A DNA stretch of 37,403 nt from Candidatus Peregrinibacteria bacterium (GTDB lineage: Bacteria; Patescibacteriota; Gracilibacteria; UBA1369; LOWO2-01-FULL-3). Under the pieces are notes generated by a model, which saw only the letters and a program-made list of their open reading frames with translations, did not search any database and had not been told where the DNA came from. The stretch is taken from contig JACPLZ010000031.1 of assembly GCA_016186245.1 (NCBI GenBank), positions 1 through 37,403 on the forward strand, in the 5' to 3' direction. A program made the translations under genes and the position numbers. This document shows, in pieces, positions 1 through 37,403 of this stretch; the stretch's first letter is position 1; each line of letters begins with the position of its first letter.

Positions 1-1356
1 CGCCGCATCATCAAAATAGCCGTATGCCGCATCATCTTCAATAAAAACTGACATACCCCTGGCCAACAAAATATCCATTCTCAAATAAAAAACAGCAAAA
101 ATAATTGCAAAAACACCAACAGGCAGCGCCACAATTCTTACCTTTCCAATTTCAAAATTCCTAAATTTTACAACTTTAAGCAACAGCACCGCCCAAAAAG
201 CCGCCAAATAAACCCAATGTTCCATCACCGAAAAACTGAATTGCACAGCCACATAATAGGCAACCAAAGCAAGGTATACCTCCAGCGTTTTTATTCCAAG
301 AAATTTTCTTCTATCTTCCTTTTTCCAAACAAGCATCAGCAAAAATCCCAACGGAATTAAATAAAGAGCCGCCCCAAAAATCCCCCTTTCCGTCAGCGCC
401 TCCAGAAATTCATTATGAGGACTTTCCGGCACACGATAAAATTGCTCATTTTCAAAAACTTCTTTTGGCATTACCGCCGCAAATTGCCTGTAAAAAGTCT
501 CCACCCCGCTGCCCATCCAGATATTTTCCGAATTCAGACTCTGCGCAGCACCTTTCCACAGAAAAAACCGTAAATTCAAAGACCTCATCTCCAGGCCAAA
601 ATTCCACAGTCCGGCTATCACAACAACGATCAATCCCACTGTAATCAGCAACTTATATATTGCCTTCCCATTCCATATCAGCACAAACATCAGCCACAAA
701 GAAAAACCGATACCGATTTCCACCGCCCTGCTCCCAGTCAAAAAAATAACCGCCGCCAATAAAACCATTACAACGAAATCGGCAATTCTTCCTCGCACTT
801 TTTTTTTCATGCGCCCGCTCTTCCCAAAAACATCAAACAGAACAATAAACAGCGGAAAAATCAAAAACTGCGCCAGGAAATTCGGCTGTCCGGAAGCGCC
901 AAAAAGCCTGTTTGAATATTCCGGCGCCGTCCACAACAAAATCGCCGCAATAGCGGCAACCGCCCCGATCCACTTCACCAGCCAAAAGAAAAGCCGCTGC
1001 AAGTTTTTATCCGAAAACAATGCCAGACAAATCAAAAAATGCGCCGCCAGAAATATATAAAAAAGACTTCCCTGCATCAAAGAATATTCACCAAAAAAAC
1101 TCCTGACCGGAGCTAAAGAAAAAACAGTCGACAACAAAAAAGAAACGACCCAAAGCCCCAAATAAAGATATATGCCACGATGAAATTTCAGCGCAAACCT
1201 ACGCAAATCAGCCCACCGCGAAAAAAATACCCCCACCAAAAACAACCCGACCATCCCAAAAAACCAGAAAATTTTCCCACTGCCATACAACTGCATTCCC
1301 CACGGATTCATCACCAGTGGAATCAAAAAAATGGCTAAATACCAGGCATTTTTCAT
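1..1356 (-). CDS. O-antigen ligase/polymerase-like membrane protein (3' end outside window)
   Basis: The minus-strand frame is open from an ATG at 1356 to the window edge (452 codons, no stop), so the C-terminus is missing. The start is MKNAWYLAIFLIPLV. The product is strongly hydrophobic with about ten predicted membrane segments. A central loop carries ESPHNEFLEALTERGIFG, which resembles the PHN-containing periplasmic loop of the Wzy/WaaL O-antigen ligase family. Such proteins transfer or polymerise lipid-linked glycans outside the membrane. The ATG overlaps the stop of the upstream SLH gene by 4 bp (ATGA), so the two are probably co-translated. That suggests, by inference only, a role in glycosylating a surface-layer or surface polymer. 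Family assignment is by motif and topology; the substrate is unknown. Confidence 0.7.
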   Translation of the reverse strand, partial: MKNAWYLAIFLIPLVMNPWGMQLYGSGKIFWFFGMVGLFLVGVFFSRWADLRRFALKFHRGIYLYLGLWVVSFLLSTVFSLAPVRSFFGEYSLMQGSLFYIFLAAHFLICLALFSDKNLQRLFFWLVKWIGAVAAIAAILLWTAPEYSNRLFGASGQPNFLAQFLIFPLFIVLFDVFGKSGRMKKKVRGRIADFVVMVLLAAVIFLTGSRAVEIGIGFSLWLMFVLIWNGKAIYKLLITVGLIVVVIAGLWNFGLEMRSLNLRFFLWKGAAQSLNSENIWMGSGVETFYRQFAAVMPKEVFENEQFYRVPESPHNEFLEALTERGIFGAALYLIPLGFLLMLVWKKEDRRKFLGIKTLEVYLALVAYYVAVQFSFSVMEHWVYLAAFWAVLLLKVVKFRNFEIGKVRIVALPVGVFAIIFAVFYLRMDILLARGMSVFIEDDAAYGYFDDAA

Positions 1357-2681
1357 TCTCTATTGGCAAGATAGTTGTAAATTGCCACCGCAACCTCCTC
1401 GCGTGACAGATAATTGGAAGGCGCCAGCCACTTTAACCTCTTCGGGAAAAGCTGATATTTTTCCGCTGCACCGGCATATTTTGCAAACCAGTCGCCATCC
1501 TGCACGTCATCATAGGTATAATCCAGCCCATCCTCGAGCTCAAAAGTCTTAGATAACATCTTCAAAAATTCCGCTGTATTCACTTTATCCGCAGGCCTAA
1601 AAGTCACCTTGCCTTCATCACCTCTAATAATACCCAAATTCGCAGCGGTAATAACATATTTGACGTACCACGCCCCTTCTGGAATATCAGAAAAACGTCC
1701 TTCGTTACTCACTTCCGACACATCCAGATTCCTCGAAATCAACAGGAATTTTGCAGCCTCCGCCCTGTTTACAGGATCTGATCCATAAAATTGCCCATCC
1801 GGACGGCCATTGATAACCTTGCGTCTCTGTAATTCCGCAGCAGCAAGCCCCTCGTCATTATTCACATTCATGTCCGGAAACGGACTGACTGCAAAATACG
1901 TAAACACCGCATCCTCAAAACGACCAAGATTTACCGGCCTATCCCACATACCCTTGTAAAAAAGCTCTATGCATTGCCCAACTTCATCCATGCTTGATTT
2001 TCGTTTGTTCACAAATCTTTTGGTAAAATCACCTTCCTCCCAATAAAATTTCAGCTTATCGCAACGTTCTTTCGAAGGCAGCTCAGCGGAAAAACCGTCA
2101 GCGGAATTTTCAGTTTCCGAACCTTCCGGGGCAGAATGCCACATTTCATTATATAAATATTCACACTGTCGCGGCTCATCCAGATGTCCATCCTCACTGC
2201 CATTTTCCGCTACCCATCGGGCAGTATAACCACCATCGGATTCATCAATCCAATCAGCTTTTACAGCTTCGCATCGCGCCTCGCTTATCGTGTCATCCGA
2301 ACCGGAACTTGAACCGGATGAAGAAGCCGCAACAGCCAGCCAAATATCAGGATAATAATATTTACACGCATCGGGCTCATCCAGATGCCCGTCAAGATCG
2401 CCATTTTCCAGCTCCCATCTGTGAGTATATCCTCCAGCGGGATAATCTTTATCCCAATTGGCAGTGCTCGCAGCAATCGCCGTATCAATTCTATCCCAAT
2501 CCTTTTTCAATTCCTCGCATCTCACAGTGGATGGCTTTGTTACCACGCTTATCAGGCTTGTCTTGAATATACCCGCATTTGTTCCAAAGACCAGAATCAA
2601 CCCAAGAAAAAGTATTGCAAATCCGGTAATTTTAACCGCATCAATTTTTCTCTTTCGCGTGATTTTTTTTCTTGATTTCAT
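1353..2681 (-). CDS. SLH-domain surface protein with three Cys-bracketed repeats
   Basis: A 442-residue protein. A basic N-terminus (MKSRKKITRKRK) precedes one membrane segment at about residues 17-38, so it is probably membrane-anchored with the rest outside. Residues 54-250 hold three related units, each bracketed by two cysteines (C55-C106, C137-C173, C207-C237). The first two contain a DGHLDEP loop followed by C-x-Y-x-Y and a Trp; the third is degenerate. A Ser/Gly-rich linker separates units 1 and 2. Two SLH domains follow, near residues 295-350 and 355-440; the first has FSDIPEGAWYVKYV. SLH domains bind secondary cell-wall polymers. It overlaps the downstream glycan-ligase-like gene by 4 bp. 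No Shine-Dalgarno is visible upstream. The repeat units are not a family I recognise. Confidence 0.75.
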   Translation of the reverse strand: MKSRKKITRKRKIDAVKITGFAILFLGLILVFGTNAGIFKTSLISVVTKPSTVRCEELKKDWDRIDTAIAASTANWDKDYPAGGYTHRWELENGDLDGHLDEPDACKYYYPDIWLAVAASSSGSSSGSDDTISEARCEAVKADWIDESDGGYTARWVAENGSEDGHLDEPRQCEYLYNEMWHSAPEGSETENSADGFSAELPSKERCDKLKFYWEEGDFTKRFVNKRKSSMDEVGQCIELFYKGMWDRPVNLGRFEDAVFTYFAVSPFPDMNVNNDEGLAAAELQRRKVINGRPDGQFYGSDPVNRAEAAKFLLISRNLDVSEVSNEGRFSDIPEGAWYVKYVITAANLGIIRGDEGKVTFRPADKVNTAEFLKMLSKTFELEDGLDYTYDDVQDGDWFAKYAGAAEKYQLFPKRLKWLAPSNYLSREEVAVAIYNYLANRE

Positions 2682-2768
2682 TTTGAAGAATTAAAAAAAT
2701 AAATTGACCAATCGAATAATACAATAGTACGTTGCACAAGCCAACCATTTTCATTACTATGCTTGCAC

Positions 2769-2789
2769 ATGCGCCCGTAGCTCAGATGG
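2769..2789 (+). repeat. Duplicated 5' end of the downstream tRNA-Arg
   Basis: The 21 nt here are identical to 2875-2895, which are the two bases before tRNA-Arg plus its first 19 nt (acceptor 5' strand and start of the D-arm). After position 2789 the similarity ends and no tRNA can be folded. It is therefore a 5' tRNA fragment about 106 bp upstream of the intact gene. It may be a remnant of a tandem tRNA duplication or of an integration or excision event. Confidence 0.7.
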
Positions 2790-2876
2790 GGAGCCTTCAG
2801 CCAAATTATAAAGTTGCAAACGCTCGCATCTAACGGTAAAAACATGGAAAACAAATAAACGATGATTTAAAAATAT

Positions 2877-2953
2877 GCGCCCGTAGCTCAGATGGATAGA
2901 GCGTTGGTTTGCGGAGCCAAAGGTCACAGGTTCGACTCCTGTCGGGCGCACCA
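2877..2953 (+). tRNA. tRNA-Arg (anticodon GCG)
   Basis: A 77-nt cloverleaf including the encoded CCA. The acceptor stem GCGCCCG/CGGGCGC is perfect with A73. The anticodon stem TTGGT/GCCAA closes the loop TTGCGGA, giving anticodon GCG for CGC/CGU. The T-arm is ACAGG TTCGACT CCTGT. Most bacteria read these codons with ACG converted to ICG by TadA, so G34 is unusual. Confidence 0.9.
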
Positions 2954-2970
2954 AACTGGAACAAAAAATT

Positions 2971-3741
2971 CTACTCCGGCAGATTTCCCATCCCTCTCTT
3001 CGCCCCCTTTCTCTTCTTTCTGCCCCTATTCCTCCTCAGTTTTTCATCAATCCCTTTCTGGGAAGGCTGCATAACAACATTTCTCGCCCATGGCTCATCG
3101 GTCAAAAGTTCCCCTTTGAATTGCTGCAGAAGCCAATCCAGGAATTCGGTCTGTTCTGCCAGCTGTCTTTTACTAAAACTTCCGCGAAAATCAACATTAT
3201 AAGCAATGGAAGGAACTCCATCGCGCCCGGCCGGCACGTCTATAATTTCCACCGGCCTGCCCAATGCCCATGGAGCACAAAATACCAGCGGTGCCCACCG
3301 TTCATATTTTTCCATCAGTTTTTCCTGTTTACTTAAACCGCCAAACACATCCCCTCCAAATAATCTGGCCAAAAACCCTGGAGCAGCGCTGGCTTCAGCT
3401 TCATCTTTTCCACTGCGACCAATATAAAACTCAGGAATTTTCAGGCTGACATTATGTCCATTTACCACAACATCAACATTTTTTTCCTTAGCCATAAACA
3501 TGGCCATCACCAGTTTATCCAGCACCCCTTCCAGCTCATCTGGCCACGATAAACCAATATCTTCAGCGGTAAAATCAACCGAGCCGGTAACTCTGGCAAT
3601 TCTGTCCAGCACCTCCTGCCGCAAAGCATTTGGATCCAGTCCCCCCCTATAGTGATCCAAAATTTTATATGAATCATATAGATGGGTAATAAACCCTTCC
3701 ATATCGCTAAGAAGCTGGGACACTCTCGCTCTGCATTCCAC
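2971..3741 (-). pseudogene. C-terminal part of the RelA/SpoT-type HD protein, in the -1 frame
   Basis: This reading frame continues the upstream HD protein (3507-5438) after a shift at the seven-T run at 3765-3759. The frame is open back to that run, reading YSDAKAVECRARVSQLLSD before the annotated GTG at 3741. The segment (about 262 residues from the shift) is rich in charged helices, with GLDPNALRQEVLDRIARVTG and an ending of KKRKGAKRGMGNLPE. I see no TGS, ACT or ppGpp-synthetase motif. A separate gene starting at the GTG is possible, but the continuity argues for one interrupted or frameshifted protein of about 822 residues. Its C-terminal function is unknown. Confidence 0.6.
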
Positions 3742-5438
3742 TGCCTTTGCGTCCGAATAAAAAAAGAGTGCTCATCCGTAGAAACACCCATTCGGTTTTC
3801 ACCAAGCCTTCTGCCCAACACGCTATTAAACTCGCCCCTGCCCGCCCATTGATGCTTAAGAGGCTTTGGGAAAAGACGCTTAAACACTTCTGCGGCCGCA
3901 AAACACATATTTGGATCATTCCTGACACACCTGAAAATTACAAAATTCTGCAAAGCCTGTTCATACCTCCCATCTCTAGCCATATCCTCGGCAATCTCTC
4001 CATCTTCATACCTGAAACCAACAGGCCGGTAATTCAGAATATAATCAACCCCCTCAGTCATAGTAGAATCCATCATTTCTCTCTTCATCTCATCCTGAAA
4101 TTCAGCGCTAAATTCACGTTTAAGACCAGGCCAATGTTGCCCATCCTTCAAAACAACCGGCCCCATATCCCGTCTATCACGTTTAGATCTGAGAACAATA
4201 CGCCTCTCTCTCTCATCCGGATCACGAAAAATCAGGTAATCATACAGCCAATCCGCAACATTCCACATTCTCATGGCCACAGCGCAAGCCATAAATGTAT
4301 AAATTGTATCCGCCGCCACTTCCTGAAATTTTTCCTCGGAAACTTCAGCCCCGCCACTCATGCCTGCTCTTATTTTTTGAATAAAAGTTCTTGTATTATC
4401 AAGCCTGTCGCTAATTTTTATAATTATGGCCCTCATTGCGGAAAATCTCTGCGCCCGCTTATGCCCCAAAACACCGTAAAACATTTCCACTATCTGCCTG
4501 GCCTTATTGTCGCCGGATTTTGTCACAAGCTTAACAAGCGCCTCTATAGACACCATTCTGGAAAAGAAAACAGCCGCTCCGGAAACATTGCCTGGCTGGC
4601 CGGAAACACCGCCAAGAGAAGAACACACCCACGAAAAATGCTTATCGAAACTAGCACCATGCCTTTCTCTAAGAGACTCGGCATGCGCCTTCGGAACCCA
4701 AACCGGACCATCCTTTCCAAAAAATTTCGGATTCAAATCTTCAACGCTGGAATTAAGCAAACCTGCTATACCCACCGGCCAATCTTCCAGCACATCATGT
4801 AGCATAGCCGCAATAACTGTCTGTTCACAGAAAAAACGACATTTTTGGACAACATTTCCAACTGCGCTGGCAACAGGATGATAGGCATAATCCTGGGAAT
4901 CACCTTTTGCATCCTTTTCACCTTTTCTTTTGGCGCCATAATGAATCAAAAAAACATAATATGCAGCAACCTTCAAATTTTCCCGCCAGTTAGCGGAAAA
5001 ATTAGAACAGTCCTCTGACCCCCTGATAACTTCTTCCACTTTATCAAGGTCTCCGTCAAAACGCCTGACAAATTCCTCAAACCGCTTGTTCAGATCTTTG
5101 CCAATAGCCTCATTCTTGAACAATATTGATTTCTCAAATCCAAACCGCACCACAAGATCATTAAGCAGTAAAAAAGCCTGCTGCATAGCGCTATTGTTTT
5201 TTTCAAAAACCTCCCTGTACAAAAATCCGTCCCTATTTTCACCCCCCAAAAATTTGGAAAAACAATCGGATAAAACACTTCTGCTGACAGCCGCATTGAC
5301 GGCATCGGCAAACCCCTTCATTACAGGGACATCTGCAACATCAACCACCTGCGCCCGGCCATCAACAGAAACTTCATCTTCATGCACACCATCCTGATTG
5401 TCATTCCGCTCCTTTGCCATATAAAAACCATAAGGCAT
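3507..5438 (-). CDS. RelA/SpoT-type HD (ppGpp hydrolase-like) protein, frameshifted near the 3' end
   Basis: A 643-residue frame of which only about the first 560 residues are likely genuine. An HD domain matches the RelA/SpoT hydrolase pattern: H187-P, then MLHDVLED with H214-D215 and E218-D219, and later IIIKISDRLDNTRTF (D344), equivalent to KLADRLHNMRTL. This predicts Mn-dependent pyrophosphohydrolase activity on (p)ppGpp or a related nucleotide. No synthetase or TGS domain is recognisable. After residue 560 (codons 3764-3759, TTT TTT in a run of seven T) this frame becomes W/R-rich and implausible, while the -1 frame continues convincingly to 2971. An alternative start is MAKERND at residue 7. 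It lies 73 bp downstream of rpe, possibly in the same transcript. Confidence 0.75.
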   Translation of the reverse strand: MPYGFYMAKERNDNQDGVHEDEVSVDGRAQVVDVADVPVMKGFADAVNAAVSRSVLSDCFSKFLGGENRDGFLYREVFEKNNSAMQQAFLLLNDLVVRFGFEKSILFKNEAIGKDLNKRFEEFVRRFDGDLDKVEEVIRGSEDCSNFSANWRENLKVAAYYVFLIHYGAKRKGEKDAKGDSQDYAYHPVASAVGNVVQKCRFFCEQTVIAAMLHDVLEDWPVGIAGLLNSSVEDLNPKFFGKDGPVWVPKAHAESLRERHGASFDKHFSWVCSSLGGVSGQPGNVSGAAVFFSRMVSIEALVKLVTKSGDNKARQIVEMFYGVLGHKRAQRFSAMRAIIIKISDRLDNTRTFIQKIRAGMSGGAEVSEEKFQEVAADTIYTFMACAVAMRMWNVADWLYDYLIFRDPDERERRIVLRSKRDRRDMGPVVLKDGQHWPGLKREFSAEFQDEMKREMMDSTMTEGVDYILNYRPVGFRYEDGEIAEDMARDGRYEQALQNFVIFRCVRNDPNMCFAAAEVFKRLFPKPLKHQWAGRGEFNSVLGRRLGENRMGVSTDEHSFFIRTQRQWNAERECPSFLAIWKGLLPIYMIHIKFWITIGGDWIQMLCGRRCWTELPELPARLILPLKILVYRGQMSWKGCWINW

Positions 5439-5511
5439 AGCAGAATACCATATTTCAACAAAAAGGCAATAGAAGATAGCCGCACGCGCATACCACGCCC
5501 ATACACCATTT

Positions 5512-6141
5512 TCAGCAATTTTTCAGATTTGCTATCGCCACGCTCCTATCATCAGATTCAAAAATATATGTTCCGGCAATCATAATATTTGCTCCAGCTT
5601 CTCTGCATATCCTTGCCGTTTTATCATCAATTCCCCCGTCAACACTTATATCTCCATCATACCCCAAATCCCTTAGCTGCCTTATTTTTGGCATCATGTC
5701 CTTCATGAATTTTTGCCCGCCAAACCCGGGCTCAACCGTCATAATCAAAATTTGATCAACCATCTCCAGCACGCCTTCCAAAACTTCCACGCCGGTTTTT
5801 GGCCTCACGGATACCCCGTTCTTCACCCCCAAATCCCTGATGGTACCCAAAACTCCCTTTAAATCTTTGCACGCCTCCGCGTGGACAATCAAAGTATCGG
5901 CGCCGGCCTTCACAAAATCCTCAAAAAAATCCCACGGATGTTCTATCATCAAATGCACATCAATCGGCAATTTTGTTTTAATCCATTTCATCACCGGCGC
6001 CCCAAAACTTATGTTAGGCACAAAATGCCCATCCATCACATCATAGTGCAACCGATCACTGTACGGCTCTACCTCCTTAATTTCCTCATTCAGCCTGCCG
6101 AAATCAGCCGACAGAATTGAAGGTGCGACTTGTATATTCAT
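5512..6141 (-). CDS. rpe: Ribulose-phosphate 3-epimerase
   Basis: A 209-residue TIM-barrel enzyme interconverting ribulose-5-phosphate and xylulose-5-phosphate. It begins with the family signature VAPSILSADFGRL, followed by LHYDVMDGHFVPN (metal and catalytic residues), DVHLMIEHP, MTVEPGFGGQ and VDGGID (second catalytic Asp and phosphate site). Length is slightly below the usual 215-225. The start overlaps the rpiB stop by 4 bp, so the pair is translationally coupled, consistent with shared pentose-phosphate function. Confidence 0.95.
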   Translation of the reverse strand: MNIQVAPSILSADFGRLNEEIKEVEPYSDRLHYDVMDGHFVPNISFGAPVMKWIKTKLPIDVHLMIEHPWDFFEDFVKAGADTLIVHAEACKDLKGVLGTIRDLGVKNGVSVRPKTGVEVLEGVLEMVDQILIMTVEPGFGGQKFMKDMMPKIRQLRDLGYDGDISVDGGIDDKTARICREAGANIMIAGTYIFESDDRSVAIANLKNC

Positions 6142-6599
6142 CCTATATGGCTTAATTTTTCCACCCTGCGCACATGCCTTTCCTCTCCGTTTTCAAAATC
6201 CGTTTCAAAAAATTTATCCGCAATTTTTTTCATCGCATCAATATCGGTCAGACGCGCTCCCATAGTTAAAACATTGGCATTGTTGTGCTTTCTGGCCATT
6301 TCGGCCATTTCTGCAGTTACGGCATTTACAGCCCTGATATCTTTAAACTTGTTAACCGCCATCGCCACGCCTATTCCGGTGCCGCAAATCAAAACACCAA
6401 AAGATTCAGGATGCTCCACAACTTTTTCACCGACTTCCCGCGCGACATCTGGATAATCACAGGATTCCTCTGTGAAACACCCCAAATCGGTTACCTCAAA
6501 ACCTTTCTGCTGCAGATAAGCTTTTAAGTCCTCCTTGGCTTTGAATCCGGCATGATCCGCGCCTATAAAAACCAGCTTTTTTTTCTTTTCTCCAATCAT
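6138..6599 (-). CDS. rpiB: Ribose-5-phosphate isomerase B
   Basis: A 153-residue RpiB/LacA-family isomerase interconverting ribulose-5-phosphate and ribose-5-phosphate. Visible motifs are IGADHAGFKAKE, DYPDVA, the phosphate/active-site loop ICGTGIGVAMAVNK, and RKHNNANVLTMGAR. Length is typical for RpiB. It overlaps prs upstream and rpe downstream by 4 bp each (ATGA), so the three genes form one coupled unit feeding ribose-5-phosphate to PRPP synthesis. Confidence 0.95.
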   Translation of the reverse strand: MIGEKKKKLVFIGADHAGFKAKEDLKAYLQQKGFEVTDLGCFTEESCDYPDVAREVGEKVVEHPESFGVLICGTGIGVAMAVNKFKDIRAVNAVTAEMAEMARKHNNANVLTMGARLTDIDAMKKIADKFFETDFENGEERHVRRVEKLSHIG

Positions 6600-7540
6600 T
6601 GCAAAACAGTGGTAACGGATTTTGATTCATAAACATTCCGGATTATTCTGGAAAGAAGAGGGGCAACGGACAAAACTTTTAACCCCCGGAATTGTTTTTC
6701 TTTCGGAATAGGAATTGTATTTGTTACTACCACCTCCTTGAAACCGGCGCCACTAAGTCTTTCCACGGCCGGATCGGAAAAAACAGCATGGGTCGCCGCC
6801 AAATAAACTTCATCGGCCGCACCATGACTCCTCAGCGCTTTTACCGCCGCGGCTACGCTGCCGGCAGTATCAATCATATCATCGAAAATCACACAATTCC
6901 TTCCACTTACATCACCTATAACATGATGAACCTCCGCTTTGTTATGAGCAGGCCTGGATTTATGAATAATCGCCAGATCCGCCCCCAGCAAGTCGGCAAA
7001 CTTCTTGGCATCCTTTGCCCCTCCGGCATCGGGAGAAACGACCATCAGATTCCTGATTTTTTTCTTTTTAAAATAATCGGCAAACAGACGCCGCGTATCC
7101 AGGTTATCCATCGGAACATTAAAAAATCCCTGCTCCTGGTCGCTATGAAGTTTCAGAGCAATCACATGCCCAGCCCCGGCCGCCGACAACAAATCTGCGA
7201 CCAGTTTTGCAGAAATAGGCTCTCTCGGCGTGGCCACACGATCCTGTCTGGAGTACCCATAATGTGGCATGACAACGTGAATATGATAGGCAAAAGATCT
7301 CTTCAGAGCATCAATCATAATAAAAAGTTCCATCAAATCTTCGTTCACGTTGCCAGAAGCGGTTTGAAGAACAAACACATCGCAACCCCTGACGCTCTCC
7401 TTTGGCTTGGCATAAATCTCTCCGCAGGCAAAACGCGAAACTTCCATTTCCGAAAGTTTGACCTTCATATTTTTAGCGATTTCTTTCGCCAATTCCGGAT
7501 GGGAAGACCCGGAGAAGAATTTAATTGGATGCTGGGCCAT
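6596..7540 (-). CDS. prs: Ribose-phosphate pyrophosphokinase (PRPP synthetase)
   Basis: A 314-residue enzyme making PRPP from ribose-5-phosphate and ATP, the entry point to nucleotide, His and Trp synthesis. Motifs are SGSSHPELA, ELFIMIDALKRS, MPHYGYSRQDR (ATP-binding flexible region), KLHSDQEQGFF, SPDAGGAKDAK and the PRPP-binding loop CVIFDDMIDTAGS. Length matches the family (about 315). It sits just downstream of the transketolase-like pair and overlaps rpiB by 4 bp. A short hairpin repeat (7571-7596) lies in the 56-bp gap upstream. Confidence 0.95.
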   Translation of the reverse strand: MAQHPIKFFSGSSHPELAKEIAKNMKVKLSEMEVSRFACGEIYAKPKESVRGCDVFVLQTASGNVNEDLMELFIMIDALKRSFAYHIHVVMPHYGYSRQDRVATPREPISAKLVADLLSAAGAGHVIALKLHSDQEQGFFNVPMDNLDTRRLFADYFKKKKIRNLMVVSPDAGGAKDAKKFADLLGADLAIIHKSRPAHNKAEVHHVIGDVSGRNCVIFDDMIDTAGSVAAAVKALRSHGAADEVYLAATHAVFSDPAVERLSGAGFKEVVVTNTIPIPKEKQFRGLKVLSVAPLLSRIIRNVYESKSVTTVLQ

Positions 7541-7570
7541 AAAATTTGATTACCGGAAAGCAGAATAGCA

Positions 7571-7596
7571 TAGATTTTTTGCAAAGCAAAAATCTA
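7571..7596. terminator. Short AGATTTT-type hairpin after the transketolase-like C gene
   Basis: A palindrome TAGATTTTTTGC-AAA-GCAAAAATCTA with one unpaired T in the left arm. It begins directly after the stop of the 7597-8052 gene. The same shape (AGATTTT, Y, GC, three-base loop, GC, R, AAAATC) recurs after genes at 25551, 30626 and 37373. It is a candidate transcription terminator or short interspersed repeat. Confidence 0.5.
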
Positions 7597-8052
7597 TTAA
7601 GGAACCCCTGAAAAATTAAAATAAACCGGTCCAAACTCCTCAAAATTACCATAAAGATACCCACTGTCATGGCGAGCCAAGCCTGCCCTGAGCCCGCCGA
7701 AGGGAACCATGACCCTGATATTCGGCATAGCGCCAACAACCTCCGCATCCCTCACTCCATCACCAACCGCAAAAATCTTCACATTCAAATTTGGAATACA
7801 TATTCCATCACGCAATTGGGCATAGGCATTTGCAATTTTTGCAGATGAACAAACGATTATTGGCATTTTTCCCCTAGCCGCAAAACCGCACGCGGCCATC
7901 ATCATGCTCTGTTCCCCGGAAAAATTAAACGCCCTGTCCTTAAACCGGTTCACAAAATTCTCCATGCCGGCAAATTCATCGCAATACAAAACAACCGCAT
8001 TATTGAATCTGTTTACAATTTTCAACAAATCATCCTGTAAATTTTCCATCAC
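7597..8052 (-). CDS. Truncated transketolase pyrimidine-domain (C-subunit-like) protein
   Basis: 151 residues matching only the pyrimidine-binding domain of transketolase or DXS-type enzymes; split-transketolase C-subunits are normally about 310 residues. FNFSGEQSMMMAACGFAA corresponds to NVGIAEQNMVGIAAGLA, so the catalytic Glu (E47) is kept. PNLNVKIFA and MPNIRVMVP also align. The loop that normally follows with the cofactor-contacting His is deleted, and the C-terminal domain is absent. Residues 114-129 are encoded by a palindromic interspersed repeat (7666-7713). Translation is coupled to the N-subunit-like gene by a 4-bp overlap. It is probably a degenerate partner, or both genes are decaying. 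Confidence 0.7.
   Translation of the reverse strand: MMENLQDDLLKIVNRFNNAVVLYCDEFAGMENFVNRFKDRAFNFSGEQSMMMAACGFAARGKMPIIVCSSAKIANAYAQLRDGICIPNLNVKIFAVGDGVRDAEVVGAMPNIRVMVPFGGLRAGLARHDSGYLYGNFEEFGPVYFNFSGVP
7666..7713. repeat. Palindromic repeat inserted in frame in the transketolase-like C gene
   Basis: 48 nt flanked by GTCATGG and CCATGAC inverted ends with CCCTGAGCCCGCCGAAGGG inside. It resembles the GTCATnnTGAGC...GAAGG short palindromes dispersed in many bacterial genomes. Its length is 16 codons, so the host reading frame stays open and reads PFGGLRAGLARHD. This recalls in-frame Rickettsia palindromic elements. Confidence 0.55.
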
Positions 8053-8885
8053 GCCGATACGTTAAATTTTGAAAGTATTTCCAGCATCTCTCCTTCACTC
8101 AAAATAGCATTCAGATAGCCCGTTTTCCTTTCAGCAAATTCAATACCCTTTCCGGCAATTGTATGACACCAGATACACGACGGCTTTCTGACTGTTTTAA
8201 ACGATTTATCCAAACCGGATAAAAGCTGGTCAAAATTATGTCCATCGATCACCTGCGCAACATCCCAGCCAAAAACTTTAAATTTGTCCTGCACCTGGCC
8301 AACATGGATTTTTACGGGCTGGGAAACATCAACCTCCACGGCAGGATCATCAACAAAAACAATCAGATTGTCGAGTCTATGGTAAGCCGCAGCAATAATC
8401 GCCTCCCATACCTGCCCCTGCCTCAATTCTTCAGCGCTCAAAAGCACAAAAACTTTGTTTCCTTTTTTTTCCATTTTCAATGCCAGAACCAATCCCACGG
8501 CAAAAGACAGCCCGTAACCTTTAGACAAAATTGTGCCGGTCACTCCGGGCGCTTTACCACTCGGGTACTCTTTTAGAATAGAACCGGCCCGCCCCAAAAA
8601 AGCCAACTCCGATTTGTCAAAAAATCCCAAATCCGCCAAAACGGCATATTGCAGCGGAGCAGCTTCCACCTTTGATAAAATAAGGTAATCCTGGCCGCTC
8701 CAGCCCGGCTTTGTCGGATCAACTTTCATTATTTTTCGGCCAAAAATTTCCCCATAATACAGGGCGGTCAAAATTTCCACGCTCGACATTAAATTTCCCA
8801 CATTTCCAACACCAGCCTTATAAACAGACTCCAAAGCGAGCAGTCGTATTTGAGCAGCTTTTTTTTCAAGCATGTCCTTCATCAA
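8049..8885 (-). CDS. Transketolase N-subunit-like protein lacking thiamine-diphosphate motifs
   Basis: 278 residues aligning end to end with the N-terminal subunit of split transketolases (about 275 residues). The cofactor residues are altered. KAGVGNVGNLMSS replaces KAGSGHPGGSLSA (His to N28). LSKVEAAPLQYAVLA replaces LSKGHAAPALYAVLA (GH to V73-E74). LLSAEELRQGQVWEA replaces LLGDGELQEGQVWEA, so the metal-binding GDG is lost at residues 150-152. VDDPAVEVD replaces the IDYNGLQID segment with its metal-binding Asn. The surrounding fold (QVWEAIIAAAYHRLDNL) is well kept. It is likely a non-catalytic or repurposed paralogue. It heads the tkt-like/prs/rpiB/rpe block. Confidence 0.8.
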   Translation of the reverse strand: MMKDMLEKKAAQIRLLALESVYKAGVGNVGNLMSSVEILTALYYGEIFGRKIMKVDPTKPGWSGQDYLILSKVEAAPLQYAVLADLGFFDKSELAFLGRAGSILKEYPSGKAPGVTGTILSKGYGLSFAVGLVLALKMEKKGNKVFVLLSAEELRQGQVWEAIIAAAYHRLDNLIVFVDDPAVEVDVSQPVKIHVGQVQDKFKVFGWDVAQVIDGHNFDQLLSGLDKSFKTVRKPSCIWCHTIAGKGIEFAERKTGYLNAILSEGEMLEILSKFNVSA

Positions 8886-8898
8886 TTAAGTTCCTTAG

Positions 8899-9018
8899 GA
8901 AGCCCTGAAAATCGTTGCAATGCGAGGAAACAAACTATTTCTGACCGAGCCGTACTTACCGGTACGGCGAGTAAGAAATAGTGCAGATGACGAAGCAGTG
9001 TACGATTTTCAGAGCTTC
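8899..9018. repeat. Nested hairpin repeat, copy A (between tkt-like N gene and ndk)
   Basis: The outer stem pairs 8899-8915 with 9002-9018 (16 of 17 pairs, including CTGAAAATCGT/ACGATTTTCAG). The inner stem ACTATTTCT/AGAAATAGT pairs 8934-8942 with 8974-8982. The apex stem GCCGTAC/GTACGGC (8949-8955, 8962-8968) closes the loop TTACCG. Unpaired motifs AGGAAACAA and GATGACGAAGCAGTG are shared with the other copies. The right arm ends two bases before the ndk stop codon. Confidence 0.75.
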
Positions 9019-9019
9019 A

Positions 9020-9502
9020 TCAGGCATTCAGTTCATCCTCCGCATATACATTCACATATTCGGACTTGTCGTAACCGTGGATTTCCCCTCCTTTAAAAAA
9101 TCTCTTAACTTCGGCCGCGGCATTGGCAACACTATCCGAAGCATGGATTACATTGCAGCTCACACTCATCGAAAAATCACCGCGGATTGAGCCGGCCTCG
9201 GCCTCACGACCCTTTGTAATACCGGTAATTTTTCTCACGGTATTAACCACATCCAGTCCCTCCCAGCACATCGCAATCACCGGAGTGCTCTGCATAAATT
9301 TCGCCAACCCGGGAAAAAACGGCTTATCGGCAAGATGGGCATAATGTTCGCGCAAAACCGCCTCATCCAGCGCCATCATTTTCACGCCGACAAGCTTCAG
9401 CCCCTTCTGCTCAAAACGTGAAGTAATCGCTCCAAACAATCCGCGCTGTATGGCATCCGGCTTTACAAGGACAAGAGTTTGTTCCAGCACACCTTTTGGC
9501 AT
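9020..9502 (-). CDS. ndk: Nucleoside diphosphate kinase
   Basis: 160 residues when started at the ATG at 9502 (MPKGVLEQTLVLVKPDA). A longer frame to 9577 adds 25 poorly conserved residues and runs through the predicted promoter, so the shorter start is preferred. The enzyme transfers gamma-phosphate between nucleoside triphosphates and diphosphates through a phosphohistidine. Motifs are LVLVKPDAIQRGL, YAHLADKPFFPGL and the active-site NVIHASDS with its His. A 15-20 residue C-terminal tail (HGYDKSEYVNVYAEDELNA) exceeds the usual length of about 140. Hairpin repeats flank the gene on both sides. Confidence 0.95.
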   Translation of the reverse strand: MPKGVLEQTLVLVKPDAIQRGLFGAITSRFEQKGLKLVGVKMMALDEAVLREHYAHLADKPFFPGLAKFMQSTPVIAMCWEGLDVVNTVRKITGITKGREAEAGSIRGDFSMSVSCNVIHASDSVANAAAEVKRFFKGGEIHGYDKSEYVNVYAEDELNA

Positions 9503-9528
9503 ATCGATTCTGGTTAAAAAGCGCCGGC

Positions 9529-9557
9529 ATTGTAACGCGTACATTTTAAATTTGCAA
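9529..9557 (-). promoter_or_regulatory. Predicted sigma-70 promoter of ndk
   Basis: On the minus strand TTGCAA (9557-9552), a 17-bp spacer, then TACAAT (9534-9529). The predicted start is near 9522, giving a leader of about 20 nt before the ATG at 9502. No Shine-Dalgarno is visible in that leader. Confidence 0.6.
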
Positions 9558-9668
9558 TCACGGGCAATGTAACACAAGGAAGCAAGCCATTTTCGACTGA
9601 GCCGTACTTACTGGTACGGCGAATAGAAAATGGCGCAGCTGACACGGTAACATCTGAAATTTTAAAAA
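9541..9668. repeat. Nested hairpin repeat, copy B (tandem with copy C)
   Basis: The conserved core contains AAGGAAGCAA, inner stem GCCATTTTC/GAAAATGGC (9586-9594, 9626-9634), and apex GCCGTAC/GTACGGC (9601-9607, 9614-9620) with loop TTACTG. The outer arms are weaker than in other copies: ATTTTAAATTT on the left and AAATTTTAAAAAT on the right, the latter shared with copy C. The right-hand GACGAAGCAGTG motif has been replaced. The left arm overlaps the ndk -35 region. Confidence 0.6.
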
Positions 9669-9777
9669 TTGATGCAATGCAAGGAAGCAAGCCATTTTCG
9701 ACTGAGCCGTACTTACCGGTACGGCGAATAGAAAATGGCGCAGCTGACGAAGCAGTGCACAATTTTTAAAATTTCAG
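9654..9777. repeat. Nested hairpin repeat, copy C (at the 3' end of the M16 gene)
   Basis: The outer stem is a perfect 18 bp, CTGAAATTTTAAAAATTG (9654-9671) with CAATTTTTAAAATTTCAG (9760-9777), plus TGCA/TGCA after a one-base bulge. The inner stem is GCCATTTTC/GAAAATGGC (9691-9699, 9731-9739) and the apex GCCGTAC/GTACGGC with loop TTACCG. The right outer arm contains the stop codon and last codons of the M16 peptidase gene. Confidence 0.8.
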
Positions 9778-11028
9778 CAACTTCTCAAATCGCTCTTTCT
9801 CGCCATACGGCCCAATAACAGCCAATTTCATTCCCTCCTCTTTGAAAATATCTTTTGCCACCCTCGCAACATCCGCAACCGCCACCGCGTCAATTTTTTT
9901 GGTAATTTCCGCAGGATCCACCGCCCCGCCCCTTAACAATTCATATTTCGCCAACAAATGGGCAAATTCCTCCGAATCCTCCAGATTCAAAATCATTTTT
10001 CCTTTCAAATATGATTTTGCTTTCTTCAGTTCCGCCTCCGGCACATCTTCATCTCTCACTTTCCTGTATTCCTCAATAATACCGGTAATTGCCTGATCTA
10101 TGCGCTTTAAATCCACCCCTGCGTTTGTGACCAGCAGGCCGCTATCCGCATAACTGTCAACCGATGTATGAATATAATATGCCAATCCATGCGCCTCTCT
10201 CACACCCAAAAACATTCTGCTGCTCATATTTCCTCCTAAAATCACCGATAACAATTTCAAAGCCCAGTAATCCGGATGACTTTCCTTATAAGCCGGAAAT
10301 CCCAATGCCACATGCGCCTGTTCCGTCTTTTTTTCCTTCAAAGAAAGCCTGCCGCCATCAATTTTTTTCAACCCGTCAAAATTATAGGCTTTTTCCCCTT
10401 CCAGCCGGTCAAAACATCCACCGATCATTTCCACCACATTTCCATGATCAACATTTCCAGCAACGGCAATCACAAGATTATCTGGCGTATACAATTTTCC
10501 ATTATACTTTTTAAAATCCTCATGCATTACGGTATTTATCAGCTCTTTTGTGCCTATTTGATCCCACCCGAGCGGCTGATTTCCAAAAACAAGCTCCTCA
10601 AAATTCCAGCCGATCTGATACATTGGCGTATCCTGATACATATTAAATTCTTCCAAAATTACCCCGCGTTCCTTCTCAATTTCCACCTGCGGGAATTTTG
10701 CATTAAGAAGCATGTCCGACAGCACATCGCAGGCCACTTTAAAATTTTCCCCCGCAACCTTCACATAGTAACCGGCATATTCCTTTCCGGTAAAAGCATT
10801 AAATTCCCCGCCAACGGAATCAATCGCCTCCGAAACTTCTTTGGTGTTTTTATACTTGTTTCCACCCTTAAAAAACATATGCTCAAGGAAATGGGAAATA
10901 CCCCTGATTTCCTGAGTCTCATATCTGCTGCCGGCCCCTACAAGAATAAGCACAGTCACGGCCTGTGTGCCGGAAAGCTTTTCCGTCACCACTCTTATGC
11001 CATTTTCCAGAGTTGTTTTTCTAAACAT
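9766..11028 (-). CDS. M16-family zinc metallopeptidase (processing-peptidase-like)
   Basis: 420 residues, the length of single-unit M16B peptidases (YmxG/PqqF/mitochondrial processing peptidase beta type). The inverted zinc motif HxxEH is H46-FL-E49-H50 and the third ligand is probably E126 in GVILEEF, 76 residues later as in the family. The C-terminal half carries VREAHGLAYYIHTSVDSYADSG, the substrate-binding R/Y motif. No signal peptide or membrane segment is seen, so it is probably cytoplasmic or non-classically placed. The final codons and stop lie inside hairpin repeat copy C. It is divergent from the YiiX-like gene. Confidence 0.9.
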   Translation of the reverse strand: MFRKTTLENGIRVVTEKLSGTQAVTVLILVGAGSRYETQEIRGISHFLEHMFFKGGNKYKNTKEVSEAIDSVGGEFNAFTGKEYAGYYVKVAGENFKVACDVLSDMLLNAKFPQVEIEKERGVILEEFNMYQDTPMYQIGWNFEELVFGNQPLGWDQIGTKELINTVMHEDFKKYNGKLYTPDNLVIAVAGNVDHGNVVEMIGGCFDRLEGEKAYNFDGLKKIDGGRLSLKEKKTEQAHVALGFPAYKESHPDYWALKLLSVILGGNMSSRMFLGVREAHGLAYYIHTSVDSYADSGLLVTNAGVDLKRIDQAITGIIEEYRKVRDEDVPEAELKKAKSYLKGKMILNLEDSEEFAHLLAKYELLRGGAVDPAEITKKIDAVAVADVARVAKDIFKEEGMKLAVIGPYGEKERFEKLLKF

Positions 11029-11056
11029 AACGATAGAAAGCTTACCCCAAAAATGT

Positions 11057-11062
11057 TATAAT
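11057..11062 (+). promoter_or_regulatory. Extended -10 promoter for the YiiX-like/PBP operon
   Basis: TGTTATAAT at 11054-11062 is an exact TG-N-TATAAT extended -10. No good -35 is seen. Transcription would start near 11069, about 11 nt before the ATG at 11080. Confidence 0.5.
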
Positions 11063-11079
11063 ACAATGATAAATTAAAA

Positions 11080-11718
11080 ATGAATTACCGACATCACATC
11101 ATCCGGAATTTCCCTCCAAATTATCCATTGTGGAAAAAAATTCTTGCCAATATGATATTTTTTTTCGCGGGGACAATAATCCATCATCGTAAAAATCTGC
11201 TGACAAAAAAAGACCTCCGCCGGGCGCTGGAAAAATTAAAGAAAGGCGACATCGTGCTTACGGGAAATCTCCGCCGCGCCAGCCATTTCATAATCCGTGG
11301 ACCGGTTACCCACAGCATGATTTATATCGGACATAGAACTTTTATCCATTCGATCGCCGATGGCGTGGAAGAAGTTTCCCTTCACGGCATCTTTACGGAA
11401 TATGACACAATGATTATTCTCCGCCCGAAAACCTGCAGCAGAAAAAAAACTGAAAAAGCTGTTTCTGAAGCCAAAAATTTACTTGGGAAACCTTATGATT
11501 TTGAATTCACATCCGGCAATGAGAAATTTTACTGCTGCGAACTTGTTGATTATTGCCTGAAAAAATCCGGCATCTGCGATGGCATTTGTAAAAAAGCCGG
11601 GCCGATTCGCCCGCAGGAATTTATCTCTGAAGTTTTTAACATAATTTTTCTCTCGCATAATCTGGAGATCAAAAATCACAGGCCATTTTTAATACTCCCC
11701 ATTCAAAAAATTTTGTAG
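11080..11718 (+). CDS. YiiX-like permuted NlpC/P60 (papain-fold) hydrolase
   Basis: A 212-residue protein of the permuted papain-like family (DUF830/YiiX/YycO). GDIVLTG at residues 56-62 precedes the catalytic His in VTHSMIYIG (H78), and the nucleophile Cys is in FYCCELVDYCL (C152 by comparison with YCSEL). The permuted order, His before Cys, is diagnostic. These enzymes cleave amide or acyl bonds, often in peptidoglycan peptides or lipids. One hydrophobic N-terminal stretch (ILANMIFFFAGTII) could anchor it. It lies 12 bp upstream of the PBP gene, consistent with a cell-wall role. Confidence 0.75.
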   Translation: MNYRHHIIRNFPPNYPLWKKILANMIFFFAGTIIHHRKNLLTKKDLRRALEKLKKGDIVLTGNLRRASHFIIRGPVTHSMIYIGHRTFIHSIADGVEEVSLHGIFTEYDTMIILRPKTCSRKKTEKAVSEAKNLLGKPYDFEFTSGNEKFYCCELVDYCLKKSGICDGICKKAGPIRPQEFISEVFNIIFLSHNLEIKNHRPFLILPIQKIL

Positions 11719-11730
11719 TATTCTTCGGCC

Positions 11731-13989
11731 ATGCGCCAGGCCAAAGACATTTTCAATAAAATAAATATTTTTCTCGTCGGCAGTACTCTGATCACTTTGA
11801 TAATCATCGGACGTCTGTTTCATCTTCAGATTATTTCTCACGCCCGTTATCAGCAGATAGCCACGTCTTCCCAATATGGATTTATCGAACTGCCGGCCCA
11901 GCGCGGCGATATAATTATTCGCGACCAGCATTCTCGGGAAGAATTTCCGCTGGCCACAAACACCACTCTTAACCTCCTTTTTGCCGATCCCACCATCGTA
12001 AAAGACCCTCTTGCAATTGCGGATAAACTTACTCCTCTGATTTTTTCCATTGAGGAAGAACGGGCATCCGACAATGAAAGAATCGAAAAAACGAGCAGAA
12101 AACTTGCTCCCGATCTCACGGAAGAGGAAAAAAATGCCATTCTAAAACCGCTTACCGATGATGAATTAAAAGAAAAATTCCGCCAGGATTTTATAACCAA
12201 AATCAGTCAAAAACAGCGTCCGGAAGTAATCCTGGCAATTGATTTCACATCGGAAAAAATTGAGCAAGTCAAAAATGCCGGCGTACCAGGAGTTGAGGTC
12301 AAAGACAATGATATTTACGCGTATCCTTCACGAATTTCAGGCATCGGCAACGCCGCTCAAATACTCGCGCCAATCATAGAAATCCCAGTGAAAAAACTGG
12401 AGAAAATTCTCAAAGGAGAAAACCGCTATGTCATCCTCAAAAGAAAATTGGAGCCATCTCTTTCAAAAAAAGTTGAAAAAATATTCAGCGAAAATAAAAA
12501 AATGTTTGAAGGGATAGGCATGAAGGAAGAATATTTCCGGTTTTATCCCGAGAGCACATTGGCGGCAAATATAATCGGATATGTAAACCACGAAAACATC
12601 GGACAATACGGCATCGAAAGCAGTTTTAACACCCGGCTCCAGGGCATCACCGGAAAATTACAGACAAAAAAAGATTCCGTGGGACGACAGATCACAGTAG
12701 GAGAAAGCCAGCTCCAGGCCGCAGTAGACGGCGATGATATCGTCCTGACAATAGATCGCTCAATTCAATCGCAAATGGATAAAATTCTGGAAGAAGCCGC
12801 CAAGCATTACCAGGCCGACAGCGGACAGGCCATTATCATAAATCCTCAAACGGGAGCCATTCTGGCAATGTCCCATTATCCATCCTTTGACCCCAACAGG
12901 TATGGAGACGTATTTAAAAAAGTGGAAGTAAAACTCACCACGGAGGAAATAAAAAATCTTTATCCGACAAAAGATAATGGAATTTATTATTTCTACACCA
13001 ATGAAGTCACTCTCGATTATTATTTGATTTTTGAACAAAAAGATGAAAACGGAATAATCCGTTATTTTCGTTATGAAAATTTTCGGGGACCGGAGGTCTA
13101 CCACAACAAGATTGTTTCATGGCCATATGAGCCGGGATCAGTCTTTAAACCGGTGGTAATGTCCATGGCCATTGACGATGGAGATGTCACGCCCAACACA
13201 ACTTTTAACGACAGCGGACCGATCGGCGTCGACTGGAATATTTATAAAAAAGTTTTCGACTTTGAAATTAAAAATTCAGAAGGCAGATATTACGGACCAA
13301 ATACAACCATGAAAGACGTTATAGCAAAATCCCTCAACACCGGCATGACTTTTGTTTCAAAAAAAATAGGCCCTTCCCTTTTCTATAATTACCTGAAAAA
13401 ATTCGGATTTCTCGACCGGACAGACATTGAATTTGACAACGAAACCATCGGTAAAATCGAATATTTCGAAGACTGGACGGAATCAGAATTGGCCACGCAC
13501 GCTTTCGGACAGGGACTAACTGTCAGCATGGTCCAGCTTGCCAATGCTTTCAGCACAATCGCCAATGGCGGCCTGTTGATGAAACCGCATATAGTTGAGG
13601 AAATACGCCATGATAATGGGAATATAACCAGGACGGATCCGCAGCAAATACGGCGTGTTTTATCTGAAGACACCGCCGCAAAAATGACCGCAATGCTGAC
13701 TTATTCAAGTGAGAATGGAGTAGCCCAAAGCGCTAAAGTAAAAGGGCATTTTATTGCCGGCAAAACCGGTACGGCGCAGACATACAAAAATGGAAAAGCC
13801 CTGAGCGGGATAGGCACAACCATTGCCAGCTTTGTCGGATACGGCCCAATCAACAACCCGCAATTTGTCGTTGTGATAAAATTTGACCACCCTAAACTAA
13901 GCGAATGGGGCAACACCACTGCCGCACCCACCTTCACCAAAATCGCCGAATTCCTTTTTGATTACTACAATATTCCTCCAGATAAATAG
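11731..13989 (+). CDS. Penicillin-binding protein (FtsI/PBP2-type transpeptidase)
   Basis: 752 residues. An N-terminal membrane anchor (INIFLVGSTLITLIIIGRLF) is followed by a PBP dimerisation domain and a transpeptidase domain. Catalytic motifs are S470-V-F-K473 in YEPGSVFKP, S534-L-N536 in SLNTG, and K678-T-G680 in AGKTGTAQ. It cross-links peptidoglycan stem peptides in division or elongation. HAFGQGLTVSMVQLANAF is typical of FtsI. The spacing between SxxK and SxN and the overall size suggest FtsI rather than a class A enzyme. It ends in a palindrome shared with the convergent SLH gene. Confidence 0.93.
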   Translation: MRQAKDIFNKINIFLVGSTLITLIIIGRLFHLQIISHARYQQIATSSQYGFIELPAQRGDIIIRDQHSREEFPLATNTTLNLLFADPTIVKDPLAIADKLTPLIFSIEEERASDNERIEKTSRKLAPDLTEEEKNAILKPLTDDELKEKFRQDFITKISQKQRPEVILAIDFTSEKIEQVKNAGVPGVEVKDNDIYAYPSRISGIGNAAQILAPIIEIPVKKLEKILKGENRYVILKRKLEPSLSKKVEKIFSENKKMFEGIGMKEEYFRFYPESTLAANIIGYVNHENIGQYGIESSFNTRLQGITGKLQTKKDSVGRQITVGESQLQAAVDGDDIVLTIDRSIQSQMDKILEEAAKHYQADSGQAIIINPQTGAILAMSHYPSFDPNRYGDVFKKVEVKLTTEEIKNLYPTKDNGIYYFYTNEVTLDYYLIFEQKDENGIIRYFRYENFRGPEVYHNKIVSWPYEPGSVFKPVVMSMAIDDGDVTPNTTFNDSGPIGVDWNIYKKVFDFEIKNSEGRYYGPNTTMKDVIAKSLNTGMTFVSKKIGPSLFYNYLKKFGFLDRTDIEFDNETIGKIEYFEDWTESELATHAFGQGLTVSMVQLANAFSTIANGGLLMKPHIVEEIRHDNGNITRTDPQQIRRVLSEDTAAKMTAMLTYSSENGVAQSAKVKGHFIAGKTGTAQTYKNGKALSGIGTTIASFVGYGPINNPQFVVVIKFDHPKLSEWGNTTAAPTFTKIAEFLFDYYNIPPDK

Positions 13990-14002
13990 CGTAATACGCT
14001 AT
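13986..14002. terminator. Palindrome holding both stop codons of a convergent gene pair
   Basis: ATAGCG-TAATA-CGCTAT. The TAG stop of the PBP gene (13987-13989) and the TAG stop of the SLH/propeller gene (minus strand, 14001-13999) are the two halves of this palindrome. No T-tract follows, so terminator function is uncertain. Confidence 0.4.
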
Positions 14003-16602
14003 ATCCCAATATCCCCCCACACAGTGTCCTCAACCCCCTCCAATTCCACAGTATTCAATTCACCCAAATCATCAATATCACTCGCCTTCACCATTCCACG
14101 TGAAACCGTATACAGGAAATCGTCAATTCTCAAAATTCTCATAACATCTCTGCTTCCTCCACCCCAGTAATAACCTGATTTAGCCGCAACTTCCCCTTCA
14201 TCATAGTGCGTAATTTTTCCCCTCAATTCAAAACCATTTTCCAGACTCACGTCATAGACATACGCACCCTGATAAACAAAATCTCCATATGTGCTGGCGG
14301 ACGCATTCGGATCATTTTTCACATCCTCGGGAACTTCCGCAAGACTGACCGGGAAGGCCATCAATCCCCTTTCCTTGTCAAAATAAAGCGCTTTGTGATT
14401 ATGCAAAAGTTCGCTATCTGTACCGCGATCCCCAATAACAACCTTATGTAATTCCACCGGATTCTCCACATCGGTAACATCAAACATAGCCAGCTTCATG
14501 CCCTGATACCACGCAAAATCAATATCGCGCGAACCCGCCTCTTCCTCACTTGGAGCAGCCGCATCCTTTCCAACTCCGATAATATGATCCTTATCAAACG
14601 GATGGAGATAATCGCTATATCCCGGGATTTTCAGCTTGCCAAGAATTCTTGGGTTATTCGGATCAGCAACATCAATCACAAAAAACGGATCCACTTTTTT
14701 GAATGTCACCATGTATGCGCGTTCGCCCATAAATCGTACGGAATAAATTTTTTCCCCGGGCGCAATACCCTCGATTTTTCCGGCAGGCTGAAGTTTCTCG
14801 TCAAGAATATATAAATTGTTATCAGACGTACCGTCCCACAGAGAACCTTTTGTCGTAGCTATGCGGAAATCGCCTTTATATTCATCCATGGAAAACTGAT
14901 TTAGAATAGTTCCCGGCACACTCCCGCTTCCAATATAAACCACCTGCCCTCCGTCACTATCCAATTCAAATTTATGAATTTTTGTCTTTTCACCGGAATC
15001 GATTCTGCCCCACCATGAGGCAAAATCATGCTCTGCGACATAAAGATTTTCGGTCGAAGCATAGACAGTGCCTGTTGAACCAATCACCACTTCTTTATCA
15101 ACTTCCGCATTGGGATCATCAACCGGAATAGCCGCCAGAATCAGATATTGGTTACTCTCAACACCGGGAATAACCTTCACATCCGTGCAGCCATCAACCA
15201 CTGGCTGCACCATATCTTCCCCATAAAGCGGCACCAGCGTCTCAAGCGACGGAACCTTTTCATCCATTATGCTATAAAAATTATCCCGATTATTCATTAC
15301 CACATAGACCACATCGCCAATCTTCCTGGAGGAAGAATAATTCCCTTCAAATGTTACTTTTCGCAGTTCTTTAGCGTTGGCTCCATCGCTTACGTCAAAA
15401 ATATAAACCACGGTGAGAGCGCTGTAGTAGTTTGGGGAGTAATTAGGATAAACGACCCCGTCTCCAACAGAAATACCGTCTCCAACGGAAACAGCGCTTC
15501 CTTCCACAAAAGGCTGGATCGCCCCATAAAAAGTGCCCATGACAACAAGCCTGTCCCCATCCACATACATGTCGGTTGGAGAAAAATTATCCGCGTCTCC
15601 AAAAGTCACTTTATCCATTTCCATCAGTCTGGACGGAGGCAAAGCCTTTACAACTCTGACAGTATTTCCGCTCAAAACATAAATATACGACCCGTCGGTC
15701 TTTACAATATCCGCCTCATCAACTCCCTCAACCTGCACATTGGTAGTGGAGAAATCATCACTTATTGCCAATGGTTCATCGGATTTCATGGCGACGCCGG
15801 CAGTCGGAGCAGAGGTTGGAACAGACGCACCATCGACTCCCGTACTTTCCATCATGACATAATCCATCTCATAATCAGGCTGCGAATTTTCTTTCAAATA
15901 AGCCGTCAAATCAACACACGACTCAAAATTTATCAGCGCCCCATCAGCCTTAGCCGCCCTTTCCCTCCTCTTGATTCCAATATAATTTGTAGATTTCACA
16001 TATTCCGGATTTTCCCTTATCCTCCAAATCATTTCCGCCATTTCTCCGCGGGTAACATCACCGTCAAAAGAAACAATACTTTTTGGAACAGCATTCTCCG
16101 ATTCCAAAGCCACTACAAATTTTTCATACCATTTCTCGCCTTCTTCATCCTGTTTCAAATTCATGCCATTGGCAACAATCTTGCTTGCTTCCGCAAAATT
16201 AATCACCCTCTCCGGCCTGAATTTACCGTCAGGATACCCTTTCACAATACCAAGCTCCGTAGCTGAACACACATATTTAGCATACCAGTCATCCTCAACA
16301 TCCGGATAGCAGTCCTCCCCCTCGATTCCATTTTCAAGCTTGGCCTGTAAAAAAGTGGAAGACTCCATCATTATTTTTAGAAATTCCGCGCGGTTGATGG
16401 AAGTATCGGTCTGGAAAGTTCCATCGGCATATCCCTCAACAATCCCCTCGCCGCGGAGATAATCAACCGCTTCATAATTTTCATGATCGGAATCAATATC
16501 GGAAAAGCTGGAAACCGCCGGAAGCGGAGACAAAGCAGAAGCGGAAGAAGAAAACAAAAAAGAAACAGCAAGCAGAGAAACGGAAATTTTACGGATAGAC
16601 AT
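13999..16602 (-). CDS. Secreted SLH plus beta-propeller surface protein
   Basis: 867 residues. A signal peptide (MSIRKISVSLLAVSFLFSS, cleavage probably after ASA) precedes three SLH units: about residues 31-80 (FSDIDSDHENYEAVDYLR), 96-147 (YPDVEDDWYAKYVC) and 155-200 (degenerate). After a Pro/Ala/Ser linker the remainder matches the secreted beta-propeller family PF09826: STTNVQVEGVDEADIVKTDG, SYIYVLSGNTVRVV, and repeated strands to the C-terminus. The SLH part should attach it to the cell wall. The propeller probably binds a ligand or polymer, function unknown. The start is supported by the signal peptide and by a TATAAT box (minus strand, 16620-16615) just upstream. Confidence 0.88.
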   Translation of the reverse strand: MSIRKISVSLLAVSFLFSSSASALSPLPAVSSFSDIDSDHENYEAVDYLRGEGIVEGYADGTFQTDTSINRAEFLKIMMESSTFLQAKLENGIEGEDCYPDVEDDWYAKYVCSATELGIVKGYPDGKFRPERVINFAEASKIVANGMNLKQDEEGEKWYEKFVVALESENAVPKSIVSFDGDVTRGEMAEMIWRIRENPEYVKSTNYIGIKRRERAAKADGALINFESCVDLTAYLKENSQPDYEMDYVMMESTGVDGASVPTSAPTAGVAMKSDEPLAISDDFSTTNVQVEGVDEADIVKTDGSYIYVLSGNTVRVVKALPPSRLMEMDKVTFGDADNFSPTDMYVDGDRLVVMGTFYGAIQPFVEGSAVSVGDGISVGDGVVYPNYSPNYYSALTVVYIFDVSDGANAKELRKVTFEGNYSSSRKIGDVVYVVMNNRDNFYSIMDEKVPSLETLVPLYGEDMVQPVVDGCTDVKVIPGVESNQYLILAAIPVDDPNAEVDKEVVIGSTGTVYASTENLYVAEHDFASWWGRIDSGEKTKIHKFELDSDGGQVVYIGSGSVPGTILNQFSMDEYKGDFRIATTKGSLWDGTSDNNLYILDEKLQPAGKIEGIAPGEKIYSVRFMGERAYMVTFKKVDPFFVIDVADPNNPRILGKLKIPGYSDYLHPFDKDHIIGVGKDAAAPSEEEAGSRDIDFAWYQGMKLAMFDVTDVENPVELHKVVIGDRGTDSELLHNHKALYFDKERGLMAFPVSLAEVPEDVKNDPNASASTYGDFVYQGAYVYDVSLENGFELRGKITHYDEGEVAAKSGYYWGGGSRDVMRILRIDDFLYTVSRGMVKASDIDDLGELNTVELEGVEDTVWGDIGI

Positions 16603-16667
16603 ACTAAAAGGTTAATTATAGTTGAACCTAATAATAAAAACGCTTCAGGTCAAGAATTGTTACCTTT

Positions 16668-16696
16668 TTGACAAACCCATAATTTTAAGTCAAAAT
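16668..16696 (+). promoter_or_regulatory. Predicted promoter of the suf operon
   Basis: TTGACA (16668-16673), a 17-bp spacer, CAAAAT (16691-16696). The start would fall around 16703, only a few bases before the sufC ATG at 16707, so the mRNA may be leaderless. No IscR- or Fur-like operator is recognisable. Confidence 0.55.
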
Positions 16697-16706
16697 AGCC
16701 CCCGCT

Positions 16707-17543
16707 ATGCCACAAATGACAGTAATAAAGCCAAAATCAGCAACAGTAATCAAACGCCATTCCCGCCCAAAAACGGACGCATTTTCAGCAAAAACAACCA
16801 CCCTTGAAATCAAAAATCTCCATGCCTCCGTCAACAACCAACCCATCCTGAAAGGCATCAACTTAACCATAAAATCCGGCGAAATCCACGCCATCATGGG
16901 CCCAAACGGCTCCGGCAAAAGCACCCTCGTCAACGTCCTCATGGGACACCCAAAATATGAAGTAACCAAAGGCACAGTCCTTTTTAACGACACCGACATT
17001 TTAGAATTGGAACCAACCAAACGCGCTCATCTCGGCCTCTTTCTCGGCTTCCAGCAGCCGTTGGAGATACCAGGCGTAAATCTCGGTACATTTCTCAGGC
17101 TGGCAAAAAATTCCAATCTCAAATCCCAAAAACAGCCGGAAATAAGTCCGGCGGATTTTCTAAAAACACTCAAAGAAAATGTCGCTGCACTGAAAATGGA
17201 TGACAAATTCATGCACCGCGCCGTAAACGAAGGCTTTTCCGGCGGCGAAAGAAAACGCACGGAAATAGTACAAATGTCCTTATTGGAACCAAAAATCGCC
17301 CTCCTCGACGAGATCGATTCCGGCCTCGACATCGACGCTCTCAGGATAGTTGCCGAAGGAATAAAAAATTATTTTGAAAAAAACAGCCCGGGCATTCTGC
17401 TTGTCACCCACTATCAAAGAATTTTAAATTACATTGCTCCGGATTTTGTGCATATAATAGCCAACGGACAGATCGTAAAATCCGGAGACAGGAGCCTCGC
17501 CAAAGAACTGGAGAAAAAAGGATACACCAACTTTTTAAAGTAA
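16707..17543 (+). CDS. sufC: SufC, Fe-S cluster assembly ATPase
   Basis: 278-residue ABC-type ATPase of the SufBCD scaffold; it powers conformational change of SufB-SufD during cluster assembly. Walker A is GPNGSGKST, the signature FSGGERKR, Walker B IALLDEIDSGLD, and H-loop LVTHYQR. Q-loop FLGFQQPLEIPG is SufC-typical. The conserved domain starts at residue 32 (TLEIKNLHA), so about 30 extra N-terminal residues precede it. No closer in-frame ATG/GTG/TTG exists near the domain start, and the promoter places the start at this ATG. First gene of sufC-B-D-S. Confidence 0.95.
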   Translation: MPQMTVIKPKSATVIKRHSRPKTDAFSAKTTTLEIKNLHASVNNQPILKGINLTIKSGEIHAIMGPNGSGKSTLVNVLMGHPKYEVTKGTVLFNDTDILELEPTKRAHLGLFLGFQQPLEIPGVNLGTFLRLAKNSNLKSQKQPEISPADFLKTLKENVAALKMDDKFMHRAVNEGFSGGERKRTEIVQMSLLEPKIALLDEIDSGLDIDALRIVAEGIKNYFEKNSPGILLVTHYQRILNYIAPDFVHIIANGQIVKSGDRSLAKELEKKGYTNFLK

Positions 17544-17573
17544 ACCAATTTTTAAAAATGACACAACTCACTC

Positions 17574-19311
<1,738 letters not shown>

Positions 19312-19334
<23 letters not shown>

Positions 19335-19893
19335 GGACGCAGAAATGTTTTGGCTGGATTGCAATATCGGTTCCAAAGTTACCATGAAATATCCGGCAAT
19401 TTACCTCATGGGATCCGGTGCGCGCGGCGAAGTTCAATCACTCGCATTCTCAGGCAAAAATCAGCACCAGGATGCCGGCGCAAAAATCATCCATGCCGCT
19501 CCAAACACCAGTTCTAAAATCGTTTCCAAATCAATTTCCAAAGCCTCCGGCCACAGCACTTACCGCGGACTGCTTCAGGTAAATAAAGGCGCGACTAACG
19601 TAAAAAGTCACGTTTCCTGCGATGCTCTGTTGTTGGATGAAAATTCCCGTTCTGATACTTATCCAACAATGAAAATAGAAGAAGATGATGTCTCCATCGC
19701 CCACGAAGCCACTGTCGCAAAAATCGGCGAAGAGCAATTATTTTATTTAAGATCCCGCGGACTTACGGAAGAAGAAGCAGCCAGCATGATCGTCAACGGT
19801 TTTGCCAAACCGATCATCAAACAATTGCCCATGGAATACGCGATAGAACTAAACCGGCTTATCGAGATGGAAATGGAGGGCAGTGTTGGATAA
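19312..19893 (+). pseudogene. sufB: SufB C-terminal part (out of frame with the N-part)
   Basis: Starting at [19 protein letters not shown] this frame aligns without gaps to the last ~190 residues of SufB: GSKVTMKYPAIYLMGSGARGE, HQDAGAKIIHAAPNTSSKIVSKSIS, SYRGLLQVNKGA-type repeats, CDALLLDENSRSDTYPT, IGEEQLFYLRSRGLTEEEA and the end ELNRLIEMEMEGSVG. It is the intact C-terminal beta-helix. A TTG at 19312 is the only upstream start, so independent translation is doubtful. The sequence normally joining VEGC to KRA is not present anywhere in the locus. Confidence 0.8.
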
Positions 19894-19904
19894 ATTTGCT
19901 TTCT

Positions 19905-19967
19905 TGTCATCCTGAACTTGTTTCAGGATCTACCTCACATAGATGCCGAAACAAGTTCGGCATGACA
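19905..19967. repeat. Double palindromic repeat between sufB and sufD
   Basis: Two hairpins, TCCTGAACTTGTTTCAGGA and ATGCCGAAACAAGTTCGGCAT, enclosed by TGTCAT...ATGACA outer ends. CTTGT/ACAAG loops are shared with the hairpin at 25194-25214. It is a dispersed intergenic palindrome of the GTCATCCTGAACTTGTTTCAGG type; possibly an mRNA stability or terminator element. Confidence 0.65.
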
Positions 19968-19989
19968 CAAATAACACCATGCTAAATAT

Positions 19990-20601
19990 ATGAATTCACA
20001 AACCACTCTCACATATAGCCTCACCACCTCCACCATCAACATCCCCGCTGATACAAATTTAACATACGTTGCATTCTTAAAAAAAGGCTGGCGGGAGACC
20101 CAAAAACTGCAATTCAATTTCACCGGTGAAAATTCCACCCTGAATTTTATCGCGCTGATTCTCGGTCTCGGCGAAGAAACTTTCCCCTTTGAAACAATTT
20201 CCAATCACGAAATTCCGCATACCAACGCCTATTATAACATCCGCGGAGTTATGTTCGACAAATCGCAGGTTTATTATCGCGGCAGCCTCAACATAAAAAA
20301 ATCAGCGCAGCTTACCGACTGCTACCTCGCCCATCACACCCTCATGCTTTCCAAAAATGCCAAAACCCACACCATCCCTTCGCTGGAAATAGAAGCCGAT
20401 GACGTCAAAGCCGGTCATGCCGCCACCATTGGAAAAGTCGATGAAGACATTCTTTTTTATCTCGCTTCCCGCGGCATCAACAAAAAACAGGGACAAAGCA
20501 TGCTCATCAAAGGCTTTTTGGAAACCGATTTGAAGAAAATTTCCGACCCAAATATTCAGCTGATATTAGCCAAAAACATAGAAGAAGCCCTCCAATGCTA
20601 A
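19990..20601 (+). CDS. sufD: Short SufD-like Fe-S scaffold subunit
   Basis: 203 residues matching the beta-helix core and C-terminus of SufB/SufD: YYNIRGVMFDKSQVYYRGSLNIKKSAQ, SKNAKTHTIPSLEIEADDVKAGHAATIGKVDEDILFYLASRGI. The motif EADDVKAGHAAT carries the conserved His seen in SufD. Typical SufD is about 400 residues, so the N-terminal half is absent or reduced to a short stub. It lies between sufB and sufS and overlaps sufS by 7 bp, so it is probably the SufD partner of SufB-SufC in a minimal complex. Confidence 0.8.
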   Translation: MNSQTTLTYSLTTSTINIPADTNLTYVAFLKKGWRETQKLQFNFTGENSTLNFIALILGLGEETFPFETISNHEIPHTNAYYNIRGVMFDKSQVYYRGSLNIKKSAQLTDCYLAHHTLMLSKNAKTHTIPSLEIEADDVKAGHAATIGKVDEDILFYLASRGINKKQGQSMLIKGFLETDLKKISDPNIQLILAKNIEEALQC

Positions 20602-21797
20602 ATCCAAAAAAACTAAAAAAAGATTTTCCGCTGCTTGGGCAAAATCTCACATATCTTGATAATGCGTCGACTACCCAAAAACCGCGCCAGGTTATCGCAG
20701 CACTGAAAAATTACTATGAGAATTTCAATGCGAATATCCATCGTGGAATTTATAAAATTTCAGAACAGGCAACAGCCGCCTACGAGCAAACCCGCGAACA
20801 CACGGCAAAATTCATCGGCGCCCACCACGCCGAAGAAATAATTTTCACCCGCAATACCACTGAATCAATAAATCTCGTCGCCAGAACATGGGGAGAAGAA
20901 AACATAAAAGCCGGCGATGAAATTATTGTCTCCGCGATGGAACATCACTCCAATTTGGTTCCATGGCAGGAGCTCACCAAACGCAAAAAGGCAAAATTAA
21001 AAATAATTCCATTAAAAGACAATTACACTTTGGACTTTAAAGAATTTAAAAAAATACTTACTCCCAAAACAAAATTGCTTGCCATCAGCGCGATGTCCAA
21101 TGTGCTTGGCACTATTCCGCCGGTTAAAGAAATGATACGCGAAGCCAAAAAAATTGGCGCAGTAACTCTCGTAGACGGAGCCCAATCCGCTGCTCACGGC
21201 ATAACAAGCGTACAGGATCTCGACTGTGATTTTTTCGCTTTCTCCGGCCACAAAATGCTTGGCCCAACGGGAGTGGGAATACTCTACGCCCGCAAGAAAA
21301 TTCTTGAAAAAATGCCCCCATTTTTACATGGCGGAGACATGGTAAAATCAGTTTCACAATTCAGCGCAGAGTGGAATGATCTCCCCTGGAAATTTGAAGC
21401 CGGCACTCCAAATATTGCCGACGTTATTGCCTTCAACGAAGCATTAAAATATCTGGAAAACATCGGCATGGAAGAAATCGCAAAACACGATCAGAAACTT
21501 CTCAAATTCGCCAAAGAAAAATTTTCAAAACATCCGCAGATCACACTTTACAGTCCAAAAAAAGACAGCGGCGGAATTCTCTCATTCACAATAAAAGACA
21601 TCCATCCGCATGACATCGCCCAAATTTTCGACAGTGAAAACATCTGCATTCGCTCCGGCCACCACTGCTGCCAGCCACTTATGGAAAAACTCAAAATCCC
21701 AGCCACCGCCCGCCTCAGTTTCTATTTTTACAACACGCAAGAAGATATTGAAAAAGCCGAAAAAGCGCTAACAAAAACCATCAAAACCTTCCGATGA
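20595..21797 (+). CDS. sufS: SufS, cysteine desulfurase
   Basis: 400-residue PLP enzyme, the usual SufS/Csd length. It releases sulphur from cysteine as a persulfide for Fe-S assembly. Motifs: YLDNASTTQKPRQV, NIHRGIYKISEQAT, NTTESINLVARTWG, the PLP lysine in FSGHKMLGPTGVGILY, and the catalytic cysteine in RSGHHCCQPLM. With sufU downstream at 23003, sulphur transfer probably follows the SufS-SufU route of Gram-positives. The start overlaps the end of the sufD-like gene. Confidence 0.95.
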   Translation: MLNPKKLKKDFPLLGQNLTYLDNASTTQKPRQVIAALKNYYENFNANIHRGIYKISEQATAAYEQTREHTAKFIGAHHAEEIIFTRNTTESINLVARTWGEENIKAGDEIIVSAMEHHSNLVPWQELTKRKKAKLKIIPLKDNYTLDFKEFKKILTPKTKLLAISAMSNVLGTIPPVKEMIREAKKIGAVTLVDGAQSAAHGITSVQDLDCDFFAFSGHKMLGPTGVGILYARKKILEKMPPFLHGGDMVKSVSQFSAEWNDLPWKFEAGTPNIADVIAFNEALKYLENIGMEEIAKHDQKLLKFAKEKFSKHPQITLYSPKKDSGGILSFTIKDIHPHDIAQIFDSENICIRSGHHCCQPLMEKLKIPATARLSFYFYNTQEDIEKAEKALTKTIKTFR

Positions 21798-21851
21798 TCT
21801 AAGGAAAGAAAATCTCCAAAGCCCGCATTACTGCGCTGATCTTTCGTCTTT

Positions 21852-22604
21852 TTATTCTTTTAAACCACCCCATTCTGCTTTCCAATTTTCATTTGTATAT
21901 GCCCTTAAGCCATATAGAGAAGATATAGGTACACTTTTTGTGAGCTCCCATTCTTCATGTAATGTCTCCGGAATATCCACTTCTAGACATGGACCATCAT
22001 TTCCATTTGGGAATGTACATTCTTGTGTAATAGTTTCTCCTACAAATTCAAAACCAATATCGATTAGGGTTTCCCTAAGATCTTCAGATGGCGCAGGATA
22101 GACCTGTAGGTAATAACCAACTTCTGTTTGTGTTTTTCCTGAAGTAATTTCCTGTACTCTTTTTTCACCGCAAGCTATAGCGGTAAATAGCTCGCCCAAA
22201 CCTTCTCCACCACCATTAAAACTAACTCCATAGCTATAATAGAGGTCGTGAACTGGCCATGCAGAACCACCAATGTCACCACCTGATTGACTACCAAGAA
22301 TACATTCTGGATCATTATCGTTGAGTACAAGAAGAGGGGAAGTTACTTTAGAAACAACCTCTCCCGTTTCCACATATTCAATCAATCGATCCAGCATCGC
22401 CGCCAACTCCGCCCTATTAACATTTTTTGTCGGACCAAACGTACCATCTTTATAACCAGTTATAATTCCTTTTTCCGACAAACTGGCCACCGCACCGGCA
22501 TACCATGCATCATTGGAAACATCAGAAAAAATTTTTGAAGCCGCAAGCGCCACCGTAGATCCCAGCACTACACCAACCATAATCAAAGCTAGAGTTTTTT
22601 TCAT
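21852..22604 (-). CDS. Secreted protein with one SLH domain
   Basis: 250 residues. A signal peptide (MKKTLALIMVGVVLGSTVALAAS) is followed at once by a single SLH unit (IFSDVSNDAWYAGAVASLSEKGIITGYKDGTFGP ending near NRAELAAMLDRLIEY; shown in part). The C-terminal 150 residues contain four Cys (CILGSQSGG, IACGEK, QECTFPNG, GPCLEV) that may form disulfides; I recognise no family. It is convergent with sufS, 54 bp apart. Its upstream region contains an eight-base C run (G on the coding strand) near 22643-22650. Confidence 0.75.
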   Translation of the reverse strand: MKKTLALIMVGVVLGSTVALAASKIFSDVSNDAWYAGAVASLSEKGIITGYKDGTFGPTKNVNRAELAAMLDRLIEYVETGEVVSKVTSPLLVLNDNDPECILGSQSGGDIGGSAWPVHDLYYSYGVSFNGGGEGLGELFTAIACGEKRVQEITSGKTQTEVGYYLQVYPAPSEDLRETLIDIGFEFVGETITQECTFPNGNDGPCLEVDIPETLHEEWELTKSVPISSLYGLRAYTNENWKAEWGGLKE

Positions 22605-22722
22605 ATTAGAATATTAAAAATATACAAACAAACCATCCCACACCCCCCCCACTTGTCAACACAACATAGACAACGCTCCAACATTTATAGTAGAATTGAA
22701 ACAGTTCTCGAGGCTGTCGGTC

Positions 22723-22750
22723 AAAAAGCCCCCTCGTCAGGGGGCTTTTT
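22723..22750. terminator. Strong bidirectional rho-independent terminator
   Basis: A perfect 11-bp stem AAAAAGCCCCC/GGGGGCTTTTT with loop TCGTCA. It reads as a terminator in both directions and lies 10 bp after the CCA end of the minus-strand tRNA-like element, so it probably ends that transcript. Confidence 0.85.
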
Positions 22751-22760
22751 GCTAATAATT

Positions 22761-22832
22761 TGGTGAAGCTACGGGGAATCGAACCCCGCCCGACAGATCT
22801 CGAGGCTGTCGGTCTGCACCAGCAGCAGCCCC
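22761..22832 (-). ncRNA. tRNA-like element, possibly a tmRNA tRNA-like domain lacking its mRNA-like part
   Basis: On the minus strand the 72 nt begin GGGGCTGCTGCTGG and end in a T-arm (CGGGG TTCGATT CCCCG), TAGCTTC, A73 and CCA. GGGGCTG pairs with TAGCTTC including G3-U70, the alanyl-tRNA-synthetase identity pair. The 5' end resembles tmRNA (GGGGCTG then a stemless D-loop). A 7-bp stem CCGACAG/CTGTCGG in the P2 position closes on the nine-base loop CCTCGAGAT, so tag ORF and pseudoknots are absent. No regular anticodon arm or D-stem is possible. Leader and trailer (GCTAATGATT, AATTATTAGC) extend the acceptor stem. A degenerate tRNA is an alternative. Confidence 0.45.
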
Positions 22833-22985
22833 ATAATCATTAGCAGGCTGAATATATCAATCAAAGATTAAAAAGTTATTAAATAATTCTAAAATTTAAC
22901 CAATTTCAATTTCCATAGGACATAAGCCGAAAAATCATATATCATCTGGTCATATTTTCTTATTTTTCTGCAGATTTTATATCTG

Positions 22986-22991
22986 TATACT
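22986..22991 (+). promoter_or_regulatory. Predicted -10 element of the sufU operon
   Basis: TATACT at 22986-22991 with only a weak -35 (TTTTTC, 17 bp upstream). The start would be near 22998, a few bases before the sufU ATG at 23003. Confidence 0.35.
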
Positions 22992-23002
22992 TACAAAGCC
23001 AT

Positions 23003-23383
23003 ATGGACATCTACTCCGAAATAATCCTCGATTACTTCAAAAATCCCCGCAACCGCGGAAAGCTTCCACGCGCCACAATCCAAGCCCAAGAATATAATCC
23101 ACTTTGCGGCGATAAAATTACCATCTACCTTCTCCTCGATAAAAATGGCAAAATAAAAAAAGCCGCTTTTAATGGGGAAGGATGCGCCATCAGCCAAGCA
23201 TCCGCCTCAATGCTCACCGAAAAAATCATCGGCAAAACCATTCCTCAAATCACTAAAATCACCAACGAAGAAATCATCAAAATGCTCCACATTACCATCA
23301 GCCCCGCCAGAATCAAATGTGCAATTCTCGGCCTTATCACGGCTAAAAAAGCCGCCATAACCCACAAGTATGCCAAAAATTAA
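23003..23383 (+). CDS. sufU: SufU/IscU-type Fe-S scaffold or sulphur-acceptor protein
   Basis: 126 residues. Metal and sulphur ligands are in the SufU order: C35-G-D37 in NPLCGDKI, C61 in GEGCAISQASASM, and C106 in ARIKCAIL. SufU accepts persulfide from SufS (zinc-bound in Bacillus) and passes it to SufBCD. The usual ~20-residue SufU insertion between the second and third Cys is present in part (TEKIIGKTIPQITKITNEE). It overlaps the next gene by 14 bp, so both are co-transcribed. Confidence 0.92.
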   Translation: MDIYSEIILDYFKNPRNRGKLPRATIQAQEYNPLCGDKITIYLLLDKNGKIKKAAFNGEGCAISQASASMLTEKIIGKTIPQITKITNEEIIKMLHITISPARIKCAILGLITAKKAAITHKYAKN

Positions 23384-23699
23384 ACCTGTCCCAAAACCAA
23401 AACGCACCCAGGATTATTGGAAAGAATTAAACAAAGTCATCGACCCGGAGCTTAACATGGGAGTAGTCGATCTCGGCCTGATTTACAATGTAAAAATCGA
23501 CAAAAAAAATAACTGCACAATTTATATGACTCTCACCACCCCATCCTGTCCCTACGGCCCGATCGTCCTCCAGCAAATCTACGACCGCATGCGCCTATAC
23601 AAAAACATCAACGAAATAAATGTGGAAATTGTCTGGGATCCAGCCTGGAATAAAGAAATGATTGACCCGGATATCCGCGAACTGATGTTCGATTTCTAA
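23370..23699 (+). CDS. DUF59/MIP18-family Fe-S maturation protein (SufT-like)
   Basis: 109 residues with the MIP18 core: VIDPELNMGVVDLGLIYNV, then MTLTTPSCPYGPIV carrying the conserved Cys, and VEIVWDPAWNKEMI. Family members (SufT, PaaD, CIA2) help deliver Fe-S clusters. The basic tail MPKIKPVPKPKRTQ precedes the domain. It overlaps sufU by 14 bp and its stop overlaps the stop of the convergent gene by 4 bp. Confidence 0.9.
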   Translation: MPKIKPVPKPKRTQDYWKELNKVIDPELNMGVVDLGLIYNVKIDKKNNCTIYMTLTTPSCPYGPIVLQQIYDRMRLYKNINEINVEIVWDPAWNKEMIDPDIRELMFDF

Positions 23700-25042
23700 G
23701 AAACCTCTGCCTCTTCCTTTTTAGAAAAGAACCCCTCATGGACAAGCATCCGATATTCGCTATCAAACATCGATAATTGTTTACTGAATTCCATCAACGC
23801 TTTTGGCAATTTTTTGCTCGCTCCATCCTTAACAGCACCGGTTAAATCCTCATACGCCTGCAACATCCCCCTCATCGGCTCATCTCCGACATACTGCCGT
23901 ATTCCACCAACAATGCTTTTTACTACGGGGAAAGCCCTGGCAAGCACCTGCGTCAAAACATGTTCAACCCTCTTACAGTCAAATTCATTTATTTGAGCGC
24001 CTTTGGTTTTTTTAAAATTACCTAACACAGACTCCAGTGTAACCTGTGCCGCACTAAAAATATCGGCTATCTGGGCCAGACTACCGCTCAAAACCTGTCT
24101 TTCCGGTTTTTGGAGCATTTCTTCTTTGTACCTCTGCAACGTTTTTCCGTATTCCTGCAAAATAAAGGCCACCATTTTTTCCAGCATTGGCTGATCCTCA
24201 TCATTTTCATATTTGCAAAACAAACCCAATTCTCCTTTAGAAAGCACTTCCATCATATGCCGGATCAAATCAAAATTTCGTCTTGTAAACGAAGTATCTT
24301 GCTGGAAAGCGGTATTCAGCTCCCTTACAGCATCGACAATTTTCCTGTATGACTCCCCAAGCCTTCCGCCCTCAAAAGCATTTTTCAAAGCATGATCACG
24401 ACCATTTTTGGCATCGCAATGATATAAAATTATCGTACTCTTGTTCAAAACATCCTGCTCCGGATCGCCAACTTTGCTGACAACCTGCATATCGGCAGAC
24501 AACCAGCCCGGCTCCAGGATTTCAGTTTTAAGAAGTTTCCATTGCAACAGCATTTTTTTAAAGAATTGGATTGCATCTTCCCCTGACTGTAAAAGCTGGA
24601 GACATTCCGCAATCGATGCCGACAAACCAATATGGAAACGCTCTCCAAAAAATTTCGAAATTTTATCACCATATCTCTCGACATAACTACTAAACGGCTC
24701 GAAAACCGATTCCTCCAACTTCCTTTTTTGAGAATCTATCTGCGTACGGTACATCCTAAGATCATGAAAATAATCCACCCCAGGAACGCTTTCACCCACC
24801 TGTACTGCAGTTTTAAGCATTTCAAGATAAGGCAAAAAAGCGGTATCAACGCGTCTAACCAGACCGGTAATACACTCCATTATATCCACGGGTGTCTCCG
24901 GTTCGAATGAAAGTTTTGCCTTAAAACCATCATCACCGGAATCCATATCATCGGTATCCATATCCTCGGAAATATCAACTAAATGGAGCGGCTCCCGATA
25001 GGGATGTTCTAAACTGCCTATTTTTTCACCAGTTTGAAACAT
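23696..25042 (-). CDS. Hypothetical helical protein
   Basis: 448 residues with no family I recognise. No signal peptide or membrane segment. An acidic Asp-rich stretch (residues 25-38, EDMDTDDMDSGDDG) precedes a long, almost entirely alpha-helical body with several potential coiled-coil segments (RTQIDSQKRKLEE, TLQRYKEEMLQKPE). Only two Cys lie in the second half. A good promoter is present upstream (TTGACT, 16 bp, TACAAT), so it is probably a real single-gene transcript. It may be lineage-specific. Confidence 0.7.
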   Translation of the reverse strand: MFQTGEKIGSLEHPYREPLHLVDISEDMDTDDMDSGDDGFKAKLSFEPETPVDIMECITGLVRRVDTAFLPYLEMLKTAVQVGESVPGVDYFHDLRMYRTQIDSQKRKLEESVFEPFSSYVERYGDKISKFFGERFHIGLSASIAECLQLLQSGEDAIQFFKKMLLQWKLLKTEILEPGWLSADMQVVSKVGDPEQDVLNKSTIILYHCDAKNGRDHALKNAFEGGRLGESYRKIVDAVRELNTAFQQDTSFTRRNFDLIRHMMEVLSKGELGLFCKYENDEDQPMLEKMVAFILQEYGKTLQRYKEEMLQKPERQVLSGSLAQIADIFSAAQVTLESVLGNFKKTKGAQINEFDCKRVEHVLTQVLARAFPVVKSIVGGIRQYVGDEPMRGMLQAYEDLTGAVKDGASKKLPKALMEFSKQLSMFDSEYRMLVHEGFFSKKEEAEVS

Positions 25043-25067
25043 ATGTACGTTGCTTTAACAGAGAAAG

Positions 25068-25095
25068 ATTGTATCACTAATTACAGAAAAGTCAA
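25068..25095 (-). promoter_or_regulatory. Predicted promoter of the hypothetical helical protein
   Basis: On the minus strand TTGACT (25095-25090), 16-bp spacer, TACAAT (25073-25068). The start is about 18 nt before the ATG at 25042; no Shine-Dalgarno is visible. Confidence 0.6.
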
Positions 25096-25193
25096 GCCTC
25101 GATCTTCCTTGCTCCTGCCACGTCGATATGATTAAATCTATGGGCAAAAGTAAAGATCATTGAAATAAATTTCCTGGGAAATTACGCAGGCTG

Positions 25194-25214
25194 ACCCTGA
25201 GACAAGCTCAGGGT
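25194..25214. repeat. Short palindrome ACCCTGAG-ACAAG-CTCAGGGT
   Basis: A perfect 8-bp stem with loop ACAAG, the same loop as in the 19905-19967 repeat. It lies 40 bp upstream of tRNA-Cys in a region without genes. Confidence 0.6.
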
Positions 25215-25252
25215 AAACTCCGCAATGCGCAATTTCCAGAATTTTTCCCCAT

Positions 25253-25328
25253 GGCGCCATGGCCAAGTGGTTAAGGCAGCGGTTTGCAAAACCGTTATTC
25301 CCCGGTTCGAATCCGGGTGGCGCCTCCA
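25253..25328 (+). tRNA. tRNA-Cys (anticodon GCA)
   Basis: 76 nt with encoded CCA. Acceptor GGCGCCA/TGGCGCC, discriminator U73 as expected for tRNA-Cys, anticodon stem GCGGT/ACCGT closing loop TTGCAAA (GCA). T-arm CCCGG TTCGAAT CCGGG. Confidence 0.95.
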
Positions 25329-25340
25329 GCAGTTTATGAC

Positions 25341-25466
25341 GGAAAACTGCTGAAAATTGCTATTTTACAAGGAAACAAAGCATTTTCGACTGAGCCGTAC
25401 TTACCGGTACGGCGAATAGAAAATGGTGCGGATGACGCAGTAAAATACAATTTTCAGCAGTTTCCT
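25341..25466. repeat. Nested hairpin repeat, copy D (between tRNA-Cys and tRNA-Trp)
   Basis: The outer stem is about 26 bp with one bulged C (25360): GGAAAACTGCTGAAAATTG then TATTTTAC on the left, GTAAAATA then CAATTTTCAGCAGTTTCC on the right. The inner stem is CATTTTC/GAAAATG (25381-25387, 25419-25425). The apex GCCGTAC/GTACGGC (25394-25400, 25407-25413) has loop TTACCG. CAGCAGTTT also occurs at 25327-25335, so the left arm can alternatively pair with the tRNA-Cys trailer. Confidence 0.8.
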
Positions 25467-25472
25467 CAATTT

Positions 25473-25547
25473 AGGCCCATGGTGTTAATGGTAGCACGTT
25501 GGTCTCCAAAACCAAAAGTAGGGGTTCAAATCCTCTTGGGCCTGCCA
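25473..25547 (+). tRNA. tRNA-Trp (anticodon CCA)
   Basis: 75 nt with encoded CCA. Acceptor AGGCCCA/TGGGCCT with G73 (tRNA-Trp identity), anticodon stem TTGGT/ACCAA and loop CTCCAAA (CCA), T-arm AGGGG TTCAAAT CCTCT. A single tRNA-Trp reading UGG agrees with UGA being a stop. Confidence 0.95.
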
Positions 25548-25550
25548 ACA

Positions 25551-25574
25551 GATTTTCGCGTACGCGAAAAAATC
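25551..25574. terminator. AGATTTT-type hairpin after tRNA-Trp
   Basis: GATTTTCGCG-TA-CGCG-AAAAAATC, beginning four bases after the tRNA-Trp CCA. Same family as 7571, 30626 and 37373; probable terminator for the tRNA transcript or for the convergent lipoprotein gene. Confidence 0.5.
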
Positions 25575-25590
25575 CTCACTCTCCCTCCCC

Positions 25591-27297
25591 CTATTCCTCC
25601 CCCTCCCCAATCACCATCTGAAAATTGGATCGTAATACATCCCCGCCAACATAGGCATACGCAATAAGATACTCTATCGCCCCCATAATTTTTTTGACAT
25701 ACAGATCATAAGCTTGCCACAAGTCAGGATTTCCGCTAAGACGCGCGATATTCACATACATGCCGAATATACCAAGCAATGGATCAACCTGAAAATAAGT
25801 CACGCTATTTACAACATCAGCATCGCCAAGCGCTTTTTTAAACTTTTCATCATTAGCCAACACATTCTTTCCGTAGACTTCCTCAAAATCCGGATAAAAA
25901 GCCAGAACCAATACATTATCTCCGGTTATGCCATAGAAAAATTCAAATTTTTGCTTGCCCATAATATTCTCAAAAACCTTAAATTCGGCAGCAGACTGCC
26001 CAACCGCCAAAGCCTCAAAATCCAGATAAATTTTATGAAGAGTTCCGCCGTTCACAATCTCCACATCTTTTTTCAGCGCATACACGGGCGTCTCATTCCC
26101 CATCGGTCCATTTTTCAATTCGTCCAAAACTTTCACAATATACGCATCAAACTTCTCCACAAGCTTCGCCCCTTCCTCTTTGTCAGCCTCATCAAGCTGA
26201 AAATACAAAGCCACCGATGGGGTAAATCCGCCGGTATTCGAAAAAGTAAACGCAAAAGAGTCATCAAGTAAACTTAAAAATCTCTGCACAAAATTCATCA
26301 AATCCAGAAATTCAGCTGAAACCTGGCTATACCCGTCACCTCCGGAATAAACCGCAGTCAAAATACCGTTGATAAAAGCATGCATCACCACACCGGCGCC
26401 GTAACTTTCAAAATACGCGATCAGACCATCGGAATTCACCTTGTTAACAAAATTCAGCCCCTGTGTATAGCCGGGCATCACTTTTTCCAGCTGATCGGGA
26501 TTGTCAGCAATATCGGCCTCCGACAAGCCAAAAAATCCATAGTCCGAAACGCCCCATACGGAATAACTGTCACCAATTGCACCAACATAATTTTCAAAAT
26601 ATTGCCCCATCCCAAACTCCGCATAAATCGCCGCAAGATAATCCGCAAAATCAGCCGAATTGACATACGCATACCCCATATTTCCTTCAGCCAATGAGGC
26701 TATCCTGTTTTTAACATCTGCATTATCGGCAAAACTTTTCCCGCCATCAACCCTTGCCTTCATTCCTTCCAGAGCCTCCTCATTTGAAGCAATCAAAAAC
26801 AGATCCTTATATCTGGCGGCATAAAACCTGCCGTCGACATTGGTCCAGTACTCATAATCGCCGTCTTTTTTATATTGAATTCCTTCGCCATCCAACTGCG
26901 GGGATAACAGATCTTTAAACTTGTTTGCCTTGTCTGATTTCACAACAACATACACATCCGCCATATCTTCCTCAACGCTAAAATTTGCAATCGACACAGC
27001 CAGCTTCCACTTGCCTTTTAGAACTGGTTTCAAATGTTTTTTGTAGGAAAGTTTGTACCCCTCGGACGCTTTTAAATTCTCATCGATAGCGGGCACGGCA
27101 TATTTCTTCCAAAACCCCGTCTCCGGAAAACGATCCATGATTTCCTCCAACTGATCACGCTGTTGTTCATTGGAATTATCAAGCACAAACACCAGACCGG
27201 CGTCCTCAGGAAACAGAGCCTCGGGCTCAAGACCGCTCTTACCGCCGCAACCGGCAAAAAATACGGACGCACAAATTAAAAGGAGAAGTTTTTTCAT
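25591..27297 (-). CDS. DUF3352-type lipoprotein
   Basis: 568 residues when started at MKKLLLLICASVFFAGCGG (27297), which gives a proper lipoprotein signal with lipobox FAGC. A longer frame to 27348 adds 17 residues before it and would spoil the signal. The body resembles DUF3352 proteins: LFPEDAGLVFVLDNSNEQQ near the start, then repeated alpha/beta units (YVVVKSDKANKFKDLL, RYKDLFLIASNEEALEGMK, KFEFFYGITGDNVLVLAFYPDFEEVYG). It is probably anchored on the outer face of the cytoplasmic membrane. Function unknown. Confidence 0.75.
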   Translation of the reverse strand: MKKLLLLICASVFFAGCGGKSGLEPEALFPEDAGLVFVLDNSNEQQRDQLEEIMDRFPETGFWKKYAVPAIDENLKASEGYKLSYKKHLKPVLKGKWKLAVSIANFSVEEDMADVYVVVKSDKANKFKDLLSPQLDGEGIQYKKDGDYEYWTNVDGRFYAARYKDLFLIASNEEALEGMKARVDGGKSFADNADVKNRIASLAEGNMGYAYVNSADFADYLAAIYAEFGMGQYFENYVGAIGDSYSVWGVSDYGFFGLSEADIADNPDQLEKVMPGYTQGLNFVNKVNSDGLIAYFESYGAGVVMHAFINGILTAVYSGGDGYSQVSAEFLDLMNFVQRFLSLLDDSFAFTFSNTGGFTPSVALYFQLDEADKEEGAKLVEKFDAYIVKVLDELKNGPMGNETPVYALKKDVEIVNGGTLHKIYLDFEALAVGQSAAEFKVFENIMGKQKFEFFYGITGDNVLVLAFYPDFEEVYGKNVLANDEKFKKALGDADVVNSVTYFQVDPLLGIFGMYVNIARLSGNPDLWQAYDLYVKKIMGAIEYLIAYAYVGGDVLRSNFQMVIGEGEE

Positions 27298-27301
27298 TTC
27301 T

Positions 27302-27487
27302 TTAATTACCGCTGCCTTTTTTCGTATCCTTCCTCCTATGCATAACATGATCCATGCACTCAGGACAAAACTTGGACAGCTCTTTTACAATTTCATCGTC
27401 GCGCCTTTTGTCATAATAGGTTACATCATTGGCGCATTTACACGCGCTGCAATACCATGTGCAATACTGACTTTTACCCTTTGCCAT
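27302..27487 (-). CDS. rpmG: Ribosomal protein bL33
   Basis: 61 residues with the bL33 zinc-ribbon layout: C-x2-C in WYCSACK and C-x2-C in KFCPECMDHVMHRRKD, equal to KYCPxCxxHTxHxE of bL33. A basic start (MAKGKSQ) is typical. About ten residues longer than usual at the C-terminus. It is followed 4 bp later by the DUF3352 lipoprotein start, so both may share the promoter at 27515-27542. Confidence 0.8.
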   Translation of the reverse strand: MAKGKSQYCTWYCSACKCANDVTYYDKRRDDEIVKELSKFCPECMDHVMHRRKDTKKGSGN

Positions 27488-27514
27488 AACAAATTTTTTT
27501 ACAAAAGCAGGGGA

Positions 27515-27542
27515 ATAGTATCGGAATTTAGAGCAAAGTCAA
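27515..27542 (-). promoter_or_regulatory. Predicted promoter of rpmG
   Basis: Minus strand TTGACT (27542-27537), 16-bp spacer, TACTAT (27520-27515), about 20 nt of leader before the ATG at 27487. Confidence 0.55.
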
Positions 27543-27560
27543 TGGTTTGAATTGAAAACC

Positions 27561-27589
27561 TTGCGCTTTAAAAACACTTTATTTACAAT
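27561..27589 (+). promoter_or_regulatory. Predicted promoter of the tRNA-Thr transcript
   Basis: TTGCGC (27561-27566), 17-bp spacer, TACAAT (27584-27589). Divergent from the rpmG promoter. The transcript would start near 27596 and carry about 134 nt before tRNA-Thr. Confidence 0.5.
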
Positions 27590-27612
27590 GCCCCGCGAAA
27601 CAGATAAAAGTT

Positions 27613-27650
27613 TGGAGAATCCTCTTTTTAAAACGAAGAGGCGTTCTCCA
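27613..27650 (+). other. Strong hairpin in the tRNA-Thr leader
   Basis: Stems TGGAGAA/TTCTCCA and CCTCTT/AAGAGG separated by a small internal loop, with a nine-base loop. It lies about 17 nt after the predicted start site and 80 nt before tRNA-Thr. No T-tract follows, so it is not an obvious terminator; the remaining 27651-27729 shows no clear structure. Confidence 0.45.
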
Positions 27651-27729
27651 GATGGCAGATTTTTGGCCACTATGCTGGACTAGACCGCATTTCCCGGGTA
27701 ACATCGGCTCGAATAAATTTCGCCAATAA

Positions 27730-27805
27730 GCCGCAATAACTCAGTTGGTAGAGTAACTCCATGGTAAGGAGTAAGTCCCCGGTTCAAATCCGGGTTGCGG
27801 CTCCA
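27730..27805 (+). tRNA. tRNA-Thr (anticodon GGT)
   Basis: 76 nt with encoded CCA. Acceptor GCCGCAA/TTGCGGC, anticodon stem ACTCC/GGAGT and loop ATGGTAA (GGT), T-arm CCCGG TTCAAAT CCGGG. The discriminator is U73; most bacterial tRNA-Thr have A73. Confidence 0.93.
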
Positions 27806-27843
27806 GTTTTTTGGTACACAAAAACACCAGCCTTTTGCGCATT

Positions 27844-28632
27844 TTATTCCATCCGGCGCGCAATTAGTACCTGCTCACCACGATAGTTCTCGCTAGAAAT
27901 TTTTATTTTGCAGGAATTAAAACCCGCGCGCAAAGACGCCATATTATTTTTTATTTCATCGGAACTGCAATTCAGTTCATCGGCCAATTCGCCAACGGTC
28001 ACTCCGGCAGCACCTCTATCAAAATCTTTCGCAATTAATCTGGCCATGTCAAACACTATACCGTCGCCAAACAAAGCCTTACCTCCACCCTCAACAAAAT
28101 CCAACAATTTCCCGCTCCTCCAGCCTGCGACATCCGGCCCTTTGTTACTCGCACGTACAGTCGCTTTCCTGATTGTGCCGGGAGACACATGTTCCAAACA
28201 CAATCTCGGCTGTAAGCACCTGAACACCTTACCGTCATTAACCGGCACACTGGTAAGTGCGCCTGCAAGCAACATCTCTCTACCAGCTTTGCCTATTTTG
28301 ACAAACAGTATATCGCCCAACTCCATTTCAATAATTTTAAATTTAGATTTGAGATATCCGAGATTATCGGCAGTAGCCATTATGGCCACCGTCTGACCGC
28401 ATAATCCGGGTAACTCTTTCCGTAGCACCACTCTTTCAACAATTTCAGCGCCAGCTTCACCTTCAGCTCCAGCGCCGATATCAATATCCAGCGAACCGAG
28501 AGTGGTGCGCACATACTTACTGGCATCACGCAAATTTTTATCATCAACCGGCTCAGACTTACGCAAAGCATCAATACCACCGGCCAAACTATCATTGCCA
28601 CCACCCACCATAAATACAGATTCTTTCGCCAT
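27844..28632 (-). CDS. Hypothetical protein with a possible C-terminal winged helix
   Basis: 262 residues, no signal peptide or membrane segment. The N-terminus is Gly-rich (MVGGGNDSLAGGIDAL). The middle contains beta-strand-rich segments (TVAIMATADNLGYLKSKFKIIEMELGDILFVKIG in part). Residues ~205-245 (VTVGELADELNCSSDEIKNNMASL) look like a helix-turn-helix or winged-helix unit, so DNA binding is possible. I do not recognise the family. Divergent from the lipoprotein gene at 28818, with a hairpin between. Confidence 0.6.
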   Translation of the reverse strand: MAKESVFMVGGGNDSLAGGIDALRKSEPVDDKNLRDASKYVRTTLGSLDIDIGAGAEGEAGAEIVERVVLRKELPGLCGQTVAIMATADNLGYLKSKFKIIEMELGDILFVKIGKAGREMLLAGALTSVPVNDGKVFRCLQPRLCLEHVSPGTIRKATVRASNKGPDVAGWRSGKLLDFVEGGGKALFGDGIVFDMARLIAKDFDRGAAGVTVGELADELNCSSDEIKNNMASLRAGFNSCKIKISSENYRGEQVLIARRME

Positions 28633-28654
28633 ATGTTGTGTATTTTAAAAAATA

Positions 28655-28709
28655 GCTTCGGCAAACAATTACCAGAGCATCATGATATCTGTCAATTATT
28701 TACCGAAGC
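28655..28709. other. Long imperfect hairpin between divergent genes
   Basis: GCTTCGG at 28655-28661 pairs with CCGAAGC at 28703-28709; the stem continues through AAACAATT/AATTATTT with two mismatches to an inner CAGA/TCTG closure. It overlaps a TTGACA box on the minus strand (28695-28690) of the 27844-28632 gene. It may be an operator or a terminator-like repeat. Confidence 0.4.
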
Positions 28710-28817
28710 AACGTTCTCGAAAATTAATTTTGGGCGCCTTTGCCACATGGCTATACCAAAACAACATAGACAAAACCACAACAGACAATCTACAATCAAA
28801 CCAACTAACAACCGCAA

Positions 28818-30626
28818 ATGCCAAAAATATTCAAATTCCTACTTCTGCCTTTCGCAATCATTTTTTTTACCGCCTGTTTTCACGAAAATAATCTTCCGCC
28901 GGCAGTACCCATAGATGACACCGCTGCAGATGCCGATTCCACGGATGATTCCACGGACAATTCCACGGACAGTCCTGCGGACGATTCCATCGATAACCCT
29001 ACGGATAACACTCCCGATCCAGCCGACAATTTCACCTCCGACTTCCAGGAAACCACCACCCCCGAAGCCACTTTCATCACTCCTAAACTACTCGATACCG
29101 ACCTCTTCTACACAGACGCGATGAAAAAAGATCTAATCGAAAAATCATACTGGGGAAATTCCACTAAAATCACCTGGGAACAGGCCTGGAAAGAAAATTA
29201 TGGCTCCTATGTATCTTTTTATGAAGTTGGCACAATCAAAAAAGCCCCATACGAAAATTGGACTTTAGTTTTGCTGGTAGGCGAATGTGATGGCCCCTGC
29301 TTTGCCCCTTACATCTACCGCTTAGCCTGGAATAAATCGAGCGGGAAAATTATCACTCTGTCCAGACATTCTTACAGTTCGGAATATGTGCCGGAATACG
29401 CCGAACCGCTATTGGTAAATAGCGACGGCGCGACAACAATCAAAGAACTGCTCGTACCTAATATCGCCACCTACAAGCCTTTTACATCCGGCTCATTTCA
29501 ACTGGAAGAAGAAGACATCGCCTTTATTCTCCAGGACTACGGATACCCCGAACTCGATAAAATAGCTTTCACATACGAAGAACAGGGCATTGACTATCCA
29601 TTTTATTTTGGCAATGAAAGAACTGGCTGCCTCTACCTCAAGATGCCGGATGGCTCTATCTCACGCTATAATCTCTTAAGCGACATTACCTACGCGGAGA
29701 CAAAAATCGTGTGGGATACCCCCGATGAACCAAAAACCACCGTTGCGAATTATCGCCTCTCTTCCGGAGGCTGCGGCATCATGGGAACTTGCTACCAGAT
29801 ATTGGATATTGATAAAAATAACCTCAAGCAGACCGGCCAAACTACCGGTAAAACAGCCATATATGAAGCCTCCGATCCCGAAAATCTTCCCGAAAAATCC
29901 GCACTTGCCGGTATAATAAATACCGCCTATGAAGCCCACAAATACAATTATCCAAACGCAAGTTTCAAAGATTTCCTCAAAACACATCCCGTGCTTTTCT
30001 GGCAGGATCCTTTTGGCCGCTGGTCTCAGCTTCTCAACAACGAAAGTTCCTACGCCGCGGAATGTGGCAAACCGGTAATTTACCTTTATCCAAAGGAAGA
30101 AACTGATGTCAGCGTGCAGGTAAAAATTGATGAATTTACAGAAACGGTCCCGGCATACGGCAAAGATGGCTGGAATGTGCGCGCCTATCCCGATGGCAAA
30201 ATTTATAATTATGAAGATGGAAAAGAATACCCCTATCTTTTCTGGGAAGGCCGTAAAAAAGAACAGATACCAACCGACAAAGGATTCGTTGTTGAAAGAA
30301 GCCGGCTCGAAAAATTCCTCAAAGACAGTCTCAAAAAACTTGGTTTGAATAAACAGGAAAGAACCGACTTTTTGGAATTTTGGCAGCCGAGAATGCTTGA
30401 GAATAAGGAGCCGTATTTCTTCATCAGTTTCATGGGAACAAGAGATTTCAACAAAGTCGCTCCGCTGACAATCACGCCAAAGCCTGACACACTGATCAGA
30501 GTTTTTATGTATTATGAACCGGTCAACAGGTCATACACGCCAATTTCCCAAACCCTTCGCAGCATCCCGCGAAACGGCTTTACGGTAATTGAATGGGGCG
30601 GCACATCTACGCGACCTTGGAAATAG
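28818..30626 (+). CDS. Large lipoprotein with Asp/Ser/Thr-rich linker
   Basis: 602 residues. Lipoprotein signal MPKIFKFLLLPFAIIFFTAC with lipobox FTAC. Residues 33-75 are a low-complexity linker of STDDSTDNSTD-type repeats, made by direct repetition of GATTCCACGGA-like units, that would extend the domain from the membrane. The C-terminal ~190 residues begin at CGKPVIYLYPKEETDVSV, a KPVIYLYP-type domain I associate with many uncharacterised Patescibacteria and Gram-positive secreted proteins. A short hairpin repeat begins at its stop codon. Function unknown. Confidence 0.75.
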   Translation: MPKIFKFLLLPFAIIFFTACFHENNLPPAVPIDDTAADADSTDDSTDNSTDSPADDSIDNPTDNTPDPADNFTSDFQETTTPEATFITPKLLDTDLFYTDAMKKDLIEKSYWGNSTKITWEQAWKENYGSYVSFYEVGTIKKAPYENWTLVLLVGECDGPCFAPYIYRLAWNKSSGKIITLSRHSYSSEYVPEYAEPLLVNSDGATTIKELLVPNIATYKPFTSGSFQLEEEDIAFILQDYGYPELDKIAFTYEEQGIDYPFYFGNERTGCLYLKMPDGSISRYNLLSDITYAETKIVWDTPDEPKTTVANYRLSSGGCGIMGTCYQILDIDKNNLKQTGQTTGKTAIYEASDPENLPEKSALAGIINTAYEAHKYNYPNASFKDFLKTHPVLFWQDPFGRWSQLLNNESSYAAECGKPVIYLYPKEETDVSVQVKIDEFTETVPAYGKDGWNVRAYPDGKIYNYEDGKEYPYLFWEGRKKEQIPTDKGFVVERSRLEKFLKDSLKKLGLNKQERTDFLEFWQPRMLENKEPYFFISFMGTRDFNKVAPLTITPKPDTLIRVFMYYEPVNRSYTPISQTLRSIPRNGFTVIEWGGTSTRPWK

Positions 30627-30646
30627 ATTTTTGCTCCGCAAAAATC
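30626..30646. terminator. AGATTTT-type hairpin at the lipoprotein stop codon
   Basis: GATTTTTGC-TCC-GCAAAAATC; its first base is the last base of the TAG stop. Same family as 7571, 25551 and 37373, here with T-A instead of C-G beside the GC, a compensated change. Confidence 0.5.
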
Positions 30647-30674
30647 CTGCTGAACCAGTTTGATTACCCGCAAC

Positions 30675-31490
30675 ATGCACAATATTCAAAAGCTCTCCGC
30701 CTATATATTCACTATACTCACACTCGCTTCCTGTAGCCAAAATTCACAGACACAACCGCCACAACAAACCTACGGCGCCATTATCCCCCACCATCTTCTG
30801 GTCGAAAAACACATCGACCAGTTTTATTCGGAAATATCCGATCCCAAAATAGAAAAGATTATTCTGCTCAGCCCCAACCATTTTGGACTCGGATTCAGCT
30901 ACATCCAAAGCACAGATAAAACATACGAAAAAAATGACATCAACCTGGACCTGGAAAAAATTTTCGCTCTCTCAAAAACAAATTTCCTCGCCATCGAGTC
31001 GGCAGATTTCGACAAAGAACATGGTATTTACACGCACGCTCCATTCATCAAAAAATATTTCCCGAACGCAAAAATAACACCAATCATCATCAAATCCGGC
31101 GCGCCTCAAAAAATCCTGGACACACTGATTGCAGCAATTTCTCAAAATTTTGAGAAAAACCAAACCATGATAATTGCCAGTGTTGATTTTACCCATTACA
31201 CAGCCGAAAATTTCGCATCAAAAAATGATAAAAACACCATCGCCTTTCTCCAAAATCCCCAACCGCTCACCCTCGAAACAATAAACAATCTCGCCGTTCC
31301 GCTGGCAAAAACCAACCCTGACGCCACAGCCATCGACTCACCTGAAAGCATTTACGTCCTGCTAAAATTGATGGCAAAACAAAACACCCGTTTCACACTT
31401 TGGAAAAGGACATCAACGGCAACAGTCACCAGCATCCAGGACCCCGACCTCAACACAAGCCACATTTTTGGCCGATTTAAAAAACCCTAA
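30675..31490 (+). CDS. MEMO1/AmmeMemoRadiSam-B-like lipoprotein
   Basis: 271 residues from the ATG at 30675 (an upstream TTG at 30660 adds five residues). Lipoprotein signal with lipobox LASC (ILTLASCSQ). The body matches the MEMO1 family, related to extradiol dioxygenases: GAIIPHHLLVEKHI, IILLSPNHFG (equal to GPSHR/GPNHY), HGIYTHAPFIKKYFPN, and IIASVDFTHYT. The His residues suggest a metal site. A lipoprotein form is unusual, as most MEMO proteins are cytoplasmic. No AMMECR1 or radical SAM partner is in view. Confidence 0.8.
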   Translation: MHNIQKLSAYIFTILTLASCSQNSQTQPPQQTYGAIIPHHLLVEKHIDQFYSEISDPKIEKIILLSPNHFGLGFSYIQSTDKTYEKNDINLDLEKIFALSKTNFLAIESADFDKEHGIYTHAPFIKKYFPNAKITPIIIKSGAPQKILDTLIAAISQNFEKNQTMIIASVDFTHYTAENFASKNDKNTIAFLQNPQPLTLETINNLAVPLAKTNPDATAIDSPESIYVLLKLMAKQNTRFTLWKRTSTATVTSIQDPDLNTSHIFGRFKKP

Positions 31491-31805
31491 AACCACACGC
31501 CCGCCAGAAAGGATGACCGCGCAATACTTCAATGCCACAGTTTTATCTGGCTCCACTATACCGTTGATGTCTTAGATACTGGCCCCCATTGTATGAGGTG
31601 GGTGTCCTCATTCCACAGCCTCAGCCGGAGAATATGCGGACTCCCGTGAGATAGTTGATAGAGAGAGTAGATAAGACTCTGACTAGCAGAGTAGAGCATG
31701 GCAATTCTAGCAAAACGCCAAACAAAGTAAAGGCTCCGCAAAGCCATTTCCAGCCACCTGCTCACCACAACGGACAGTATGTCATTCATTCAAAAAATAC
31801 TATCC
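31491..31805. other. 315-bp region without a convincing gene
   Basis: Only short ORFs of poor coding character occur (the longest is 77 codons, minus strand 31556-31789). Small stems are visible (CTCTG-ACTAG-CAGAG, GAGG-TGGGTGT-CCTC), and base composition is higher in GC and less A-rich than neighbouring intergenic DNA. I could not fit RNase P, SRP RNA, 6S or tmRNA consensus motifs. It may be an unrecognised structured RNA or a decayed element. Confidence 0.4.
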
Positions 31806-32450
31806 CTATGTACCCAAAAGCAGAATCGCCGCAACCCAGTCATTGAGATACCTGACTATTGAGGGGATAAATCCAATTCCACGAATCTTTCCAACGATTA
31901 GAGCATCAACAATAATTATGACAATGAAATATTTAGCGCCCTCCGCGAGATAATTTTGATAATTTCTTTGAAAACGCCTTGGAATAAACACCCCGATCAC
32001 TTTGGATCCATCCAGCGGCGGAAAAGGCAAAAGATTAAAAATCCCAAGAGAAATACTCACATGGAAAATCATTTGAAGAATGGTAAGAACCGGTTTCAAA
32101 AGCGCCCCGGTCATATATGCGCCGAGATAAGCCCACGGTAAAGCGACAACAAAAGCCAACAGGAAATTGGAAAACGGTCCGGCCAGAGCAGTCAGCGCGC
32201 TATCGCGCATCGGACTTTTAAAATATGCCGGATTTATCGGAACGGGCTTTGCCCAACCGATAAATCTCGTCCAAAGCAGCACCAGCGCGCCAATCGGATC
32301 AAGATGTTTAAGCGGATTGAGAGTGAGCCGCCCCTGCATTTTTGCCGTAGGATCACCGAGATAATAGGCAACCAGCGCGTGCGACGCCTCATGTACCGTC
32401 AAAGTAATCAGCAGAGCGATAACAAAATATAGAAATTGAAGAATGTCCAT
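31806..32450 (-). CDS. M50 site-2-protease-family membrane metallopeptidase
   Basis: 214 residues when started at MDILQFLYFVIALL (32450); a longer frame to 32495 adds 15 non-conserved residues. The zinc motif is HEASH in LTVHEASHALVAYYLGD inside the first membrane segment. The third ligand is the Asp in NLLPFPPLDGSKV, the family's NxxPxPxLDG motif. Four to five membrane segments. Such rhomboid-unrelated S2P-type enzymes cleave substrates inside the membrane; this short PDZ-less form is widespread and of unknown substrate. Confidence 0.9.
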   Translation of the reverse strand: MDILQFLYFVIALLITLTVHEASHALVAYYLGDPTAKMQGRLTLNPLKHLDPIGALVLLWTRFIGWAKPVPINPAYFKSPMRDSALTALAGPFSNFLLAFVVALPWAYLGAYMTGALLKPVLTILQMIFHVSISLGIFNLLPFPPLDGSKVIGVFIPRRFQRNYQNYLAEGAKYFIVIIIVDALIVGKIRGIGFIPSIVRYLNDWVAAILLLGT

Positions 32451-32529
32451 ATGCAAATTAATACTACAAATAGGTTGGCACGGCAAACTACCCATGCTAT
32501 AAAATCATGGCTCAAACATCGTAAAACAC

Positions 32530-32619
32530 GGAAGGATCGCATAGTGGTCGAGTGCACCGCCTTGGAAAGGCGGCAGGCTCGAAAGGGTCTCGGGGGTTCG
32601 AATCCCCCTCCTTCCGCCA
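32530..32619 (+). tRNA. tRNA-Ser (anticodon GGA)
   Basis: 90-nt class II tRNA with encoded CCA. Acceptor GGAAGGA/TCCTTCC with G73, anticodon stem CCGCC/GGCGG and loop TTGGAAA (GGA), a long variable arm, and T-arm GGGGG TTCGAAT CCCCC. Confidence 0.95.
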
Positions 32620-32621
32620 TG

Positions 32622-32648
32622 GATACTGTACCCCAAAAAGTAGACACA
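32622..32648. repeat. Possible IS3-family terminal repeat remnant
   Basis: TACTGTACCCCAAAAAGTAG followed by ACAC resembles IS3-family ends (TGTACTGACCCCAAAAAGT type). It begins five bases after tRNA-Ser. No transposase or matching second end is found, so it could be a solo end or chance. Confidence 0.25.
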
Positions 32649-32716
32649 GGTAAGATTTTCAGCATGTCCTTGGCAGGCGCTTGGCATTTCCATGGAAAAT
32701 TAAGTACAATAACCGC

Positions 32717-33043
32717 ATGAAACTCGGCATCATTTTACAATCCAACAAACCGGAACACGCGTGGAATACTTTCCGCCTCGGCATTACCGCGCTCCAGGCA
32801 AATCATCAAGTGGAAATTTTTTTGATGAACGAAGGTTCGGAGCTTGATACCATTCCCGACAGCGAAAATTTTGACATCTCGACAAAAGTGGCAACATTCA
32901 AAGGATTGGATGGCAAAATTTACGCTTGCGGCACGTGTCTGAAATTACGCGGCAAAAAAGAAAGCAAAATTTGCCCAATCTCCACGATGTCCGATTTGCT
33001 CAAAATGGTTGAGAGCTCGGATAAAGTTTTAGTTTTTGGCTGA
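32717..33043 (+). CDS. DsrE-family small sulphur-relay-like protein
   Basis: 108 residues from the ATG at 32717; the frame extends to 32681 but the domain starts at MKLGIILQSN. DsrE fold signatures: LGIILQSNKPEHAWNTFRLG, VEIFLMNEG, and a Cys cluster (YACGTCLKLRG then KICPIST) where the second-last conserved Cys of DsrE/DsrF-like proteins sits. These proteins carry persulfides. As first gene of a copper-resistance cluster it might handle thiol or copper stress; that role is inferred from neighbours. Confidence 0.8.
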   Translation: MKLGIILQSNKPEHAWNTFRLGITALQANHQVEIFLMNEGSELDTIPDSENFDISTKVATFKGLDGKIYACGTCLKLRGKKESKICPISTMSDLLKMVESSDKVLVFG

Positions 33044-33047
33044 TCTC

Positions 33048-33446
33048 ATGCATTACAAAAAAATTTTTTTTATTTTTCTTCTATCGCTTTTTCTCAATTT
33101 TATTTGGGAAAATGCGCATTCCTATCTTTATACCGCTTACATGGGCGGCAGGATAACAGAAACCATTCTTTTGCGGGCTTCTGTCGGCGATGCGGTTATC
33201 ATAACTCTCTTATCCCTTCCTTTCATATTTGTTCCGATGTTAAAAAACAAAAGTTGGATTATTATTTTTGCAGGCGTTTTAATTGCGATATTTATTGAAT
33301 TATATGCTCTCCGCACCGGAAGATGGGCATATAACGAGTATATGCCAATGATTCCAATTATTTCCATCGGCTTAACCCCAGCGATTCAACTCGGACTTCT
33401 CGGGTATCTCTCGTACCGGCTTGTCGTCGATAAAAAAAGAATTTGA
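33048..33446 (+). CDS. Small integral membrane protein
   Basis: 132 residues from the ATG at 33048, 4 bp after the DsrE-like stop (a TTG at 33036 would overlap it). Four membrane segments: FFIFLLSLFLNFIWEN, DAVIITLLSLPFIFVPML, WIIIFAGVLIAIFIELYA, and PIISIGLTPAIQLGLLGYLS. The N-terminal NFIWENAHSYLY is conserved-looking, with polar residues inside the membrane. I do not recognise a named family. Its place upstream of csoR suggests a link to metal handling. Confidence 0.65.
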   Translation: MHYKKIFFIFLLSLFLNFIWENAHSYLYTAYMGGRITETILLRASVGDAVIITLLSLPFIFVPMLKNKSWIIIFAGVLIAIFIELYALRTGRWAYNEYMPMIPIISIGLTPAIQLGLLGYLSYRLVVDKKRI

Positions 33447-33471
33447 CTTATACCCCCAGGGGGTATAGAAT
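33443..33471 (+). promoter_or_regulatory. csoR promoter with CsoR operator in the spacer
   Basis: TTGACT (33443-33448), 17-bp spacer, TAGAAT (33466-33471). The spacer contains the palindrome TATACCCCC-A-GGGGGTATA (33449-33467), the G-tract inverted repeat typical of CsoR operators. Copper-free CsoR bound here would block RNA polymerase. The predicted start falls on or next to the ATG at 33478, so the mRNA is probably leaderless. Confidence 0.8.
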
Positions 33472-33477
33472 CCGAAC

Positions 33478-33744
33478 ATGCTGCATACGAATAAAAAGAA
33501 AGTCATCCGCCTTTTAAAAATAGTCGAAGGCCAAGTCCGCGGCCTCCAGGAAATGATCAACGCGGAAAAATACTGTGTCGATATTATCACACAGACTTCC
33601 GCTGCCAAACAGGCTCTTTCCGGCATCGAAAACACCCTCCTTGAAAATCATTTAAACACCTGCGTCCTCCATCAGATCAAGGCAAATCAAACATCAAAAG
33701 CAATTGGTGAAATAATGAAAATCTATAAACTCAAACGAAAATGA
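33478..33744 (+). CDS. csoR: CsoR-family copper-sensing repressor
   Basis: 88-residue all-helical DUF156 regulator. The Cu(I) ligands C-H-C are C33 (KYCVDI), H58 and C62 (NHLNTC), as in CsoR rather than the RcnR/FrmR variants. The N-terminal helix KKKVIRLLKIVEGQVRGLQEMI is the family DNA-binding face. Binding of Cu(I) should release the operator at 33449-33467 and derepress csoR, copA and the genes after it. The stop overlaps the copA start by 4 bp. Confidence 0.93.
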   Translation: MLHTNKKKVIRLLKIVEGQVRGLQEMINAEKYCVDIITQTSAAKQALSGIENTLLENHLNTCVLHQIKANQTSKAIGEIMKIYKLKRK

Positions 33745-35876
33745 CAAATCCAGCAACTTACAAAGTAAAAGGCATGCACTGCGCATCCTGCTCGGCAATA
33801 ATTGAAAGAACAATCGGCAAACAGGCCGGCGTTAATTCCGTATCGGTAAATTACGCCAACGAAAAGGCAAAAATAGATTTTGATTCTTCCAAAACTTCAA
33901 TAGAGAATCTTTCAAAATCAATTGAACCTTTAGGCTACTCGATAGTTGCCGAAAATGTCGCGATTGAAACAGGGGAAGGAAAAAAGTTGCTCGCTCCGCT
34001 CGCAACCACACACCAACACACCGAAGTCGACAATCTCCGCAGAAAAATCCGCATCGCAATCCCGCTCGTCATTCTCACAAGTATCATCATGGTCTGGGAG
34101 CTTCTCGTCTCTCCATTCGAAATTCTTCCGGAAATGCCGGAAATCCTTAAAGAATTTTTCCATCACCTGCTCCCGGTAATCGCCACATATGCAATGTTTG
34201 TTACGGGAAATACCTACCTCAAAGGCATCTGGACATTCATCCGACATGGAGCCGCAAACATGGATACCCTCATAGGTATCGGCACATCCACAGCCTACCT
34301 TTACAGTTTCATCATCACAGCTTTTGAAGAACCACTCAGTCAATATATCAACACCGCCTACACATATTACGACGTAACAATTGTCGTCATCGGCCTCATC
34401 ACTCTCGGCAAATATCTTGAAGCAAGATCCAAATTAAGAACGGGGGACGCCATAAAAAAACTCCTCAACCTTCAGGTAAAAACCGCAATTGTTATCCGCA
34501 ACGGAAAAGAAATGGAAATCTCCGTGGACCAGGTCGCACACAATGATTTAATTCTTGTAAAACCCGGGATGAAAATACCGGTTGATGGCATTGTGGAAAA
34601 AGGCTCCACCAATATAGACGAATCCATGCTCACCGGCGAACCGATCCCCGTCCTCAAACAGGAAGGCGATAAAATCGCGGCGGGAACAATAAATACCACC
34701 GGATCCATTACCATGAAAGCGACAGGCGTTGGCTCGGAAACACTTCTTGCCCATATTATAAAAATGGTGGAAGAAGCCCAGGGCTCCCGCGCACCGATTC
34801 AAAAACTCGCCGATAAAATATCCGGAATTTTTGTGCCAATCGTGCTGGTCATTTCAGCAGTCACTCTCATATTATGGCTAGCCGTCGGCAGTCAATTTAT
34901 GGCATTTTCACAGGCGCTTTCATTCGGTCTTGTGGCCTTCGTAAGCATCCTTGTTATCGCTTGCCCCTGCGCTCTCGGCCTCGCAACCCCAACCGCGATA
35001 ATCGTCGGTGTCGGCAAGGGCGCGCTAAACGGAATTCTTATAAAAAATGCCGAAGTCCTCGAAAAACTTTATAAAATAGACACTCTCGTCATCGATAAAA
35101 CCGGCACAATCACCAAAGGAAAACCGGAAGTCCTCGACATAAAAATATCTGAAGAAAAAGATAAAAAAGAAATCCTCTCAATCCTCGCAACTTTGGAAAA
35201 ACACTCCGAGCACCCGCTCGCCGAGAGCATAGTAAATTATGCGAAGAAGAAAAATATTCCATTTAAATCGGCAGCGGATTTTAAAAATATTCCCGGCAAA
35301 GGCATCACCGCCTCAGTTAATGACATAACATATTTCGCGGGTAGCAGCGGATTTATCGCGGAAATGAAAATTCCTTTCGATGAAAAAACAATAGAAGAAA
35401 TAGCAAAAAAAGGCCTAACTCCGATAATTCTCGCGACTAAAAAAGAGCCGCTGGCAATCGTGGGCATCGGCGATGCGTTAAAAGAAGAAGCAAGAGAAGC
35501 TATCGAAAAACTGCACAGCATGAAAATCAAAATAATCATGGCCACAGGGAGACGGCGTCAACGACGCGCCTGCACTCGCAAAATCCAACGTCGGCATTGC
35601 CATGTCCACAGGCACAGATGTCTCCATCGAAACAAGCGACATCACTCTCCTGCACGGCGACATCAGAAAAATCGCCCAGGCCATTACCCTCTCCCGCTAC
35701 ACTATGCGCACAATAAAACAAAATTTATTCTGGGCGTTCATCTACAACATCATCGGAATACCGCTGGCAAGCGGCATATTCTATCCATTGTTTGGCTGGC
35801 TTTTATCTCCGGTATTTGCCGGGCTGGCCATGGCCTTTTCCAGCGTATCGGTAGTCACCAATTCTCTAAGACTTAA
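33741..35876 (+). CDS. copA: Copper-exporting P1B-type ATPase, frame broken in the P-domain
   Basis: The first ~603 residues are CopA: HMA domain with C14-A-S-C17 (GMHCASC), A-domain TGEP, membrane site CPC in [13 protein letters not shown], phosphorylation site DKTGT, and HP in [10 protein letters not shown]. Reading continues to KIKIIMATG (to about 35549). There it meets GDGVNDAP of the hinge motif directly but in the +1 frame, so the last ~110 residues of this frame are spurious. About 43 residues between MATGD and VGDGVND (DNKETA... to the nucleotide-hinge approach) are missing. It exports Cu(I) using ATP. Coupled to csoR by a 4-bp overlap. Confidence 0.88.
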
Positions 35877-35892
35877 AACCAGAAAAATATGA
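35548..35892 (+). pseudogene. copA: CopA C-terminal part (out of frame with the N-part)
   Basis: From [19 protein letters not shown] this frame gives the canonical end of Cop[38 protein letters not shown] with the copper-site [23 protein letters not shown] with M-x2-S-S. Its stop overlaps the next start by 4 bp (ATGA at 35889-35892), matching the coupling used elsewhere, so this is the true 3' end of copA. An internal start (MSTGTD at 35602) gives only a two-helix fragment. Confidence 0.85.
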
Positions 35893-36923
35893 CAGATTCT
35901 TTGCCACGCAAAGCTCACACCTTTCACGTTACCGGCATGCACTGCAGCGCCTGTGAAATGCTTATCGCCGAAAAATTAAAAGGCCATCCGAAAATTACTC
36001 ACGTCGAAGTTTCGCTCATAAATGAACAAATTACCATAATTGGAGACCTGCACGAAACAGCGGAAATAGCCGCCAGGGATCTCACAAAACTTATTGAAGA
36101 ACATGGATATAAATTGCACACCGAAAAACCAAAAAAAGAGCTTCGATGGAAAGAATTTATTTACGCCGCCCCAATTGCCATGATCTTTATCGCAGGATTC
36201 TTCCTGCTCCAAAAAACCGGATTCACCAGCCTCATAAATCCATCAAGTGCCGGCCTGGAAACAGCTTTCCTTATTGGTCTGATCGCCTCCGTTTCGACAT
36301 GTCTCGCGGTCGTGGGAGGATTGATACTTTCCCTGTCAGCCAACTACGCAAAAGACGGAGGATCCTGGAAACCGCAAACAGCCTTCCATATAAGCAGACT
36401 GGTGGGATTTTTTGTTTTAGGCGGCGCCATCGGAGCGCTCGGCAGTTCTTTCCAGCTGGGCCTTACCGGAAGTACAATCCTCAGTATTATAATTGCTGTG
36501 ATTATGCTGCTTCTCGGCATAAATCTGTTAAATATTTTTCATTTCACAAAAAAACTGCAACCGACACTGCCAAAATGGTTTTCTCAAAAAACCGTTGATG
36601 CAAGCAAAAAAAATCACTATTTGGCTCCGGTTCTTGTCGGTATCGGCACATTTTTTCTTCCATGTGGATTCACCCAATCAATGCAGATTTACTCGCTGAA
36701 GACAGGAAGTTTCCTGCAGGGCTCACTCACAATGCTTGCGTTTGCCTTGGGAACATTGCCTGTCCTTGCTCTGATTTCTTTTGGCTCGCTGAATATTGCC
36801 CAAAAGTCCTGGAAAGGAATTTTCTTCAAAACCGCCGGAATTATTGTCATAATGCTGGCGCTTTTCAATCTCGCCAACGCGCTTGCCGTAGCTGGAATCA
36901 TTAACCCTCTATTTAATTTATAA
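35889..36923 (+). CDS. HMA domain fused to TauE/SafE (UreH/DsbD_2-like) membrane protein
   Basis: 344 residues. An N-terminal heavy-metal-associated domain (residues ~10-78, [11 protein letters not shown] with C-x2-C) is followed by a membrane helix and then a six-helix DsbD_2/UreH_2-type domain. Cysteines in membrane helices are at STCLAVVGG and FLPCGFTQS, the paired motif of this family. Proteins of this layout are found beside copA and cupredoxins and are thought to move copper or reducing equivalents across the membrane. Overlaps the true copA end by 4 bp. Confidence 0.85.
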
Positions 36924-36926
36924 GCA

Positions 36927-37343
36927 ATGCTCAAACAAATCATCCTGTCCATACTGGTCAGCGTAACAATCGTAGGCGGAACTCTCTGGATAATCTCCAA
37001 TAACATCAACGACAACAACAATGACAGCGCTAACACGAACACTGATAAAATATCGACAACATTCGATAGTGAAGGAAACCAGATCATCGACATAACTGCA
37101 AAAGGCGGCTATTGGCCGCGCGAAATTTACGCCAAAGCAAACACACCAACTATTCTAAAAGTGAAAACAAGCGGCACATGGGACTGCTCGGCCAGCCTGG
37201 TCATTCCAAAACTATCATACCGGAATTTTCTCCAGCCCTCCGGAACTGAAGAAATAAAAATCCCCGCCGAAAAAGCTGTCGGCACCGTACAGGGCTTATG
37301 CAGCATGGGAATGTACAATTTCAAAGTAAACTTTGTGCCATGA
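36927..37343 (+). CDS. Membrane-anchored cupredoxin-like copper protein
   Basis: 138 residues. One N-terminal membrane anchor (IILSILVSVTIVGGTLWII), an Asn/Asp-rich linker, then a cupredoxin fold of ~90 residues (IIDITAKGGYWPREIYAKANTP ... shown in part). Probable copper ligands are the Cys of TWDCSASLVIP and the Cys and Met residues of GLCSMGMYNF. The usual His of plastocyanins is absent, as in CopA-linked cupredoxins with CxMGM. It lies 4 bp after the TauE/SafE fusion, so it closes the copper operon. Confidence 0.85.
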   Translation: MLKQIILSILVSVTIVGGTLWIISNNINDNNNDSANTNTDKISTTFDSEGNQIIDITAKGGYWPREIYAKANTPTILKVKTSGTWDCSASLVIPKLSYRNFLQPSGTEEIKIPAEKAVGTVQGLCSMGMYNFKVNFVP

Positions 37344-37372
37344 ATCAGCCGGTTTTTTCGTGTCATCCAGCA

Positions 37373-37393
37373 GATTTTCGCTTCGCGAAAATC
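37373..37393. terminator. AGATTTT-type hairpin after the copper operon
   Basis: GATTTTCGC-TTC-GCGAAAATC, a perfect 9-bp stem 30 bp after the cupredoxin stop, followed by CTTTCTCC. Probable end of the copper transcript; same family as 7571, 25551 and 30626. Confidence 0.55.
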
Positions 37394-37403
37394 CTTTCTC
37401 CTC

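Follow-up and report, generated by a model that had tools for sequence, protein, structure and literature searches.

A multicopy tRNA-like RNA with a predicted antisense partner in Candidatus Peregrinibacteria and other Patescibacteria

Introduction

Is the tRNA-like element on the minus strand at positions 22751–22844 of a Candidatus Peregrinibacteria contig a minimal alanine-accepting RNA, or what is left of the tmRNA gene ssrA? The initial annotation of this DNA, which is 37,403 nucleotides long (the window), offered both readings, having described a tRNA domain resembling that of tmRNA but lacking a D-stem and an mRNA-like part. Comparison with related genomes indicates that the RNA is real and does not have the status of a relic. 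The Peregrinibacteria genome that carries it holds three copies in all. On the minus strand, the element is bordered by an SLH-domain gene on one side and by a NifU-like gene on the other.

Two other genes in the window deserve mention in their own right. The SufB gene (17574–19893, plus strand) contains an intein with a LAGLIDADG domain, and its C-terminal extein lies in another frame (19312–19893), suggesting a frameshift or an assembly error. The frame of a heavy-metal P-type ATPase (33741–35892, plus strand) is broken near its C-terminal part, and the remainder is found in a second frame (35602–35892).

Results

Anatomy of the tRNA-like RNA

Most of the structure first proposed for the window copy was recovered in the fold (Table 1). 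The acceptor stem, GGGGCTG/TAGCTTC, carries the G3:U70 pair on the minus strand, the T-arm is present, and the closed P2-like stem corresponds to the middle hairpin. Leader and trailer extend the acceptor stem by pairing with each other, and a terminator follows the element. The statement that there is no D-stem proved wrong, because a D-like stem is present and covaries across the family (helix 2). An mRNA-like domain is indeed absent from the window element, and the core measures 69–73 nt in all copies. The window stretch has a folding energy of −63.2 kcal/mol, compared with −41.2 kcal/mol for shuffled sequences (z = −6.4, 0 of 200 shuffles). Pairing of leader and trailer recurs in the relatives, with a mean of −11.7 kcal/mol, versus −6.1 kcal/mol when the two strands are taken from mismatched loci. 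Because A and T runs lie on its two sides, the terminator hairpin could serve both of two convergent RNAs.

We also considered an ordinary tRNA overlooked by ARAGORN, a program that the initial annotation had proposed to run. It made no tRNA call for the window copy, and the middle arm and loop do not have the form of a 5-bp stem with a 7-nt loop, and this candidate was rejected.

Table 1. Positions of the features of the two-RNA locus in the window.
Feature	Position	Strand	Basis or detail
tRNA-like core, 72 nt	22761..22832	-	fold and model R2, 56.4 bits
D hairpin of core	22814-22825	-	CTGC-TGGT-GCAG
Middle arm of core	22790-22812	-	CCGACAG/CTGTCGG, 9-nt loop
T arm of core	22772-22788	-	CGGGG-TTCGATT-CCCCG
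ACCA end of core	22761-22764	-	A73 and encoded CCA
5' leader GCTAATGATT, pairing with trailer	22835..22844	-	fold
3' trailer AATTATTAGC	22751..22760	-	sequence and fold
Terminator-like hairpin, flanked by A and T runs	22723..22750	both	terminator called on both strands
Predicted antisense sRNA, about 49 nt	22702..22750	+	sequence, promoter call, duplex prediction
Sigma-70-like promoter of antisense RNA	22667..22696	+	TAGACA-18-TAGAAT, 10/12 matches
Target stretch complementary to antisense RNA	22793..22814	-	core positions 19-40
Three 11-bp direct repeats TTTTAGAATTA / TTTAATAACTT / TTTAATCTTTG	22862..22894	-	sequence
Putative -10 box TATATT of tRNA-like gene	22851..22856	-	position in sequence

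A family of copies

A hand-written pattern returned no further copies in this genome; a covariance model succeeded. The other two copies, which the initial annotation had not noticed, lie at G000:C14 and G000:C59 and were picked up by the tmRNA search as 70-nt elements. Both have the G3:U70 pair, the CCA end, the same arms, the leader/trailer helix and the terminator. A covariance model built from these two copies (R1) was run on 148 relatives, the closest of which are Candidatus Peregrinibacteria and Peribacteria, and elements of 69–73 nt were distinguished from tRNA-length matches of 74–77 nt. The shorter elements turned up in numerous genomes across the same family and order, frequently as multiple copies, with up to five per genome.

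Members of the family are about 70 nt long, with a D hairpin of 3–4 bp, a middle arm of about 9 bp and a T arm. The middle arm varies between 7 and 9 bp and its loop between 7 and 9 nt, and a constant anticodon is absent across the copies. Pair 3:70 is G:U in 66 of 67 extracted copies, a count that may be mildly biased because the model was seeded with G3:U70 sequences, and the discriminator is A73 in all 67. Retention of both in nearly every relative fits the suggestion of a minimal RNA that may accept alanine. Among 68 distinct aligned matches, 20 of the 24 pairs showed two-sided changes and 95.2% of cells were paired, a result reached by none of 500 shuffles.

Several loci are inherited vertically within genera. 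An all-against-all comparison of the flanking reading frames revealed no shared neighbouring protein; the only matches came from overlapping or duplicate loci, from a single family of cysteine-rich proteins close to a few copies, and from frames translated from the RNA itself.

Relation to tmRNA

For every copy that scored, the best match in the competition within Rfam clan CL00001 was tmRNA (RF00023), and never tRNA. Most scores lay between 20 and 46 bits, with 47.1 for L014 and 53 for one G061 copy in the genome search, where the window copy reached 22.7 bits against a gathering cut-off of 47 bits. At the gathering threshold, Rfam made no call for the window element. In a sample of copies tested at gathering level, no Rfam family reached its threshold; under relaxed thresholds, copies matched tmRNA, a few also matched mascRNA weakly, and L014 just reached the tmRNA cut-off. 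Full-length RF00023 matches span only about 70 nt and leave out the mRNA-like part. The acceptor and T arm of some copies are identical to those of the relatives' tmRNA (GGGGATG ... CCGGGTTCAACTCCCGGCATCTCCACCA).

The family has one tmRNA feature, a tRNA-like domain with the alanine identity pair G3:U70, and no copy has the mRNA-like domain with resume codon and tag frame, the core being only 69–73 nt. The 5' GGGG and the 3' CCA stand in normal order, not in that of a two-piece, permuted tmRNA, and the match to RF04321 covers only the T arm, the acceptor and what follows (21.6 bits versus 47).

A tmRNA match above the cut-off was present in 121 of the 148 genomes and SmpB in 132. Neither a complete ssrA nor SmpB was found in the present assembly, which is 87% complete, and incompleteness best explains their absence. 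The initial annotation had asked for a check whether a complete ssrA exists elsewhere in the genome; the search of this genome found none, and relatives do carry complete copies. In G012, G022, G027, G041 and G084, for example, complete tmRNA and SmpB coexist with the element. Because both stand beside it in close relatives, the element is neither a decayed tmRNA nor its replacement.

The predicted antisense RNA

Beyond the terminator, the initial annotation had also missed a copy of the 5' strand and loop of the middle arm, at 22701–22722. This segment forms the first 20 nt or so of a predicted sRNA and is antisense to the tRNA-like RNA, the remainder of the sRNA being the terminator. Its target comprises the end of the D hairpin, the 5' strand of the middle arm, the loop and the start of the 3' strand.

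When antisense matches were sought within a few hundred bases of each locus, complementarity to the D arm and to the loop and 5' strand of the middle arm gave a local match score of at least 22 in 74 of 84 loci, and clear antisense was absent in the other 10. Mismatched loci scored 12.6 on average and never more than 26, the 95th percentile being 17, although the true null is somewhat higher, because the best of four orientations was allowed per locus; second-best orientation scores, mostly 12–18, indicate its size. Of the 74 loci, 46 are convergent, with a direct copy downstream of the tRNA-like gene; 22 are tandem, with an inverted downstream copy; and 6 are divergent, with a direct copy upstream. 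Each arrangement puts the antisense RNA under a promoter of its own. Such a promoter, with at least 9 of 12 matches and the same placement, occurs in 68 of the 74 loci, and the distance from the end of the sigma-70 −10 box to the complementarity is 4–8 nt in 59 of these 68. Where one group has the tandem form, the sequence TTGCCT within the acceptor 3' strand doubles as the −35 of the antisense RNA, and in other Patescibacteria families TTGACA-17-TATAAT-like promoters lie directly 5' of the antisense segment.

Pairing is predicted to be specific. The window duplex has a predicted energy of −44.7 kcal/mol, as against −18 to −22 kcal/mol with the genome's other two targets, and the 3 x 3 duplex table of this genome is diagonal. 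Predicted energies averaged −33.8 kcal/mol for cognate pairs, −18.2 when the partner was another copy from the same genome and −15.6 for pairs drawn at random.

Promoter of the tRNA-like gene

Transcription of the tRNA-like RNA is predicted to start at 22844, the first base of the leader stem. Three tandem 11-bp direct repeats lie 5' of the putative −10 box, as in OmpR/PhoB-type promoters, and we propose that they form an OmpR/PhoB-type box in place of a −35; regulators of this type bind 11-bp repeats of such a kind. Across 66 copies, self-match of the upstream region was strong at lags of 11 (z = 14.3) and 22 (z = 9.4), and none was seen further upstream. A-tract phasing could mimic an 11-bp box, but the repeats read TTTAAnnnnnn in the family of the window genome and contain TCAG in another, which argues against mere phasing. 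The 11-bp periodicity is not general outside the order of the window genome. A pattern of the three-repeat box, searched in six genomes, fell mainly on module loci; beyond these it matched a decayed copy and a single further site, and three genomes belonging to one genus had no matches elsewhere.

G000, G022 and G027 each have a single PF00486 protein, a winged helix (wHTH) without a receiver domain. This receiver-less OmpR-type protein (L169, L171, L172, L175) has a conserved neighbourhood of dtd/glyS and a sigma-like HTH gene, and we infer that it may be the protein that binds the 11-bp boxes. On two viral contigs, L112 and L113, the promoter of the tRNA-like RNA overlaps a palindrome resembling ACTCAATGAGT, which suggests that a repressor may act there in place of the 11-bp boxes.

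Joint change and decay of the two RNAs

At syntenic loci both strands of the hairpin and its loop change in step with the antisense copy, while leaders and terminators remain largely alike. Between L069 and L065, GGTTGACAGCGAATCAACC has become GACCAACTACGAATTGGTC, with the identical change in the antisense copy, and L134 and L133 provide a second example of joint change in arm and antisense. A decayed module in G027 (L163, 1500–1700) has the tRNA-like RNA fused to the antisense promoter; the deletion lies between the loop and the antisense copy, so that the 3' half is lost, as expected from recombination between repeats. Taken together, sequence comparison shows the fold with its alanine element, the promoters, and the complementarity and co-evolution of the two RNAs, with strong support for anatomy and pairing.

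Distribution

Much of one bacterial order carries the module; in other Patescibacteria it is sporadic, and some viral contigs have it as well. The viral contigs L112, L113 and L137 carry it with the antisense divergent or in tandem, next to phage or mobile-element genes (reading frames identified by eye), and one viral copy adjoins a large serine recombinase. The tandem form also occurs in two bacterial records, L103 and L108. RNAs of the same shape were found in L092, L099, L104, L109 and L111, which come from metagenome-assembled genomes named Chloroflexi, Gemmatimonadaceae, Gammaproteobacteria and Rhodobacterales and from a viral contig; no antisense was present within 300 nt of these. In L054 (G023:C159), two RNA copies lie within 2.8 kb, at 5567 and 8333, and a recognisable antisense accompanies only the first.

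Discussion

The observations describe two RNAs. One is a compact tRNA-like RNA with an alanine identity element, in which a single closed hairpin would take the place of the mRNA-like domain; the other would be an antisense sRNA made from a constitutive promoter, whose complementarity begins at its 5' end with the loop and continues into the hairpin's 5' strand and the D arm. We tentatively favour, at somewhat less than even chances, the explanation that the first RNA mimics the tRNA domain of tmRNA and perturbs translation when released from the second, as an RNA-RNA pair of toxin-antitoxin type or as a switchable brake. The 5' end of the sRNA would nucleate on the loop and invade the middle and D arms, and the opening of these arms would break the L-shape and silence the tRNA-like RNA, much as Sok acts on hok mRNA. 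Escape may be provided, in the order of the window genome, by an OmpR/PhoB-type activator acting on the 11-bp repeats. In excess, the tRNA-like RNA would be alanylated and could then act on translation, most probably by competing with tmRNA for AlaRS, EF-Tu, SmpB or stalled ribosomes. Because it would donate alanine and offers no reading frame, it would be a dead end on the ribosome. The D hairpin differs from the stemless D loop of tmRNA, so that binding of SmpB is uncertain. The resemblance to toxin-antitoxin systems lies in the orthogonal pairs, the constitutive antisense, the regulated target, the several copies and the presence on viral contigs; loci inherited vertically within genera and numbering up to five in a genome would also be in keeping with a regulatory role. 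A fuller version, which we consider possible although we would rather bet against it, is an RNA-only module in Patescibacteria and some viral contigs, in which an alanylatable mimic of the tmRNA domain jams or redirects ribosome rescue, held by its antisense RNA and switched by a receiver-less OmpR-type protein.

The main rival reverses the roles. The antisense sRNA would be the effector, regulating mRNAs in trans, and would be titrated by a regulated sponge, the stable tRNA-like RNA, comparable to the tRNA-derived sponges of RyhB and RybB. The sRNA begins with an unstructured seed that is perfectly complementary to the loop, and the sponge's own promoter would induce it. However, seeds differ between loci and change fast at syntenic loci, which a set of mRNA targets would resist, and a sponge has no need of G3:U70, A73, CCA and the elbow; we judge this explanation improbable, at about one chance in five. 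Conservation of the alanine identity would be accounted for if the charged RNA supplied alanine for a non-ribosomal use, such as aminoacylation of lipids, cell wall or peptides, with the antisense limiting supply in a non-toxic regulatory switch. A promoter that looks regulated and the vertical inheritance of several loci also agree with this, but no conserved neighbouring enzyme was found and such a supply would not call for several mutually orthogonal antisense pairs, so that we regard it as unlikely.

Much less probable still are the readings of the RNA as an ssrA reduced to a remnant or to a minimal form, and as the acceptor half of a two-piece tmRNA in which the antisense RNA would supply the other half. 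The best clan match of the RNA is tmRNA, and ssrA and smpB were not found in this 87%-complete genome, but the multiple copies, the strong compensatory covariation, the unpermuted gene order and the complete ssrA and smpB alongside it in relatives rule out a replacement and the remnant that had been suggested initially. The split version was rejected too, since the antisense RNA of the window, about 49 nt long, is mostly terminator and too short for a tag frame; GCTGCA-like strings in some tandem sRNAs are better read as complements of the D arm. The least credible explanation treats the downstream copy as a recombination product without RNA function: an element would have integrated into a tRNA-like gene, and the copy would be its att site. 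It would fit the direct repeat of an anticodon-arm-like sequence, the viral copy adjoining a large serine recombinase and the relative whose 3' half was lost between repeats. What refutes it is that copies occur in three orientations at a nearly fixed distance from a promoter: 22 loci have the inverted downstream form and 6 the direct upstream form, and the spacing to the −10 box hardly varies. Peregrinibacteria loci also contain no integrase.

The two-RNA module is absent from Rfam 15, and no description of it was found in the open-licence literature searched. If our preferred explanation of an antisense-gated mimic is true, this would be, to our knowledge, the first module in which a tRNA-like RNA is controlled by an antisense RNA as its dedicated partner. 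It raises the testable question of whether a tRNA domain can act on the ribosome on its own, with no mRNA domain attached, and the paired promoters and triple covariation offer an unusually clean natural set for studying the divergence of RNA-RNA pairs.

Among known systems, the tRNA-like domain of tmRNA shares with the module the alanine acceptor with G3:U70, the T arm, a reduced D region and a closed helix at the place of P2. tmRNA has in addition an mRNA-like domain, a tag frame and pseudoknots, whereas the module has a D stem of 3–4 bp, a length of about 70 nt, several copies, a dedicated antisense RNA and, in relatives, coexistence with complete ssrA and smpB. The mascRNA/menRNA family (RF01684) also consists of tRNA-like RNAs with a reduced D arm, and a weak Rfam match (33.9 bits) lies below threshold; these RNAs are mammalian, are cut from a long non-coding RNA and have no antisense partner, and shared descent is not implied. 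Allo-tRNAs and the unusual cloverleaves resembling tRNA-Sec have unusual arm lengths and decode codons by a defined anticodon. In the module, by contrast, the loop is free to vary in length and sequence, and the place of the 5-bp anticodon stem is taken by a middle arm of about 9 bp.

The type I pair hok/sok and the type VIII RNA-RNA toxin-antitoxin systems come close in organisation. Like the module, they combine a stable structured RNA and a constitutive antisense RNA in a small locus; the antisense RNA has a single-stranded 5' seed, paralogues are orthogonal, promoters are convergent or in tandem, and loci also occur on viral contigs. At the sequence level the module shares with type VIII an adjacent antisense RNA predicted to pair specifically with its partner. 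No toxin peptide of the type I kind is encoded, the core being a covarying non-coding fold. The controlled, putatively toxic RNA of the module does without a peptide and is itself tRNA-like, with an amino-acid identity element.
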